64,000 bases of DNA, taken from contig JAKIUN010000007.1 of assembly GCA_021647505.1 (NCBI GenBank), positions 1 through 64,000 of the forward strand. The letters are read 5' to 3'. Source of the stretch: Gammaproteobacteria bacterium (lineage in GTDB: Bacteria; Pseudomonadota; Gammaproteobacteria; SZUA-152). Positions 1 through 64,000 of the stretch are shown here, one piece after another. The notes beneath the pieces were generated by a model. The model saw only the letters and a list, made by a program, of their open reading frames with translations. It was not told where the DNA came from and ran no database searches. Numbering within the stretch: position 1 is the stretch's first letter; each line of letters begins with the position of its first letter. The translations under genes and the position numbers were made by a program.

Positions 1-386
1 GAAGTTGTGGGTTTTTCATGTGGCGCATCGGGTAAATCCTCGAAGTTTTATGAAGAAAACTGAAAAAAAGCGGTTTTTTGCAGGTTTTCAGTGGAAGGCC
101 TGCTTTATTATAGCTTTCTTCGCGCCATGAATGGAGTGGTTTTTTATATTAAATCATGAGGTTGGATAGTTTTCGGGCGGGCACTAGTTTATAAAAACCT
201 ATTCTTGGTGGGTGAGTTGACGGGGTACGGAGCGGATCCTCGGGTCGCGATGTCAAGGTGGGGAAACCATCGTGGCCTGAGGATCCGCTCCCGTGTTCAG
301 CGCCATAAAACTATTTCGCCGCACAATGAAAGCAGGTACCTGCGGCGAGCAGCGGGGAATCCAATCCGGAGAGATAAAAGTGTCCT
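1..386. other. Intergenic stretch with no supported gene
   Basis: No reading frame here looks like a protein. The first 100 bases are A/T-rich and hold an 8-bp inverted repeat (59-66 with 85-92) around a T-run, which could be the tail of a terminator for a gene to the left. A palindromic repeat lies at 226-295. The DsrC-like gene ends just after it. Confidence 0.5.
226..295. repeat. Palindromic intergenic repeat, family C
   Basis: The left arm (GGAGCGGATCCTCGGG and following) is answered by CCTGAGGATCCGCTCC on the right, with CGCGATG/CATCG further in. It shares the layout of the elements at 17436-17509 and 35006-35084 (core GCGGCCTGAGG...CCGCT), so it is a dispersed hairpin repeat and not a gene-specific structure. 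Confidence 0.6.
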
Positions 387-1121
387 TTAGTCGTCGATGC
401 ACCCCTGCGGTACTGGCAGGCCAGCGATGCGGGAGCCCTGGCGGGAGGGGCCGCCAGGGAACAGGCGGTAGAGGGCGTCGCGGTCGCTGATCTCGTTGCC
501 CAGTTCTTCACGCATGTGCTTCATTAGTATCTTTACCATCGGTGTGATGCCGTATTGGAAATAGAACTTGCGCAGGTAGCGCAGCACGACCCAATGTGCA
601 CCTGTCAGTTCGATGCCTTCCTTTTTGGCCAGCTGTTCGGCCAGTTCCTCTTTCCACTCCTCGGGGTTGACCAGGTTGCCACTGGGGTAGACCTTGATCT
701 GCCGATCTTGGAACTCGAAGCTGTCGCGGTAGTGTGGTGTGCTTGATGTTGTTTCGGTCTTTTTCACCTGATGGTTCTGTTCCAGCTCCGAGTCCAGCAT
801 GGGAACCGGGATGCCGGAGATCTTGCTACCCTGATACGTTACGCCACCGGGGAATAGGGTGTTGATGGCTTCATCGGTGGCGCGCTCAGGGCCGAATTTT
901 CTGGCAATTTCGCGTTTCAGTAGTTTGAGAATGGGCGGGATTGTGTAGGTGGCGTAATAGTCGCGCATTAGCTTGATGATGTCCCAATGGGCATCGGTCA
1001 ACACCAGTCCTTCGTCTTTTGCAATGGTCTGGGCGAGATCAGGGTTCCAGTCCGCGAGATTGGCCAGGCGGCCGTTGGCGGTGAGGCTGACAGGATTTCC
1101 GTTGACGACGAGCTGTCTCAT
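387..1121 (-). CDS. Tandem DsrC/TusE-like sulfur carrier fusion
   Basis: A 244-residue protein made of two DsrC/TusE/DsvC-family modules (about 1-110 and 132-244). DsrC and TusE carry sulfur on C-terminal cysteines for dissimilatory sulfur metabolism or tRNA thiolation. Module 2 ends LPVPQGC and keeps one cysteine, C241, matching the family CysA. The CysB site eleven residues before it is S230. Module 1 has S99 and D110 at the equivalent sites, so it has no redox cysteine. C241 is followed by three residues instead of being penultimate. The start at 1121 is chosen because AGGAGGAGA lies just upstream; the frame stays open for 24 more codons without a ribosome site. The single cysteine resembles TusE or regulatory DsrC-like proteins more than true DsrC. 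No dsrAB or tus genes are in the window, so the role is open. Confidence 0.85.
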   Translation of the reverse strand: MRQLVVNGNPVSLTANGRLANLADWNPDLAQTIAKDEGLVLTDAHWDIIKLMRDYYATYTIPPILKLLKREIARKFGPERATDEAINTLFPGGVTYQGSKISGIPVPMLDSELEQNHQVKKTETTSSTPHYRDSFEFQDRQIKVYPSGNLVNPEEWKEELAEQLAKKEGIELTGAHWVVLRYLRKFYFQYGITPMVKILMKHMREELGNEISDRDALYRLFPGGPSRQGSRIAGLPVPQGCIDD

Positions 1122-1205
1122 GGGCTTCTCTCCTCCTAATCGAGTGGTGCTTTTTTTCGGATATGTTTCATTATAGGGGAGATTTTCGTTCACAGACGTA
1201 GTCTT

Positions 1206-2096
1206 TCATGTTTGGGCGCCATCTTTGTCACGGCTGGCCTGTAACTGCCGCAGCATGGCGCGGGCGGCATTGGAGAGGGTGCGCTGGTGATGATGCACCA
1301 CGCCCAGCTGGCGGGTGAGGAGGATGCCGGGGACGTCGAGGGCTTGCAGGTCGTTGCTGAGCATGGCCTGTGGTAGCACGGACCAGCCCAGCCCCACGCT
1401 GACCAGCATTTTGATGGTTTCGAGATAATTGGTGGTCATGCTGACGCGCAGGCCGCCGACTTCAGCGCCGATGGCCTGTTCCAGCAGGGCGCGGGTATAG
1501 GTGCCGTGGGCGGGTAGGATGGCGGCATGGGCTGACAGTTGGGAGGGTTGGATGTGCCGCTGCCGGGCCAGGGGATGCTCCCTGCCGGCGACGATGCGCA
1601 GGGGGTCGATCCAGATGCGTTCGCTGTCGAGATCGGCCAGCGGCACCAGGGGCAGGGTGACGATGCCCAGCTCCAGCTGACCGGTTTGCACTGCGCGGCA
1701 GGCGGCCTCGGAATCCATGAAGCGCAGATCCAGTTCTACTGCGGGCCAAGCCTTGGTGTAGGCACGTAGAACCGGAGGCAAGCGGTGCAGACCGATGTGG
1801 TGGCTGGTGCCGATGCTCAGTCGGCCGTTCACCTCACCACTGAGGTTGGCGATCAGGCGCAGGCTGTCGTCGATTTCGGTCAGGATGTCGCGGGCGCGCG
1901 GCAGCAGCATGCGCCCGGCCTCGGTGAGGCTGATGCGGCGGCCGATGCGATCAAACAGGCGCGTGCCCAGTTCTGTCTCCAGTGTCGAGATACGTTTGCT
2001 CACCGCTGATTGGGTGAGATAGAGGTGCTCGGCGGCGAGGGAGAAGGATGCCAGCTCGGCGGCGGTGATGAAGGTCTTGAGGTTGGTGGTGTCCAT
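1206..2096 (-). CDS. LysR-family transcriptional regulator
   Basis: A 296-residue protein of normal LysR length. Residues 5-64 form the winged helix-turn-helix (AAEHLYLTQSAVSKRISTLE, then LGTRLFDR and LTEAG). Residues about 90-290 are the periplasmic-binding-protein-like effector domain (LSIGTSHHIGLHRLPPVL opens it). Its inducer cannot be read from the sequence. In some gammaproteobacteria a LysR gene sits beside leuC, and here leuC is the next plus-strand gene, but two lipoprotein genes lie between, so a link to leucine synthesis is only a guess. An inverted repeat 16 bases above the start is a likely operator. Confidence 0.88.
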   Translation of the reverse strand: MDTTNLKTFITAAELASFSLAAEHLYLTQSAVSKRISTLETELGTRLFDRIGRRISLTEAGRMLLPRARDILTEIDDSLRLIANLSGEVNGRLSIGTSHHIGLHRLPPVLRAYTKAWPAVELDLRFMDSEAACRAVQTGQLELGIVTLPLVPLADLDSERIWIDPLRIVAGREHPLARQRHIQPSQLSAHAAILPAHGTYTRALLEQAIGAEVGGLRVSMTTNYLETIKMLVSVGLGWSVLPQAMLSNDLQALDVPGILLTRQLGVVHHHQRTLSNAARAMLRQLQASRDKDGAQT

Positions 2097-2111
2097 GGCC
2101 GAACTCTATCT

Positions 2112-2133
2112 AATTCCATTTGGGAATGGAATT
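2112..2133. promoter_or_regulatory. Inverted repeat upstream of the LysR gene, probable operator
   Basis: AATTCCATT, four bases (TGGG), then AATGGAATT: perfect 9-bp arms 16 bases upstream of the LysR start codon. LysR proteins usually bind dyads near their own promoters, so this is a candidate autoregulatory site. Binding is inferred. Confidence 0.5.
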
Positions 2134-2287
2134 CATGATATCTAAGCAGTAATATCAACAGCGGCCTGGACAGGAATTCACGCATAACTGGACAACTAGA
2201 GGTTTTTCTGGGAAAACGTTATACGAGCTCCTTGTCATCACAAACTTTGGCAGGGATAGGAATCAGGAAAGGGCTGTATGCCGCAGT

Positions 2288-2983
2288 TTATCCGCTAATC
2301 TTTCCCATTGCCTCAGTATCAATCTGGGAGAAGGCTTTTTTAACCGCATCCATTTCAAGGTTTTCACTGCATAGAAACACTATAAAGCGATCCCCTGAAA
2401 CAAAGTTCAAACAGTTTTTGGTGCCGCCATTATTGGTTTTTTCCGTTTTCTCTAAAACAGTATGTCCTTGTAGCGAGATTTCCTTCGTATAATGGCCGTC
2501 GTCCTCTGTTGTCTGCCCGCCAACCGCGCGGAGCATGGTATGGGAGGTGTATAATAGGCCTAGGGTAGCGCTTCCCATCTCGCCAGCCCCATCCTGTATG
2601 CTCAGGCTCAACGAGCTTGTGTCGTTATTAAGCTCTTCATTGCTCCCATCACCGTACAGAGCCGTTACCATACTCCATTGAAGATCCGTTAACACTTCAG
2701 TATCATCAGTTACCTCGTATTGAGGCATGTCCAGAAGTGTCTCGGGCAACAGGGTTTTCAGCGTACTGAAATCCAGTGGTGTCATTTTTTCCAGTACGTC
2801 TACTTTCTCCATTTTATTTTCAAGGTCAGGGGCTTCGTCACTGAAGGATTTTATCGCAGAGAGTGTGTCGAATAACCCTGGTTCATCATCCTTGTCGCTA
2901 CTGCAACCGACCACCAAAAACAAGGCTATTAAAAACAATGCCATGTGTTTGTAATCTCGGGAGTTGTAAAATAAAGTAGCCAT
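2288..2983 (-). CDS. Small predicted lipoprotein, unknown function
   Basis: About 231 residues. A short hydrophobic N-terminus ends in LFLVVGC-SS, a lipobox, so the mature protein should be anchored by the cysteine near residue 27. The rest is acidic, with Asp/Glu-rich segments, and I recognise no domain. Two later cysteines (KNCLNF and VFLCSE) could form a disulfide. The ATG at 2983 is preferred over the adjoining upstream TTG because GAGGTG lies at a good distance. It lies 85 bases after the large lipoprotein gene on the same strand, so the two may be co-transcribed. Confidence 0.7.
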   Translation of the reverse strand: MATLFYNSRDYKHMALFLIALFLVVGCSSDKDDEPGLFDTLSAIKSFSDEAPDLENKMEKVDVLEKMTPLDFSTLKTLLPETLLDMPQYEVTDDTEVLTDLQWSMVTALYGDGSNEELNNDTSSLSLSIQDGAGEMGSATLGLLYTSHTMLRAVGGQTTEDDGHYTKEISLQGHTVLEKTEKTNNGGTKNCLNFVSGDRFIVFLCSENLEMDAVKKAFSQIDTEAMGKISG

Positions 2984-3068
2984 CAATCACCTCTGTTTTT
3001 TCCATAATTATAATCATCAGCTGAAGGCGGTCGCAGGGATCGCCTTCAGCTGACATGACACTCGGCAA

Positions 3069-6000
3069 CTAGCGACGACGCAAGTGCCCCAAGCTTTTAA
3101 TCGGCAGATCAAACCCTTCTTGCAATGGTTTTCTCGCCTTTGCCTTAAGCGCAACGCTGGCGATACCCACTACGCCTACCCCGACTCCAGCCAGTCCACG
3201 TACACCACAATTATATTGAGATGCATCAGATGTTGATCCACCAGAGATGAAAAGTTGCCATAGCTGATCCATGCCATCGACCGTATCCAGATCGCAAACA
3301 TTGACAAAGATTTCCTCTGCGCCAGGCATAATATTTGCGGTATCAAACCAGTTACTGGCGGGTGCCGGCAAATCCATAACCTGCCAACTGGAGGTATCTT
3401 CGGACATCAATACCGTCCATTGGCTAAAATCTTCACCCGTCGTCAGAGTCAACGACACACTATCGTGCGGGGCACTGCCTGTTATCCCCCAGTTGAGGGT
3501 GCGGGTTGCTTCTGCGTAGTCAAAATTGTCAATACTGACATCGGGCATCGTCACCACGATGGACTGTGGCAGCGTGTTATAACGTACGTGACTTAACAAC
3601 CCCGTGCTCTCCATGGTGCCAGAACCCGCTAAAACCCAGTAGCTTTCCACCGGAAATTCATTGGCAATAGGCATTACCCCGGATGCCGCTCCCGCTAACC
3701 CACCGACGACCGGAGAAAGAATATTCGACAAGGTATACCGTTGCCCACCACGCTCACCAAAAATGAACAAAGCATTCACATTCAATGTTGTCGGGCTGGT
3801 TATCCAGCCCAGGTTCAGAGGGCTTCGCGTAAGCGAAATATCATAACTTGCTCCATCCTCCACGGTTTGATCCAACAGGAAGCCATAACCAACTAGGTTC
3901 GGAGGGGAAGAGAGGCTCGCATCAGAATAAGCCAGGATCAGCATACTTAGAAGACCATCATCCTGTAAATAAGCTGGGTTTACCGGGAAGTTGTCCAGCA
4001 GGCTATTAATAGCTGTCGAATAAGGCAGTAAGTCGCCCATAGGTTCGAGTGATATAGAAGCTGTATTATCAGGGACATTGCTCAGATCAATATTCACAGG
4101 GGTATGGCCATTAGAAGGGGACGGGTCAGCATCATCGACCAGGTAATAGACAATATTCTCCGCCACCAAAACGTCAATAAAAGTATCGACATTACGAATC
4201 CCTTCGAAAACCTCTTCATAGACAACAGTAATGGTGGCGCGGTCGCGGCCAATATCGCCAAAGTCCACCACGCCATCGGCATTACTGATTCTGGTCTGTG
4301 CAATGGTGCGATTGTCCGTGTTGTACAGGGCAACCGTTATGTCTTGCACAGGCTGATCACTGCTCAGGTTATCTTTTATTACAAAGCTCAGACGACTGCC
4401 AACTTGGGCCTCTTCACTATAAACAAGGGATGCCGTCTGGCTGGTTTGCCCACCGTTAGCATTCGTTATGGTAACGGTCGTCTGTGCCGTACCCGAGCCT
4501 GTGGCAGGTGCTGTCCACACCACCGAGATGCCCGCTGTCTGGTTTAGATTGCCTGCCGTGGTGTCCCATGCATAAGTCAGGGCATTGCCGTCAGGGTCTG
4601 TGGCCGTTACACCCAGAGTTACAGTCTGGCCACTGGTTACGATTCCATTCGGCATACGGGTGAATTCTGTTATCACCGGTATCCGGTTGGGCACGACGAA
4701 ATCTACAATGACAGGCGTATTGGCATCGGCTACTGTCACACTCTGACTGAGCAGGCCAACAGCAAACAGTGAGACAGGAACCTCCAACGGTACATTTATG
4801 CTGTACTGCCCTGCGGCATTGGTGATTACCGTTGGCCCAAAGTCACTGAAAATAGTGAAATCTACTATTGGGCTACCGGAGCCTTCTTGGGTTACAGTGC
4901 CTTTAATAATGCCATCTAAACGTTGCTCAATGGTATTCGCCAGATCCACACATTGACCGGTATTTCTAATCGTGCTGCCTTGCGTGGTTGGTGTGAAAAT
5001 TTCGTTGCTGCCCACATTACCTTCGAGGGCGCTGGTAACATCATAAATAAACTTGACGCTGCCGCTTTCGGCATACAGTTTGACACGTTCGGCTACAGCA
5101 GTTGTACTGCGTTTGACGGTCACACAAGCCCGGCCATTCATATCCGTGCGTGCCGGACTTGACCTGCCATTGTAAGTAACCCCCTCGGCAATCAGCAGAG
5201 AACCCGCCGCCGGTGCATTATTTTCATCCTGAACCGTCACACAGAGACAGGCATGTTCATCCATTGGTACGTCTACGTTCCACCAGGAAAAGTGGGTGAC
5301 TTTGGCTCGGGCGTAAAGCACACCATCATTGTTCGGATCGATTACCTGCGCATCGTCCATCTGCGGAGTTGCAGGCTCGGCATCTTCCCGTACCCAGGTG
5401 GCCGTGGTTTCATCATAAGACCACCAGGGAACCGTATCACCCGTTGAATACTGACTTTGCAGGGTATCCGGCAAGCGCACAGTCACTGTGGCGGGTTCGC
5501 TGAGTTGTGTCAGCTCCGTGCCATTGGCATCGGTAACCGTGATTTCGGTAAAGACAACGCTTTCCAGTGGTGTATCAACCTCGCCTCCCAGAGTACTGGC
5601 TGCCATATAGTCACCGGGAAAGGTGGGTCGCCCCGCTTCAGTGGTTGGATCTCCCACGGCCACTTCGACCGTCACATTACCGCTGCTTGCTAGGCTACCG
5701 GCGGGAAAACTTATCTCAGCCAGCGAAGGGCCTGTGACATTATCGGGGTCGGCGATAATCAGATTATTGCTTTGCGCAGCATCTATCGATTCATTGTGAT
5801 GATATTGCAACAGGCTGGCAGCAACTGCATACGTTTCGCCATCAGCGACCGGCAACGAACGCTGAAACGTGGCATAGCCGTCTTTTTCGTAAGTCAGGAC
5901 AATGGAGCCGCTGGCGGGAACGGGAATATTGCTCAGCTCGTAAAAGCCGTTTGCATCTGTCGTCGCGGATTTGCTGCCGGAAGACACCTTAACGTCAACT

Positions 6001-6191
6001 AAGCCACCACTGCCGCTAACCACGCCAGCGACTGTCACCTGGCCTTGTGGGGTTACATCCCCGTCCTTGTTATTGTTGTTGCCGCCACATCCGCTCACAA
6101 CAATACTTAACAAACCCAGAAAAATGATCGGAGCCAATGAACGACTGAAAAACAATTCTCTTATTATCTTCATCTTTGCAAAGCTTCCCAT
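3069..6191 (-). CDS. Large multidomain surface lipoprotein
   Basis: A 1040-residue protein with a lipoprotein signal (LLSIVVSGC-GG, cysteine near residue 35) followed by an Asn-rich linker. Residues about 50-110 resemble a carboxypeptidase-regulatory-like beta-sandwich (TTDANGFYELSNIPVPASG), and the pattern recurs near 440-500 (GTVTQEGSGSPIVDF, ITNAAGQYSINV). Residues about 510-600 look like an Ig/PKD-type domain (VTLGVTATDPDGNALTYAW). A segment near 160-310 ending KVTHFSWWNVD resembles modules of other large surface proteins. A hydrophobic Gly/Val/Ala stretch near the C-terminus is followed by basic residues. The start is supported by GGGAGA six bases upstream. The fold suggests adhesion or binding to the cell envelope; no catalytic motif is visible. 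Confidence 0.75.
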   Translation of the reverse strand: MGSFAKMKIIRELFFSRSLAPIIFLGLLSIVVSGCGGNNNNKDGDVTPQGQVTVAGVVSGSGGLVDVKVSSGSKSATTDANGFYELSNIPVPASGSIVLTYEKDGYATFQRSLPVADGETYAVAASLLQYHHNESIDAAQSNNLIIADPDNVTGPSLAEISFPAGSLASSGNVTVEVAVGDPTTEAGRPTFPGDYMAASTLGGEVDTPLESVVFTEITVTDANGTELTQLSEPATVTVRLPDTLQSQYSTGDTVPWWSYDETTATWVREDAEPATPQMDDAQVIDPNNDGVLYARAKVTHFSWWNVDVPMDEHACLCVTVQDENNAPAAGSLLIAEGVTYNGRSSPARTDMNGRACVTVKRSTTAVAERVKLYAESGSVKFIYDVTSALEGNVGSNEIFTPTTQGSTIRNTGQCVDLANTIEQRLDGIIKGTVTQEGSGSPIVDFTIFSDFGPTVITNAAGQYSINVPLEVPVSLFAVGLLSQSVTVADANTPVIVDFVVPNRIPVITEFTRMPNGIVTSGQTVTLGVTATDPDGNALTYAWDTTAGNLNQTAGISVVWTAPATGSGTAQTTVTITNANGGQTSQTASLVYSEEAQVGSRLSFVIKDNLSSDQPVQDITVALYNTDNRTIAQTRISNADGVVDFGDIGRDRATITVVYEEVFEGIRNVDTFIDVLVAENIVYYLVDDADPSPSNGHTPVNIDLSNVPDNTASISLEPMGDLLPYSTAINSLLDNFPVNPAYLQDDGLLSMLILAYSDASLSSPPNLVGYGFLLDQTVEDGASYDISLTRSPLNLGWITSPTTLNVNALFIFGERGGQRYTLSNILSPVVGGLAGAASGVMPIANEFPVESYWVLAGSGTMESTGLLSHVRYNTLPQSIVVTMPDVSIDNFDYAEATRTLNWGITGSAPHDSVSLTLTTGEDFSQWTVLMSEDTSSWQVMDLPAPASNWFDTANIMPGAEEIFVNVCDLDTVDGMDQLWQLFISGGSTSDASQYNCGVRGLAGVGVGVVGIASVALKAKARKPLQEGFDLPIKSLGHLRRR

Positions 6192-6251
6192 TTTTAATCT
6201 CCCACTAAAAACCTCTCAGGCACGAAAGGAGTCATCCCCGCATGGCGGCAC

Positions 6252-6279
6252 ATAAAATTGGGCCATGGCCCAATTTTAT
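6252..6279. repeat. Perfect 28-bp palindrome
   Basis: ATAAAATTGGGCCA reads into its exact reverse complement with no loop, 60 bases upstream of the large lipoprotein start. A loopless 14+14 dyad suits a dimeric DNA-binding protein better than a terminator, although it could fold as a hairpin in RNA. Confidence 0.8.
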
Positions 6280-6439
6280 AACGCATATTAACACACAGGT
6301 GAGATGGTCTTGTAACGTTAAAGTTTTGGTAATATACACAAGTTACATAAATTGCCTGGTGTTTGGAAAATGGACGAATGACAAACTCAGCTGTCGCAAT
6401 ACGCATGAAAAATACTTATTATTAGCAAGGGTTAATGCA

Positions 6440-6470
6440 TTGCATTATTTATGACAAGGTGCGCTAGAAT
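6440..6470 (+). promoter_or_regulatory. Possible promoter of the leu leader and operon
   Basis: TTGCAT (6440-6445) and TAGAAT (6465-6470) resemble -35 and -10 boxes but are 19 bases apart, longer than ideal. The position, 36 bases before the leader ORF, fits. It is a weak call made from position and motif only. Confidence 0.3.
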
Positions 6471-6505
6471 GCTTGCTTGATCCATTCCGGCAGGGAATAG
6501 ACTTC

Positions 6506-6604
6506 ATGATAAAGATGAATTGTTATGATTCCATGCTTGACCTACTATCGGCCCATCGTCATGGCCGTGGGGCGGGCCTTCCGCCTCGTCACCATGGCCG
6601 GTAA
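6506..6604 (+). CDS. Probable leu operon leader peptide (32 aa)
   Basis: A 32-codon frame starts MIKMNCYDSMLDLLSAHRHG and ends PPRHHGR, 30 bases before leuC. Its Leu codons at positions 11, 13 and 14 are CTT, CTA, CTA. CTA is scarce in the GC-rich genes nearby, and E. coli leuL uses rare CUA codons in the same way. The second half of the ORF overlaps a 16-bp hairpin (6560-6596), so ribosome stalling at the Leu codons could change RNA folding. AGGGA lies about nine bases upstream of the ATG. I infer translational attenuation. No U-run follows the hairpin, so the mechanism is not textbook intrinsic termination. Confidence 0.5.
   Translation: MIKMNCYDSMLDLLSAHRHGRGAGLPPRHHGR
6560..6596 (+). promoter_or_regulatory. 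Hairpin overlapping the leu leader ORF
   Basis: CATGG...GTGGGGCGG pairs with CCGCCTCGTCACCATG around the loop GCCTT, giving 14 pairs (3 G-U) and two mismatches. It overlaps the 3' half of the leader frame and lies 38 bases before the leuC start. It is placed to control leuC expression or to pause transcription. Confidence 0.5.
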
Positions 6605-6634
6605 GCAAGAAACACCTGAATCGAGGATGGCGTC

Positions 6635-8047
6635 ATGGCTGGCAAGACCCTGTACGACAAATTGTGGGAACAGCACGTGGTGCGCACCCAGGACGATGGC
6701 ACCTGCCTCCTTTATATAGACCGGCAGTTGATCCACGAGGTGACTTCGCCGCAGGCCTTCGAGGGGCTGCGGCTGGCAGGGCGCAAGCCATGGCGGCCGG
6801 CGGCCAATCTGGCCACGCCGGATCACAACGTGCCCACGACTGACCGCAGCGGGGGAGTGGCAGGCATCAGCGACCCGGTGTCACGCCTGCAGGTGGAGAC
6901 GTTGGATCAGAACTGCGCGGAATTCGCTATTCCTGAATTCCATATGGACGATCCACGTCAGGGCATCGTGCATGTGGTGGGGCCGGAGGAAGGCGTGATC
7001 CTGCCGGGCATGACCGTGGTTTGCGGCGATTCCCATACCTCGACCCACGGTGCCCTCGGCGCACTGGCGCATGGCATAGGCACTTCTGAGGTGGAGCATG
7101 TGCTCGCCACCCAGTGCCTGATCCAGAGCAAGTCGAAGAACATGCGTGTGGTGATCGAAGGTCAGGCGGGCTCAGGTGTCACCGCCAAGGACATCGTGTT
7201 GGCCATCATCGGTGAGATTGGCACCGCGGGTGGCACCGGTTATGCCATCGAATTCGCTGGTCAGGCGATGCGTGATCTCTCCATCGAGGGCCGTATGACG
7301 GTGTGTAACATGGCCATCGAGGCGGGTGCGCGTGCCGGCATGGTGGCGGTAGATGAGAAGACCATCGACTATGTGCAGGGGCGGCCCTTCGCCCCCAGCG
7401 CCGAACACTGGGAGCAGGCGGTGGCTGCGTGGCGTAAGTTGACATCCGACAACGATGCCGAGTTTGATCACGAAGTGGTCATCGACGCCACGACTATTCA
7501 GCCACAAGTGACCTGGGGAACATCACCGGAAATGGTGGTTTCTGTTGCCGGCCACGTGCCTGATCCGACGCAGGAGAGTGATCCGGTGAAGGCCGAAGGA
7601 ATGACCCGCGCACTGGCCTACATGGGCCTGAAGGCCGGCACGCCCATCAGCGAGATCGTCGTGGACAAGGTGTTCATCGGTTCCTGTACCAACTCGCGTA
7701 TCGAGGATCTGCGTGCTGCTGCGGTAGTGGCCAAGGGGCGCAAGGTGGCGGGCAACGTCAAGCAGGCACTGGTCGTGCCCGGCTCCGGGTTGGTCAAGCG
7801 ACAGGCCGAGGACGAGGGCTTGCACGAAATCTTTATCGCCGCCGGCTTTGAGTGGCGCGAGCCCGGTTGTTCCATGTGCCTGGCCATGAATGCCGACCGC
7901 CTGGAGCCGGGTGAGCGTTGCGCCTCCACCTCGAACCGCAACTTCGAAGGCCGCCAGGGGCAGGCTGGACGCACCCACCTGGTGAGCCCGGCGATGGCGG
8001 CGGCGGCGGCGGTGACGGGGCGATTTGTGGATGTGCGGGAATTGTAA
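6635..8047 (+). CDS. leuC: 3-isopropylmalate dehydratase large subunit
   Basis: LeuC with LeuD isomerises 2-isopropylmalate to 3-isopropylmalate in leucine synthesis, using a 4Fe-4S cluster in the cytoplasm. The 470 residues match the family. The cluster ligands are C351 ([10 protein letters not shown]), C412 and C415 ([10 protein letters not shown]). The substrate motif [27 protein letters not shown] is present near 131-157. The ATG at 6635 begins the expected [11 protein letters not shown] and has GAGGA upstream. It is first in a leuC-leuD-leuB-asd-usg run and is probably governed by the leader peptide and hairpin just before it. Confidence 0.98.
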
Positions 8048-8052
8048 AAACC

Positions 8053-8130
8053 CAACGCAAAGGCACGGGGGCAAGGAATGCAAAGATCTTTTATAAACGT
8101 TTTTTTTGCGCTCTCTGCGCCTTTGCGCTG
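8053..8130. repeat. Palindromic intergenic repeat, family D
   Basis: CAACGCAAAGGCAC on the left is matched by GCGCCTTTGCGCTG on the right, around an A/T-rich centre with a T-run. It fills nearly all of the leuC-leuD gap. Relatives occur at 8795-8862 and, in a diverged form, at 36224-36294, with a fragment near 40030. Confidence 0.6.
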
Positions 8131-8149
8131 AAAACAAGGTAACAGAACA

Positions 8150-8788
8150 ATGGAAAAATTCGACAAGATGACGGGCATCGTGGCGCCCATGGATCGTGCC
8201 AATGTGGACACCGATGCCATCATCCCCAAGCAGTTCCTGAAGTCCATTAAGCGCAGCGGCTTCGGTTCCAACCTGTTCGACGAGTGGCGCTATCTCGATC
8301 ATGGCGAACCGGGCAGGGATAACAGCAAGCGACCGCTGAATCCGGATTTCGTGCTCAACCGGCCGCGCTATCAGGGGGCAAGCATCCTGCTGGCGCGGGA
8401 AAATTTCGGCTGCGGCTCCTCGCGCGAGCATGCGCCGTGGGCATTGCTTGACGATGGCTTTCGCGTCATCATCGCGCCGAGTTTCGCCGATATATTCTTC
8501 AATAATTGTTTTAAGAACAGCATCCTGCCCATTGTCCTTGATGAAGACACGGTGGATGGTCTGTTTAAGGCTATGGAGACCAGCGAAGGCTACCACTTGG
8601 ATGTGGATTTACAGGCGCAGGCTATCACCACGCCAGGCGGTGAGGTGATCCCCTTCGAGGTGGGTGAGTTCCGCAAGTATTGCCTGCTCAATGGCCTCGA
8701 TGATATCGGCCTGACCCTGCAATATGTGGATGAAATTCGTGCCTACGAAAAATGCTGTAAGCAGGAAGCGCCGTGGCTGTTTGCATGA
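8150..8788 (+). CDS. leuD: 3-isopropylmalate dehydratase small subunit
   Basis: The small swivelling subunit of isopropylmalate isomerase, partner of LeuC. The 212 residues match the family. Diagnostic stretches are [13 protein letters not shown] near the N-terminus, [14 protein letters not shown], and [27 protein letters not shown] lies seven bases before the ATG. It is 102 bases downstream of leuC, and the gap is occupied by a palindromic repeat. Confidence 0.98.
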
Positions 8789-8794
8789 TTTTTT

Positions 8795-8862
8795 CAACGC
8801 GACGGCGTAGAGGACGCAAAGATTCTTCACTATAAAGATCTTTGTGCCTTCACGCCGTTGCG
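8795..8862. repeat. Palindromic intergenic repeat, family D
   Basis: CAACGCGACGGCGTAGAGG is mirrored by CTTCACGCCGTTGCG, with AAAGATTCTTCAC and TAAAGATCTTTG between. It occupies the leuD-leuB gap just as its relative fills the leuC-leuD gap, so the operon carries the same repeat at two consecutive junctions. Confidence 0.6.
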
Positions 8863-8886
8863 TTAGCTTCTCAAGAGGATTGGCAC

Positions 8887-9957
8887 ATGAGTAAGAAAAT
8901 CGCAGTACTGGCCGGTGACGGCATCGGCCCCGAGATCGTCGCCGAGGCGGTCAAGGTTCTGGAACGCCTGCGTGAAGACGGTCTGGCCATCGAGCTGGAA
9001 GACAGCCTGGTGGGCGGCGCCGCCTATGATGTACACAACACGCCCTTGCCTGACGAGACGCTGGAACTGGCCAAGGCCTCGGACGCCATCTTGCTCGGTG
9101 CTGTCGGCGGTTATCAGTGGGAGTCGCTGGATATCAGCGTGCGTCCGGAGAAAGGCTTGCTGGGGCTGCGTGCGGAGCTGGAACTGTTTTCCAATCTGCG
9201 TCCGGCAATCCTCTATAAACAGTTAGCTGACGCCTCTACGCTTAAGCCAGAGGTGGTGGCTGGGTTGGATATCATGATCGTGCGTGAGCTTACCGGGGGT
9301 ATCTATTTTGGTCAGCCTCGCGGTGTGCGTACCCTCGATAACGGCGAGCGCCAGGGCTTCAACACGCTTGTCTACAGCGAATCTGAGATCGAGCGTATCG
9401 GCCGTTCTGCCTTTGACATCGCCATGAAGCGTGGCCGGCGTGTCTGTTCTGTGGACAAGGCCAACGTACTGGAGTGCTCCGAGCTGTGGCGCGAGGTGAT
9501 GGAGTGCGTGGCCAAGGGTTATCCCGAGGTGGCGCTGTCGCACATGTATGTAGACAATGCCGCCATGCAGTTGGTGCGCGCCCCCAAGCAGTTTGACGTG
9601 ATGGTCACCAGCAACATGTTCGGCGACATCCTCTCCGACTGCGCCGCTATGCTCACCGGTTCCATCGGCATGTTGCCGTCCGCCTCGCTGAACGCCGAGG
9701 GCAAGGGCATGTACGAACCCATTCACGGTTCTGCGCCGGACATTGCCGGGCAGAATATCGCCAACCCGCTGGCGACGATTCTCTCCGTGGCCATGATGCT
9801 GCGCTACTCTCTCGATGAGCCGGTCATGGCCGAGCGTATTGAACAGGCGGTGGAGAAGGTGCTGGATCAGAGGCTGCGCACGGTGGACATCTACAGCGAC
9901 GGTATGCAGAAGGTCTCGACCTCCAAAATGGGCGATGCTGTCGTTGCAGCGCTGTAG
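8887..9957 (+). CDS. leuB: 3-isopropylmalate dehydrogenase
   Basis: Oxidative decarboxylation of 3-isopropylmalate to 2-oxoisocaproate with NAD+, third step of the leucine branch. The 356 residues begin [17 protein letters not shown], the standard N-terminus. [24 protein letters not shown], the metal-binding [13 protein letters not shown] and the NAD-site [14 protein letters not shown] are all present. The start at 8887 is preferred to an in-frame start 45 bases upstream because AAGAGGAT lies just before it and the upstream extension falls in the repeat. Confidence 0.98.
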
Positions 9958-9998
9958 TACCGCGTTAGATTGAAAACTCGAACAAATAGGTGAGGGAA

Positions 9999-11111
9999 AT
10001 GAAACAGATAGGCTTTGTCGGCTGGCGCGGCATGGTGGGTTCGGTGCTAATGCAGCGTCTGCGCGAGGAAAACGATTTCAATGATATCGATCCGGTGTTC
10101 TTTACCACGTCACAGATGGGCCAGCCCGGCCCCGAGGTGGGCAAGGATGTGCCGCTGTTGCAGGATGCGAAGAATATCGACGCGCTGAAGGCCATGGATG
10201 TGATCGTCACCTGTCAGGGCGGTGGCTATACCGAGGAGGTCTATCCACAGTTACGCAGTGCGGGTTGGGACGGCTACTGGATTGACGCCGCCTCTACGCT
10301 GCGTATGAAGGATGACAGCATCATCGTGCTGGATCCGGTCAATCTTGACGTCATCAAAGACGGCCTGGCCAACGGTACCCGGGCTTTTGTCGGCGGCAAC
10401 TGCACCGTGAGCCTGATGCTGATGGCCATCGGCGGCCTGTTCCAGCAGGGCCTGGTGGAGTGGATTTCGCCCATGACCTATCAGGCGGCCTCCGGCGCCG
10501 GGGCGCAGAACATGCGCGAATTGATTCGGCAGATGGGCGCCATTCACGGCGAGGTGACGGATCTGCTCGATGATCCCGCTAGCGCCATTCTCGATATTGA
10601 CCGTAAGCTGACCGATTTTCTGCGTTCCGATGAGTATCCGAAAGATCAGTGGGGTGTGCCCCTGGCCGGTAGTCTGATCCCGTGGCTCGATTCGCCGTTG
10701 GACTCCGGGCAGACTCGCGAGGAATGGAAGGCGCAGGTGGAGACCAACAAGATCCTCGGCCGCAGCGACAGCCCTATCCCCATCGATGGCATTTGTGTGC
10801 GCATCGGTGCCATGCGCTGTCACAGCCAGGCGCTGACCATCAAGATGACGCGTCCTGTGCCACTGGACGAAATCCATGACATGCTGGCCGAGGCCAACGA
10901 CTGGGTGAAGGTGGTGCCCAATGACCGCGACGTGACCGTGCGCGAACTGAGCCCGGCGGCGGTGACCGGCACCTTGTCGGTACCCGTCGGTCGCCTTCGT
11001 AAGCTGACTATGGGTGATGATTACCTCGCCGCTTTTACCGTCGGCGACCAGTTGCTGTGGGGCGCCGCCGAGCCGTTGCGCCGCATGCTGCGTATCCTGT
11101 TGGAGCGGTAA
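9999..11111 (+). CDS. asd: Aspartate-semialdehyde dehydrogenase
   Basis: NADPH-dependent reduction of aspartyl phosphate to aspartate semialdehyde, feeding lysine/diaminopimelate, methionine and threonine. The 370 residues have the long gammaproteobacterial form. [16 protein letters not shown] is the nucleotide-binding start, and C135 in GGNCTVSLM is the acyl-enzyme cysteine at the same number as in E. coli. The ATG at 9999 has AGGTGAGG in front; a GTG nine bases earlier lacks a ribosome site. Its stop abuts the usg start, so the two are translationally coupled. Confidence 0.97.
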
Positions 11112-12131
11112 ATGGACGATACACAGACCTTTGATGTGGCTGTCGTCGGCGCTACCGGCGCCGTCGGTGAGGTGATCATTCCCCTTCTGCAGGAGCGCGG
11201 TTTCCCGTTGGCCAGGCTCTATCCACTGGCCAGTGATCGCTCCGTCGGTAATAGAGTGCTGTTCAGCGGCAAATATCTGAGCGTGGGTGATACGGCATCG
11301 TTCGATTTTTCGCAGGTGCAGATCGTGTTGTTGGCTGCGGGAGCGGAGGTTGCCGCGCATTATGCACCGCTGGCGGTGGAGGCCGGTTGTGTGGTCATCG
11401 ACAGCAGTGCCTGCTTTCGTGGTGATGACGATGTACCGCTGGTGGTGCCGGAGGTCAATGCCACCGATGTGGGATATTTTTCTGATCGCCGTATCATCGC
11501 CAGCCCTAACGCTGTCACCATCGCCATGTTGGTGGCGCTAAAACCCATCATCGATGCCGTGGGCATCGAGCGCATCAATGTCGCCACCTATCAGGCCGTG
11601 TCTGGTAGCGGCCAGGCGGCGGTGAAGACGTTGGCGGGGCAGACCGTCAGTCTACTCAACATGCGCGCCGTGGAAACCGCGTCGCATGACAAACAGATTG
11701 CCTTCAATGTGCTGGCGCAGATTGGCGGCGTGCTGGACAACGGTTACACTCGCGAAGAGATGGAAATGGTATGGGAGTCACAAAAAGTGTTGGGCGATAG
11801 GGGTATAGTTATCAATCCAACGGCGGTGCGCGTGCCGGTATTTTTTGGCAATTCCCTCGCTCTGCACATCGAGACAAAGCAGAAAGTGACTGCGGAACAG
11901 GCGCGTAAGCTGCTCAAACAGGCAGCGGGTGTGGAATTGCTGGATGAGGTTGAGTATCCTTCTGCCGTTAGCGAGGCCGCTGGTGATGATGCCGTTTTTG
12001 TGGGCCGGGTGAGAGAAGATATCAGTCATCCACAGGGACTGGATATGTGGGTCGTGGCAGACAATGTGCGTAAAGGCGCGGCGCTGAATAGCGTGCAAAT
12101 AGCTGAAATCTTGGTAAAAGATTACTTGTAA
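11112..12131 (+). CDS. usg: USG-type non-catalytic Asd paralogue
   Basis: A 339-residue member of the aspartate-semialdehyde dehydrogenase family with GATGAVGE near the N-terminus. The catalytic cysteine motif, NCST in true enzymes, reads NAVT here (A134), and the catalytic histidine motif G-H-S reads G-N-S (N248). Both catalytic residues are therefore gone, which is typical of the Usg proteins found between asd and fimV or truA in gammaproteobacteria. The ATG follows the asd stop directly. The role is unknown; a structural or regulatory function is inferred from conservation of the fold. Confidence 0.92.
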   Translation: MDDTQTFDVAVVGATGAVGEVIIPLLQERGFPLARLYPLASDRSVGNRVLFSGKYLSVGDTASFDFSQVQIVLLAAGAEVAAHYAPLAVEAGCVVIDSSACFRGDDDVPLVVPEVNATDVGYFSDRRIIASPNAVTIAMLVALKPIIDAVGIERINVATYQAVSGSGQAAVKTLAGQTVSLLNMRAVETASHDKQIAFNVLAQIGGVLDNGYTREEMEMVWESQKVLGDRGIVINPTAVRVPVFFGNSLALHIETKQKVTAEQARKLLKQAAGVELLDEVEYPSAVSEAAGDDAVFVGRVREDISHPQGLDMWVVADNVRKGAALNSVQIAEILVKDYL

Positions 12132-12451
12132 GCTATAGTTCCCACTATTATTTTGCCCTGCTTACTCATATTAGGAATCCTGATTTAAGTCATGGTCGGC
12201 TGTCTTGAGCCTAAAATCTTCAGCTTCCGCGTTGCCTGGTAGTGCTTAACTGTTGGTGAAAATCCCGCTCATAACCTCTTAGCGGCGATTTACTCGCGGT
12301 TTTATACCTGGAATTTGAAGCGATTGAATCTCAATACGGCTCACTTCAGACTAAATTAGAGGTTCCCTATTAAATTTTTTCTGCATGGTGCCGATGCTGT
12401 AACTGGAATTCCTGGGATATGGATATGCGAAGGCGGGCGCGATAACTTCAA
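12132..12451. other. Intergenic region upstream of fimV
   Basis: No gene is supported in these 320 bases. The stretch is more A/T-rich than the genes around it and probably contains the fimV promoter, but no pair of boxes with good spacing stands out. Confidence 0.4.
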
Positions 12452-15259
12452 ATGGGAGTGGATGGAGTGGATATAGGTAAGAGATTGGCACCGATAATTG
12501 CTGTGTTGGCGATGCTGCTACCTGTGGCGGCCTTCGCCCTGGGATTTGGCAATATCACCATGAAATCGGCATTGAATCAGCCGTTAGACGCTGAAATTGA
12601 ATTGCTGTCGGTGCAGAAAGGCGACTTGGAAAACCTGAAGATTCGTCTGGGATCACTTGAGGATTTTGCCCGCGTTGGCGCGGATCGTGCCTACTTTCTG
12701 ACCAAGATAAAGTTCAGCCTTGCGCAAAAGCCTGATGGCACATCCTATGTCAGGCTGAGCAGCACCGAACGGGTCACTGAACCCTTCCTCGATTTTGTGG
12801 TTGAGGCCCGCTGGCCGCGCGGCCGTATCCTGCGTGAGTTTACCGTACTGGTCGATCCCCCCGTGCTTTCTGATGAGGCCCCGGCGCCGATTCGGCAGGC
12901 AGCGGTGCAGACGACTCCCGCTGCTGCCGCAACAACTACCCGAATCACCCGCCAGGCTCCGATTCGTGAGCGTGCCATGCCGTCGTCGGTGACGTCACGT
13001 GATGGCGTGTTGAGTTATGGCCCTGTCCAGCCTAACGAGACGCTGTGGGTCATTGCCAGCAGGATGCGTCCCGATGAGTCGGTTTCCGTCAATCAGATGA
13101 TGCTTGCCCTGGTACGCGACAATCCGCAGGCCTTCTATAACGGCAACGTTAACCAACTCAAGGCGGGTTACGTGCTGCGTATCGAAGATCCGGCTGCGAT
13201 TACCGCGCTGTCTGTCGCCCAAGCCAATGCAGAGGTCGAGCATCAACGCGCCGAATGGCAGGCACGCAAGAGTGGTCGCCCCCTGCGCCAAGTTGCGGCC
13301 ACTGAGGTTGCGGCTGTTGAGGCAGGCGCAGATGAGAGCAGTGACGTCAGCGGACAGGCGCGTCTCAAGCTGGTTGCCCCGGGCAGTGAAGGCTCGGGTT
13401 CCGGCACTGGTGATGCAGATGCTGATCGCCTGCGTCAGGATCTGGTGCTGGCCGCCGAGGCGTTGGATGCCAATCGGCAGGAGACCGATGAACTCAAGAC
13501 CCGTCTGTCACAGATGGAAGAACAGCTTGCCTCTATGCAGCGCCTCATCATGCTCAAGGATGATGAGATGCTGAGCTTGCAGAAACAGCTGGGTGGCGAG
13601 GTTGAAGAACCGGCAGTTCCGGAAGCGGTCAGCGAACAGGAGATGCTGGGACAAGAGGTGCTGGAAGGTGAATCCGTTGAGGGTACAGAGCTTGCTGCTG
13701 AAGGTGATGCTGAACCCTCCGCTCTGGAGATTGCACCGACGGAAGAAACCCAAGAGCCTCAAGAACCCAAGCCTTCCGTTCCGGCACCGGTTGCAGAGGC
13801 TCCCGCCCCTGAACCAGGCCTGTTGGAGAGCCCTCTGTTAATGTACGGCGGTATCGGCGTGCTGGTGTTGGCTATTGTGGGCTGGATCATGGCGCGTCGT
13901 CGCAAGATGCAGGAAGGCTTCCAGGAAAGCATCCTCAATGTGGGGGATGAAGGTGCTGCGGGTACGACAAACAGTGGAATGGCACGGAGCGCGGGTGGCG
14001 AAAGCTCCATGGTGAGTGATTTCGCTATGAGCGAAATCAGCGAAATGAACGGTGTCCAGGCAGATGCCTCGGACGTGGATCCCATTTCGGAAGCTGATGT
14101 CTATCTGGCCTACGGTCGTCATCAGCAGGCAGAAGAGATTATTCGCGCCGCATTGGAGAACACACCAGAGCGCAATGAGCTGAAGCTAAAGCTGCTGGAA
14201 GTGTTTTTTGCCGCCAAGAACGGTGAGGCATTCGAACTACAGGCGCAGGTGTTACACGATGCCCTGGATGACGAAACCGATCCCCTGTGGGTTAAAGCAG
14301 TGACCATGGGTAGCCAGCTGTGTCCTGCTAATCCCCTGTTCGGCGGTGCTGTGCACGCCTTGCAGGAGGAGTTGGAAGGCGGTACGTCTGTTGCCGATGA
14401 AGACTTGCTGGACTTCGATTTCGATCTTGATGCCCCGACTACGGAGGATACCAAGGTCAAGGCCGGCGATTCTGCTCTTGATGATGCCGAACGGAGAGAA
14501 AGGGCGGAAGCCACGACCCCGGCGACATCGGATACTGGCCTGGATTTCGATGTGTCCACCCTGGATTTCAACCTGGATCAGCGCGACGATGAGATAAAGG
14601 AGGAACGTGTTGCCTCGAGCGATGATAATACACTGGACTTCGATATGAAGGCGCTGGACGAGGCCGTTGCCGCACCGGAAGCCGAAACTAAAGTGGCGTC
14701 TGAAGAAGCCCGCAAGGCAACAGATGATCTGGATATCGATAAGTCGACGACAGATGTCGATGATTCTGTACTGGCATTCAGCAGCGATGAAATGGAGCCT
14801 TCGAAACAGTCAGGGTCGAGGGAGAGTGAAAAGTCCGATTTTACCGTGGATCTGAGTGCCGAAGAGCTGGCGCTGGATAACAACGAGGCCATCAAGTTCG
14901 ATAGTCCGGCCGAAGCGATGGATAGCAGCGAATTTGATATTACTCTGGACGAAGTGATTGAAAACGATGCATTGATTATCGAGGACGGCTTGGAAAGCAC
15001 TGTGGCTAAACAGCCGGATACCGGTAAAGACAAGGCGACTGAAGACGAACTGCTTCTTGGTGAGAATCTTGACGACGAGCTGCTCGGCGATGATATGTTT
15101 GGTGAAGTCGATGAAATCGGCACCAAACTGGATTTGGCCAAGGCCTATGTCGACATGGGTGACGGCGACGGGGCACGCAGTATTCTCGACGAAGTACTGG
15201 AGGAAGGTGACGATACTCAGAAACAACAGGCTAAGGATCTGTTGGAGCAGATCAGCTAG
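12452..15259 (+). CDS. fimV: FimV, polar peptidoglycan-binding motility hub protein
   Basis: FimV organises type IV pili and polar signalling at the inner membrane. The 935 residues start with a signal segment (LAPIIAVLAMLLPVAAFA), then the conserved FimV N-terminal domain (MKSALNQPLDAEIELLSV). A LysM peptidoglycan-binding module lies near 190-250 (GPVQPNETLWVIASRM). A coiled-coil region near 330-380, one transmembrane helix (LLMYGGIGVLVLAIVGWIMA), a long acidic tail of repeated LDFD motifs, and the C-terminal FimV/TPR end (KLDLAKAYVDMGDGDGARSILDEVLEEG) follow. The start codon is uncertain because there is no strong ribosome site; an in-frame GTG lies close by. A strong terminator follows. 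Confidence 0.95.
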   Translation: MGVDGVDIGKRLAPIIAVLAMLLPVAAFALGFGNITMKSALNQPLDAEIELLSVQKGDLENLKIRLGSLEDFARVGADRAYFLTKIKFSLAQKPDGTSYVRLSSTERVTEPFLDFVVEARWPRGRILREFTVLVDPPVLSDEAPAPIRQAAVQTTPAAAATTTRITRQAPIRERAMPSSVTSRDGVLSYGPVQPNETLWVIASRMRPDESVSVNQMMLALVRDNPQAFYNGNVNQLKAGYVLRIEDPAAITALSVAQANAEVEHQRAEWQARKSGRPLRQVAATEVAAVEAGADESSDVSGQARLKLVAPGSEGSGSGTGDADADRLRQDLVLAAEALDANRQETDELKTRLSQMEEQLASMQRLIMLKDDEMLSLQKQLGGEVEEPAVPEAVSEQEMLGQEVLEGESVEGTELAAEGDAEPSALEIAPTEETQEPQEPKPSVPAPVAEAPAPEPGLLESPLLMYGGIGVLVLAIVGWIMARRRKMQEGFQESILNVGDEGAAGTTNSGMARSAGGESSMVSDFAMSEISEMNGVQADASDVDPISEADVYLAYGRHQQAEEIIRAALENTPERNELKLKLLEVFFAAKNGEAFELQAQVLHDALDDETDPLWVKAVTMGSQLCPANPLFGGAVHALQEELEGGTSVADEDLLDFDFDLDAPTTEDTKVKAGDSALDDAERRERAEATTPATSDTGLDFDVSTLDFNLDQRDDEIKEERVASSDDNTLDFDMKALDEAVAAPEAETKVASEEARKATDDLDIDKSTTDVDDSVLAFSSDEMEPSKQSGSRESEKSDFTVDLSAEELALDNNEAIKFDSPAEAMDSSEFDITLDEVIENDALIIEDGLESTVAKQPDTGKDKATEDELLLGENLDDELLGDDMFGEVDEIGTKLDLAKAYVDMGDGDGARSILDEVLEEGDDTQKQQAKDLLEQIS

Positions 15260-15289
15260 CCTGCAAACGGCTAACTGGTAGAATCAATG

Positions 15290-15318
15290 GCGTGGCCCGC
15301 AGGGCCGCGCTTTTTTTT
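15290..15318 (+). terminator. Intrinsic terminator after fimV
   Basis: GCGTGGCCC, loop GCA, GGGCCGCGC, then eight T's. A GC-rich stem plus T-run 30 bases past the fimV stop closes the leu-asd-usg-fimV direction. Confidence 0.9.
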
Positions 15319-15359
15319 GTCTGGGCTGTGGACTGCCCGTTCCCGGCCGAGTATCCCGG

Positions 15360-16073
15360 ATGTCTATGCACCCTGTCATCAAAATCATTTTGTTCTTGAT
15401 CTATGCGACGGCGATTGCCTTTGGCGATGTAATGACCCTGTTTGCGGGTGCTGTGTTGATGCTGGCCCTGTATCTGCCGGGGCCGAGGGAGCAATTGTTG
15501 CTGGCATTCCGCATGCTTCGGCGTATGCGCTGGTTTTTTCTCTCCATCGCGCTGGTGTATCTGCTGTTCACGCCGGGGCGCCTGCTGTTTTCTGCCTGGC
15601 CCTGGGGGCCGACTCTGGAGGGGCTGAGCGGAGGGGGGCTGCGTATTATCTCGCTGGTATTGATCGTATTTGCGGTCAACCTGCTATTGCGCACTACGCT
15701 GCACCCGATGCTGATCTCGGCCATCCTGTGGTGCTTGACGCCACTGGCCTGGGTGGGACTGTCGCGTGAGCGCCTGGCGGTGCGTATCGCCCTGACCCTG
15801 GACGCCGTCGACAGCGTGCAGGTGATCTATCGCCATCGGCCGCGTGACGATGGGCACGCTGGAGAGCCTTCAGGAAACACTCGCCCTGCAAGCCTGAAGG
15901 CACGCCTGCGGCGTATCGGCGCCACGGCGCAGCGACTGGTGACGGCGGTGATCGAGCAGGCGGAAGCGGCACCGACGGTGGCCATCGAGGTGCCCAGGCC
16001 CAGTAATCCACCATTGATACAATGGTTGTATCCACTGCTGTTGGGGACGTTATTTATGGTGCTTAGCGGGTAA
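15360..16073 (+). CDS. CbiQ/EcfT-like energy-coupling transporter membrane protein
   Basis: A 237-residue membrane protein. Hydrophobic spans occupy about 5-50 (IILFLIYATAIAFGDVMTLFAGAVLMLAL), 60-80, 98-120 and 125-145, and one span closes the C-terminus. The basic segment between the last two spans (GLSRERLAVRIALTLDAVDSV) is like the cytoplasmic coupling helices of EcfT/CbiQ T-components. No ATPase or substrate-binding partner lies beside it, so the substrate is unknown. It occupies the place where truA follows fimV in Pseudomonas. Family assignment rests on topology and general resemblance. Confidence 0.55.
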   Translation: MSMHPVIKIILFLIYATAIAFGDVMTLFAGAVLMLALYLPGPREQLLLAFRMLRRMRWFFLSIALVYLLFTPGRLLFSAWPWGPTLEGLSGGGLRIISLVLIVFAVNLLLRTTLHPMLISAILWCLTPLAWVGLSRERLAVRIALTLDAVDSVQVIYRHRPRDDGHAGEPSGNTRPASLKARLRRIGATAQRLVTAVIEQAEAAPTVAIEVPRPSNPPLIQWLYPLLLGTLFMVLSG

Positions 16074-16085
16074 TATTAATCGTTG

Positions 16086-16120
16086 CGAAAGTACTCGTAG
16101 TACATTTTCGTTGTCTTTCT
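16086..16120 (+). terminator. Possible terminator after the EcfT-like gene
   Basis: CGAAAGTACT, loop CGT, AGTACATTTTCG, followed by T-rich TTGTCTTTCT, 13 bases past the stop. The stem is A/T-rich and moderate. Confidence 0.45.
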
Positions 16121-16147
16121 ATTGCATCGGTGTCTGGCTCAAATAAT

Positions 16148-16314
16148 GCAGCCCTACCCAATGTCATTAAGTTAACAAAATCACGACTGTTTTGTAGGTT
16201 GGCGGTGACGAAGGAACCCCAACATTGTTAGCTTCGTTGGGGTTCGCAGGCTCACCACCAACCTACAACAAGCAGGATCTCAGGCTTAACTTAATGGCAT
16301 TGCAGTCCTACCCA
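16148..16314. mobile_element. MITE-like element, copy 1
   Basis: A 142-bp core (16160-16301) begins AATGTCATTAAGTTAA and ends TTAACTTAATGGCATT, near-perfect terminal inverted repeats. It is flanked by 12-base direct repeats GCAGCCCTACCC and GCAGTCCTACCC. The centre is a palindrome of the GTAGGTTGG...CCAACCTAC type. The same core occurs inverted at 57497-57638 with about four differences. It has no coding capacity, which fits a non-autonomous transposable element. Confidence 0.8.
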
Positions 16315-16409
16315 TTTCCACTCTTGAGCCCTAAAAGCCAAGAAATTCGCTACTTTTTGGGGTTTTGCAATAGGCTCACTATAGTGATAATTTTCGCCTG
16401 ATAATAAAA

Positions 16410-17360
16410 CTACATGCCGTCTGCATTTCCCCGCACAGCGGCCTGGGTGGCAGGATGTCTGAGCAGGCTGGCTTTGATATCGAGAATGTCCACCAGACCC
16501 AGGTTTTCCAACTTGCCATTTTTATAGATACCCTGCAGCTTCATTACCAGACGGCCATTCGACTTGCGGTACATACTGCCGTCCAGCTCAAAGCACTTGG
16601 GCTGGTGCTCGCTGCCGAGATCGAAACACAGGGTGAGGCGCCGGAATTCGCTCAGTCCCTCCAGCTCCTCGGCAGTTTCCTCAAGGTTGAGCTGTACGGA
16701 CTGTTCGGCGAAATCCCGCAGAGTGCAGGCATAGGTGCCGCCATCGCGCAGGCTGAGGGTGGCAGGCAGGCAGGTGTTGAGACGATAGTGTTGGCGCTGA
16801 TCGGCGAGCGCTAGGGTGCTCGGTATGACATCCAGCAACACCACTTGATGGCCGGCGTAGATACCGCCGCTCACTGGCATGATTTTGCGCACCAGAGTAT
16901 CGAGATGGCAGAGGACACCGTCGTTGGAATTGGCCGTGAGGGTAACGGTGTTGTGGCGGCGGAACGGGCCACGCGGGCCCAGCTCGGCACGGCGTACATA
17001 GTCGCGCTTGTTGTCGTCGTCGGGGTTGAAGGGGATGAGCAGACTGAAGCTTTCCAGTTCGGTGATCAGGGTGCGTTCCTCGCCGGTGAACAAACGCAGC
17101 ACAGCTGCTGTGCTGCGTATTTCCATTGGCGAATAGACGAAGTAGCCGTTGATACTGTAGCCAAGGATGAGGGTGTCCAGGGCACCATCTTTTTGGAATT
17201 CCGGGTAATAGCGAACCTTTTCCCCGATGGGATAGTGCTGGATCAGTTGGTTGATCCGCGGCAGCTCCAGCGGCTCATCCACCACCGAACCTGAGGCCGG
17301 CCGGCCATCCGTGGGCGCCCCCTTGCCAGTGCTGAACACCTTTTTGAAGAACTTGACCAT
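16410..17360 (-). CDS. PilZ-like domain protein with degenerate motif
   Basis: A 316-residue soluble protein. Residues about 35-170 form an N-terminal domain reminiscent of YcgR-type flagellar brake proteins (GEKVRYYPEFQKDGALDTLILGY). Residues about 190-300 look like a PilZ domain, with RQHYR supplying the RxxxR half of the c-di-GMP site. The second half, normally D/NxSxxG, reads DFAEQSVQL, so c-di-GMP binding may be lost or altered. AAGGAGG lies 13 bases before the ATG, rather far. Its neighbours fimV and a chemoreceptor fit a role in surface behaviour. The PilZ call is by motif and length. Confidence 0.6.
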   Translation of the reverse strand: MVKFFKKVFSTGKGAPTDGRPASGSVVDEPLELPRINQLIQHYPIGEKVRYYPEFQKDGALDTLILGYSINGYFVYSPMEIRSTAAVLRLFTGEERTLITELESFSLLIPFNPDDDNKRDYVRRAELGPRGPFRRHNTVTLTANSNDGVLCHLDTLVRKIMPVSGGIYAGHQVVLLDVIPSTLALADQRQHYRLNTCLPATLSLRDGGTYACTLRDFAEQSVQLNLEETAEELEGLSEFRRLTLCFDLGSEHQPKCFELDGSMYRKSNGRLVMKLQGIYKNGKLENLGLVDILDIKASLLRHPATQAAVRGNADGM

Positions 17361-17435
17361 GGGCCTGTCACGGCCTCCTTTGGCTGATCATTATCCACGA
17401 GCGTACAGTTATCGGCTCGACACAAAAACAGATGG

Positions 17436-17509
17436 CCGTAGGGACGATTCCTCAGGCCATGATGGATTGCCAGGCAGTGTCATCGCGGCCTGAGGGGCTG
17501 CTTCTACGG
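17436..17509. repeat. Palindromic intergenic repeat, family C
   Basis: CCGTAGGGACGATTCCTCAGG on the left pairs with CCTGAGGGGCTGCTTCTACGG on the right, around CATGATGG...CATCGCGG. It matches the element at 35006-35084. Confidence 0.7.
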
Positions 17510-17553
17510 GTTGTTGGGCAAACTAATGTGCAAGAAATGTGCCTTAAGCCAAC

Positions 17554-17619
17554 AGGGTGGGTATTGCCCACCATTTTCGGTGAACAAAGCCTCTCATGGT
17601 GGGCAGTGCCCACCCTACC
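17554..17619. repeat. Palindromic intergenic repeat, family B
   Basis: AGGGTGGGTATTGCCCACC and GGTGGGCAGTGCCCACCCT face each other. Each arm is itself a small palindrome. Relatives are at 38580-38647 and, as a single arm, at 55855-55876. It sits just past the purL stop. Confidence 0.75.
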
Positions 17620-17635
17620 GAGATAGGCTGCCACC

Positions 17636-20600
17636 TTAGCCTACCGCCACCCGCGCGTTGCGGAACAGACGCAGCCAGGGGCCGTCTTCGCCCCAATCCT
17701 GCGGTGCCCAGGAATATTGCACGCGACGGAATACGCGCTCCGGGTGCGGCATCATGATGGTAAAGCGGCCATCTGTATTGCACAGACCGGTGATGCCATC
17801 GGGCGAACCGTTGGGGTTGGCGGGGTAGTTTTCGGTAGCCTGACCGTGATTGTCCACGTAACGCAGCGCCAGTAACCCGGCGTCGTGCGCCGTTTGTTCG
17901 CCACCACTGCGGGTGAAATTGGCACGGCCCTCGCCGTGAGCGACGGCAATGGGCAGCCGTGAACCGGCCATGCCCTGCAGGAACAGCGACGGTGATTCCA
18001 GCACTTCCACCAGCGACAGGCGGGCCTCGAACTGTTCGGACAGGTTGCGCTCGAAGTGTGGCCACGACTCGGCGCCGGGGATCAGTTGATGTAAGTTGGA
18101 CATCATCTGGCAGCCGTTGCAGACACCAAGGCCAAAGCTGTCTCCGCGCTGGAAGAAGGTCTCGAACTCTTCGCGGGCGCGGGGGTTGAAGAGGATGGAT
18201 TTGGCCCACCCCTCGCCAGCACCTAACACATCGCCGTAGGAAAAACCGCCACAGGCCACCAGGCCCTCGAAGTCGGCCAGCGAGACGCGCCCGGCGATGA
18301 TATCGCTCATGTGCACGTCCAGCGCCGCGAAACCGGCGCGGTCGAAGGCGGCCGCCATTTCCAGCTGGCCGTTGACGCCCTGCTCACGCAGGATGGCCAT
18401 GCGTGGCCGCGCGCCACGGCTAATAAAGGGGGCGGCAACGTCGTCCTGTGGATCGAAGCTCAGGCGGGCATTGAGGCCGGGATCGCTCTTGTCGAGGCGC
18501 GTGGCCCGTTCCTGCTTGGCACAGTCGGGGTTGTCGCGCAGGCGCTGCAGGTGGAAGGTGGTCTCGGACCAGGCCTCGCGGAAGGTGGCGCGGTCGGCGG
18601 CCAGCACCTCGCGGCCATCGAAGTGGAAACGGATGTGATCGTCGTCACTGGGGGTGCCGATGACGTGGCTGTGACGCCCCAGCCCAGCCTCGCGGAGCCA
18701 GCCCAGCACCTCGTCCACATCGCGGTGGCGCACCTGGATCACGGCGCCCAGTTCTTCGCTGAAGAGGCTGGCGACGGGGTCGTCGCCGAGGTCGTCGAGC
18801 AATACGCTGAGGCCACAGCCGCCGGCGAAGGCCATTTCACACAGGGTGGCGAACAGGCCGCCGTCGGAACGGTCGTGGTAGGCCTGGATCAGGCCCTGCG
18901 CGTTGAGCTGCTGGATTACTCCAAAAAAGGCCTTCAATGCCAGCGGATCATCGAGATCCGCCGGATGGTGCCCCATCTGTTTGTAGACCTGTGCCAACGC
19001 CGAGGCGGCGAGACGGTTGGCGCCCTTGCCGAGATCAATGAGGATGAGGTCGTCGCCGAGGTCGTTGCGCAGCTGCGGGGTCAGGGTATCGCGCACGTCG
19101 CTGACCGGGGCGAAGGCCGTGATCACCAGAGACAGTGGTGCCGTGACCGACCGCTCTTTATCATCATCGCCTTCCTCCCGCCACACGGTCTTCATGGACA
19201 TGGAGTCCTTGCCCACCGGGATACCGATACCCAGTGCCGGACACAGTTCCATACCCACCGCGCGCACGGCGTCGAACAGGCCGGCGTCCTCGCCCGGGTG
19301 GCCGGCGGGGGCCATCCAGTTGGCGGATAGCTTGAGGTTACTGAGCTTGTCGATGCGCGCTGCGGCGATGTTGGTGATGGCCTCGGCCACCGCCATACGC
19401 GCCGAGGCGGCGTGGTGTACCAGGGCAATGGGGGTGCGTTCGCCCATGGCCATGGCCTCGCCGGTATAGCCGCAGTAGTCAGTATTGGTCACTGCCACAT
19501 CGGCCACCGGTACCTGCCACGGGCCGACCATCTGGTCGCGAGCCACCAGGCCGGTGACACTGCGGTCGCCGATGGTAATGAGGAATCCCTTGTCGGCCAC
19601 CGTGGGCAGGCGCAGCACGCGCAGGGCGGCGTCCATCAAGTCGATGCCGGCGGTGTCGAAAGCGGGCTTGTGAAAACTCTTGCGCTGTACGTCACGCAGC
19701 ATCTTCGGTGGCTTGCCGAGGAGTACCTCCATGGATATGTCGATGGGGGTGTCATTGGGCGAACCGTCAAACAGGCCGTCGCCGAGGATCAATTGCTCTT
19801 CTTCGGTGGCCTCGCCGATCACCGCGAAGGGGCAGCGCTCGCGCGCGCAGATGGCCTCGAACTCGGTCAGGCGCTCAGGGGCCACGGCCAGCACGTAGCG
19901 TTCCTGCGACTCGTTGCACCAGATTTCCATGGGCGACATGCCGGGGTCATCACAGGGGATAGCGCGCAGTTCGAAGCGGGCACCACGGCCGCAGTCGTGG
20001 ACGATCTCGGGCATGGCGTTGGACAGTCCGCCCGCGCCCACATCGTGAATGGAAATGACCGGGCTGTTTTCGCCCAGCGCGCAGCAGCGGTCGATGACCT
20101 CCTGCGCGCGGCGTTCCATTTCCGGGTTGCCGCGCTGCACCGAGGCATAGTCGAGATCTTCGTGGCTGTCACCGGTGGCCATACTGGAGGCGGCGCCGCC
20201 ACCGAGGCCAATGAGCATGGCCGGGCCGCCCAGCACGATGAGCGGCGAGCCGGGCGGAATGACGTCCTTTTCGACGTGCCCGGCGCGGATGTTGCCCAGA
20301 CCGCCGGCGAGCATGATGGGCTTGTGATAGCCGCGTACTTCTTCGCCATTCGGCCCCGCGACTTTCTCCTCAAAACTGCGAAAATAACCACAAATGTTGG
20401 GCCGTCCGAACTCATTATTGAAGGCGGCGGCGCCGATAGGGCCTTCGAGCATAATGTCCAGTGCGGAGACGATACGTTCGGGACGACCGTGATCCGTTTC
20501 CCAGGGCCGTGCCGCATCCGGCAAATTCAGGTTAGATACGGAAAAACCGCACAGTCCGGCCTTGGGCTTGGAGCCGCGTCCGGTGGCGCCCTCGTCGCGG

Positions 20601-21580
20601 ATCTCACCGCCAGAGCCGGTGGCGGCGCCGGGAAAAGGTGAGATAGCGGTGGGGTGGTTGTGCGTTTCGACCTTCATCAGGATGTGCACATCCTCGGCGT
20701 GATGGAGGTATTCGCCGGTCTGGGGGTCGGGCAGAAAACGCTGGCCGGCATGGCCTTCCATCACCGCAGCATTGTCTTTGTAGGCGGACAGGGTGCCCTC
20801 GGGGTGCTGTTGCTCGGTGTTGCGGATCATGGCGAACAGAGACTTGTCCCGCGCCTGGCCATCGATGATCCAGTCGGCATTGAATATTTTATGGCGGCAG
20901 TGCTCGGAGTTGGCCTGCGCGAACATCATCAGCTCAACGTCGGTGGGATTGCGGCCCAGGGCGGTGAAATTCTCCAGCAGGTAGTCGATCTCGTCCTCGG
21001 CCAGGGCCAGGCCCAGCTCGCGGTTGGCCTGTTCCAGTGCCATACGGCCTTTGCCGTTCTCTGCGCAAAGCACGTCCACGGTGCGCAATGGCGCGGGTTC
21101 GGCTTGCAGGAACAGGTCTTCCGCTTCGTCGAGGCTGTCCAGCACGCGCTCGGTCATGCGATCGTGGATCAGTGGTCGCAGGCTGGCCAGCTCGCTGTCC
21201 GTCAGGGATACGCCATCGGCGCTCTGAAAATGGTAGATCACGCCACGCTCGATGCGCCGCACCTCTCTGAGGCCACAGTTGTGGGCGATGTCCGTGGCCT
21301 TGGAGGACCAGGGGGAAAGGGTGCCGAGGCGCGGCACCACCAGTAGCATTTGCCCCTGCCCGTCGCCGGCCGTATCGCTCAGCCTCTCTCTCGTCGGGCC
21401 ATAGCACAGCAACTGCTCCAGCACGCGCCGGCCATCGGCGTCGAGGCTGCAATCCAGATCGGTGAAGTGAATAAATTCAGCAGTAATCGTCGCCAGACAG
21501 GCAATCTTCTGTCGCGCATTAGCCAGTAATTTATCGACACGAAACGGGGAGAGAGCGGCGCCGCCGCGAAGCTGAAGCAT
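17636..21580 (-). CDS. purL: Phosphoribosylformylglycinamidine synthase
   Basis: ATP- and glutamine-dependent conversion of FGAR to FGAM, fourth step of purine synthesis. The 1314 residues are the large single-chain form of Proteobacteria, with the synthetase halves and a fused glutaminase. [41 protein letters not shown] marks the catalytic core. The C-terminal glutaminase has its nucleophile in [12 protein letters not shown] and the His/Glu partner in [17 protein letters not shown] precedes the ATG. It stands alone, as purL often does; no other pur gene is visible. Confidence 0.98.
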
Positions 21581-21713
21581 AGGTCTTTCCAGTGTGGTTC
21601 AGGGCTGATCAAGGAGAAACAACCAGTGTCTGCCGAGGTGCTTGAAAAGGTGCTCGAAAAAAGGGGCAATGATACTGTATCCGCAGCGTTTTTGCCTGAC
21701 CCAAAATACAAAT

Positions 21714-21740
21714 CCCCTCATCGCATGAAGCGATGAGGGG
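21714..21740 (-). terminator. Terminator of the chemoreceptor gene
   Basis: On the minus strand CCCCTCATCGC, a five-base loop, GCGATGAGGGG, then ATTTGTATTTT. The 11-bp perfect stem lies about 57 bases past the chemoreceptor stop and before purL. Confidence 0.8.
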
Positions 21741-21796
21741 ATGGTTCTCCCATAGAGACAGTCAGCCTGAGTTAAATCTCTGTGGGTTTAATCGAA

Positions 21797-23830
21797 TCAA
21801 ACCTTGAACTGCCGCACCATGCTGGACAGCTGCTCTGACAGCTGGGTGAGTTCATTGCCGGCAGAGGCCGTCTGTTGTGCGCCAGCGGCGGTCTGCTCGG
21901 TGATTCCGCTAATAGCCACGACGGACTTATTGATCTCTTCGGCCACGGCATTTTGCTCTTTGGCAGCACTGGCTATCTGCACGTTCATCTGGTTGATGAC
22001 GGCCACCGCCTCGGAAATGGCATCCAGCGCCTCGCCTGCCGTGGCCGCCTGCTGCACGCTCTCATCGGCACGCGCACTGCCATCCGCCATGACCTGCACG
22101 GCCTCGCGGGCACCGCCCTGCAGGCGCTCGATCATGGACTGAATTTCCGCGGTAGACTCCTGGGTTCGTGAGGCCAGGGTGCGCACTTCATCGGCCACCA
22201 CGGCAAAACCGCGCCCCTGTTCACCCGCACGGGCCGCCTCGATGGCGGCGTTGAGAGCCAACAGGTTGGTCTGTTCGGCAATACCACGAATCACATCCAG
22301 CACACCACCAATCGACTCACTATCGCTCTCCAGGCGATTGATCACCTCGCCGGCCTGGCGCACAGCCTGTGCCAGGCTGCCGATCACATCAATGGTTTTG
22401 CCTACCACCTGTCGTCCATCGTTGGCCGCAGCATCGGCATTCTGTGCCGCCTCTGCAGCAGCCCCTGCATTGCTGGCAACCTCGTGACCGTTGGCGGCCA
22501 TTTCGTTCACGGCCGTCACCACATCATCGGTGCGCTGCTGTTGTTGTTCAACACCCCGGCGGGTTTCCTCGGTCACCGTTGTCAGTCGTTCCGCCGAGGT
22601 ATTCAGTCGTCCGGTATAACCCGCCACCTCCCGGATAATGTTGTGCACCAAACCGGCAAATTTATTGAAACCCTGCGCCAACTGGCCGATTTCATCACTA
22701 CCGTTCACCGCCAGCCGCCGGGTGAGATCGCCCTCACCATCAACGATATCCTTGAGTGCCTGCAGGGTTTGGTTCAACGGTTTCACCACTGTGGAGACGA
22801 TCAGCCACGTGATCAGTCCACCCAACAACAGGCCGATCAGCAGCAGTGTTGCTACCAGGGTACGAGTGGCATTAACCTGATCCACCAGGCCGTGAAACAT
22901 CACCTGCGCCATTTCATCCAGCTCAACCACCAGATCCTCAACTTTGCTGCTGACGGTCTCTAACAGGGGGCCGACTTCCGTGCGAATCAAGTGAGCATCG
23001 ACACGCCAGGCATCACTGCCATGAATGGCGATCAACCTGTCCAGGTGGGTGGCAAACTGCTCTTTCAGTGGCAGAAACTGTTCCAGGGCATCGAGCTGAT
23101 CCAGCGTCAGCAAATCTTCCGCAGCCTGCAGACGCGCCAACCCGGCATCCACGCTGCTTTGGTAGAGATTGATTTCCTGTAACGCAGCCCCCTGCCGAAA
23201 GGCCAGGTAAGCGCGCAGGCCATTCATCACGTTGGCCCAGGCATAGCGAACGCCTTCAATATCCATCAGCAACTGGCGACGCTCGACCGAGGCCTCTTCT
23301 TCCCCTTCGGTCTGAATCATGCCGCTGAGCAATTGCAACAGCTGCTGGCTGAGTGGATTGATGTGCTCAGCGGCATAGGCGAGCGCAGGAATATTTTTGG
23401 CGGGCTGTTCCGCCAGCTCAATCATGCGCTCCTGGTAGGATTCATAACGTGCGATATCCCTGGCAATATCCTTGACAGAAGAAGAGATATCCGTGCTGGC
23501 CGACACCAGCGGCAGCGCCTGAATCTCACCCAGAAGCGAGTCAACACGCTGTAAATTTGTCTCGTAGGCCTGCCGCTGAGAGGCTTCATGACTCAGCAAA
23601 TAAAAACCCAGGGCACTGTTGGCCTTATCCAATCGATGTTCCAGCTCACCCGCCTTCAGCACCGCCGGCTCGATATCACCGGCAATGGTGGCGACACTCT
23701 TTTGAGTGTTGGTAAGGCTGACCAGTGCGCTACCCGCGATAATGGCAATAATCAGCTGCATCAGGCCCAGGCCGGCAATGATCTTTGCGCGGATCGAAAG
23801 GTTGTTGAGTGGTTTCACGGCGAGTTCCAT
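21797..23830 (-). CDS. Methyl-accepting chemotaxis protein
   Basis: About 677 residues. A first transmembrane helix near 12-40 ([25 protein letters not shown]) is followed by a helical periplasmic sensor of roughly 270 residues, a second helix ([22 protein letters not shown]), a HAMP domain, and the signalling hairpin with the invariant tip [40 protein letters not shown]. It ends VRQFKV without an NWETF-type CheR tether. The sensor has no recognisable ligand motif. The start at 23830 ([10 protein letters not shown]) gives the usual short cytoplasmic leader. The frame is open further upstream to a TTG, and no clear ribosome site decides between them. Confidence 0.93.
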
Positions 23831-24048
23831 TCGGGTAAGGCTAGCAAGGGGATATTCGTCATGGATATCGGCGAACTCGGACAGGACTTTAGGATGCCTC
23901 AACAGGCTGTTGAAATAATCACGAACGAAGCGTCCAACTGACCATTAGCAGACGATTCCGGTTGTTGGTAAAAGTCGAGTAATCCCATACCTTGTCATCT
24001 ATTTCTGTGGCCGTGTAAGCTGCCCGCTATATTTAACTGCTAAATGAA

Positions 24049-24077
24049 ACTCCCTTTGATGGGCAATCAAAGGGAGT
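24049..24077 (-). terminator. Terminator after the PreP-like gene
   Basis: ACTCCCTTTGAT, five-base loop, ATCAAAGGGAGT: a perfect 12-bp stem. On the minus strand it is followed by TTCATTT. It lies 60 bases past the peptidase stop. Confidence 0.75.
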
Positions 24078-24136
24078 GTTTATTGTGAGGTGGATAGCTC
24101 TATTTGCGGCACTGAGTGCGTTTGCGCCCGATGGAT

Positions 24137-27058
24137 TTACAGGGTATGGATGTCGAGTCCTAACGAGCGGGCGGTCTCTGCCGCGCCTGGATTGCCGATG
24201 ACCGCAATGCTGGCGTTTTCTGCACGCAAGTAGGTTTTTCCGACACGTTTCAGATCCTCCAGGGTGACTGTCAGCAGGTGTTGGCGATAACGCTGACGCT
24301 GTTCCGGTGTGCGGCCGTGCAGCTGATTGTGAAAGGCGTCCTTGGCTTCGCCGGCTGGTGAGCTGGGTTTGTCCAGTTGGCCGATGATGCCGAGGATGGC
24401 CTCTTCCAGCTGGCGGGGTTCGTGTTCCTCGTTGAGCAGCCAGTCGATGGCGCGGTCGAAGTCTTGCAGTGTTTCCTCCAGGCGCGGATCGCGGTAGGAA
24501 TAGAAACGGAAGCTGGCAGTGCTGCAATCCTGACTGGCGCCACCGCCATAGGCGCCTCCCTGTTCGCGGATGGTGCGATGCAGGAAGCCGTTGCGCAGAA
24601 AACCCGCCAGTACCGTCAGTGGTGCGGCATCCGGGTGTTCCACCGGCACTGTGGGATAGGCCTTGGCGCAAAAATTGACAGAGGTACTGGTGGTCCACAG
24701 GGCGTGCACCGTCTCCTGTACCTTGGCCAGGCCGAAGGGTGCGGTGTCTTGTGTGGGGGTTGCTGGCCACAACGTGGCGGTATCTTGCATCAGCGGGGTC
24801 AGGTTTTGTGATTCACCAATCAGCAGGAATTGCCGCTCAGAGGCCAGGATTTTCTGGTGTAGTCGTTGCAGCTTTTCCGCCAGTGCGGTGAGGTTTTTTG
24901 TCTCATTGAGGCCATCATCCACGGATTTCAGCGTCTGTATGCCGAGTAGCCCGGACTGCCGATGACTCAGTGCGGCGGTGGGACTCATGCCACTGCTGGC
25001 GGCCTGCATGGCAAGGCTGTGGCCACGCCCGGTGACGCTCTGTTCGCAGCCGGCGCGCAGTTGTGCCATGAGTTCACGGATGCGTGGTAGTTCATCGAAG
25101 CGGACATCACTGAAAGAGGTGCGCAGCAGCTCGGCAAATTCACGCTGATTGCGCGACAGGGCCTTGCCCGAGAAGATCAGATAGCCGGATACGCTCTGCA
25201 CGTCGTCGATTTTCCCACGTACGCTGCTGTAGGCGGACAGGCCACCGCTGACCTGGGTCTGCCAGGCCTGGGTTTCGAGGTAATCGCGCTGGCCACAGCC
25301 CAGCTCGGTGAGGCAGTGGGTGTAGTAGGGCAGTACCGCCAGCAGCTCATCATCGAGCTGCGGCAGACTGACAACCACCTGTTGGTAGATCAGGCCGTTG
25401 GTGCCCTGTGCATAGAGACTGCAGGGGATATCGTTGATGGTATCGGTCTTGCCCTTGGCAATGGGCATCTCGGCCGGTACATCTTCCAGGCCGACTTTGG
25501 GCAAGATGTCAGCGTCGTCTTCCTGCATCTGCCGCTCGGCAAGTTGTTGGGCCTGGGTGACGATATGCTGTTTTTCTTCCGCGCTCAGGTTGGCCTTGAT
25601 ACGCGCCAGACGGGCGTGTTCGTCGGCGTCACGGCGAGTGGCCAGCTCGGTGTCTGGCTTTAGGGTCAGACGTACCCGGTGCGGGTTGTCGAGGAACCAC
25701 TCGCGGATCAGGGCCGGGATGAAATCTGTGTCGCGGATGTCTTCACGCAGTTGTTCGATGGCTTCGTCCAGATCCAGCGCCGCCACCGGGTCACCGTAGT
25801 GAATGGCGGAGGGCAGGGCATCGAGGATCAGCTGCAGGCCGTAGGGGTAGTGGCCGCCACCGACCTCGCGCTGGGCCAGTTCGAGCTGGTGCAGGGCGGA
25901 CTCGACACGTTCCTGTGGCACACCCTTTTCGGCCACCTCACGCAAGGTATCCAGGATCAGTTGTTCTACGGCGGCCGCGTGTTCGGGGCGGCTGCCTTCC
26001 AGTCCGGCCATGAAACTCATCTCTCGATTGCTGTTTTCCAGTCCGCACAGGGGCGAGGGAGCCGTACCCAGATCGGTGGTTTCCAGGGCGTGACGCAGGG
26101 GCGCGGCGCCGTCATCCAGTAAGACGCCGGACAACAGTTCGGCACGCAGCTCGGCCTGTAGGTCGGTGCTGTGGCCCAATAACCAGCCGAGCACGATGTG
26201 GGTCTTGTCACCATCCATCTCGGCTTCTTCCAGGGCATAGGATTCTTCAATGGCGATGGGGGCGTAGTAGCGCTTTTCGTCATTGACGACGATGAGCTTG
26301 TCGGCGCGCTGAAAGCGGCTCAAGGCCCGCTCTTCGAAGCGCTGCTGGTGCTCGGTGGCGGGAATGTCGCCGGAGGTCATCAAAATGGCGTTGGACGGAT
26401 GGTAGTGGGTGCGATAGAACGCCTTTAGTTCCGCATAACTGAGGTCAGGGATTTCCTGCGGTTCGCCGCCACTGTTGTGGTGATAGGTGGTGGTGGGGAA
26501 CAGGTATTTGGTCAGGGTCTGCCACAGAGTGCTGACCGGTGAACTCATGGCGCCCTTCATTTCATTGAACACCACGCCCTTGAATTGCAGCTCCGTGTCG
26601 GGGTTGTCGGCCTCGGCAAATTCCAGCCGGTGGCCTTCCTGGGCGAAATCCAGTTCGTGCAGGGTGGAGAAAAATACCGCGTCGAGATACACGTCCATCA
26701 GGTTGAAAAAGTCTTTGCGGTTCTGGCTGGCGAAGGGATAGGCGGTCCAGTCGCTGCTGGTGAAGGCGTTCATGAAGGTGTTCAAGGAACGACGGATCAT
26801 CATGAAAAAGGGGTCGCGCACCGGATAGTGTTCGCTGCCACACAAGGCAGTGTGTTCGAGGATATGGGCGACGCCGGTGGAATCTGTAGGCAGCGTGCGC
26901 AGGGCGACGAGAAAGACGTTTTCGCTGTTGTCCGAAGACAGGTGGTAGTGCTTGGCGCCGGTTTCACGGTGTTCGTACTCCTCCACTGTGAGGTTGAGGG
27001 AGTCAATAGGCTGGCTGCGCAGATGCTGGAATGCGGGGTGGTGCTTTGGGCTGGTCAT
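24137..27058 (-). CDS. M16C peptidase of the PreP (presequence protease) type
   Basis: A zinc metallopeptidase of 973 residues, the size of PreP-type enzymes, which enclose and degrade unstructured peptides. The inverted zinc motif HxxEH is H65-I-L-E68-H69, followed by CGSEHYPVRDPFF and the downstream glutamate region. A four-domain M16 layout is expected, with the Arg/Tyr pair of the C-terminal half in REQGGAYGGGAS. The ATG at 27058 (MTSPKHHPAF) begins where homologues do; the open frame upstream has no ribosome site. It probably recycles small peptides in cytoplasm or periplasm; no signal peptide is seen. Confidence 0.88.
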   Translation of the reverse strand: MTSPKHHPAFQHLRSQPIDSLNLTVEEYEHRETGAKHYHLSSDNSENVFLVALRTLPTDSTGVAHILEHTALCGSEHYPVRDPFFMMIRRSLNTFMNAFTSSDWTAYPFASQNRKDFFNLMDVYLDAVFFSTLHELDFAQEGHRLEFAEADNPDTELQFKGVVFNEMKGAMSSPVSTLWQTLTKYLFPTTTYHHNSGGEPQEIPDLSYAELKAFYRTHYHPSNAILMTSGDIPATEHQQRFEERALSRFQRADKLIVVNDEKRYYAPIAIEESYALEEAEMDGDKTHIVLGWLLGHSTDLQAELRAELLSGVLLDDGAAPLRHALETTDLGTAPSPLCGLENSNREMSFMAGLEGSRPEHAAAVEQLILDTLREVAEKGVPQERVESALHQLELAQREVGGGHYPYGLQLILDALPSAIHYGDPVAALDLDEAIEQLREDIRDTDFIPALIREWFLDNPHRVRLTLKPDTELATRRDADEHARLARIKANLSAEEKQHIVTQAQQLAERQMQEDDADILPKVGLEDVPAEMPIAKGKTDTINDIPCSLYAQGTNGLIYQQVVVSLPQLDDELLAVLPYYTHCLTELGCGQRDYLETQAWQTQVSGGLSAYSSVRGKIDDVQSVSGYLIFSGKALSRNQREFAELLRTSFSDVRFDELPRIRELMAQLRAGCEQSVTGRGHSLAMQAASSGMSPTAALSHRQSGLLGIQTLKSVDDGLNETKNLTALAEKLQRLHQKILASERQFLLIGESQNLTPLMQDTATLWPATPTQDTAPFGLAKVQETVHALWTTSTSVNFCAKAYPTVPVEHPDAAPLTVLAGFLRNGFLHRTIREQGGAYGGGASQDCSTASFRFYSYRDPRLEETLQDFDRAIDWLLNEEHEPRQLEEAILGIIGQLDKPSSPAGEAKDAFHNQLHGRTPEQRQRYRQHLLTVTLEDLKRVGKTYLRAENASIAVIGNPGAAETARSLGLDIHTL

Positions 27059-27174
27059 GCGGTGTGGTTTCTCATTTTGGACATGCGTTTGGGATGGACA
27101 CCCGGAAAAAGGCGAATGGCGGCATTCTACCGTGATTTCTGTTTTTCCACAGTCTTCTCCATTGTCACGGGGGC

Positions 27175-28062
27175 CTATGACAACGAGGTGCGCCGGGGCG
27201 GGATGCTGCCAAGCAGTTTGGCGCAGGCCATCAACCAGGCCCATTCCTGCTCGACAGCGTGCGGGTCGACATCCAGCGGATTGAGCATGAACAGGTCGTC
27301 GATGACGTAATGCATCGACAGCAGAACAGCGGCGCCGGGGATCTGTGACAGGGCCTCCGTGGCGTCGGCCTTGCGGGTGAATTTCTGCGCCAGCTTGAGA
27401 TCTTTGCCCATTTGCCGGAGTTCCTGCATTTTCAGCACGCTGAGGCGCTGTTGCAGAGGGATTTGCCGGCCCCTTGAGGCGATGCCGGATTTCGCCAGTG
27501 TCTCGAATAGCTTGCGGTGGGTATCGAAAGGAGGCACATGCAGGGTGACAGCGCTGTCACGGGAATTGTACAGGCTGAAATGAGGCAGGAAGGCATGGCC
27601 ACCAAAACGGGCCATGAGTGCACGGTCAATGTGACGTGGCTGACGTGGATTGCGGTTGAGCAGCAGATTGCGTTCGGTAGTGCTGAGGGCGTCGATCTGC
27701 ATGCCGGCTGGTGGCGCCGACAGGCTGGCGGCGGTCACCGCGTCGGGGGCGTTGCGGAACTGTTCGAACAGGTGCTGTAGGTAATTGTCCAGTTCTTGTA
27801 CGGTGGGTCGATTGAAGGCGAGGAAGGTTGCCAGTGCGACACTGTCGGTGTCTTTCATCAATGTGCGCAGGCTGCTGATACCGCGCTCATCCAGGCCCAT
27901 GACGGAAAGACCCTTGAGTAGTGGTTTTCCCTGGCTCGGCTCTGTTTTTGCAATGACCCTGGCGGCTTCAGCCCGTTTGCTGACCTGTGCCAGCCACTGC
28001 TGGATCAGCAACAGGATCGCAAGGGTGCCGGCAACGATCAGCAGGGGTGTGGTATCAGGCAT
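27175..28062 (-). CDS. Membrane-anchored protein of unknown function
   Basis: A 295-residue protein with one N-terminal helix (LLIVAGTLAILLLIQQWLA) and a soluble remainder. I recognise no family. The text shows a conserved-looking helical core near 55-105 (GISSLRTLMKDTDSVALATFLAF) and LPHFSLYNSRDSAVTLHVPPFDTHRKLF in the middle. It is 116 bases upstream of the PreP-type gene on the same strand, so they may be co-expressed. Confidence 0.6.
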   Translation of the reverse strand: MPDTTPLLIVAGTLAILLLIQQWLAQVSKRAEAARVIAKTEPSQGKPLLKGLSVMGLDERGISSLRTLMKDTDSVALATFLAFNRPTVQELDNYLQHLFEQFRNAPDAVTAASLSAPPAGMQIDALSTTERNLLLNRNPRQPRHIDRALMARFGGHAFLPHFSLYNSRDSAVTLHVPPFDTHRKLFETLAKSGIASRGRQIPLQQRLSVLKMQELRQMGKDLKLAQKFTRKADATEALSQIPGAAVLLSMHYVIDDLFMLNPLDVDPHAVEQEWAWLMACAKLLGSIPPRRTSLS

Positions 28063-28223
28063 GCGTCATCCTGTCCCGAAACCGGGATTATTTCAATGCC
28101 GTACTGGATCTTGGCGGCAGGGTGCAGGCCTATTCAAGTTTCCCGATTGTCGGACGACAACCGGGATTGAAGGGGTTGGAAAGGTTTTTGGCCCCGCTGC
28201 GTGGCTTGAGTCAGGAGGTAATG

Positions 28224-28439
28224 ATGGAAATCAGCAACTTGAATATGCCCATGCCGGCATTGCCCGATGCGACGCGTGAGCCACCGCGTGATGCCGAAGT
28301 ACCCACTGCCGTGCGTGAAGCCCAGGCTACCGAGCCGGAAAATAATGACGCCCGCTCCAGTAGTGGTGGTGAACGGGATGATCATTCTGCACCGTCATCG
28401 ACACCCTCCCTGGGAAGTTACGTCGACGAAACCGTTTGA
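28224..28439 (+). CDS. Small acidic disordered protein
   Basis: A 71-residue protein beginning MEISNLNMPMPALPDATREP and ending LGSYVDETV. The middle is Asp/Glu/Ser/Pro-rich and likely disordered. AGGAGG at 28213-28218 gives excellent spacing to the ATG at 28224; a second ATG lies three bases before. Short proteins with a MxIxxL start and a GxxVDxxx end occur widely as uncharacterised proteins. It runs opposite to the genes on both sides. Function unknown. Confidence 0.6.
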   Translation: MEISNLNMPMPALPDATREPPRDAEVPTAVREAQATEPENNDARSSSGGERDDHSAPSSTPSLGSYVDETV

Positions 28440-28655
28440 CAGGCAGGCCTCTGCCCGGATTTGCTGCTCTTTCAGGACACATTCTTGAGCCGTGGGCGCG
28501 GCAACAGCTTTGATATCGCCAGCCTTACCGTTGCTTTTTCCGCAACGGGGCCGGTGGATTCACAAATAATTAATACCGCCACCGACTTTGCCGCCTCCAG
28601 CGGTATCCCCGTCACCACTGTCACCCGCAGAAGCCAAATTACCAAAGTCCGCACC

Positions 28656-30002
28656 TCACGCTTCCGGATGTTCATCGGCGGCCTGAATTTTCTCCGCCCA
28701 GGCAAGGGTCTTTTCAATAATCGATGCTCGATTGAGCGTGGTGAGTTCGCGCGCCTTGAGCAAATGCCGACCGGCCACCCAGACGTCGCTGACCTGTTCA
28801 CGCCCGGCGGCGTAGATCAATTGTGAGATGGGGTGGTAGACGGGCTGCGTCTCCAGTGCGCCGAGGTCGACGGCGGTGATATCGGCGGACTTACCGGGTG
28901 TGAGGGAGCCGATGGTATTGTCGAGGCCCAGCGCGCGTGCGCCGCCGAGGGTGGCCATGTGCAGGGTCTGGGCAGCGGTTACGGCGCTGGCGTCACTGGC
29001 GACGGCCTTGGCCAGCAGGGCGGCGCTGCGCATTTCGCTGAACATGTCGAGGTCATTGTTGCTGGCGGCGCCGTCGGTGCCCAGGGCCACGTTGATGCCG
29101 GCGTCGAGCAGTTTCTGTACCGGGCAGAAGCCACTGGCCAGCTTGAGATTGGATTCCGGGCAGTGCACGACGCTGGCGCCGCTGCTGGCGAGGTGGGCGA
29201 TTTCACTGTCGCTGAGCTGGGTCATATGCACGGCGGCCAGGCGCGGCGACACCACACCCAGTTGGGTCAGGCGCGCCAGGGGACGCAGGCCGCTCTGGGC
29301 GCTGGCTTCGTCGGCCTCGTGGGCGGTCTCGTGCACGTGCATGTGGATGGGTAGATCCATTTCCTCGGCGTAGGTGACCATGCGCTCGAGGGGCTCGTCG
29401 GAGACGGTATAGGGTGCATGCGGTGCAAAGGCGGTGTGGATCAGTGGGTGGTGACGGTAGTGGTCGTGCACCTCGATGCCCTTGTGCAGGTAGTCATCGG
29501 CATTGGCCGCCCACACGGTGGGGAAGTCGATGAGGATCAGGCCGACCATAGCGCGTATGCCGGCGTTGTCGGCGACACGGGCAGTTTCGTCTGGGAAGAA
29601 ATACATGTCGTTGAAGCAGGTAGTGCCGCCGCGCAGCATTTCGGCAATGGCCAGGCGGGTGCCGTCGGCGACGAATTCGGGGCTGATCCATTTTCCCTCA
29701 GCGGGCCAGATGTGGTTCTGCAACCAGTCCATCAGAGGCAGGTCGTCGGCGAGGCCGCGGAACAGGGACATGGCGGCGTGGGTGTGGGCGTTGACCAGAC
29801 CGGGGATCAGGGCGTGGCCGTCGAGGTGGTGCTTGACTCCAGCCCGATACTTTTCGCTAGCCTTAACACTGGGCAACAGTTCGACGATGCGCCCTTCGTG
29901 GATGGCGACGGCGTGGTGCTCCAGTATTGTGTTGTGGGGTTCGACCGGAATGACCCAGCGGGCGTGGATCAGGGTGTCGATGGTTTCAGGTGTCGTTTGC
30001 AT
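28656..30002 (-). CDS. mtaD: 5-methylthioadenosine/S-adenosylhomocysteine deaminase family amidohydrolase
   Basis: A TRZ/ATZ-type amidohydrolase of 448 residues. Metal ligands are visible in LVNAHTHAAMSLFRG, HMHVHETAHEADE and LGTDGAASNNDLDMF, with the intermediate HCPESNLKLASG. Such enzymes deaminate methylthioadenosine, S-adenosylhomocysteine or related adenosines. It stands divergently next to mtnA, as in Pseudomonas, which supports a place in methylthioadenosine salvage. The ATG at 30002 (MQTTPETID) is chosen for homology; no good ribosome site is visible. Exact substrate is not provable from sequence. Confidence 0.88.
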   Translation of the reverse strand: MQTTPETIDTLIHARWVIPVEPHNTILEHHAVAIHEGRIVELLPSVKASEKYRAGVKHHLDGHALIPGLVNAHTHAAMSLFRGLADDLPLMDWLQNHIWPAEGKWISPEFVADGTRLAIAEMLRGGTTCFNDMYFFPDETARVADNAGIRAMVGLILIDFPTVWAANADDYLHKGIEVHDHYRHHPLIHTAFAPHAPYTVSDEPLERMVTYAEEMDLPIHMHVHETAHEADEASAQSGLRPLARLTQLGVVSPRLAAVHMTQLSDSEIAHLASSGASVVHCPESNLKLASGFCPVQKLLDAGINVALGTDGAASNNDLDMFSEMRSAALLAKAVASDASAVTAAQTLHMATLGGARALGLDNTIGSLTPGKSADITAVDLGALETQPVYHPISQLIYAAGREQVSDVWVAGRHLLKARELTTLNRASIIEKTLAWAEKIQAADEHPEA

Positions 30003-30125
30003 GGGGGGAAGATAGCGTCTGCGGTGTGTGTGGGGCAAGTTGTCCGGCGGTGTAGTCCCTGCGCGCTTTCGTTATCATGCATAGCTTTTTCCGGATTTCA
30101 TTTTTCATAGTGACGAGGACTCAAT

Positions 30126-31172
<1,047 letters not shown>

Positions 31173-31227
31173 TGATTGTTGGTATGGTCGTAGTGAATAG
31201 CGGGACGCCCCCCAATAAAAAAGCACC

Positions 31228-31256
31228 TTGTGTAACTACATTTTCGTAACTACAAT
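31228..31256 (+). promoter_or_regulatory. Promoter of brnT-brnA with direct repeats
   Basis: TTGTGT, 17 bases, TACAAT: near-consensus boxes. The -10 box ends seven bases before the brnT ATG, so transcription would start at or beside the start codon. GTAACTACA occurs twice (31232-31240 and 31246-31254), one copy covering the -10 box, a natural operator for the BrnA antitoxin. Confidence 0.65.
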
Positions 31257-31262
31257 CAACTT

Positions 31263-31547
31263 ATGCGGTTTGCGTGGGACGAAAATAAAAATAAGGCTAA
31301 CTGCACCAAACACGGCGTGAGCTTCGAGACGGCGCAACTTGTGTTTGACGACCCACATGCCATCAGTGTGCAGGATCGGCATGAGTGTGGGGAGGAGCGC
31401 TGGCAGACCCTGGGTCTGGTGGGCGGGGTGGTAGTGCTTCTGGTTGCCCACACATACCGCGAGCAGGGCAATTTCGAGGTAATCCACATTATTTCCGCTC
31501 GAAAAGCGACCAAACGAGAGATACAGAGATATGAACAAGCCAGATAA
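31263..31547 (+). CDS. brnT: BrnT-family ribonuclease toxin
   Basis: A 94-residue RelE-fold toxin. The family start MRF-WDE-K---N--KHGVSFE is visible, and the C-terminus carries IISARKATKREIQRYE, the typical HIISARKA..REI end. BrnT cleaves mRNA and is neutralised by BrnA. The ATG at 31263 matches the family start but leaves room for no leader after the predicted promoter, so the message may be leaderless. It overlaps brnA by 17 bases. Confidence 0.93.
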   Translation: MRFAWDENKNKANCTKHGVSFETAQLVFDDPHAISVQDRHECGEERWQTLGLVGGVVVLLVAHTYREQGNFEVIHIISARKATKREIQRYEQAR

Positions 31548-31797
31548 AAAACAGCGAGAGGAAGTCGCCCGCCTGGCCAGGCAGCCAGACAGCGAGATTG
31601 ATACATCCGACATTCCAGAGGTCACAGACTGGGCCGGCGCCGAGGTGGGTAAATTCTATCGACCCATGAAAAAACAGGTAACGTTACGCCTCGATGCCGA
31701 CATGCTGGAATGGTTTCGCGGGCAAGGCAGTAAGTATCAGACCCGAATCAATCAAGCTTTGCGTGAATACATGGATAGCCATCGAAAGTGCAGTTGA
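31531..31797 (+). CDS. brnA: BrnA-family antitoxin
   Basis: An 88-residue antitoxin. The N-terminal part binds the toxin (DSEIDTSDIPEVTDW), and the C-terminal KKQVTLRLDADMLEWFRGQGSKYQTRINQALREYM is a ribbon-helix-helix DNA-binding domain, so it should repress its own promoter. It overlaps brnT by 17 bases, the standard toxin-first order of this family. Confidence 0.93.
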   Translation: MNKPDKKQREEVARLARQPDSEIDTSDIPEVTDWAGAEVGKFYRPMKKQVTLRLDADMLEWFRGQGSKYQTRINQALREYMDSHRKCS

Positions 31798-31841
31798 TTG
31801 ATTGACGGGCTTGTCATGATAGACATTGAAGGCATGTGAAC

Positions 31842-32127
31842 ATGACACTTCGTCTTGATGATGAAACCTATGACCGTCACCCAAGACAACCCCCAGGCTG
31901 CTCAGAAACTTGTATTGATAATCAAAGGTGCAGTCTCTTTATTAAGCGAACAACCTGGCATTGGGAGACCCGGACGAATACCAAACACCAAGGAATTCGT
32001 CGTTGATCACTCCTCTTATATTTTACCGTACCGGGTTCGTGACAATAAGATTGAAATCTTGCGCGTACTGCATGCCACAAGACGGTGGCCACAGAAGCCT
32101 TGGTCGCAGACTAGGATGACGGACTGA
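31842..32127 (+). pseudogene. Remnant of an antitoxin-ParE/RelE toxin operon
   Basis: The first frame opens ATG at 31842 and reads MTLRLDDETYD, a typical start of a ribbon-helix-helix antitoxin. The overlapping frame then supplies the C-terminal two thirds of a ParE/RelE toxin: DNPQAAQKLVLIIKGAVSLL, QPGIGRPGRIPNT, VVDHSSYILPYRV and NKIEILRVLHATRRWP. The toxin lacks the first 20-25 residues of the family, and the rest of the antitoxin is absent. The simplest reading is a deletion that joined the antitoxin start to the middle of the toxin gene. It lies directly behind brnTA. Confidence 0.7.
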
Positions 32128-32362
32128 CTCCCTGCGCCCAGCCGGATATTTTTCTGGTCAATCCCCAAACTGGCTATTTTCCATGTAAACGATGCCGTGT
32201 GCCGTTCTCAGCGCCGTTATTAGGGCGGTTCTGGCGGGTGCCGTGGGGGGCTTTGGTGTGGTAGTATTGGTCGATTAACGCGCGGCTGCTGCACGCATCA
32301 GGCAAACTGCCGGAAAGCACTGAAAGCAGCTGCCCAAAACAAACCACAACACACTGGATCCT

Positions 32363-34990
32363 ATGGCCGATTTCGCCAAAGAAACCCTCCCGGTCAACAT
32401 CGAAGAGGAAATGAAGCAGTCCTATCTGGACTACGCCATGAGTGTCATCGTCGGCCGCGCCCTGCCGGACGTGCGCGACGGCCTCAAGCCCGTACATCGT
32501 CGCGTGTTGTACGCCATGAGCGTGCTGGGCAATGACTGGAACAAGGCCTACAAAAAATCCGCCCGTGTGGTGGGTGACGTGATCGGTAAATATCACCCGC
32601 ACGGCGACTCGGCGGTGTACGACACCATCGTGCGCATGGCGCAGCCTTTTTCACTGCGCTATATGCTGGTGGACGGGCAGGGCAACTTCGGTTCGGTGGA
32701 TGGCGATTCCGCCGCCGCCATGCGTTACACCGAGGTGCGCATGGCCAAGATCGCCCACGAGCTGCTGGCCGATCTCGACAAGGAAACGGTGGATTTCGTC
32801 CCCAACTACGACGAATCCGAGCACGAACCCGCTGTATTCCCGGCCAAGATCCCCAATCTGCTGATCAACGGCTCTTCCGGCATCGCCGTGGGTATGGCCA
32901 CCAATATCCCGCCGCACAATATTACCGAGGTGATCAACGCCACCCTCGCGTTGATCGACGATGCCAGCCTGGATATTACGGCCCTGCTTGAATACATTCC
33001 CGGCCCGGATTTCCCCACGGCCGGCTTCATCAATGGCGTGAGCGGCATCCATGAGGCCTATCGCACCGGCCGCGGCCGCTGCCTGATGCGTGCGCGCAGT
33101 GAAATCGAAACCGACGACAACGGCCGTCAGCGCATTGTTGTCACCGAGTTACCGTATCAGGTCAACAAAGCCCGTCTGGTGGAGAAAATCGCCGAGCTGG
33201 TGAAAGACAAGAAGATTGAAGGCATCTCTGAGTTGCGCGACGAATCCGACAAGGATGGCATGCGCATGGTGGTTGAGCTGAAGCGCGGCGAAGTGGCCGA
33301 GGTGCTGCTCAACAACCTGTTCCAGCAGACCCAAATGCAGACCGTGTTCGGTATTAACATGGTGGCGTTGGTGGATGCTCAGCCGCGCCTGCTCAATCTC
33401 AAGCAGATATTGCAGGCCTTCATCGATCACCGCCGTACCGTGGTCACCCGCCGTACTATCTACAACCTGCGCAAGGCGCGTGAAAAGGCCCACATCCGCG
33501 AGGGGCTGGCGGTGGCGCTGGCCAACATCGATCCTATCATCGCCCTGATCAAAGCCGCGCCCAACCCGGCGGTGGCGAAGGAGGGCATGATGGCCACCGG
33601 CTGGCAGCCGGGTGTGGTGGTGCAGATGCTGGAGCGCGCCGGTGCCGAGTCTTCGCGTCCGGACGGGCTGGGCAAGGCCTTCGGCTTCATCGACGGTAGT
33701 TATCATCTTTCCGACACCCAGGCACAGGCGATCCTGGAAATGCGTCTGCACCGTTTGACCGGGCTGGAACAGGACAAGATCCTCGGCGAATACGAGGAAC
33801 TGCTGGCGACCATTTTCGAGCTGCTGGAGATCCTCGGCAGCATCGAACGCCTGATGGAGGTGATCCGCGAAGAACTGCAGGCCATGAAGGAACTGTACGG
33901 CGATGAGCGCCGCACCGAGATCCTCGAAACCCATCTCGACCTCAGTCTCGAAGACTTGATTACCGAAGAAGACGTGGTGGTGACCCTCTCTCACGAAGGC
34001 TATGCCAAGGCCCAGCCGCTGGCCGATTATCGCGCCCAGCGTCGTGGTGGCCGCGGCAAGTCCGCCACGGCCATGAAGGAAGAGGACTTCGTCGATCAGC
34101 TGTTCATCGCCAGTACCCACGACACCATCCTGTGCTTCTCCAGCGCCGGCAAGGTGTACTGGAAGAAGGTCTATGAATTACCGCAGGCCGGTCGTGGTGC
34201 GCGCGGCAAGCCGATTGTCAATCTGTTGCCGCTGGATGAGGGGGAACGTATTACTGCGGTGCTGCCAATCCGCGAGTACGAGGCCGACAAGAACATTTTC
34301 TTCGCAACCGCCAATGGCACGGTGAAGAAGACCTCGCTGCAGGACTTCTCACGCCCGCGCAGCAACGGCATTATCGCCATCGATCTGCGTGAAGGCGATC
34401 AGCTGGTGGGCGTGGACATCACCGACGGCGAGCGTGACGTGATGCTGTTTACCAGTGCCGGCAAGGTGATCCGCTTCAATGAAAGCAACGTGCGCGCCAT
34501 GGGCCGCACCGCCTGCGGTGTGCGTGGCGTGAAGCTGGCGGCGGATGCGCGGGTGATTTCGCTGATTATCGCCAGCGAAGGCTGTGTGCTTACGGCGACA
34601 GAAAATGGTTACGGCAAACGCACTGCCGTGGATCAGTACCCGGCCCATGGCCGTGGTGGGCAGGGCGTGCTGTCGATCCAGAGTAACGAGCGCAACGGCG
34701 CCGTGGTGGGCGCCGTGCTGGTGCAGGACGATGACGAGATCATGCTGATCACCAATCGTGGCACCTTGGTGCGCACCCGCGTCGCCGAGGTCTCCGTGCT
34801 GGGTCGAAATACCCAGGGCGTGAAGCTCATCAACCTGACCAGGGGCGAGAAGCTGGTGGGCATGCAGCGCATCGTCGAACAGGATGAGGACGAAGGTGAT
34901 GAGGGGGGTAGCGATAATGCGTCAGCCGAGACCAATGAATCTGACAATAGAGTAGAGGGTGTAGAGGGAGAGGGCAGCGAAGACGAATAA
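32363..34990 (+). CDS. gyrA: DNA gyrase subunit A
   Basis: The 875-residue breakage-reunion subunit of gyrase, which introduces negative supercoils. Numbering equals E. coli: catalytic Y122 in [11 protein letters not shown], and the quinolone-determining segment carries S83 and D87 ([11 protein letters not shown]), the susceptible residues. The GyrA box needed for wrapping, QRRGGRGK, is present before the beta-pinwheel, and the protein ends in an acidic tail. It begins the gyrA-serC-serA-pheA-hisC series. Confidence 0.99.
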
Positions 34991-35005
34991 ATGCCACCAT
35001 TCCCC

Positions 35006-35084
35006 GTAGAAGCGGCCCCTCAGACCGCGATGATGACCCGCCCATGGCGAGAAAAAACATCGCGGCCTGAGGGGCCGCTTCTAC
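35006..35084. repeat. Palindromic intergenic repeat, family C
   Basis: GTAGAAGCGGCCCCTCAG and CTGAGGGGCCGCTTCTAC are perfect inverted arms around CGCGATG...CATCGCGG. It lies between gyrA and serC. Confidence 0.85.
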
Positions 35085-35126
35085 AGATAAATGATTTGAA
35101 AATCCGAAAAAGCAGGAGTAGTTGAG

Positions 35127-36215
35127 GTGGAGACAAGAAAATATAATTTCAGTGCTGGCCCTGGCATGCTGCCGCTGGATGTCCTACAAAAGGCCGGAGG
35201 CGAGATACAATCCTGGCGCGGTTCGGGCATGTCGGTGATGGAGATGAGTCATCGCGGCAAGGAATTCATGTCCATTGCGGAACAGGCCGAGGCCGACCTG
35301 CGCGAGATCATGGAGATTCCCGACAACTACAAGGTGCTGTTTTTACAGGGCGGTGCCTCCAGCCAGTTCGCCATGGTGCCGCTGAATTTGCTGTGTAACA
35401 AAGGCAAAGCGGAATACTACCGCACCGGCTCCTGGTCGAAGAAGGCCATCGCCGAGGCCAAACGCTTCGCTGAGGTCACGGTAGTGGCGGATACCGAGAG
35501 TGACGGCAAGTTCACCAGCGTGCCCGCCGAGGGCGCCGTGGTACACGGCAGCGACGCGGCCTATGTACACTACACCCCCAACGAGACCATCGAGGGTGTG
35601 GAATTCCCCTATATTCCCGATACCGGCAACATACCGTTAGTTGCAGATATGTCGTCGACCATCCTCTCGCGTCCCATCGATGTGTCGAAGTTCGGTATTA
35701 TCTATGCCGGTGCGCAGAAGAACATCGGTCCCGCTGGGCTCACCGTGGTTATTATTCGCGATGACCTGATCGGTAATGCCAGGGACGGTACGCCCGCCAT
35801 GTTCGATTACAAGATCCATGCCGATGCCGGTTCCATGTACAACACGCCGCCGACCTATGGCTGGTACTTGGCCGGGCTGGTGTTTGACGGGATCAAACGG
35901 AACGGTGGCCTCAAAGCCATGGCCGAGATCAACCAGCGCAAGGCCGGCAAGCTTTACGCTGCTATCGACGCATCCAGCTTTTATAGCAACCCGGTGGATC
36001 CAGCCTGCCGTTCGTGGATGAATGTGCCCTTCACCCTGGCCGATGCCGGGCTGGATGCCAGCTTCCTCGCCGAGGCCAAGGAAGCCGGACTGATCACCCT
36101 CAAGGGCCATCGCTCCGTGGGCGGTATGCGCGCCAGTCTCTACAATGCCATGCCGGAAGCGGGCGTGGATGCGTTGATTGCCTTCATGGCCGACTTCGAA
36201 AAACGCAACGGCTGA
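35127..36215 (+). CDS. serC: Phosphoserine aminotransferase
   Basis: PLP-dependent transfer of glutamate nitrogen to 3-phosphohydroxypyruvate (serine), also used in pyridoxine synthesis. The 362 residues show YNFSAGPGMLPLDVL at the start, FLQGGASSQFAMVPLNL, and the PLP lysine in IYAGAQKNIGPAGLTVVI. The start is GTG, with AGGAG nine bases before. serA follows, so the two serine steps are adjacent. Confidence 0.97.
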   Translation: METRKYNFSAGPGMLPLDVLQKAGGEIQSWRGSGMSVMEMSHRGKEFMSIAEQAEADLREIMEIPDNYKVLFLQGGASSQFAMVPLNLLCNKGKAEYYRTGSWSKKAIAEAKRFAEVTVVADTESDGKFTSVPAEGAVVHGSDAAYVHYTPNETIEGVEFPYIPDTGNIPLVADMSSTILSRPIDVSKFGIIYAGAQKNIGPAGLTVVIIRDDLIGNARDGTPAMFDYKIHADAGSMYNTPPTYGWYLAGLVFDGIKRNGGLKAMAEINQRKAGKLYAAIDASSFYSNPVDPACRSWMNVPFTLADAGLDASFLAEAKEAGLITLKGHRSVGGMRASLYNAMPEAGVDALIAFMADFEKRNG

Positions 36216-36223
36216 AAAGATTG

Positions 36224-36294
36224 GCCACAGAGGCACAGAGTACACTGAGGAAAAATAAAATTGTTTTTCTCTGTGTACTCTGTGCCTCTGTGGC
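36224..36294. repeat. Long hairpin repeat between serC and serA (family D-like)
   Basis: GCCACAGAGGCACAGAGTAC on the left is answered by GTACTCTGTGCCTCTGTGGC on the right, with an A/T-rich loop. The stem exceeds 20 bp. It starts nine bases after the serC stop. Confidence 0.85.
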
Positions 36295-36312
36295 ATCAGA
36301 AGAGGGTTGAAG

Positions 36313-37476
36313 ATGTACAAAATTCTGACTTTGAATAACATCTCCGTTGCGGGCCTCGAACGCCTGCCACGCGACCAGTACGAAATCGCCTCCGAGATCC
36401 AGCACCCGGACGCCATCCTGCTGCGTTCCTTCAAGATGCACGACATGGAAATCCCGCCCACGCTGAAGGCCGTGGGTCGTGCCGGTGCCGGAGTCAATAA
36501 TATTCCCGTCGACAAGATGAGCGCCATGGGCATTCCGGTTTTCAATGCCCCCGGCGCCAATGCCAATGCGGTGAAGGAACTGGTGCTGACCGGCATGCTG
36601 CTGGCGGCGCGCAACATCTGTCCGGCCTGGGACTTTGCCCGTAATCTGCAAGGTGACGACGCGAGTATCGGCAAGCAGGTCGAGGCGGGTAAAAAGAACT
36701 TCGGCGGTTTCGAACTGCCCGGCCGTACCCTCGGTGTCGTCGGTCTCGGCGCCATCGGCCGGCAGGTGGCCAATGCCGCTGTGTCGCTGGGCATGAACGT
36801 CATTGGCTTCGATCCCGGCATCACGGTGGAGGGCGCATGGGAATTGTCGTCCAATGTAAAAAAGGCGACCAGTGTGGACGACCTGTTGTCCAATGTGGAT
36901 TTCGTCACCTTTCACGTGCCGCTTGTCGATGCCACCAAAAACATGATTAATGCCGAGCGGCTGAAGATCATGAAAGACAAGGTGGTGATTCTCAATTTCG
37001 CCCGCGGCGGTATTGTCGACGATGAGGCCGTGTCGGTCGCCATCAAGGCCGGCAAGGTCTATGCCTATGTATGCGACTTTCCCAGCAATCTACTGAAAAA
37101 CCATGAGCGCGTGATTACGTTACCGCACCTGGGTGCATCCACCCAGGAGGCGGAGGACAACTGCGCCATCATGGTGGCCGACGAAGTGCGTGAATATCTG
37201 GAAAATGGCACTATCCGCAATTCTGTGAATTTTCCTGAGGTGTTCATGCCGCGCACCGACGGCTATCGCATTGCTGTGGTCAATTCCAACGTGCCCAACA
37301 TGGTCGGGCAGATCTCCACCACGCTGGCGGATGGCGGCTTGAATATCATCGACATGCTGAATAAGTCGCGCGGTGACCTGGCCTATACCCTGGTCGATGT
37401 TGATCAGCCAGTGGCCGGTTCGGTACTGAAAAATATCGAAGCCATCGACGGCGTGCTGGCCGTTCGCAGTCTGTGA
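36313..37476 (+). CDS. serA: D-3-phosphoglycerate dehydrogenase (short ACT form)
   Basis: NAD-dependent first step of serine synthesis. The 387-residue protein has GLGAIGRQVANAA as the Rossmann loop, NFARGGIVDD with the catalytic arginine region, and LPHLGASTQEAEDN with the catalytic histidine. An ACT domain occupies about 320-387 (NVPNMVGQISTTLADGGLNI), the usual serine-sensing module. The ATG at 36313 has GAGGG six bases upstream; an in-frame TTG two codons earlier is less likely. It sits between serC and pheA, where Pseudomonas has no serA. Confidence 0.95.
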   Translation: MYKILTLNNISVAGLERLPRDQYEIASEIQHPDAILLRSFKMHDMEIPPTLKAVGRAGAGVNNIPVDKMSAMGIPVFNAPGANANAVKELVLTGMLLAARNICPAWDFARNLQGDDASIGKQVEAGKKNFGGFELPGRTLGVVGLGAIGRQVANAAVSLGMNVIGFDPGITVEGAWELSSNVKKATSVDDLLSNVDFVTFHVPLVDATKNMINAERLKIMKDKVVILNFARGGIVDDEAVSVAIKAGKVYAYVCDFPSNLLKNHERVITLPHLGASTQEAEDNCAIMVADEVREYLENGTIRNSVNFPEVFMPRTDGYRIAVVNSNVPNMVGQISTTLADGGLNIIDMLNKSRGDLAYTLVDVDQPVAGSVLKNIEAIDGVLAVRSL

Positions 37477-37486
37477 GACAAGCTCA

Positions 37487-38572
37487 ATGAGTGACAGACT
37501 GGACAAGATTCGCAAACGTATCGATGCTGTGGATGCCGATATTCAGCGGCTGATTTCCGAGCGTGCCGCACTGGCACAGGACGTGGCGAAGACCAAGCAG
37601 GCGGAACAGGGCGAGTCGCCGGAAGAAGTGCTCTTCTATCGTCCCGAACGTGAGGCACAGGTGCTGCGCAAGGTGCTGGAACGCAACCAGGGCCCGTTGC
37701 CCGGTGAAGAAATGGCGCGCCTGTTCCGCGAGATCATGTCTGCCTGCCTGGCCTTGGAGCAGCCACTCAGCGTGGCCTTTCTCGGCCCCGAGGGTACGTT
37801 TACCCAGACTGCGGCACTGAAGCACTTCGGTCATTCTGTACGTACCCGTCCCATGGCCGCCATTGACGAGGTGTTCCGTGAGGTGGTGGCGGGCAGCGCC
37901 CACTTTGGTGTGGTGCCGGTGGAAAACTCCACTGAAGGCGTGGTCAATCACACCCTGGATATGTTCATGCGTTCCTCGCTGGCTATTTGCGGTGAGGTGG
38001 AATTGCGTATTCATCACCACCTGATTGGCCGCGACCGTCATGACATAAAAAAGATCTATTCCCATCAGCAGTCGTTGGCACAGTGTCGTGAATGGCTCGA
38101 TGCACACCTGCCTGAAGTGGAACGGATCTCCGTCAGCTCCAATGCCGAAGCCGTGCGCCGTGCTGTCGCAGAGGAGGGCAGTGCCGCCATCGCCGGAGAG
38201 ACGGCCGCTGATATTTACGGTTTGCCGGTGCTTGAGGCCAAGATTGAGGACAACCCTGACAATACCACGCGTTTCCTGATCATCGGTACGCAGATGGTTC
38301 CGCCCTGTGGAGATGATAAAACCTCGTTATTGGTATCAACGCCGAACCGCCCCGGCGCACTCTATCGTCTGCTGTCACCCTTCGAGCGAAATGGCATTTC
38401 TATGAGCCGTATCGAATCACGGCCCTCACGTCTGGCCAACTGGGAATATGTGTTCTTTATCGACATCAATGGCCACATCCAGGATAAAGCGGTTGCCAAG
38501 GCTCTAGAAACCCTGAAGACAGACTCGCCCATGTTCAAGGTGCTGGGTTCCTATCCCAAGGCTGTTTTATAA
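37487..38572 (+). CDS. pheA: Bifunctional chorismate mutase/prephenate dehydratase
   Basis: The P-protein of phenylalanine synthesis, 361 residues. Residues 1-90 are an AroQ-type chorismate mutase (LDKIRKRIDAVDADIQRLISERAALAQDVAKTK). The dehydratase domain runs about 95-275 (VAFLGPEGTFTQTAALKHFG, VPVENSTEGVVNHT, NTTRFLIIG). The ACT domain ends the protein and has ESRPSR, the Phe-binding motif for feedback inhibition. It begins ten bases after the serA stop and is probably co-transcribed. Confidence 0.98.
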   Translation: MSDRLDKIRKRIDAVDADIQRLISERAALAQDVAKTKQAEQGESPEEVLFYRPEREAQVLRKVLERNQGPLPGEEMARLFREIMSACLALEQPLSVAFLGPEGTFTQTAALKHFGHSVRTRPMAAIDEVFREVVAGSAHFGVVPVENSTEGVVNHTLDMFMRSSLAICGEVELRIHHHLIGRDRHDIKKIYSHQQSLAQCREWLDAHLPEVERISVSSNAEAVRRAVAEEGSAAIAGETAADIYGLPVLEAKIEDNPDNTTRFLIIGTQMVPPCGDDKTSLLVSTPNRPGALYRLLSPFERNGISMSRIESRPSRLANWEYVFFIDINGHIQDKAVAKALETLKTDSPMFKVLGSYPKAVL

Positions 38573-38579
38573 CCGATCC

Positions 38580-38647
38580 GTAGGGTGGGCATTGCCCACC
38601 ATGTATCAGCGTGCCAGCCAGGACTTGGTGGGCGATGCCCACCCTAC
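38580..38647. repeat. Palindromic intergenic repeat, family B
   Basis: GTAGGGTGGGCATTGCCCACC and GGTGGGCGATGCCCACCCTAC form opposed arms, eight bases after the pheA stop and 45 bases before hisC. Confidence 0.85.
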
Positions 38648-38692
38648 ACGGCTTGCGAAGGGTCAGAGAGCCGAAGCAAAAGAGAAGTGGTA

Positions 38693-39808
38693 ATGAATCG
38701 TTTCGAACAATGGGCTACGCCGGGTGTGCGTGGTCTCCATCCCTATCAGCCGGGAAAGCCTATCGACGAGCTGCGGCGTGATTACGGCGTTAGCGACATC
38801 ATCAAACTGGCCTCTAACGAAAACCCCCTTGGCCCCAGTCCATGCGTGCATGAGGTGCTGGCCGGCAAGTTCGCCGGACTGGCGCGCTATCCTGACGGCA
38901 ACGGCTTCGCCCTCAAACAGGCGCTGGCTGAGCGTCACGACGTGGACATGGCGCAGATCACCCTCGGCAACGGTTCCAGCGACGTGCTGGAATTCGTCGT
39001 GCGGGTGTTTGTGCAGCCGGGCGATGAGGTGCTGTTCTCCGAACATGCCTTTGCTATGTATTCCATCGTCACGCAGGCCGTCAGCGGGCAGGCGGTGGTC
39101 GCCCCAGCGCGTGACTGGGGACACGACCTCGAGGCCATGCGCTCGCTGATCAGCGAGCGCACGCGGGTGGTTTTTATTGCCAATCCCAACAATCCCACCG
39201 GTACCTGGCTGCCGGGCGATGAGTTACAGGCCTTCATTGCTGCAGTGCCGGAACGGGTCGTCGTGGTGATCGACGAGGCCTATTTCGAATATGCCAGTAG
39301 TCCCGCCCTGGGCGCGGCTGGTTACCCGGATGCCAGTCGCTGGCTGAGCCGTTTTCCGAATCTGCTGGTGACGCGCACCTTCTCCAAGGCCTACGGGCTG
39401 GCCGGGTTGCGTGTGGGCTATTCGCTGTCTCATCCGGACATGGCTAACCTGCTGAACCGCATCCGCCCGCCCTTCAATGTCAACAGTCTGGCCCTCGTCG
39501 CAGCCGAGGCGGCACTGGTGGACGAGGCACACGTCCAGCAGGCGGCGCATCTGAACGCGGAGGAAATGGCGCGGGTCACGGACGCAGTGAGGGAAATGGG
39601 CCTCGATTTCATTCCTTCCGTCGGCAACTTCGTCAGCATTGATGTGGGCGGTGATGCGGCGTCTGTGTATGATGCACTGCTTTACGCGGGTGTCATCGTG
39701 CGTCCAGTGGCCAATTACGGCATGCTGCGGCATTTGCGCGTGACGTTGGGGCTGGCGGCGGAGAATGAGCGCTTTCTGGCAGCGCTGCGTAAAGTGCTGA
39801 GGAAATAA
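38693..39808 (+). CDS. hisC: Histidinol-phosphate/aromatic aminotransferase
   Basis: A 371-residue class I/II aminotransferase of the HisC family. SNENPLGPSP binds substrate, NPNNPTGTWL and DEAYFEY are PLP contacts, and K232 in RTFSKAYGLAGLRVGY is the Schiff-base lysine. Its place between pheA and tyrA is that of Pseudomonas hisC2, so it may act on aromatic keto acids or imidazoleacetol phosphate. The ATG at 38693 is preceded by GAGAAG; the upstream open frame is the repeat. Confidence 0.94.
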   Translation: MNRFEQWATPGVRGLHPYQPGKPIDELRRDYGVSDIIKLASNENPLGPSPCVHEVLAGKFAGLARYPDGNGFALKQALAERHDVDMAQITLGNGSSDVLEFVVRVFVQPGDEVLFSEHAFAMYSIVTQAVSGQAVVAPARDWGHDLEAMRSLISERTRVVFIANPNNPTGTWLPGDELQAFIAAVPERVVVVIDEAYFEYASSPALGAAGYPDASRWLSRFPNLLVTRTFSKAYGLAGLRVGYSLSHPDMANLLNRIRPPFNVNSLALVAAEAALVDEAHVQQAAHLNAEEMARVTDAVREMGLDFIPSVGNFVSIDVGGDAASVYDALLYAGVIVRPVANYGMLRHLRVTLGLAAENERFLAALRKVLRK

Positions 39809-39891
39809 AATGCTCGACGCAAAGGGAGCAGCGCTGATTATTTTCGTTGTGTCGTTTTGCGGTGCGACGTCAGGGGCAGGGTTGCTTCATC

Positions 39892-39939
39892 GTGCGCATG
39901 GCGCACGCTACAGGCACATGTAGTGTGCGCCATGCGCAC
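39892..39939. repeat. Hairpin of 21-bp arms between hisC and tyrA
   Basis: GTGCGCATGGCGCACGCTAC is mirrored by GTAGTGTGCGCCATGCGCAC around GGCACA with one mismatch. Each arm contains its own shorter palindrome (GTGCGC/GCGCAC). No other copy is seen in the window. The rest of the 270-base gap holds no gene, but a family D fragment (TTTGCGCCTTTGCGTTG) is at 40030. Confidence 0.8.
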
Positions 39940-40078
39940 AAGCATGGATATCCAGTTTTTCGCGTTGCAGCACACTGCGGTACAACGTAACAGCCAAGGG
40001 TGATTCACTATGGGGTCAAATATAAAAACTTTGCGCCTTTGCGTTGAAAATAACACGACAAGATAAACCTCGAAGCAA

Positions 40079-40942
40079 ATGATTAAGCAACTCACCATCA
40101 TTGGTGTCGGTCTCATCGGCGGTTCTCTCGCACGCGCCCTGCGCGAGGCCGGGGCGGTAGGTGAGGTAGTCGGCACGGGCCGTCATGTGGCTCACCTGCA
40201 GCAGGCGCAGAAACTGGGTGTCATCGACCGCTATACGACCGATCTCGCTGCGGCGGTGCAGGGCGCGGACATGGTGCTGCTCGCCGTGCCGGTCGGGGCG
40301 ATGGAGGTGGTACTGCGTACAATCGCGCCGCAACTGCCGGCCGAGGCGGTGCTCACTGACGCCGGTTCTACCAAGGGCAGCGTGATTGAGGCGGTGCGCC
40401 GGGCCTTCGGTGAACTGCCAGCCAACTTCGTGCCCGGGCATCCCATCGCCGGCACGGAAAACAGCGGTGTCGAAGCCTCCTTTGCCGACCTGTACCGTGA
40501 CCGCCGCGTGATCCTCACGCCGACGGAAGCCTGTAGCGCCGATGCCGTGACGCGCGTGCGCGAGATGTGGCAGGCCGCCGGCGCCGAGGTGACGGAAATG
40601 GACGCCGAACATCACGACCGTGTATTGGCCGCCACCAGCCATTTGCCGCATCTGCTGGCCTTCGCTCTCGTCGACACGCTGGCGAAGATGGACGATAAAC
40701 AGGAGATCTTCGCGTATGCTGCCGGCGGTTTTCGCGATTTTACTCGTATCGCCTCCAGTGATCCGAAGATGTGGCGCGATATTTGCATGCACAATGAGCC
40801 GGCCCTGCTGGCCATGCTGGATTGCTTCGAGGCCGATCTGAAACGTCTGCGTGAGGCCATTGCTCATGACGATGGTGACTATCTGTTGGAGGTCTTCAGC
40901 CATGCCAAGGCCGCGCGTGACCGCTTTTGTGACAATGAATGA
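40079..40942 (+). CDS. tyrA: Prephenate dehydrogenase
   Basis: Oxidative decarboxylation of prephenate or arogenate for tyrosine. The 287 residues start IIGVGLIGGSLARALREAG, the NAD(P)-binding loop, and include FVPGHPIAGTENSGVEASF and the catalytic-region LAATSHLPHLLAFAL. No chorismate mutase or ACT domain is attached. In Pseudomonas tyrA is fused to aroA; here they are separate, with a palindromic repeat between. Confidence 0.96.
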   Translation: MIKQLTIIGVGLIGGSLARALREAGAVGEVVGTGRHVAHLQQAQKLGVIDRYTTDLAAAVQGADMVLLAVPVGAMEVVLRTIAPQLPAEAVLTDAGSTKGSVIEAVRRAFGELPANFVPGHPIAGTENSGVEASFADLYRDRRVILTPTEACSADAVTRVREMWQAAGAEVTEMDAEHHDRVLAATSHLPHLLAFALVDTLAKMDDKQEIFAYAAGGFRDFTRIASSDPKMWRDICMHNEPALLAMLDCFEADLKRLREAIAHDDGDYLLEVFSHAKAARDRFCDNE

Positions 40943-40948
40943 TCAACC

Positions 40949-41034
40949 CGTAGGTTGGGGTGAGCTTGCGAACCCCAACGATGCGGCTTCGGCCAACCCC
41001 GCTTGTTGGGGTTCGTGCCTCACCCCAGCCTACG
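40949..41034. repeat. Palindromic intergenic repeat, family A
   Basis: CGTAGGTTGGGGTGAGCTTG and CGTGCCTCACCCCAGCCTACG are opposed, with GCGAACCCCAAC/GTTGGGGTTCG inside. It fills the tyrA-aroA gap. The same sequence type forms the centre of the MITE-like elements. Confidence 0.85.
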
Positions 41035-41052
41035 TATTTGCGAGTTTTATGT

Positions 41053-42387
41053 ATGAACGATAACGTGACATTTACCGTGCAACCCGGCGGCCACCTCAGC
41101 GGCGAGGCGCGCGTGCCCGGTGACAAGTCCATTTCCCACCGTTCCATCATGCTGGGTTCACTGGCCGAGGGCGTGACCGAGGTCACCGGTTTCCTCGAAG
41201 GTGAAGACAGCCTCGCCACCCTGCAGGCCTTTCGCGATATGGGTGTACGCATCGACGGCCCTGAAAATGGCCGGGTGACCATTCACGGCGTTGGCCTGCA
41301 CGGCCTCAAGCCGTCGGCCGGGCCTCTGTACGTGGGCAATTCCGGCACCTCCATGCGTCTGCTGGCCGGGCTGCTGACGGGGCAGAATTTTGACGTACAC
41401 TTGACCGGTGACGCCTCATTGTCCGGTCGTCCCATGCGCCGTGTCACCGACCCGCTGGCGCTGATGGGGGCGGTGATCGGTACCGCCGAAAACGGTACCG
41501 CACCACTGGATATTTGTGGTGATCAGCCGCTCTATGGCATTAATTTCGAGATGCCAGTGGCCAGTGCGCAGGTCAAATCGGCCCTGTTGCTGGCTGGGCT
41601 GTACGCCAAGGGACGCACCTGTGTCACCGAGCCGGCACCCACCCGCGACCACACCGAGCGCATGCTGGCCGGCTTCGGCTACCCGGTCGAGCGTGAGGGC
41701 GCCACCGCCTGCGTGACGGGTGGCGGCAAGCTGACGGCGACCCCGGTGGAGGTGCCGGCGGACATTTCTTCTGCGGCTTTCTTCATGGTCGGCACCAGTA
41801 TCAGCGAGGGATCGGATCTTACCCTGCGCCACGTGGGCATCAACCCCACGCGTATTGGTGTTATTAATATCCTGCGTGCCATGGGCGGTGATCTGACCCT
41901 GAGTAATGAACGCGAAGTGGGCGGCGAACCGGTGGCTGATATCCGCGTGCGTGCGGCGAAATTGAAGGGTATCCGTATCGACGAGGCACAGGTGCCGCTG
42001 GCCATCGATGAGTTCCCGGCCCTGTTCGTGGCCGCTGCTTGTGCCGAAGGTGAGACGGTGCTCACCGGCGCGAGTGAACTGAGAGTGAAGGAGAGCGACC
42101 GTATTCAGGTAATGGCCGACGGTCTACAGACCCTTGGCGTGGATGCCCGACCCTGCGAGGATGGCATTGTTATCCAGGGGCGCGCTCGCGAGGCGGAACC
42201 CATTGGCAGTGGCCGGGTTTCTAGTCATGGCGACCACCGCATCGCCATGGCCTTCGCCGTGGCTGCGTTGCGCGCCAGCGGGCCCATTGTCATTGATGAT
42301 TGCGCCAACGTGAACACTTCTTTCCCGGATTTCGTCAACTTGGCGCGCCGAGCAGGGTTGGGCATCGCGGAGGGAAGGCAGGACTAA
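41053..42387 (+). CDS. aroA: 3-phosphoshikimate 1-carboxyvinyltransferase (EPSP synthase)
   Basis: Sixth shikimate step, joining phosphoenolpyruvate to shikimate 3-phosphate. The 444 residues include VPGDKSISHRSIMLGSLAEG, YVGNSGTSMRLLAGLL, LSGRPMRRVTDPL, and the C-terminal KESDRIQVMADGL and HGDHRIAMAFAVA. The ATG at 41053 gives the usual start; the frame is open further up only because it runs through the repeat. No clear ribosome site is seen. Confidence 0.97.
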   Translation: MNDNVTFTVQPGGHLSGEARVPGDKSISHRSIMLGSLAEGVTEVTGFLEGEDSLATLQAFRDMGVRIDGPENGRVTIHGVGLHGLKPSAGPLYVGNSGTSMRLLAGLLTGQNFDVHLTGDASLSGRPMRRVTDPLALMGAVIGTAENGTAPLDICGDQPLYGINFEMPVASAQVKSALLLAGLYAKGRTCVTEPAPTRDHTERMLAGFGYPVEREGATACVTGGGKLTATPVEVPADISSAAFFMVGTSISEGSDLTLRHVGINPTRIGVINILRAMGGDLTLSNEREVGGEPVADIRVRAAKLKGIRIDEAQVPLAIDEFPALFVAAACAEGETVLTGASELRVKESDRIQVMADGLQTLGVDARPCEDGIVIQGRAREAEPIGSGRVSSHGDHRIAMAFAVAALRASGPIVIDDCANVNTSFPDFVNLARRAGLGIAEGRQD

Positions 42388-42398
42388 GTGGGGCATTT

Positions 42399-42475
42399 GT
42401 TGGGGTGACGAAGGAACCTCAACAAACGGAGTTCGATACCCGCACATGTTGGGGTTCCTTCGTCACCCCAACCTA
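42399..42475. repeat. Palindromic intergenic repeat, family A
   Basis: GTTGGGGTGACGAAGGAACC and GGTTCCTTCGTCACCCCAAC are perfect arms. They occupy most of the aroA-cmk gap. Confidence 0.9.
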
Positions 42476-42492
42476 CCATGTGGATATAGATT

Positions 42493-43182
42493 ATGAATCC
42501 AAGCGACACCATTCCCGTGATCACCATCGACGGCCCTACCGCCTCCGGCAAGGGCACCATCACCCGCCTGCTGGCGCAGCGTCTCGGCTGGCACATCCTC
42601 GACAGCGGCGCCCTGTACCGCCTGGTGGCGCTGGCGGCGCATAAGCACAGCATTCCCCTGGATGACGACGAAAGCCTGCAGCCGCTGGCAGCCCACCTGG
42701 ATGTGGAATTCGCCGTCGATGAAGACTCTGGCGAAATCGTTACGTTGCTGGAAGGGGAAGATGTGACTCAGGATCTGCGTAGCGAGACCTGCGGCAATGA
42801 TGCCTCGCGGGTGGCGCAGATAGCGAGGGTGCGTGAGGCTCTGCTGGCACGTCAGCGGGCGTTCTGCGAGACGCCCGGACTGGTGGCCGACGGGCGTGAT
42901 ATGGGCACAGTAGTCTTCCCGGATGCCGTACTCAAGATATTCCTCACTGCAAGCGCCGAAGAACGCGCCAGTAGACGCTATAACCAGTTGAAAGACAAGG
43001 GTTTGGGTGTTACTATGCGCGGTCTTTTAGACGAGATTGCCGAGCGTGATGCGCGTGATCGTGGGCGGGCGGCCTCGCCGCTGGTGGCCGCCGAAGATGC
43101 GGTTGAGCTGGATACGTCCGAACTCACCATCGACGAGGTCGTGGATCGTTTGTGGTCGCTTTGTCAGGTTCGCTTGAACTAG
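42493..43182 (+). CDS. cmk: Cytidylate kinase
   Basis: Phosphorylates CMP and dCMP. The 229 residues begin with the P-loop [15 protein letters not shown] and [16 protein letters not shown], and include [13 protein letters not shown] and the LID-region [13 protein letters not shown]. It precedes rpsA, the conserved gammaproteobacterial arrangement. Confidence 0.97.
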
Positions 43183-43285
43183 GTAGTTGTCGAATATTTC
43201 ATGTCTTGTCTGAAAGAAGGCGCAGTAACTGCAGGTTGCGGTTCTGCGTTTTGCTGTCTTGGCAGTAAGCAGTGGCAGCAAACAG

Positions 43286-43312
43286 GCAGTACCCGTATGT
43301 GTGGGTAACTGC
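43286..43312 (+). promoter_or_regulatory. Hairpin in the rpsA leader
   Basis: GCAGTACCC, eight bases, GGGTAACTGC: a 9-bp stem with one bulge in the 277-base cmk-rpsA gap. S1 is known to repress its own mRNA through leader hairpins, so this is a candidate element. No other gene is seen in the gap. Confidence 0.35.
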
Positions 43313-43459
43313 AAAAAGGTGCCTGCTCCAGTGGGCGTAAATTCACTTAAACTACCATCTTTTTCACGTTAGCCTGGTTTTGACGAAGGCGCGTTTGGAT
43401 GGTTTGCACAAACTGTCGTTCCCGGCTCTGTGGTTTGGAACGTCAAGGATAGAAAAGCG

Positions 43460-45139
<1,680 letters not shown>

Positions 45140-45154
45140 CTGGCGACAATCAGT

Positions 45155-45178
45155 GAGGGGTCGGATATCCGGCCTCTC
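45155..45178 (+). terminator. Hairpin after rpsA
   Basis: GAGGGGTCGG, ATAT, CCGGCCTCTC: ten pairs (two G-U) 15 bases past the rpsA stop. There is no strong T-run, so it may be a processing or partial termination site. Confidence 0.5.
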
Positions 45179-45322
45179 GCTATCTGATTATTGAACAGGC
45201 TGTTGAACATCATTGTTTTTCGGTAGAATTGGAGCTTGACAGGTCTTAGATTGTCAATAGCCTGACAAGGAACTCGAGAAAAAGCATTCTCGGTATGGGT
45301 AACGTGAGGGAGGGCTGAGTAG

Positions 45323-45622
45323 ATGACAAAATCAGAATTGATTGAGCGTATTGCATGCAAGCAGCCCCATTTGCCGTATAAAGACGTCGAGCTTTCAGTA
45401 AAGACGTTAATCGAGCAGATGGCACAAAACTTGTCAACAGGGCAGCGGATTGAGATTCGTGGCTTCGGCAGCTTTTCACTGCATTTTCGGCCGCCACGCA
45501 TCGGCCGGAATCCGAAGACGGGTGAGGCGGTTGCCCTATCGGGCAAGTATGTGCCGCACTTCAAACCCGGCAAGGAGTTGCGTGAGCGAGTGAATGGTAA
45601 TCGCGGCAGCAATGGCCAATAG
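45323..45622 (+). CDS. ihfB: Integration host factor subunit beta
   Basis: A 99-residue DNA-bending HU/IHF protein. [11 protein letters not shown], the [22 protein letters not shown] beta-arm with the intercalating proline, and [15 protein letters not shown] at the end fit IhfB. GGAGGG lies eight bases before the ATG. The rpsA-ihfB order is conserved in gammaproteobacteria. Confidence 0.98.
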
Positions 45623-45663
45623 TCTCCGACTATGTGTAATCTGCACAAGTCGCCAATATAAAA

Positions 45664-45698
45664 AACGGTATTCGCACAGGGCGATGCCGTTTTTTTTT
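45664..45698 (+). terminator. Intrinsic terminator after ihfB
   Basis: AACGGTATTCGC, loop, GCGATGCCGTT, then nine T's, 42 bases after the ihfB stop. Confidence 0.85.
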
Positions 45699-45772
45699 GC
45701 CCGGAATGAAGATCCTGATCTCAGCTTGTATTGCTCCTAATAATTTGAAAATAATGAACGGGTGTCACTGAT

Positions 45773-46066
45773 ATGAAACGAATCATTTTTCTGGTGGTGT
45801 TTTTGCTTGTCCTGGCTGTTGGCCTCAGCTTTGCGCTGATGAATGCCGAGACGGTCATGCTCAGTTACTATTTCGGCACGATTTCAGCACCGTTATCGAT
45901 TGTTGTCGTTGTTTCTCTTGCCGCCGGTACCTTGCTTGGCGTACTGGCATGCATGGGCATGGCGCTGGGGCTAAAGCAGGAAATTTCCCGTTTGCGTCGT
46001 AGTGTCAAAGTCACGGAAAAAGAGGTAGAGAATCTCCGTTCACTACCATTAAAGGATGAGCATTGA
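45773..46066 (+). CDS. lapA: LapA, lipopolysaccharide assembly membrane protein
   Basis: A 97-residue protein with two transmembrane helices (IIFLVVFLLVLAVGLSFAL and APLSIVVVVSLAAGTLLGVLACMGMALG), the NAETVMLSYYFG motif of the LapA/DUF1049 family between, and a charged coiled-coil tail. With LapB it tunes LpxC turnover and lipopolysaccharide assembly. It overlaps lapB by four bases. Confidence 0.93.
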   Translation: MKRIIFLVVFLLVLAVGLSFALMNAETVMLSYYFGTISAPLSIVVVVSLAAGTLLGVLACMGMALGLKQEISRLRRSVKVTEKEVENLRSLPLKDEH

Positions 46067-47241
46067 GCCTGGAGTTGACACTGTTGTTTTTCCTTCTACC
46101 CGTGGCATTTTTGTCTGGCTGGTGGATGGGAAGACATAATGGTAATAAGGGGCGAGCGGAAATACACGGTGAAGAGTTTTCCTCGGGCTATTTCAAGGGG
46201 CTGAATTATTTACTCAATGAGCAGCAGGATAAAGCCATTGATGTTTTTGTACATATGCTGGAAGTTGATAGCGAAACAGTGGAGACCCACCTTGCACTGG
46301 GAAATCTTTTTCGCCGTCGGGGAGAGAGTGATCGTGCCATCCGTATACATCAAAACCTCATTGCCCGCCCGACACTGAGCAAAGACCAGCGTGCACGCGC
46401 ATTGTTGGAGTTGGGCCAGGATTATCTGCGCGCAGGCATGTTAGGGCGGGCGGAGTCACTTTTTCTGGAACTCATGGAACAGGGGTTATATCAGCGTGAG
46501 GCCCTGGAAAGACTGTTGGATATTTACCAACAGGAAAAGGAGTGGACTAAAGCCATTGATGCGGCAAAGCGTATCGAGCGCAGAGGCGGTCAACGGATGG
46601 GCGTCTTGATCGCCCACTTTCATTGTGAGCAGGCGGAGGCGTGGCGGCAGAAAGGCGATATAAAGTCGGCGTTGAAATGTCTCAAACAGGCTTTGGTTTC
46701 GCATAAAAATTCTGTTCGTGCGAGTTTGCTGAAAGCACAAATTGAACAACAGATGGGGCGCCATAAGCTGGCGATAAAGACACTCAGCCAAGTGGAACAG
46801 CAGGATGCGGATTTTATTCCTGAGGCCGTTCCGCTACTACTGCAAAGCTATAATGCGCTGGAACAAAGGCATAAAGGGGAACGTTATCTGCGCCAACTCC
46901 TGGAAAAATATGGCGGTATAACACCCTTGCTAGCCGTTGTGGATTTGGTGCGGGAAGGGCGGGGTGAGGAGGATGCAAGCGGACTTGTCATCCAGTATCT
47001 GCGTGAACGGCCGTCGGTCAGGGGACTGGATAAACTTATCGAATTGCAGTTGGAAAGTGGTCAGGGAGAATTGCATGAAAATCTCCTTATTCTGAAGGAA
47101 CTCGCGGATAAGTTGTTACAAGAGAAAATGCCTTATCGCTGTCGTAACTGTGGTTTTGGATCCAAGGCCCTGTGCTGGCTGTGTCCCGGCTGCAAGCAGT
47201 GGAATACCATCCGCCCGGTTCAGGGAGTGTCGGGTGAATAG
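46063..47241 (+). CDS. lapB: LapB (YciM), TPR and rubredoxin-like lipopolysaccharide regulator
   Basis: A 392-residue inner-membrane protein. One N-terminal helix (LTLLFFLLPVAFLSGWWMG) is followed by TPR repeats from about 40 to 340 and a rubredoxin-like metal site with C360, C363, C374 and C377 (YRCRNCGF, LCWLCPGCKQW). LapB guides LpxC to FtsH proteolysis. The TTG start at 46063 overlaps the lapA stop and has AGGA upstream. Confidence 0.96.
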   Translation: MSLELTLLFFLLPVAFLSGWWMGRHNGNKGRAEIHGEEFSSGYFKGLNYLLNEQQDKAIDVFVHMLEVDSETVETHLALGNLFRRRGESDRAIRIHQNLIARPTLSKDQRARALLELGQDYLRAGMLGRAESLFLELMEQGLYQREALERLLDIYQQEKEWTKAIDAAKRIERRGGQRMGVLIAHFHCEQAEAWRQKGDIKSALKCLKQALVSHKNSVRASLLKAQIEQQMGRHKLAIKTLSQVEQQDADFIPEAVPLLLQSYNALEQRHKGERYLRQLLEKYGGITPLLAVVDLVREGRGEEDASGLVIQYLRERPSVRGLDKLIELQLESGQGELHENLLILKELADKLLQEKMPYRCRNCGFGSKALCWLCPGCKQWNTIRPVQGVSGE

Positions 47242-47295
47242 GTTCGGGTGCGTTTTTGTGGATGTTTGCTGGAAATTTTTACTGACGGGGGATGA

Positions 47296-48012
47296 ATGGC
47301 TGAGATGACAGACCCGCGGGTAATCGTCGCCCTGGATTTTGCTGACGCGGTACAGGCGCTGGCCCTGACAGAGCGCCTGGATCCTGCACACTGCCGTTTA
47401 AAGGTCGGCAAGGAGTTGTTTACCCGCAGTGGGCCAGCGCTGGTTGAGACGTTGCAGGAAAAGGGTTTTGAGGTTTTTCTCGATCTCAAGTTTCACGATA
47501 TTCCCAATACTGTCGCCAAGGCTTGCAAGGCTGCGGCCGATCTTGGCGTGTGGATGGTCAATGTGCACGCAATGGGTGGGCGAAAAATGATGGAGGCTGC
47601 GCGGGAAGCGGTTGCGTCAGCTTCACATCGGCCTCGACTGATTGCTGTGACGGTGTTGACCAGTATGGGGGATGCCGATCTGGCTGAGATTGGTTTGCAG
47701 GGGAGCCCGGAAGATAATGTGCGACGTCTGGCCGGGCTCGCAAAATCGGCAGGGCTGGACGGGGTCGTCTGTTCACCTCAGGAAGTGGATATGCTACGCA
47801 ACACGATTGGAGGGGATTTTCAGCTGGTGACACCCGGCGTGCGGCCAGTTGGTGCGGCGCTTAATGATCAGACACGGGTGGCAACGCCAGAGGATGCAAT
47901 CCGCGCAGGTTCCAGTTATCTCGTTATTGGGCGTCCCATTACACAGGCCGATGATCCGCTGGCGGCACTCAAGATAATCAATGAGGGAATATTACCGCTG
48001 CTTTCGCATTGA
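47296..48012 (+). CDS. pyrF: Orotidine 5'-phosphate decarboxylase
   Basis: Last step of UMP synthesis. The 238 residues include [22 protein letters not shown], the catalytic [14 protein letters not shown] (DxKxxD), [10 protein letters not shown] and the phosphate loop VTPGVRP with [14 protein letters not shown]. lapB-pyrF order is conserved. Confidence 0.98.
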
Positions 48013-48082
48013 TTTCGCCGGGCTGCTTGTCCTAGGATTGTTTCTGTAACATCCAATGGAACTATCTGAAAGGAGTCAGAAT

Positions 48083-48358
48083 ATGTGTAAAGTCACGCAA
48101 ATAGCCGTTGTCCTGTTGTTTCTCCTCGCTTCCTGGGCTGCATTCGCCGAGCCGCTGAATATTAATGCGGCGGATGCTTCGACGATTGCGCAGGTCATGG
48201 ATGGTGTCGGCCAAACCAAGGCCGAAGCCATTGTTGCCTATCGGAAGACACATGGTGATTTCAAGAGTATTGAAGGCCTGACCAAGGTTAAGGGTATTGG
48301 CAAAAAGACCGTGGAAAAAAATCAGTCAAAGCTGACGATTGGGTATTCGGGCAAATAA
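48083..48358 (+). CDS. ComEA-like helix-hairpin-helix protein
   Basis: A 91-residue exported protein. A signal peptide (IAVVLLFLLASWAAFA-EP) is followed by LNINAADASTIAQVMDGVGQTKAEAIVAYRKTHGDFKSIEGLTKVKGIGKKTVEKN, a ComEA-type double HhH DNA-binding domain. Such small proteins bind DNA in the periplasm during uptake. AAGGAGT lies six bases before the ATG at 48083. Confidence 0.9.
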   Translation: MCKVTQIAVVLLFLLASWAAFAEPLNINAADASTIAQVMDGVGQTKAEAIVAYRKTHGDFKSIEGLTKVKGIGKKTVEKNQSKLTIGYSGK

Positions 48359-48373
48359 GCGCTGATTACCGGA

Positions 48374-48428
48374 AAAGCGCTGCCTGGGAACGTCAAAGAG
48401 ACAATCCCGGGCAGCGCTTTCTTATTTT
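48374..48428 (+). terminator. Terminator after the ComEA-like gene
   Basis: AAAGCGCTGCCTGGGA is matched by TCCCGGGCAGCGCTTT around a 15-base loop, followed by CTTATTTT. One G-T pair interrupts a 16-bp stem. It starts 16 bases past the stop. Confidence 0.8.
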
Positions 48429-48554
48429 GGCATTATCATCTTGAAAGAGTACGACCCCTGCCTCCTACCGCACGAGGTTGCCGAGTGCTACAATCAGACG
48501 CTTTATTCATCAGGCTTAGCGGTGAATGGCACTGACTGACAGCCTGATACTACT

Positions 48555-48631
48555 GTCATCCCGGCGCAGGCCGGGATCCAGAACTAACAATTATTGCTAC
48601 TTCCCTGGATTCCGGCCTGCGCCGGAATGAC
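48555..48631. repeat. Palindromic intergenic repeat, family E
   Basis: GTCATCCCGGCGCAGGCCGG and CCGGCCTGCGCCGGAATGAC form opposed arms with GATCCAG/CTGGATTC inside. A degenerate relative lies at 56994-57066. The 425-base gap before manC holds only this and the terminator. Confidence 0.8.
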
Positions 48632-48783
48632 GGGTGAAAGTGGCTGGATGGGAATTTCAACTTACAGTAAACGCTATTCAGCTCATGGACACTTTCGTCT
48701 GCAATGTACCCTGCCGCCTGAATAATCTTGTTCCTCTTATCGATGCCCTTAAACCTAAACTTAAACCTAAGCTATTAAACATC

Positions 48784-50226
48784 ATGAAAATATTACCTGT
48801 CATCCTGTCTGGTGGATCGGGCAGCCGTCTCTGGCCCCTGTCTCGGGAACAGTACCCCAAACAATTGATCTCATTTAACGGTAAAGGCAGCCTGCTACAG
48901 GAAACGGTTCTCAGGCTTGATGGTTTAAGCGCCGACCTTGCAGCCCCCATGCTGGTTTGTAATGAAAACCACCGGTTTCTGGTGGCGGAACAACTCCTGG
49001 AAATCGACCATGAAGCCTCGGTGATCCTGCTTGAACCCGTGGGGCGGAATACGGCACCGGCGCTGACTATTGCCGCCATGCACCACCTGCAAGGGGACGG
49101 TGATGCCATTCTGCTGGTGATGCCGGCCGATCATGTTGTGCGTCTGGCCGAGCCTTTTCATAGAGCAATCAATGAGGCCGTCACCCTTGCCGAGTCCGGC
49201 GCGCTGGTTACCTTCGGCATTGTGCCTACGCATGGTGAAACGGGCTATGGTTACATTCGTAAAGGTCAGACACTCGATGGCCACGAAAATGCGGCAGAGA
49301 TTGCCGAGTTTGTCGAAAAACCGGACAAGCAGACAGCTGAAGGCTATGTTGCTTCCGGTGACTTTTTGTGGAACAGCGGGATGTTTGTCATGAAGGCATC
49401 GGTTTGGCTGAAACAGATCGAGACTTTCCAGCCGGCAATGGCTGCCGCCTGCCGGAAGGCACTCCAAGACAAAGTGCAGGATCTCGATTTTTGCCGTCTG
49501 GATCACACCGCTTTCGAGGCTTGTCCCAGTGAGTCCATCGACTATGCCGTCATGGAAAAGCTGGGCGCAAGTGGCGGTGAGGCGCAGGGTATCGTCGTAT
49601 CGCTGGATGCCGGATGGACTGATCTCGGGGCCTGGCCTGCCATTTGGGAGGTCTGCGAGCGTGACGAATGCGGGAATATGATTAAAGGCGATGTGCTGAC
49701 CTATGACACCCGGAATACGCTTATTCATGCGGAGCACCGTCTGGTCGCCAGCGTCGGGCTGGATGATTTGCTGGTCGTCGAAACGGCCGATGCCGTGTTG
49801 GTGGCGAACAAATCACATGCACAGGATGTCAAAAAAATCGTCGAACAACTGAAACTCGATGGCCGTTCTGAAAGTTTGGTGCACCGACAGGTGTATCGTC
49901 CATGGGGTTCCTATGAGGGGGTCGATGCCGGAGAACGCTTTCAAGTGAAACGCATTGCCGTCAAACCTGGTGCGGCCCTGTCTCTGCAAATGCATCATCA
50001 TCGCGCAGAACACTGGATTGTCGTCAGAGGGACGGCGCGTGTGACCTGTGGCGCCGAAACCTTCCTGCTGACCGAAAACCAATCCACCTATATCCCCATT
50101 GGTGAGAAACATCGGCTGGAGAACCCGGGGACGGTCATGTTGGAACTCATCGAGGTTCAATCTGGAAGCTATCTGGGCGAAGACGACATCGTGCGTTTCG
50201 AGGATCAGTACGGCCGCAGTGAATAA
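48784..50226 (+). CDS. manC: Mannose-1-phosphate guanylyltransferase/mannose-6-phosphate isomerase
   Basis: A bifunctional type II enzyme (CpsB/AlgA/XanB family) of 480 residues that makes GDP-mannose. The nucleotidyltransferase starts PVILSGGSGSRLWPLSREQYPKQ and includes FVEKPD and FLWNSGMFV. The C-terminal cupin isomerase has YRPWGSYEGVD, MHHHRAEHWIVVRGTA and YIPIGEKHRLENPG, with the zinc-binding residues. GDP-mannose feeds exopolysaccharide, which suits the polysaccharide locus 9 kb downstream. The ATG at 48784 begins the family; an upstream in-frame extension has no homology. Confidence 0.95.
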   Translation: MKILPVILSGGSGSRLWPLSREQYPKQLISFNGKGSLLQETVLRLDGLSADLAAPMLVCNENHRFLVAEQLLEIDHEASVILLEPVGRNTAPALTIAAMHHLQGDGDAILLVMPADHVVRLAEPFHRAINEAVTLAESGALVTFGIVPTHGETGYGYIRKGQTLDGHENAAEIAEFVEKPDKQTAEGYVASGDFLWNSGMFVMKASVWLKQIETFQPAMAAACRKALQDKVQDLDFCRLDHTAFEACPSESIDYAVMEKLGASGGEAQGIVVSLDAGWTDLGAWPAIWEVCERDECGNMIKGDVLTYDTRNTLIHAEHRLVASVGLDDLLVVETADAVLVANKSHAQDVKKIVEQLKLDGRSESLVHRQVYRPWGSYEGVDAGERFQVKRIAVKPGAALSLQMHHHRAEHWIVVRGTARVTCGAETFLLTENQSTYIPIGEKHRLENPGTVMLELIEVQSGSYLGEDDIVRFEDQYGRSE

Positions 50227-50246
50227 CACACCACGTTAATTAGCGA

Positions 50247-50275
50247 TTGCCGGGAACGATTTGTGCGGATAAAAT
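50247..50275 (+). promoter_or_regulatory. Probable metK promoter
   Basis: TTGCCG, 17 bases, TAAAAT: good sigma-70 boxes 55 bases upstream of the metK ATG. The position allows a leader of about 48 bases. Confidence 0.6.
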
Positions 50276-50329
50276 CGGTCGGCTTGTGTATCGGTGTTAT
50301 TTAATTCAAAGGAAATACAAAGGAAAACC

Positions 50330-51490
<1,161 letters not shown>

Positions 51491-51504
51491 TACACCATCA
51501 AGTG

Positions 51505-51591
51505 CGTAGGTTGGGGTGAGCCTGCGAACCCCAACAAGGAGGGCTGTCAAATCTCCGCTGTTGGGCTTTGTACCTCAGCCCAACCTACACG
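51505..51591. repeat. Palindromic intergenic repeat, family A
   Basis: CGTAGGTTGGGGTGAGCCTG and CCTCAGCCCAACCTACACG are opposed. It lies 14 bases past the metK stop and immediately before the riboswitch. Confidence 0.85.
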
Positions 51592-51603
51592 CTTTTACAC
51601 ATT

Positions 51604-51677
51604 GTCTAAGGAGCGCTGCAGCGGAACATCCGCCAGGCTTAGGTCAATGCAAGCATTTGTTTCAACGGCGTTCATTC
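51604..51677 (+). ncRNA. S-adenosylhomocysteine (SAH) riboswitch
   Basis: CTAAGGAGCGCTGC, GCGG-aaca-tCCGC, CAGGCTTAGG and CAACGGCGTTC match the conserved core of the SAH riboswitch: P1 (CTAAG with CTTAG), P2 (GCGG with CCGC), an A/T hairpin (ATGCAAGCAT) and the pseudoknot in which GAGCGC pairs with GCGTTC. It lies 61 bases ahead of ahcY, the classical target. The known class turns expression on when SAH is bound. Confidence 0.9.
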
Positions 51678-51684
51678 AAGCTGC

Positions 51685-51708
51685 AACCTGAAGCCACGGA
51701 TTCAGGTT
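51685..51708 (+). promoter_or_regulatory. Hairpin between SAH riboswitch and ahcY
   Basis: AACCTGAA, eight bases, TTCAGGTT. It may be the expression platform of the riboswitch, 30 bases before the ahcY ATG. No T-run follows, so translational control is more likely than termination. Confidence 0.5.
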
Positions 51709-51737
51709 CAAATAGATAAATGGAAAGGAGAATGACC

Positions 51738-53159
51738 ATGAACGCTGTAACCGAGACTACCTTCAACGACTACAAAGTTGCCGACATCAGCTTGGCCGAA
51801 TGGGGTCGCAAAGAAATCGCCATCGCCGAAACCGAAATGCCGGGCCTGATGGCCCTGCGTGAAGAGTTCGGCAAGGAGCAGCCCCTCAAGGGTGCCCGCA
51901 TTATGGGCAGCCTGCACATGACCATCCAGACCGCCGTGCTCATCGAGACCCTGGTGGTGCTGGGCGCCGAGGTGCGCTGGGTATCCTGCAATATCTTCTC
52001 CACCCAGGATCACGCCGCCGCCGCTATTGCCGTCGAAGGCATTCCCGTGTTCGCCTGGAAGGGTGAGAGTATCGAAGAGTATTGGTGGTGCACCGAGCAG
52101 GCATTTAACTGGCCCGACGGCAAGCTGCCCAACATGATTCTCGATGATGGTGGCGATGCCACTCTATTACTGCACAAGGGTGCGGAATTTGAGAAGGTTG
52201 GCGCTGTGCCGGATGCCAAGCCTGGCGATAATGAAGAGTGGGTGGCCATTCTCGATGTGCTGCGTCGGAGCTTGCCGGTGGACAACACCAAATGGCAGAA
52301 GATTGCCGAAAGTGTCAGAGGCGTCACCGAGGAAACGACTACCGGCGTGCACCGCCTTTACCAGATGGAAGAGGCGGGCGAATTGTTGTTCCCTGCCATG
52401 AATGTCAACGATTCGGTCACCAAATCCAAGTTCGACAATCTCTATGGTTGCCGCGAGTCCCTGCTCGATGGTATCAAGCGTGCCACCGACGTAATGATTG
52501 CCGGTAAAATCTGTGTGGTGCTGGGCTACGGCGATGTCGGCAAGGGCTGTGCCCAGGCCTTCCGTGGCATGGGTGCCACCGTTTTGGTGACCGAAATCGA
52601 TCCCATCTGTGCCCTGCAGGCCGCTATGGAAGGCTACCGTGTGGTCGAAATGGATGATGCCGCCAGCCAGGGTGACATCTTCGTCACCACCACCGGCAAC
52701 GTCAACGTCATTGACCACGACCACATGGTCGCCATGAAGAACGAATCCATCGTCTGCAACATTGGTCACTTTGATTCGGAAATCAATATCGCCTCACTGG
52801 AAAAATATGAGTGGGAAGAGATCAAGCCGCAGGTGGATCACGTTATTTTCCCCGATGGCAAGAAGATCATCCTCCTCGCCAAGGGACGCCTGGTGAACCT
52901 GGGTTGTGCCACCGGCCATCCCAGCTTCGTCATGTCCGCCTCTTTTACCAACCAGGTGATGGCACAGCTGGAATTTTTCAACGAAGGCGGCAAGTACGAG
53001 AATAAAGTTTACGTGTTGCCGAAAATGCTGGATGAAAAGGTCGCCCGTCTGCACCTGAAGAAGATTGGTATCAACCTGAGTACACTGAGCCAGGAACAGT
53101 CGGATTATATCAACGTGCCGGTGGAAGGCCCGTACAAGCCGGATCATTATCGCTACTAG
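51738..53159 (+). CDS. ahcY: Adenosylhomocysteinase
   Basis: Hydrolyses S-adenosylhomocysteine to homocysteine and adenosine. The 473 residues include [57 protein letters not shown] (NAD loop) and the signature end [16 protein letters not shown] lies seven bases before the ATG at 51738. A SAH riboswitch in its leader regulates it. Confidence 0.99.
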
Positions 53160-53169
53160 GTAGTCCTCC

Positions 53170-53205
53170 CCTCTACCTCTCCTCTGGGGAGGTAGAGGAT
53201 GTGTT
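53170..53205 (+). terminator. Probable terminator after ahcY
   Basis: CCTCTACCTC and GAGGTAGAGG form a 10-bp stem 10 bases past the stop, followed by ATGTGTTTTCTG. Confidence 0.6.
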
Positions 53206-53340
53206 TTCTGTAGGGATGATCTTATAGGCTGTAATGGGAGCTTGTGGGGTTTATGATTCAAAGTTGTCTCTGCGATTAGAGTGAGTGGAGGGTAATTCCA
53301 CCGTCTATAGATTCAACAAAGAAAGGATGTGGTATTAACA

Positions 53341-53964
53341 ATGAGTGATTTAGAAAAGAGTACAAATGTTGTCTGGCATAACGCGACAGTGACCCGAAAG
53401 CGCCGCGAAGAGCAGAATGGCCATAAAGGCGCGATTCTCTGGTTTACCGGGCTATCGGGATCAGGGAAATCCAGCTTGGCGCACGCCATTGAAGAACAGC
53501 TGCACCAGCAAGGCTGCCGTACTTTTGTGTTGGATGGCGACAATGTTCGCCATGGCCTGTCAAGTGATCTCGGCTTTTCAGATAAAGATCGCGTTGAAAA
53601 TATCCGCCGTATCTCCGAGGTGGCCAAGCTGTTTCTTGAAGCCGGGGTGATCGTCTTGACGGCCTTTATTTCTCCTTTCCGTGCAGAACGAGCCACTGCC
53701 CGTAAGGTGGTTCCCCACGGGGATTTCCTGGAGATATTTTGCGATTCATCCATTGAGGTTTGCGAAGGGCGGGATGTCAAGGGACTGTACAAACGCGCCA
53801 GAGCTGGCGAGATTCCAGAATTTACCGGTATTTCCTCTCCCTACGAAGCACCCAGCACCCCGGAGTTGAAAGTCTTGACGGGTGAGGACACCATTGAAAG
53901 CTGCGTCGATCAGATCCTCCAGCTTCTTGAGGCGCGTGGTGTATTACGGATCAATGGGCAATGA
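53341..53964 (+). CDS. cysC: Adenylyl-sulfate kinase
   Basis: Phosphorylates APS to PAPS for sulfate reduction or sulfation. The 207 residues contain the P-loop [12 protein letters not shown] (about 35-45), [32 protein letters not shown] and [16 protein letters not shown]. It stands alone without cysND. PAPS could supply either cysteine synthesis or sulfation of the polysaccharide downstream; the sequence does not decide. The start is ATG 53341 or an in-frame GTG 12 bases upstream next to AAAGGAT. Confidence 0.96.
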
Positions 53965-54007
53965 CTGGGTATCTCGTTAAGACGCAAGACTTTGTCACCG
54001 GTTGAAC

Positions 54008-54409
54008 ATGGACGGCATCGATACCCAAATTGTCAGATTACTGCGGCAGCAACTGCCAGACGTCATTGCTATCTATCGTTTTGGCTCGTCGATAACACAA
54101 AGCAGTCGCCCCGATAGTGACGTAGATACTGCAGTACTCCCTTCATACCCGCTAGATAGCTCTCGTGTCTGGAAAGTGGCTCAAACCCTTGCACAACTAG
54201 TGGGAACCAATGTCGACTTGGTCGATTTGTTGAGAGCCACCACAGTTATGCGCGCTCAGGTGATTTCCACTGGCAGGCGTCTGTACTGTAGTGTTGGATC
54301 AGAATGCGAACGTTTTGAAGATTTTGTCTACACAGACTATGCGCGATTGAACGAGGAAAGGAAGGGCATTTTGCAAGACATTGAACAGCGTGGCACGGTT
54401 TATGGTTGA
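54008..54409 (+). CDS. mntA: MntA-type nucleotidyltransferase antitoxin
   Basis: A 133-residue minimal nucleotidyltransferase. GSSITQSSRPDSDVD gives GSX10DXD (G26, S27, D38, D40), the catalytic motif. MntA proteins AMPylate the partner HEPN toxin and neutralise it (type VII systems). It overlaps hepT by eight bases. The pair lies between cysC and metF, in a position where Pseudomonas has ahcY directly before metF. Confidence 0.9.
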   Translation: MDGIDTQIVRLLRQQLPDVIAIYRFGSSITQSSRPDSDVDTAVLPSYPLDSSRVWKVAQTLAQLVGTNVDLVDLLRATTVMRAQVISTGRRLYCSVGSECERFEDFVYTDYARLNEERKGILQDIEQRGTVYG

Positions 54410-54830
54410 TGACGTACTGATCAACAAAGCTGCCACCATCGAGCGATGTTTGCGACGAGTTGCTGATGAATATCAAGGCCACGAAAGTGAGCTGGAGAGT
54501 AATCATACCCGGCAGGATGCCATTATTCTTAACATTTTGCGTGCCTGTGAGGCGGCCATAGATGCGGCTATGCACGTAGTGCGAGTCAAGCGACTTGGTC
54601 TTCCCCAGGAAAGTCGTGAGGCCTTCCGCCTGCTGGAAGAGGCCGGATTTCTGCCCGCTGAAATCAGCCAGCACATGCAGGCAATGGTGGGGTTTCGCAA
54701 TGTCGCCATACACGACTATCAGAAACTCAATTTAGATATTTTGAAAGCAATCCTCAACGAACGTTTAGATGATTTTCGCCAGTTTGCCAAAGTGATGGTG
54801 AAGTTTGCTCAGTTAACCCGATCAAGCTGA
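54402..54830 (+). CDS. hepT: HepT-type HEPN toxin
   Basis: A 142-residue HEPN-domain ribonuclease toxin. The active motif RX4HXY is intact as R99-NVAI-H104-D-Y106. The first half is helical and carries SNHTRQDAIILNILRACEAAIDAAMHVV, the typical HepT core. The ATG at 54402 overlaps the mntA stop region, so the two are translationally coupled. Confidence 0.93.
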   Translation: MVDDVLINKAATIERCLRRVADEYQGHESELESNHTRQDAIILNILRACEAAIDAAMHVVRVKRLGLPQESREAFRLLEEAGFLPAEISQHMQAMVGFRNVAIHDYQKLNLDILKAILNERLDDFRQFAKVMVKFAQLTRSS

Positions 54831-54893
54831 AAGCTTCCCTAAAAAATTGTAGGAATGGCTTTTCAGATTGCAAAAAAGCCGAGAGAAAGCATC

Positions 54894-55742
54894 ATGGATT
54901 CCCAAAAAGAATACACATCCACCTTCAGTATCGAATTCTTCCCCCCCAAAACGGAAGAGGGCAAGGCCAAACTGCGTAAGACTCGCGAAGAGCTGGCCAA
55001 GCTCAACCCAGCCTTTATCTCTGTCACCTACGGGGCCGGCGGCAGCACCCAGCAGGGTACCGTGGACACGGTACAGGAAATTCAAAAATCCGGCATCGAT
55101 GCGGCGCCACACCTTACCTGTGTGGGCGCCAGCAAGGAAAGTATCCGTGAACTGCTGCAACTCTATATCGACAACGGCATCCATCGCATCGTCGCCCTGC
55201 GCGGCGACATGCCCTCCGGCATGCGCGAGATGGGTGAATTCCGTTATGCTAACGAACTGGTGGCATTCATCCGTGCCGAGACGGGTGACCACTTCCATAT
55301 TGAAGTCGCCGCTTACCCGGAAATCCACCCCCAGGCGAGCAGCGTCAGCGCCGACCTTGATCATTTCAGGCTGAAAGTCGAAGCCGGCGCCAATAGCGCC
55401 ATCACCCAATATTTTTTCAACCCCGATGCCTATTACCGCTTCGTCGATGACTGCGAAAAAATGGGCCTCGATATCCCCATCGTGCCTGGCATCATGCCTA
55501 TTACCAATTACAAGAACCTCGCCCGTTTCTCCGACATGTGCGGCGCAGAGATTCCCCGCTGGCTGCGCAAGCGTCTGGAAGACTTTGGCGATGACATAGA
55601 ATCCCTGCGTACTTTCGGCCAACAGGCCACCACCCAGCTGTGCAAGAACCTGCTTGAACAGGGCGCCCCCGGGCTGCACTTCTACAGCATGAACCGGAGT
55701 GACCCGACACAGTCCATTTGGCGTGAACTGTTACAGGGCTGA
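54894..55742 (+). CDS. metF: 5,10-methylenetetrahydrofolate reductase
   Basis: FAD enzyme that makes methyl-tetrahydrofolate for methionine synthesis. About 282 residues, with FSIEFFPPKTEEGKAKL, VTYGAGGSTQQGTVDTV, HLTCVGASKESIRELL and ALRGDMP. QYFFNPDAYYRFVDDC and PGIMPITNYKNLARFSDMC follow. Two starts are possible (54855 and 54894). The second gives a normal N-terminus, though its ribosome site (GAGAGAAAG) is modest. Confidence 0.95.
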   Translation: MDSQKEYTSTFSIEFFPPKTEEGKAKLRKTREELAKLNPAFISVTYGAGGSTQQGTVDTVQEIQKSGIDAAPHLTCVGASKESIRELLQLYIDNGIHRIVALRGDMPSGMREMGEFRYANELVAFIRAETGDHFHIEVAAYPEIHPQASSVSADLDHFRLKVEAGANSAITQYFFNPDAYYRFVDDCEKMGLDIPIVPGIMPITNYKNLARFSDMCGAEIPRWLRKRLEDFGDDIESLRTFGQQATTQLCKNLLEQGAPGLHFYSMNRSDPTQSIWRELLQG

Positions 55743-55791
55743 TCACTAAGAATGATATGCCCTGTCCTCAGTGAGTCCGTATAACTCCCCC

Positions 55792-55820
55792 TTGACCGCC
55801 CAACCAATACAGGCTTTAAT
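55792..55820 (+). promoter_or_regulatory. Candidate promoter of the EPS regulator
   Basis: TTGACC, 17 bases, TTTAAT, about 74 bases ahead of the MarR-type gene. The boxes are good, but a family B repeat arm lies between them and the gene. Confidence 0.45.
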
Positions 55821-55854
55821 GCTCCTGCCGTTCAATTCGTGAACAAGGAGCTTT

Positions 55855-55876
55855 GGTAGGGTGGGCACTGCCCACC
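55855..55876. repeat. Single arm of palindromic repeat family B
   Basis: GGTAGGGTGGGCACTGCCCACC is one arm of the elements at 17554 and 38580, itself an inner palindrome. No matching second arm is nearby. Confidence 0.6.
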
Positions 55877-55893
55877 AGCGTTAGACTCAAGTT

Positions 55894-56262
55894 ATGCCTG
55901 CAGACGAAGTCCACTACCGCATCATCAAGCTTATTGAAGTCCGGCCCGACATCAGCCAACGCCAATTAGCAGAGGCGCTGGGCATCAGTCTGGGCAAGGT
56001 CAACTATTGTCTCAAGGCGCTTATCGACAAGAGACAGGTCAAGGCGCACAACTTTCAGTACAACCCCAACAAAAAAACCTACGCCTACCTCCTGACTCGT
56101 GAAGGCATTGAAGAAAAGGCCCGCCTCACCAGTCATTTTCTCAAATTCAAAATGGCCGAATACGAACGATTGAAACAAGAAATCGAGCAATTGCGGCGCG
56201 AAGCTGGTCAAGAGCTGGCCGGTACAGAGACATTGCTTGCGGATTATGCAGCCAAGGATTGA
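55894..56262 (+). CDS. MarR-type EPS-associated transcriptional regulator
   Basis: A 122-residue winged-helix protein. Residues 8-70 hold the HTH (IIKLIEVRPDISQRQLAEALGISLGKVNYCLKALIDK), then a coiled-coil tail (EYERLKQEIEQLRREA). It matches a family of small MarR regulators found at the head of exopolysaccharide loci of Proteobacteria. It is near the polysaccharide genes here and probably controls them. Confidence 0.8.
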   Translation: MPADEVHYRIIKLIEVRPDISQRQLAEALGISLGKVNYCLKALIDKRQVKAHNFQYNPNKKTYAYLLTREGIEEKARLTSHFLKFKMAEYERLKQEIEQLRREAGQELAGTETLLADYAAKD

Positions 56263-56271
56263 GCCAGAATT

Positions 56272-56388
56272 ATGCACCTGAAAGCTGTAATCCGCAAAAC
56301 CACCCGCGAAGAAGCCCCCGCGACATTGAGAGATACCATGGAAGGGATAAAGATCTACGCTAAAGCACATACACCAGCCAGGGATTGA
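56272..56388 (+). CDS. Small 38-residue frame, doubtful gene
   Basis: ATG CAC CTG AAA ... TGA gives a protein that starts MHLKAVIRKTTREEAPATLR and ends HTPARD, basic and helical in appearance. It starts 10 bases after the regulator stop and ends just before the MNT gene. It has no recognised family and no strong ribosome site. It might be the shortened antitoxin or another remnant of the locus. Confidence 0.3.
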   Translation: MHLKAVIRKTTREEAPATLRDTMEGIKIYAKAHTPARD

Positions 56389-56396
56389 TCATCGCC

Positions 56397-56696
56397 ATGC
56401 GTCTGACGACACACGCCCAGAAAATCATTCGCGATACCGTAAGAGAAGTCTTCGGCCGCGAGGCCTGTGTCACGCTGTTCGGTTCGCGCATCGATGATGC
56501 TGCTCGTGGTGGCGATATCGACCTTCTCATTCAATCGGAGATACCCATAGAGCAACGCGAACGCAAAGCATTGCAGCTCGTGGCCAGATTGCAGATTCGA
56601 CTGGGCGACCAGCCCATCGACGTATTGGTGCTAGATCCGGAAACAGAACGACAACCGGTGCACGAAGAGGCCATACGTACAGGGATAAGCTTGTGA
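56397..56696 (+). CDS. Second minimal nucleotidyltransferase (MNT antitoxin family)
   Basis: A 99-residue nucleotidyltransferase. GSRIDDAARGGDIDLLIQ carries GSX9DXD (S30, D40, D42), and QIRLGDQPIDVLVLDP is the typical C-terminal strand with the third acidic residue. Such proteins pair with HEPN toxins. The next gene overlaps by the four bases GTGA and is HEPN-like but short. It is different in sequence from the mntA at 54 kb. Confidence 0.85.
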   Translation: MRLTTHAQKIIRDTVREVFGREACVTLFGSRIDDAARGGDIDLLIQSEIPIEQRERKALQLVARLQIRLGDQPIDVLVLDPETERQPVHEEAIRTGISL

Positions 56697-56866
56697 ATCA
56701 AAACCTGCCGGTGGATCGCTTTCTGCGCCTCCTCGAAATTGTCGCCCATGAATATGAAGATGCCCCAGCGATCAAGGCCGCCGTACTGAACCGATTCATC
56801 GATGAGATCGAATCATTACTGGCGATTTGGAAAAGGGCGGAGGTATTCTCCGCACGTTACTTATAG
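56693..56866 (+). CDS. Short HEPN-like partner, probably truncated
   Basis: A 57-residue frame begins GTG within the MNT stop (GTGA overlap). It reads MNQNLPVDRFLRLLEIVAHE and then helices up to SLLAIWKRAEVFSARYL. The size and coupling suggest the N-terminal half of a HEPN or substrate-binding partner, and no RX4H motif is present. It stops 12 bases before a terminal-inverted-repeat element (56879), so an insertion or deletion may have cut it short. Confidence 0.5.
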   Translation: MNQNLPVDRFLRLLEIVAHEYEDAPAIKAAVLNRFIDEIESLLAIWKRAEVFSARYL

Positions 56867-56878
56867 CGAGTACACGAA

Positions 56879-57093
56879 ATCACTGCTGTCCCGTTAACAA
56901 AAGCTACAGTGGTGCAATCTGCTAATATGCGGGGGGGGGGGGCAAGTCGCACGAATGATACGATTGGAGACATGAATATGAATAACCTCTTCCGTCATTC
57001 CGGGCTTGACCCGGAATCCAGTGATTTTAACGACTTCCTGGATGTCGGAACGGATTCGGCATGACGATGTGAAGTTAACGGGACAGCACTGAT
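56879..57093. mobile_element. Terminal-inverted-repeat element of 215 bp
   Basis: ATCACTGCTGTCCCGTTAAC (56879-56898) and its inverse GTTAACGGGACAGCACTGAT (57074-57093) match at 19 of 20 positions. The 175 bases between hold a run of 12 G's (56931-56942) and a family E palindrome. No coding capacity is seen, so this is MITE-like. No clear target duplication is visible. Confidence 0.6.
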
Positions 57094-57152
57094 GTGAGTC
57101 CCATTCGGGGAGAGAGGGTAGAGTCAGAGAGAATTTGAAAGAGAAGAAAACG

Positions 57153-57377
57153 ATGCAGTGTGCAATGTGTAAGCAGGGCGAAACCCAGCCCGGAAGGGCA
57201 ATGGTAGCGCTGGGGCGTGGTGTTACCACGGTAGTGGTCAAAGGTGTGCCAGTCGATGTGTGCGGAAATTGTGGTGAATATTATCTTTCTGAAGAGATGG
57301 CGGACAGGGTTTTGGCAATGGCAGAAGAGGCCGTTGCCCATAGTGCAGAAATTGAAATGCTGCGATGCGCAGCCTGA
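57153..57377 (+). CDS. Orphan MqsA/YgiT-type zinc-finger protein
   Basis: A 74-residue protein with CxxC pairs C3/C6 and C37/C40, VDVCGNCGEYYLSEEMADRVL in the middle, and an acidic helical tail. YgiT-type proteins are the zinc-binding N-terminal half of MqsA-like antitoxins and normally follow a small toxin. No toxin frame is visible upstream, and the 215-bp element stands there instead. GAGAAG is just before the ATG at 57153. Confidence 0.8.
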   Translation: MQCAMCKQGETQPGRAMVALGRGVTTVVVKGVPVDVCGNCGEYYLSEEMADRVLAMAEEAVAHSAEIEMLRCAA

Positions 57378-57484
57378 GGCGTAATTGATGTCCGAAAATC
57401 TCATTGCCCCCAATGGAATTGAATCATTAATACCAATTACCAACTCTCGCTTTGCCGAATATGGGCAGTTTGGGAAGGGGTAAA

Positions 57485-57650
57485 GGGTAGCGTCCCAATG
57501 CCGTTAAGTTAAGCCTGAGATCCTGCTTGTTGTAGGTTGGTGGTGAGCCTGCGAACCCCAACGAAGCCAACAATGTTGGGGTTTCTTCGTCACCGCCAAC
57601 CTACAAAACAGTCGTGATTTTGCTAACTTAATGACATTGGGTAGCGTCGT
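57485..57650. mobile_element. MITE-like element, copy 2 (inverted)
   Basis: The 142-bp core (57497-57638) is the reverse complement of 16160-16301 with about four substitutions. It is flanked by GGGTAGCGTC on both sides (57485-57494 and 57639-57648), a 10-bp direct repeat. Both copies share CTACCC beside the core when read in the same orientation. The 370-base gap between the MqsA-like gene and the polysaccharide locus holds otherwise only A/T-rich sequence. Confidence 0.85.
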
Positions 57651-57747
57651 CCCCTTTGGCTTTTTTGCTTCTTTTGCTTAAAAAGGTTGGCCAAGTCAAA
57701 CTAACCTGGTTGATTATGTGTGCCAATATAGAAAAGGTGTAACAAAA

Positions 57748-58416
57748 ATGAGTCTTAAAGACAGTTCAACTGAGCAAGACTATTGGAACGATTTTTATGA
57801 GAAGTGCGTGATAGATGTGCCTTCACAATTCTGTGTCTCGATGCTAACAGACATCAGTAAAAGGAAGACAGTAGTTGAATTTGGTAGTGGAAATGGAAGG
57901 GACTCCCTTTATATGGCAAGTATTGGACATGTGTTGGTCGCAATGGATCTGTCTGTTGAAGCTATTGAAAAATGTAACTCCTCAATGATCTCCCAGGGTG
58001 TAAAGCACGCTGTCTTTTTACATGGTGATATGTCAAATGATGTCGATGTACAAAAGGCGCTCGCTGTTGCAAGGGGGAACGCGCATGCTGACGAGCCGGA
58101 GTTGGTTATATATTCACGATTTGTCATGCACTCATTGGATGACGAGCAAGAGAAAAATTTTTTAACATCCTTATCAGGGTATATGAAGCCAGGTGAGAAG
58201 TTATATTTAGAATTCCGTTCCACTGAAGATGCAGTAACCGATAAGTATTATGGCAATACTAATCACTATAGACGATATATAGATACAACAAAATTCGTTA
58301 AGAGTTTATCTGAGAACTGTGGTTTTGAGGTCAACTATTCAGTTACAGGGCAAGGAATGGCACGTTATAAGGAGGAGGATCCATTTATTTCAAGGATACT
58401 GGCGACAAAGAAGTAA
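57748..58416 (+). CDS. Class I SAM-dependent methyltransferase
   Basis: A 222-residue methyltransferase. VVEFGSGNGRDSLYMASIGHVLVAMDLS is the SAM-binding motif I-II, and LVIYSRFVMHSLDDEQ and MKPGEKLYLEFRS follow in order. The substrate is not known, but the position at the start of the polysaccharide genes suggests a sugar or lipid intermediate. AAGGTG lies eight bases before the ATG. The base composition is clearly more A/T-rich than the genes to the left. Confidence 0.85.
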   Translation: MSLKDSSTEQDYWNDFYEKCVIDVPSQFCVSMLTDISKRKTVVEFGSGNGRDSLYMASIGHVLVAMDLSVEAIEKCNSSMISQGVKHAVFLHGDMSNDVDVQKALAVARGNAHADEPELVIYSRFVMHSLDDEQEKNFLTSLSGYMKPGEKLYLEFRSTEDAVTDKYYGNTNHYRRYIDTTKFVKSLSENCGFEVNYSVTGQGMARYKEEDPFISRILATKK

Positions 58417-58560
58417 GTATAAATGCTTCTTAGATATCTGATCCGCACCCCTCTTTTGGACTGTTTTTTGTTTCGTAGACAAGAAATATAACATCTTAAT
58501 TGCTATGCAATATTTTACCTTAGCTCGATCGTGATGCAGTGAGCATGCTAGTGGGTCAAT

Positions 58561-59859
58561 ATGTTTATTAGAGATACGTTCAGAACAACGATATTGTCAG
58601 TTATAGGAAAGGGTTTAGGGTTTTTAGTACCGATAGTAATCGCAAGAATATTTGGGGTATCTGTGGAAACAGATGCCTTTTTTTATACATATGGAATAGT
58701 TCTTTTTGTTGTTAGTATTTTGTTACCAGTAATTGAAAGTGCAATTGTTCCCTATGTTGTGGAGATTATTGATGGAAGTGATGAGGAGAATGATCTCCTC
58801 GGAATACTTTCTGTGTGGGCTGTGGTGGTAGGCAGTGTAATCTGTACTTTTATTATTGGATTCTTGCCATTTTTTCTTAGTATGGCAACAAATTTTGAAG
58901 AAAGGCAAATAGAACAGGTGGTTTTGTACTTCTTTGGGCTATCATTGCTGATAATAATTACCCTTCTGTCAACGGTATATTCGGGGTTCTTAAATGCAAG
59001 AAAGCGATTCTCGGTGGTTGCGATTTCGCCTGTTGTTCGTGCAGGGATATGCCTTGTATTTATACTGATGTTTTCAGAATCCTTGGGGTTTTGGTCGGTT
59101 ATTATTGGATATACTTTGGGAGAAATATTACGGCTGTCCTTATTTTTGTATGCTGCAAGGAATGTGGGAGTTTTTCGGTTTAAGGGAGTCTTTCATCCGA
59201 CTGCTAAGCAAAAAAAAATGCTTCGAAATGTGGCACATCAAACGTCCGGATTGGCTGTAGTGAATTCCAGTACAATTATTGATAGTACTATGGCAGCTTG
59301 GGTAGGGGCTGGTGCGATTTCGCTGTTGTTTTATGCGGAGCGCTTTAACATGATCTTGGCAACTTTATTTACAAGTGGAATTTTGGTTACACTGTTATCT
59401 TACTGTTCCGAAACATATTTTTCCAAAGGTGCGGACGCTCTTAGGCTAAGGCTCAATAAGATAGTAAAAGTCTGTTTAATTATTGGTGTAATCGCAGTTC
59501 TTGTGCTGATTAATATTAATGGTTCCGTTATCAGCTGGTTTTTTTATGAATCTAATATTTCAGCAAACGATAAGGACTTGCTTAAACAAATGTGGGATGT
59601 TTATCTAATTGCCTTTATTCCTTATATAGTTGCGCGGATCTATGTAAGGGGACTGGTTATTCTAAAAATGGGAAAGGTAATAATGCTAGGGGGTTGGTTG
59701 AAGATAATTATAAAAGTAGTATTTAATATTATTTTTATAAAAATTTTTGGTTTGATTGGTTTGGTGTATGCCACGATGGTAATGACGTTATTTGAAGCAA
59801 TATACTTTTATTTTCAATTTAATAGATGTTTGAATCTGCAAATGGAAATGAGTCGATGA
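58561..59859 (+). CDS. MATE/MVF-type polysaccharide flippase (Wzx/MurJ-like)
   Basis: A 432-residue membrane protein with about 12 predicted helices. The start ILSVIGKGLGFLVPIVIARIFGVSVETDAFFYTYGIVL matches the MurJ/Wzx N-terminus, and GFLNARKRFSVVAISPVVRAGICLVF is a typical inner motif. It should move a lipid-linked saccharide unit across the inner membrane. Codon use is strongly A/T-biased. It overlaps the next gene by four bases. Confidence 0.85.
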   Translation: MFIRDTFRTTILSVIGKGLGFLVPIVIARIFGVSVETDAFFYTYGIVLFVVSILLPVIESAIVPYVVEIIDGSDEENDLLGILSVWAVVVGSVICTFIIGFLPFFLSMATNFEERQIEQVVLYFFGLSLLIIITLLSTVYSGFLNARKRFSVVAISPVVRAGICLVFILMFSESLGFWSVIIGYTLGEILRLSLFLYAARNVGVFRFKGVFHPTAKQKKMLRNVAHQTSGLAVVNSSTIIDSTMAAWVGAGAISLLFYAERFNMILATLFTSGILVTLLSYCSETYFSKGADALRLRLNKIVKVCLIIGVIAVLVLININGSVISWFFYESNISANDKDLLKQMWDVYLIAFIPYIVARIYVRGLVILKMGKVIMLGGWLKIIIKVVFNIIFIKIFGLIGLVYATMVMTLFEAIYFYFQFNRCLNLQMEMSR

Positions 59860-60554
59860 ATGTATTGATGGAGCTGTATGCTCAAAAAAACAAAGCAGAT
59901 GACCTTCTGTTTACGCGGTACATAAGTAGAAATATAGCAGTTATTTTTGTTGTGTTATTTATAAAATTAAAGGTATCACCAAATGCTGTAACTATCCTAA
60001 CTATTATTGCTAATGTTATGGCAAGTAGCATACTACTCATGAGTGATACTGGTTTAGCTGTCTTTGTTTATGCCCTAATGCTGCAATTGATGTATATATT
60101 GGATTGCTCAGATGGAATGCTGGCTAGATATGTTGGGAAAGGGTCTGCAACGGGAGCCTGGTTTGATTTGGTCGTGGATCGCCTGAATCAGTTTATTATA
60201 ATGTCAACTGTGTTGGTCTATGAATTACAGGGAAATGCTAATCTTTTGAGTGATGTGGAGTTGGTGGCAAGTATTTTATTGTTTTTTGGAACGACAATTA
60301 TATTGGCAAATGCAATAAATTTAAAAACTATTTTAGTAAAAAATTCTCAAGGAGGTAGATCAAAAAGCCACGGAAAATATTATGATTTTGGTGTGAGTTT
60401 GCTTGTTGATTATCCGGTAATGTTGATTGTGTATGGAATTCCCCTGCTTTTGGCCGAGAGTTACAAGATTATATTTTATCAGATGTTTGGGTTTGGGTAC
60501 TTGTTACTGTTATTAATTCTGATTAATAAGACTGTTAGGACGCGGCGAGGTTAA
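59856..60554 (+). CDS. CDP-alcohol phosphatidyltransferase-like membrane enzyme
   Basis: A 232-residue membrane protein. The family signature D(x)2DG(x)2AR(x)8G(x)3D(x)3D is complete: D83, D86, G87, A90, R91, G100, D104, D108. Such enzymes transfer a phosphoalcohol from a CDP-alcohol to an acceptor such as inositol phosphate or glycerol phosphate. It is overlapped (ATGA) with the flippase and followed by a ligase-like gene, so it belongs to the polysaccharide operon. The upstream frame to 59826 is ignored because the overlap start fits. Confidence 0.85.
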   Translation: MNVLMELYAQKNKADDLLFTRYISRNIAVIFVVLFIKLKVSPNAVTILTIIANVMASSILLMSDTGLAVFVYALMLQLMYILDCSDGMLARYVGKGSATGAWFDLVVDRLNQFIIMSTVLVYELQGNANLLSDVELVASILLFFGTTIILANAINLKTILVKNSQGGRSKSHGKYYDFGVSLLVDYPVMLIVYGIPLLLAESYKIIFYQMFGFGYLLLLLILINKTVRTRRG

Positions 60555-60555
60555 G

Positions 60556-61965
60556 TTGGAAAATAATAATCCTATTTTGGCGTTTTTCCCGGTTATTCCG
60601 GCTTTGTGTCGTCGTAGAAGAAATAAAATAAGCTACGTACTCTTATTTTTTGTTCTTGCGATTCCCTTTCAGAAATTCCCAGAAACTCTTGCTCTACATT
60701 CTATCATTACTCTTGATCCATTTTTTATAGAGGTGTTACGCGCTTTAGACGAAGTCATAATACTCTTGGCGTTGATGCTGGCTGGGGTAATAGGGGTCAT
60801 CCGAGGAAAAATATTCCGGGTATACTGCCAGCCAGTATATTGGTGGTTAGCAGGGCTTGTTGGTATGTCTATAATTAGCGTAATAGTTAATGATGTTCCA
60901 ATTAAGCAAGGTGTTCTGGGAACCTATGATCTTCTTAAGATATTTTTGATTGTTCTTTTATTTAGTCACATGAAATATGAGGGTCGTGATTTTAAATGGC
61001 TAATTCGAGGGGTTGTCATGGTATCTGTGATATTTTCTCTAGTAGGCGTGGCTGGTGAGCTTGTCGCATTATTTGCCGGGGTGGGTATCAATATATTCGT
61101 TGCAGATAATCAGAGATTTGGACTTTATAGGGTGATTTCGTTGGCGGGGCATGGGTCATGGAATTATCTTGGAATGTTCTCAGTGTTAGCGTTTTTTTTA
61201 GTAACGGCTAATAGGGAAATTAGCCTTCAAATGAAGGCACTAATTCTTTTTGTTGTGAGTTTATTAATTATCCTAACATTATCTCGGCAGGCGTGGTTGG
61301 CATTTATTGTTGTGTTGTTGTGCTTGTACTGGAAGAATCGTATTGTCTGGAGTTTTGTGCTGTTTATGACATTGGCTTTAATGCTAGTCATTTTGGGGTA
61401 TGGGGAGGAATTTACTGCTCATTTTGGGAAAGATATATCTTTAAATGAAGCTGAATATTATAGATTATTTGCTTTTTATCAATCAATTGATATGTTTCTA
61501 ATGAGTCCCTTGATAGGAGTTGGGCCAGGTAGTTTCGGTGGGGTGGTCTCTGTGATGTTTGAGAGTAAACATTATGATGCATGGCCGGAATCTTTTCAGG
61601 AATATATATACGGAATCCGTAGTATCGATCAATTTTGGCCACAATTATTGGCAGAGGTTGGCGTGTTGGGCATGTTATTTTTTCTTATGATTATCGCGAT
61701 TCTTATGAGAGAAATTAAAAAATCTGAGGTATATTTCAAGGCGTTAGGTGAATCTCAATTATCAGAATATGGGAGAGTGCTCCGATATTATATGCTAGCA
61801 ATTATAATTATGGGTGCATTGTCAGGAATAAACTCACCATTAGTGACTATTCCGTATTTTTCTCTAGTTGGTATATATATAAGTTTCGCGTGGTCTTTAC
61901 GTGGCGTATCTCGAGTTGGTAAGAATAGACTGGTTAAAGTCATCGACAGCAGTGGTGATTATTAG
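60556..61965 (+). CDS. O-antigen ligase/Wzy polymerase-like protein
   Basis: A 469-residue membrane protein with about ten or more helices and the Wzy/WaaL layout: LTLSRQAWLAFIVVLLCLYW and the large periplasmic loop near 320-370 with SPLIGVGPGSFGGV and WPQLLAEVGVLGMLFFL. It should polymerise or ligate lipid-linked repeats in the periplasm. TTG start with GAGG five bases before. It follows the CDP-alcohol enzyme by one base. Confidence 0.82.
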   Translation: MENNNPILAFFPVIPALCRRRRNKISYVLLFFVLAIPFQKFPETLALHSIITLDPFFIEVLRALDEVIILLALMLAGVIGVIRGKIFRVYCQPVYWWLAGLVGMSIISVIVNDVPIKQGVLGTYDLLKIFLIVLLFSHMKYEGRDFKWLIRGVVMVSVIFSLVGVAGELVALFAGVGINIFVADNQRFGLYRVISLAGHGSWNYLGMFSVLAFFLVTANREISLQMKALILFVVSLLIILTLSRQAWLAFIVVLLCLYWKNRIVWSFVLFMTLALMLVILGYGEEFTAHFGKDISLNEAEYYRLFAFYQSIDMFLMSPLIGVGPGSFGGVVSVMFESKHYDAWPESFQEYIYGIRSIDQFWPQLLAEVGVLGMLFFLMIIAILMREIKKSEVYFKALGESQLSEYGRVLRYYMLAIIIMGALSGINSPLVTIPYFSLVGIYISFAWSLRGVSRVGKNRLVKVIDSSGDY

Positions 61966-63176
61966 TGAAAATTATTTCGGTAAATAAATATTATTGGCAT
62001 AAGGGAGGAAGTGAAGCCGTATTTTTTGCTGAAAAAAATTTATTGGAATTACATGGCCACAGTGTGATCCCCTTTTCGATGCGGCATAAGAACAATTTAG
62101 CTACGGATTATTCCCGTTATTTTGTGGATGAGGTTGACTATTTAAAAATTGGATTGGCAGGGAAATTGTCAGCAGCCTTAAAGGTGATTTATTCATTGGA
62201 CGCAAAAAGAAAAATGGATTCTTTGCTTTCGACAGAAGTTATTGATATTTCACATTTTCACATTTTTCAACACCAGATTTCGCCCTCGGTATTTGGCCCA
62301 TTAAAGAAGAAAAACATACCGATTGTTTTAACTCTTCATGATCTAAAGCCTATGTGCCCAAATTATAAAATGTATACGCACGGCGCTGTTTGTGAAAAGT
62401 GTATGGGTAGGAGGTTTTACAATTGCTTGCTAAATAAATGTACGAAAGATTCAGCATTCAAAAGCATGGTAAATGTTGTTGAAATGTATATGCACTATGC
62501 CCTCCAGTATTACCAGAACGTTGACAAATACATTTCACCTAGCAATTTCCATAGAAATAAAATGATTAAGTTCGGTTATCCTGAAGGCCAAATTGTTACG
62601 ATCCCAAACTTCATTGATGCCTCACAATTTGAAATATCGAATGAAGATCATGGTTATGGTCTTTATTTTGGTCGCTTATCGGATGAAAAAGATGTTTGTA
62701 CTTTGCTGGAGGCGTGCAAGAAATGTCCTAATATCCCGGTTGTGATTGTGGGGAATGGGCCTGCTGAGGGTTCACTGAAGCAGTTGGCCAAAGATTTGGG
62801 ATTAAATAATGTGCAGTTTTTGGGCTACAAAGTCGGTAAGAATCTAATTGATGTCGTGCAAAAAGCAAGTTTTACTATTTTAACATCCAGAATTTATGAG
62901 AATTGCCCGATGTCTATATTGGAGTCACATGCAACTGGAAAGGCGGTTATTGCTTCACATATAGGTGGTATTCCAGAGTTAATTAAGGATGGTCAGGATG
63001 GATTTACTTTTGAGTCAGGGAATCCGGATGACTTGGCAGAAAAAATGATTTTTTTATGGCGAGATAAAAATACACGAGTATCTATGGGACTAAGTGGTCG
63101 TAAAAAGATTGAGACTGAATTTACACCAGAAAGGCACTATGATCAGCTTATTTCTGTGTATAGTAGTTTACTTTAA
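61965..63176 (+). CDS. GT4-family glycosyltransferase
   Basis: A 403-residue retaining glycosyltransferase. The N-domain starts IISVNKYYWHKGGSEAVFFAE; the C-domain has YFGRLSDEKDVCTLLEA, VGNGPAEGSLK and the EX7E motif in YENCPMSILESHATGKAV. A cysteine-rich loop (CPNYKMYTHGAVCEKC, then C) looks like a structural zinc site. The GTG start overlaps the previous stop by one base. It adds one sugar to the lipid-linked saccharide; the sugar cannot be read. Confidence 0.88.
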   Translation: MKIISVNKYYWHKGGSEAVFFAEKNLLELHGHSVIPFSMRHKNNLATDYSRYFVDEVDYLKIGLAGKLSAALKVIYSLDAKRKMDSLLSTEVIDISHFHIFQHQISPSVFGPLKKKNIPIVLTLHDLKPMCPNYKMYTHGAVCEKCMGRRFYNCLLNKCTKDSAFKSMVNVVEMYMHYALQYYQNVDKYISPSNFHRNKMIKFGYPEGQIVTIPNFIDASQFEISNEDHGYGLYFGRLSDEKDVCTLLEACKKCPNIPVVIVGNGPAEGSLKQLAKDLGLNNVQFLGYKVGKNLIDVVQKASFTILTSRIYENCPMSILESHATGKAVIASHIGGIPELIKDGQDGFTFESGNPDDLAEKMIFLWRDKNTRVSMGLSGRKKIETEFTPERHYDQLISVYSSLL

Positions 63177-63177
63177 G

Positions 63178-64000
63178 TCAAAGTAGTTGGTTAGGGTGTT
63201 GATTGTTTATTGAAAGAGTATCTATATATGCATTTAGGATTTGAGATGCAATTATTTGCCAGTTGTATTTTTGTTTAATTATTTCTTGGAAATCATGCGT
63301 ATATTCTTTATTGCCTAGTTTTTTGCCTATTTGTTGGCAGAGCGTGGCTATGTCACCGGTTCGAAAGTAACTTTCCTTGGTCAATTCAACTTCTAGGTTG
63401 GCAGGTATATTGCTAACTAGAACGTCGAGGTTGTAACTCAAGGCTTCAAGCAGGGCGATTGGAAGGCCTTCGTGGTAAGAGGGCATAGCAAATAGCCGCG
63501 CATGGGAAAAAATTCCGTTTAATTTTTCTCCTTGAATAAACCCTGTAAGGGTAATGTTATTCAGCTTCGCTAGTTTTTTTAGGTTTCTGCTGTAATCAGT
63601 TTCGTGGTCAGCATCACCAACTAAAACTAATTTATATTCCGTATTATCCAGCTGTATATAGGCTTCTATAAGGTCATGGAACCCTTTTTCTGGGACAAAC
63701 CGTCCAACCCCAATAATATACTTATTTTTTTGTAGGCCGAGACTCTCGACATAGCCGCTATCAGATGCGATGTGGGGAATGTTTACGCCATTGGGGATAA
63801 GAATACAGTCATTCCGATTATATTTTGTTTCTAAAATAGTTTTTATGGTATTCGAGATGACGATAATCTTGTCTGCATGATTTGTTCCAAGCCTCTCGCC
63901 AAGGCGCAACACAAATTTGGCCATACGTCCCCATTTTTGACGGTCATAATCAGGGCCGTGGTTTGTCACAATGACTCTTAAACCGAGTAATTTTGCAAAG
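63178..64000 (-). CDS. GT4-family glycosyltransferase, 5' end beyond window
   Basis: At least 274 residues on the minus strand, cut by the right edge. The codons before GTG 63969 read AKLLGLRVIVTNHGPDYDRQ, the normal N-domain of the family, so the frame is open to the edge and that GTG is not the start. IGVGRFVPEKGFHDLIEAY and the EX7E of YHEGLPIALLEALSYN are the C-domain signatures. It ends two bases from the plus-strand glycosyltransferase, tail to tail. Confidence 0.88.
   Translation of the reverse strand, partial: FAKLLGLRVIVTNHGPDYDRQKWGRMAKFVLRLGERLGTNHADKIIVISNTIKTILETKYNRNDCILIPNGVNIPHIASDSGYVESLGLQKNKYIIGVGRFVPEKGFHDLIEAYIQLDNTEYKLVLVGDADHETDYSRNLKKLAKLNNITLTGFIQGEKLNGIFSHARLFAMPSYHEGLPIALLEALSYNLDVLVSNIPANLEVELTKESYFRTGDIATLCQQIGKKLGNKEYTHDFQEIIKQKYNWQIIASQILNAYIDTLSINNQHPNQLL

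Follow-up and report, generated by a model that had tools for sequence, protein, structure and literature searches.

The window analysed here, a stretch of 64,000 nucleotides from a gammaproteobacterium, encodes on its minus strand a protein of the DsrC/TusE family that consists of two complete modules in one chain. The second module holds an invariant cysteine, the first one carries a conserved aspartate in the equivalent place, both halves are under purifying selection, and the form goes back to one origin and occurs in genomes with the reverse Dsr pathway. On balance, we think it somewhat more likely than not that the tandem protein is a DsrC/TusE-type sulfur carrier working with one cysteine, whose cysteine-less half would act as a docking or regulatory module. 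It represents a conserved double-module form of a known family and not a new kind of system. This form is apparently undescribed: in literature searches that covered mainly open papers we found none describing a double or fused DsrC protein, which is weak evidence.

Architecture of the tandem protein

An initial annotation of this DNA had proposed two DsrC/TusE modules in one chain. This and its coordinates proved correct, and the strand, which it had not given, is now assigned (Table 1). The Pfam profile PF04358 (DsrC) matches the protein in two full-length stretches (E = 1.5e-65, 218.7 bits against a cut-off of 24.9), and NCBIfam TIGR03342 likewise recognizes two stretches (206.7 bits, cut-off 53.5), so that by these profiles both modules belong at full length to the DsrC superfamily. 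They also align with clear similarity to each other and each to TusE of E. coli. Neither a stop nor a frameshift lies between them.

Table 1. Features of the tandem gene and its upstream region
Feature	Position	Strand	Remarks
Tandem DsrC/TusE-family gene	387..1121	(-)	244 aa; ATG at 1121; TAA at 387-389; one intact ORF
Module 1, residues 1-116	774..1121	(-)	Full DsrC fold without cysteine (Pfam/NCBIfam, AlphaFold2 model); genome search match 801-1106
Module 1 arm, residues 94-114, VTYQGSKISGIPVPMLDSELE	780..842	(-)	S99 codon 825-827 (CysB position); D110 codon 792-794 (CysA position)
Variable linker, residues 115-133	723..779	(-)	Length differs among homologues; pLDDT <50 at residues 119-127
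Module 2, residues 134-244	390..722	(-)	DsrC/TusE fold, one arm cysteine
Module 2 arm, residues 221-241, FPGGPSRQGSRIAGLPVPQGC	399..461	(-)	S230 codon 432-434 (CysB position); C241 codon 399-401 (CysA)
Tail I242-D243-D244 after C241	390..398	(-)	3-6 residues in homologues
Ribosome-binding site GGAGGA	1131..1136	(-)	9 nt upstream of the tandem-gene ATG; read off the sequence
LysR-type regulator, co-directional	1206..2096	(-)	84 bp upstream of the tandem gene

According to AlphaFold2, both modules adopt the full DsrC fold and their overall arrangement is predicted with confidence (mean pLDDT 88, pTM 0.83), whereas the linker and the C-terminal tail come out as disordered. A distant member of the group, from genome G144, reached a mean pLDDT of 84.5 and a pTM of 0.75. 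The high pTM suggests that the two modules pack against each other. A single module superimposes on DsrC of A. vinosum (1YX3) with a TM score of 0.88 (Foldseek), and the PDB matches to the tandem protein, by structure and by sequence, are single modules only (1YX3, also 1SAU, 2XSJ, 7SYB and others).

The alignment places serine at the CysB position of both modules (S99 and S230), whereas CysA is left only in module 2, where C241, the sole cysteine of the protein, is followed by I-D-D. The initial annotation had therefore read these positions correctly, and it was also right that module 1 keeps the fold without any redox residue, as borne out by the Pfam stretch and the predicted structure. Its description of the cysteine as displaced from the end holds in so far as C241 is the fourth residue from the end and not the penultimate one, but this is not unique to the fusion, since single-module homologues with two cysteines share this type of tail.

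Conservation, distribution and origin

In an alignment of 28 tandem homologues, the position of C241 is occupied by cysteine without exception (28/28), and in most of these proteins it is the only cysteine. The CysB position of module 2 is Ser in 27 homologues and Thr in one, and the second residue past the cysteine (D243) is always acidic (Asp in 26, Glu in two). In module 1, aspartate is found at the CysA position (D110) in all 27 homologues having this position, the remaining one (L061) showing a deletion of four residues there, and E112 of the same arm is conserved likewise (27/27). At the CysB position of module 1 there are 19 Ser, seven Thr, one Ala and one Val. The arm motif RQG[S/T][R/L]I[A/G]GLPxPQGC is nearly invariant among the tandem homologues. 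Within the genus of the window, module 1 has dN/dS values of 0.13-0.38 and module 2 values of 0.06-0.17; both modules are under purifying selection, the constraint being tighter on module 2. As the tandem form illustrates, a DsrC arm can extend past its cysteine with conservation retained.

The fused ORF was found in 25 genomes, among them one assembled as a single contig (G144), and these represent about ten family-level groups. It is carried by five other genomes of the same genus as the window (G002-G006, 81-89% identical) and by six genomes that belong to another genus in this family (G011, G013, G015, G016, G018 and G023, 48-51% identical). An assembly error or a decaying gene fusion is refuted by this recurrence, and the dN/dS values well below 1 in both halves speak against it as well; we found no support for it in the tandem gene and give it practically no chance of being correct. 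The sequencing error fusing two genes, against which the initial annotation had warned, is thus ruled out. The same applies to its second reservation, namely that the double module might be a common form throughout the databases: the tandem gene is present in 16 of the 369 genomes of a class-wide sample, again from about ten family-level groups, and in only one out of 399 genomes of a phylum sample, which is that of the window itself. The tandem form is uncommon.

Doubt about an assembly concerns G201 only, where a contig of 3911 bp (L096, G201:C160) encodes a tandem protein nearly identical to that of G013, a member of another family. G201 is devoid of dsrA and dsrE, and its tandem contig may be mis-binned. 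Another genome, G121, holds two successive tandem DsrC genes separated by a short ORF, which amounts to four modules (L102:8761-10571). A phage or plasmid origin of the tandem gene was considered and rejected, since the viral contigs searched contained no relative of the gene and the plasmid collection searched contained only single genes of the tusE type.

In a maximum-likelihood tree of 108 modules, which is based on few columns and has an arbitrary root, all first modules form one clade (100/99), all second modules form another (93/88), and the two clades are sisters (93/85). This points to a single ancient internal duplication or to the fusion of sister copies. The pattern fits a tandem form that arose once and then lost CysB in both modules and CysA in module 1. 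With the root being arbitrary, two-cysteine homologues whose tails read ..GCRIAGLPxPNDC[VI]D.. appear as the closest relatives with a single module. They stand near the tandem clade and share with it a tail of the type R[Q/T]GxRIAGLPxPxxC[VI]D that continues past CysA, but they are single modules and have kept CysB. These tail-extended proteins (L082-L088, L090; ..NDC[VI]D[WLF].. in L084-L088, L090, L109 and L110) are encoded apart from the canonical dsrC. Two genomes from the same family have a pair of such genes, located side by side in an unfused state (L109:6246-7025 and L110:9342-10128, minus strand) and adjoining a Rieske-like and a Nudix-like gene (names assigned by eye). Tentatively, these adjacent pairs might give a picture of the unfused precursor.

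Association with the Dsr pathway

The host of the tandem gene is a sulfur-oxidising bacterium, the genome of which contains five DsrC modules distributed over four genes. Next to the tandem gene there is a canonical two-cysteine dsrC (L001/L046) inside the cluster dsrA-B-E-F-H-C-M-K, a further paralogue that has CysA only and ends in KGCS, and another one that ends in SRRKGGY and has neither cysteine at the standard place. A search of this genome with TIGR03012 returned only the dsrE of the cluster, i.e. one DsrE/TusD gene. The earlier suggestion to look for separate dsrC, dsrAB and tusBCD genes was thus followed, and dsrC and dsrAB are present while a separate TusBCD was not found.

Within the class-wide sample, dsrA occurs in 14 of the 16 tandem-bearing genomes and in 104 of the 353 others (Fisher p = 4e-6, for genomes that are not phylogenetically independent). 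The two tandem-bearing genomes without dsrA are the doubtful G201 and G208, which is 81% complete. Conversely, the class-wide sample has 118 genomes with dsrA, of which only 14, about one in eight, possess the tandem gene, and this rarity places it outside the core pathway. There is no link to aprA, which was detected in 14 of 21 tandem-bearing genomes versus 33 of 37 others. The genome of the window itself (G000) has dsrAB and a completeness of 98%, but aprA was undetected; sulfite oxidation therefore probably proceeds by another route in this organism.

No conserved operon partner of the tandem gene was found. Its neighbours vary by lineage (the serS/rarA region, leu genes, glmS/ssb, aspS, a fumarase-like gene and others, named by eye) and have no sulfur gene in common, which is why the operon context was dropped as a functional clue. 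The pairing with the LysR gene is present in the genus of the window and absent from the other lineages with a tandem gene.

The number of DsrC-family modules per genome reaches eight (G016). One of the further paralogue clades ends in ESRRKGGY, usually lacks the arm cysteines (L004/L047, L118-L122, L124, L146) and is encoded in several genomes on the strand opposite to dsrC, some 6-8 kb away from it. We take this clade to be an RspA-like candidate. Other paralogue clades (L112, L116, L123, L126-L131, L134; L132, L133, L135-L138, L144) have arms ending in RPRxWSTG, KPRKLMLDV or DxxFGSxx.

Relation to known DsrC-type proteins

The tandem protein has the module fold, the arm motif LFPxGP....IAGLPxPxGC and, in module 2, CysA in common with DsrC of A. 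vinosum (1YX3) and A. fulgidus (1SAU). It differs from these proteins by having two modules per chain, no CysB in either of them and Asp instead of CysA in module 1, and by the 3-6 residues that follow CysA, whereas this cysteine is penultimate in DsrC. It is not a DsrC in the strict sense, since it does not possess both arm cysteines and is an orphan, the copy next to dsrEFH and dsrMK being the canonical one. With TusE of E. coli it shares the fold, the single arm cysteine at CysA and a residue other than cysteine at CysB, and the fold is also that of the DsrC-family sulfurtransferase 7SYB from A. baumannii. TusE, however, is a single module with a penultimate cysteine and works with TusBCD. 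The tandem protein scores 163.3 bits with the NCBIfam TusE equivalog (a distant member 163.2 bits) and does not reach the cut-off of 191 bits, and in the module tree E. coli TusE does not group with the tandem clade. We propose a tandem DsrC subfamily, which is characterized by two modules per ORF, Asp at the CysA position of module 1, the sequence PQGC[ILS][DE] in module 2 and one origin.

Possible functions

DsrC of A. vinosum is persulfurated exclusively on CysA, with CysB being irrelevant for sulfur binding, and the CysB position usually holds Ala, Ser or Thr in the TusE-type family members from DsrAB-free organisms (PMC3397948). An arm with one cysteine therefore agrees with persulfide carriage of the ordinary kind and, by analogy, the chemistry of the tandem protein is probably an ordinary one-cysteine sulfur hand-over. 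The initial annotation had concluded that another chemistry would be needed. This was overstated, as the loss of CysB is a known TusE mode (PMC3397948), but the single persulfide carrier that it had suggested is a good reading. The strict conservation of C241, the arm motif, the link to dsrA, the dsr genes in the same genome and the two predicted folds all count in favour of such a carrier.

DsrEFH and TusA-type proteins are the sulfur donors of DsrC, and module 2 would receive sulfane sulfur from donors of this kind and bind it to C241 as a persulfide. Without CysB, the DsrC disulfide or trisulfide cannot be formed, and hence the protein should not support the cycle with DsrAB and DsrMK; the sulfur would instead be passed on to some acceptor outside the DsrAB redox cycle. 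Module 1, with Asp in place of CysA, would be a built-in partner module that carries no sulfur and may offer a surface to which the donor or acceptor binds, or may mimic a loaded arm. The missing operon partner, the small share of dsrA genomes with a tandem gene and the TusE score below the cut-off count against a carrier, and the acidic residues behind C241 could keep the arm from inserting as deeply as a penultimate cysteine allows.

Alternatively, and in line with a further suggestion of the initial annotation, the protein might be a regulator, i.e. a DsrC dimer in one chain that senses the sulfur state by a persulfide on C241 and controls transcription or Dsr activity. RspA is reportedly such a DsrC-like regulator, proposed by Venceslau et al. 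in 2014 for members that do not need a cysteine, and RspA-type paralogues resemble the tandem protein in that they have the DsrC fold, stand apart from the canonical cycle and occur in dsr-bearing genomes. The orphan gene has no enzyme neighbours and lies directly behind a LysR gene in the genus of the window. In addition, DsrC folds hold a part resembling a helix-turn-helix, which may be reflected in weak Foldseek matches to LexA (E of 0.5 and worse), although these were not counted as evidence for DNA binding. However, the LysR linkage is limited to this one genus, and the acidic to neutral modules (pI 5.3 and 7.1, with module 1 acidic throughout) do not favour binding to DNA. Moreover, the tandem protein strictly keeps the cysteine that is described as dispensable in RspA. 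We therefore regard a regulator as unlikely.

It is quite unlikely that the protein modulates the DsrC cycle or serves as a decoy in it. In this case both modules would bind DsrEFH, DsrAB or DsrMK, and the protein would throttle or buffer the sulfur flow by means of a mixed disulfide or trisulfide between C241 and CysB or CysA of canonical DsrC. Having one cysteine in each chain would be well suited to a disulfide between molecules, the Asp that is invariant in module 1 could imitate a charged, loaded arm, and the tandem gene is linked to dsrA genomes that also have a canonical DsrC, but most dsr genomes lack it. Decidedly improbable is a pseudo-carrier fused to a carrier, in which module 1, its Asp resembling a loaded or oxidised CysA, would occupy the partner site and gate the transfer through C241, thereby diverting sulfur from the reverse Dsr pathway. 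If this were true, the protein would be a self-regulated one-cysteine sulfur relay.

It is very improbable that the tandem protein substitutes for TusE in cells that lack TusBCD, supplying MnmA with sulfur for the formation of tRNA 2-thiouridine. The TusE-like one-cysteine arm and the single TusD/DsrE gene in the genome of the window would agree with this function, but besides the score and the position of TusE in the tree, two DsrE/TusD genes are present in three of the genomes with a tandem gene, and 2-thiouridine is needed far more widely than the tandem gene occurs. A replacement of TusBCD/TusE is unsupported by the DsrE/TusD gene counts (TIGR03012).

Sulfur oxidisers possess several DsrC paralogues outside the dsr operon without assigned roles, as stated for A. 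vinosum (PMC3368242), and the Solemya velum symbiont has extra DsrC homologues that lack the two cysteines (PMC4287430). For such paralogues the tandem protein offers a clean natural test case, as it combines one cysteine per chain with a cysteine-less half, and a comparison of C241S with an exchange of D110 would separate a carrier from a scaffold.

Follow-up and report, generated by a model that had tools for sequence, protein, structure and literature searches.

The element and its copies in the genome

The window analysed here, a stretch of 64,000 nucleotides at the start of contig JAKIUN010000007.1 of a Gammaproteobacteria bacterium (assembly GCA_021647505.1), carries two copies of a short repeated element. 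Copy 1 (16159-16302, + strand) is 144 bp long, beginning with CAATG and ending with CATTG. It is bounded by a left terminal inverted repeat (TIR) at 16159-16175 (CAATGTCATTAAGTTAA, + strand) and a right one at 16286-16302 (CAATGCCATTAAGTTAA, read on the - strand), and lies within a target-site duplication (TSD) whose halves, CAGCCCTACC on the left (16149-16158) and CAGTCCTACC on the right (16303-16312), are equal at 9 of 10 positions. Copy 2 (57496-57639, - strand), also of 144 bp, has the opposite orientation and shows 4 mismatches with copy 1 over the 144 aligned bases. Its TSD (57486-57495 and 57640-57649; CGACGCTACC/GGACGCTACC) is likewise equal at 9 of 10 positions. Each copy encloses a REPIN-like core, located at 16194-16266 (+ strand) in copy 1 and at 57532-57604 (- strand) in copy 2; that of copy 1 is made of two GTAG-tagged REPs in inverted orientation, forming a long hairpin. 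The 144 bp have no coding content.

An earlier note on this DNA had described a MITE-like element present twice in inverted arrangement, with near-perfect TIRs, and both observations are borne out. It had also delimited a core of 142 bp between direct repeats of 12 bases. The true borders are those of a 144-bp element with a 10-bp duplication, the terminal C and G being part of the element (CAATG...CATTG) at nearly every copy in the genome. The duplication is taken to be of 10 and not 12 bp because a width of 10 gives matches in most of the 32 copies, whereas widths of 8, 9, 11 and 12 mostly stay at chance level.

The further copies that the earlier note proposed to look for exist by the dozen. 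A sequence search of the genome gave 70 matches, both strands being counted as the element is nearly palindromic, and the TIR pattern with one mismatch allowed gave 69 hits, against 0 for the reversed pattern used as a control. Among the 47 loci scanned, 32 copies have both ends recognisable. The TSD count took in the copies with both ends and enough flank, and left out those whose ends are truncated or bear indels (e.g., L014, L022, L024, L027, L029, L030). At a width of 10, the duplication is identical at all ten positions in 13 of the 32 copies and at eight or more in 26, while a clear TSD is absent from six. The motif CTACCC, previously suggested as a target preference, does stand beside both copies of the window. 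As a general target rule it was dropped, since the 32 TSDs support it weakly, showing a weak G at position 1 (23/32) and C at position 10 (22/32), that is, a weak G...C symmetry.

Empty sites had also been anticipated, and one was found within the genome: the flank of locus L019 corresponds to the target of L006 with a single TSD, 30 of 31 bases being identical across the junction. The genus provided no orthologous one for copy 1, as the upstream region occurs in all six other genomes of the genus and the downstream side was matched in none of them. Several copies depart from the standard form. Some are truncated at one end or at both (C38:12873, C54:10664, C54:35991), and one is 165 bp long instead of 144, the additional 21 bp being due to a 7-bp tandem repeat. 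In L059, L060, L062, L064 and the second element of L026, the hairpin inside is flipped with respect to the ends. Matches to the element are present in 20 of the 40 genomes searched, comprising the genome itself, its relatives and members of the class.

Short, non-coding, multi-copy and provided with TIRs and a 10-bp TSD, the element is a MITE. This reading is supported by the many further copies, their TSDs, the intragenomic empty site and the IS4-family transposases found between identical or nearly identical TIRs in other genomes.

Terminal repeats shared with IS4-family elements and other MITEs

A search for a transposase associated with the same terminal repeat, as recommended in the earlier note, led to IS4-family elements in other genomes. 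A family-level relative (G016) carries an IS of 1440 bp (L081) with CAATGCCAGTAAGTTAA at both ends, one TIR mismatch, and a duplication equal at 9 of 10 positions (AGTCTGTCCC/AGTCTGACCC). Its transposase scores 166 bits against NF033592, for a cut-off of 115, and contains the stretch YHLRWGVEENYKRLK, in agreement with YREK, the signature of IS4-family transposases. In Ca. Thiomargarita nelsonii, both ends of the element L323 match the TIR exactly, and the element has an 11-bp repeat (ACCCTACGGCT). Its transposase gene is frameshifted, the two parts scoring 104.5 and 27 bits against NF033592, under the cut-off. The proteins of L081 and L323 share 35% identity. An IS4 element on a Sulfurospirillum plasmid has CACTACCATTAAGTTAAGC, very similar to the TIR of the MITE, at both ends and is flanked by 11-bp repeats, while the ends of an IS from Pedobacter (L309) show 1-2 mismatches and no duplication was seen around it. 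The predicted structure of the L081 transposase (mean pLDDT 37) was set aside, and a phmmer search of the PDB gave nothing but chance hits to polybromo.

None of the PF01609/NF033592 transposases fetched from the own genome sits between the TIRs of the MITE, and an intact parent IS with these TIRs was not found in this assembly. An isolated IS-like end occurs at C18:9277; by eye, it resembles the end that lies beside a transposase fragment in a relative of the same genus (G001). On contig C18, an ORF that looks, by eye, like a HicB antitoxin (L069, 1600-2016) adjoins an isolated IS-like end with the MITE TIR, whose partner end was not found.

Since the transposases of the G016 relative and of Thiomargarita are enclosed by ends identical or nearly identical to those of the MITE, the mobilising machinery is, as judged from sequence, that of the IS4 family, and a transposase of this family probably moved the copies of the present genome. 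The IS4-family ISs, ISPa1635 among them, and their MITEs resemble this system by a TIR of the CAATGYCAT... type, an NF033592 transposase and a duplication of 10-11 bp; the MITE differs from the ISs in that it codes for nothing. ISPa1635-like ends (the name being that of a plasmid annotation) begin with CAATGTCATCAAC and differ from the MITE TIR at 4-5 of 17 positions.

The distribution of these ends was explored in 84,980 species, each represented by one genome: a scan for exact TIRs paired at a distance of 117-147 bp gave at least 117 stretches. The matches listed come from Thiomargarita and other Thiotrichaceae, other Gammaproteobacteria, Bacteroidota, Desulfobacteraceae, Clostridia and a bin of Planctomycetota, it being understood that bins may be contaminated. 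Their interiors fall into 32 groups by shared 10-mers. With one representative per group, 25 of these 32 groups among the matches listed fold better than shuffles (z < -2) and the other seven do not. In the present genome, the interior hairpin is of a kind that the host also carries as a dispersed repeat; to judge from known repeat types, the hairpins in the other hosts are presumably dispersed repeats of their own as well. Of 395 evenly sampled Bacteroidota genomes, only one, the centre genome itself, has an exact-TIR element between 95 and 155 bp long, so that the element appears patchy and rare per species. Two scans of viral contigs gave 0 and 1 stretches with paired TIRs, and a literature search with the letters of the TIR returned nothing on this topic, judging by titles.

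One MITE already described may be related. According to Flood 2016 (PMC4853749), the hupL MITE of Ca. Thiomargarita nelsonii has hits on 260 of 439 contigs, and no parent for it was found in ISfinder. It resembles the present element by its 10-bp direct repeats and by inverted repeats of 19 bp that share one base with the direct repeats. The paper links it to a PD-(D/E)XK (YhgA) gene, whereas a genome of the same species contains an exact-TIR IS4 element. Going by this description, the hupL MITE probably belongs to the same TIR family.

The REPIN interior and the lone hairpins

Folding of the whole element gives -35.3 kcal/mol (z = -7.8), and the core of copy 1 is an inverted pair of GTAG-tagged palindromes, i.e., a REPIN. 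Related repeats occur outside the element, on the + strand of the window, at 40950-41033 and 51506-51588 (lone REPINs) and at 42399-42476 (a lone REPIN-like hairpin), all three being devoid of TIRs. The earlier note had reported the same type of hairpin at 40949, 42399 and 51505. The hairpins do exist, but they are similar and not identical to the MITE core (e.g., GTAGGTTGGGGTGAGC vs. GTAGGTTGGTGGTGAGC) and represent a slightly different variant of it. Across the genome, 48 hits were obtained with a REP pattern of 20 bases, mostly within MITE copies with a handful standing alone, as read by eye from their positions. The lone REPIN at 51506-51588 is directly followed, on its downstream side, by an SAH riboswitch (51602-51680; RF01057, 49.4 bits). 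The window also contains inverted repeats unrelated to the MITE at 36224-36294 (31-nt arms, 94%) and 48540-48646 (42-nt arms, 79%).

Two origins had been envisaged for this resemblance: a dispersed hairpin captured inside a mobile element, or lone hairpins that are the decayed centres of that element. Decay of this kind does occur, as the truncated copies without one or both ends (e.g., C38:12873) illustrate, and it holds for some pieces elsewhere. For the three hairpins of the window it is very unlikely, and they were rejected as decayed centres: besides being of a different variant, they have no TIR remnant within 60 bp, the best candidates showing 7-9 mismatches over 15 scored positions, as do random 60-mers. 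Capture fits better, since the lone hairpins bear no trace of TIRs and the same TIRs surround unrelated hairpins in other genomes. An even less probable alternative is that the whole unit is a REP/REPIN moved by a RAYT (a tyrosine HUH transposase), the outer inverted repeats being an extension of the REPIN. The GTAG tag and inverted pair of the core, the lone REPINs and the 24 matches to Y1_Tnp in the genome, a group that contains RAYTs, are all in its favour. It is opposed by the 10-bp target duplications, as the HUH group, RAYTs included, is not known for such duplications, and by TIRs that are common to IS4 elements and to MITEs with unrelated interiors. Thus, the REPIN is most simply regarded as a passenger drawn from the repeats of the host. 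REPINs and GTAG-type REPs with their RAYTs, as described in PMC3733652, share with this system the GTAG-tagged palindromes, the inverted pairs and the presence of tyrosine transposase genes in the genome; the difference is that the REPIN is here enclosed within IS4-type TIRs and has spread with target duplications.

Other arrangements of REPs and TIRs were observed. Contig C100 of the present genome holds, at 28494-28602 and 29409-29621, a shortened MITE copy with only one REP near a RAYT-like gene fragment, and in another genome (G004) a RAYT-like gene lies near a flank similar to that of this shortened copy. A Thiomargarita genome (G044) contains shells of 57-65 bp (C90:28205-28261, C285:771-834, C165:13267-13331), which consist of the TIRs and spacers of longer copies without the REP hairpin. 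On contigs C134 and C84 of the same genome, a different hairpin is nested within the REP arms.

Element lengths and overall interpretation

The lengths of the elements cluster near 89, 101, 111, 121, 131 and 142 bp, in steps of approximately one helical turn (about 10.5 bp). In the range 117-147 bp, the 120 elements among the matches listed measure 117-123, 129-136 or 139-146 bp, with none at 124-128 or 137-138 bp. When each interior group has one vote, the 32 group modes give R = 0.66 at a period of 10.5 bp, a value above all 20000 uniform draws; a coarser grouping that includes the own family and other loci (23 groups) gives R = 0.76, and when the range is widened to 85-147 bp (26 groups), R is 0.61 (p = 0.0001), all these values applying to the matches listed. 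The best-fitting period in these sets is 10.9-11.6 bp, not exactly 10.5. These statistics take a flat distribution as the null, and related elements are not independent of one another in length. For shorter elements, 48 genomes searched for lengths of 57-117 bp yielded 75 distinct elements with peaks at 89-90, 101 and 111 bp. The 66 of 85-117 bp give R = 0.585, most of them coming from two genomes and belonging to few interior types, and the nine under 85 bp form no ladder. No ladder in the same phase is seen among the 77 elements of 148-208 bp in the matches listed (R = 0.21, p = 0.046, in a different phase), a set that excludes 80 forward matches from Thiomargarita; elements of Lutibacter and Flavivirga, at 156-160 bp, are off the ladder. 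A helical-step dependence of the IS50/IS1 type is seen from 85 to 147 bp and not above 148 or below 85 bp.

Such a ladder is known from a eukaryotic excision system. According to PMC3464196, the IESs of Paramecium have a ladder of about 10 bp in their lengths below 150 bp, explained by the looping of short DNA between the ends, and the same helical dependence was measured for IS50 (Goryshin 1994) and IS1 (Lane 1994), both as cited there. The likeness lies in the ladder of lengths; the elements concerned here are MITEs of bacteria, which have a single conserved TIR in common and differ in their unrelated interiors. Our literature search, which left most subscription journals out of its reach, found no earlier report of a ladder in natural bacterial MITEs. 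The ladder is what would be expected if transposase-bound ends, carried by DNA below the persistence length, had to face the same side.

The same lengths could also reflect a few successful lineages and uneven sampling, with no physical constraint. This is a rather unlikely explanation, though the most serious of the alternatives. In its favour, related elements share lengths, the scan gave only the matches listed (at least 117 stretches) and there is no ladder above 148 bp or below 85 bp. Against it, the ladder holds under two clusterings of the matches listed (R = 0.66 for 32 groups, R = 0.76 for 23), and the shifts in length seen within groups amount to roughly one turn or two (120 to 141 bp, 135 to 146 bp); for example, two copies in one genome, L132 (120 bp) and L138 (141 bp), differ by 21 bp. 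The dependence measured in IS50 and IS1, as cited in PMC3464196, also argues against it. An active role of the interior hairpin, which might aid transposition, for instance by extruding as a cruciform and so drawing the ends towards each other, is less probable still. Hairpins are found in 25 of the 32 unrelated interior groups among the matches listed, which suits such a role, but the other seven do without, and a cruciform would take out most of the spacer and hence the need for a phased total length.

The preferred explanation as a whole, to which we give a probability of about 80%, is that of an IS4-family MITE with a REPIN passenger from its host and with lengths phased between 85 and 147 bp through end synapsis. 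An IS4 transposase would bind both TIRs, excise the element and paste it at a new site; insertion duplicates 10 bp of the target. The transposase would act in trans, its IS having since been lost or being missing from this assembly. The hairpin would be a passenger taken from the host's own stock of repeats and multiplied by the IS4 machinery. We propose that a transposase can pair the two ends of so short and stiff a helix only when they point to the same side, and that amplification is for this reason largely restricted to copies whose length is a whole number of turns.

As a MITE of the IS4 family that carries a REPIN, the element is of a known kind; the novelty lies in a hairpin cargo that is interchangeable and in the ladder of helical steps. 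A broader generalisation seems to us to have slightly better than even odds: in several phyla, one strongly conserved pair of IS4-type ends would multiply any hairpin repeat of the host, only lengths of about a whole number of turns would amplify, the sizes of MITEs would constitute a genome-scale helical-twist experiment, and IS4 MITEs would represent a second route for REPINs besides RAYTs. The finding provides a parent family for widespread and poorly explained bacterial repeats, to which the abundant MITEs of the hupL type in giant sulphur bacteria probably belong, and suggests that an unrelated transposon can multiply REP hairpins. Through the ladder, the physics of transposon end synapsis, hitherto measured on engineered elements, would become readable from genomes.
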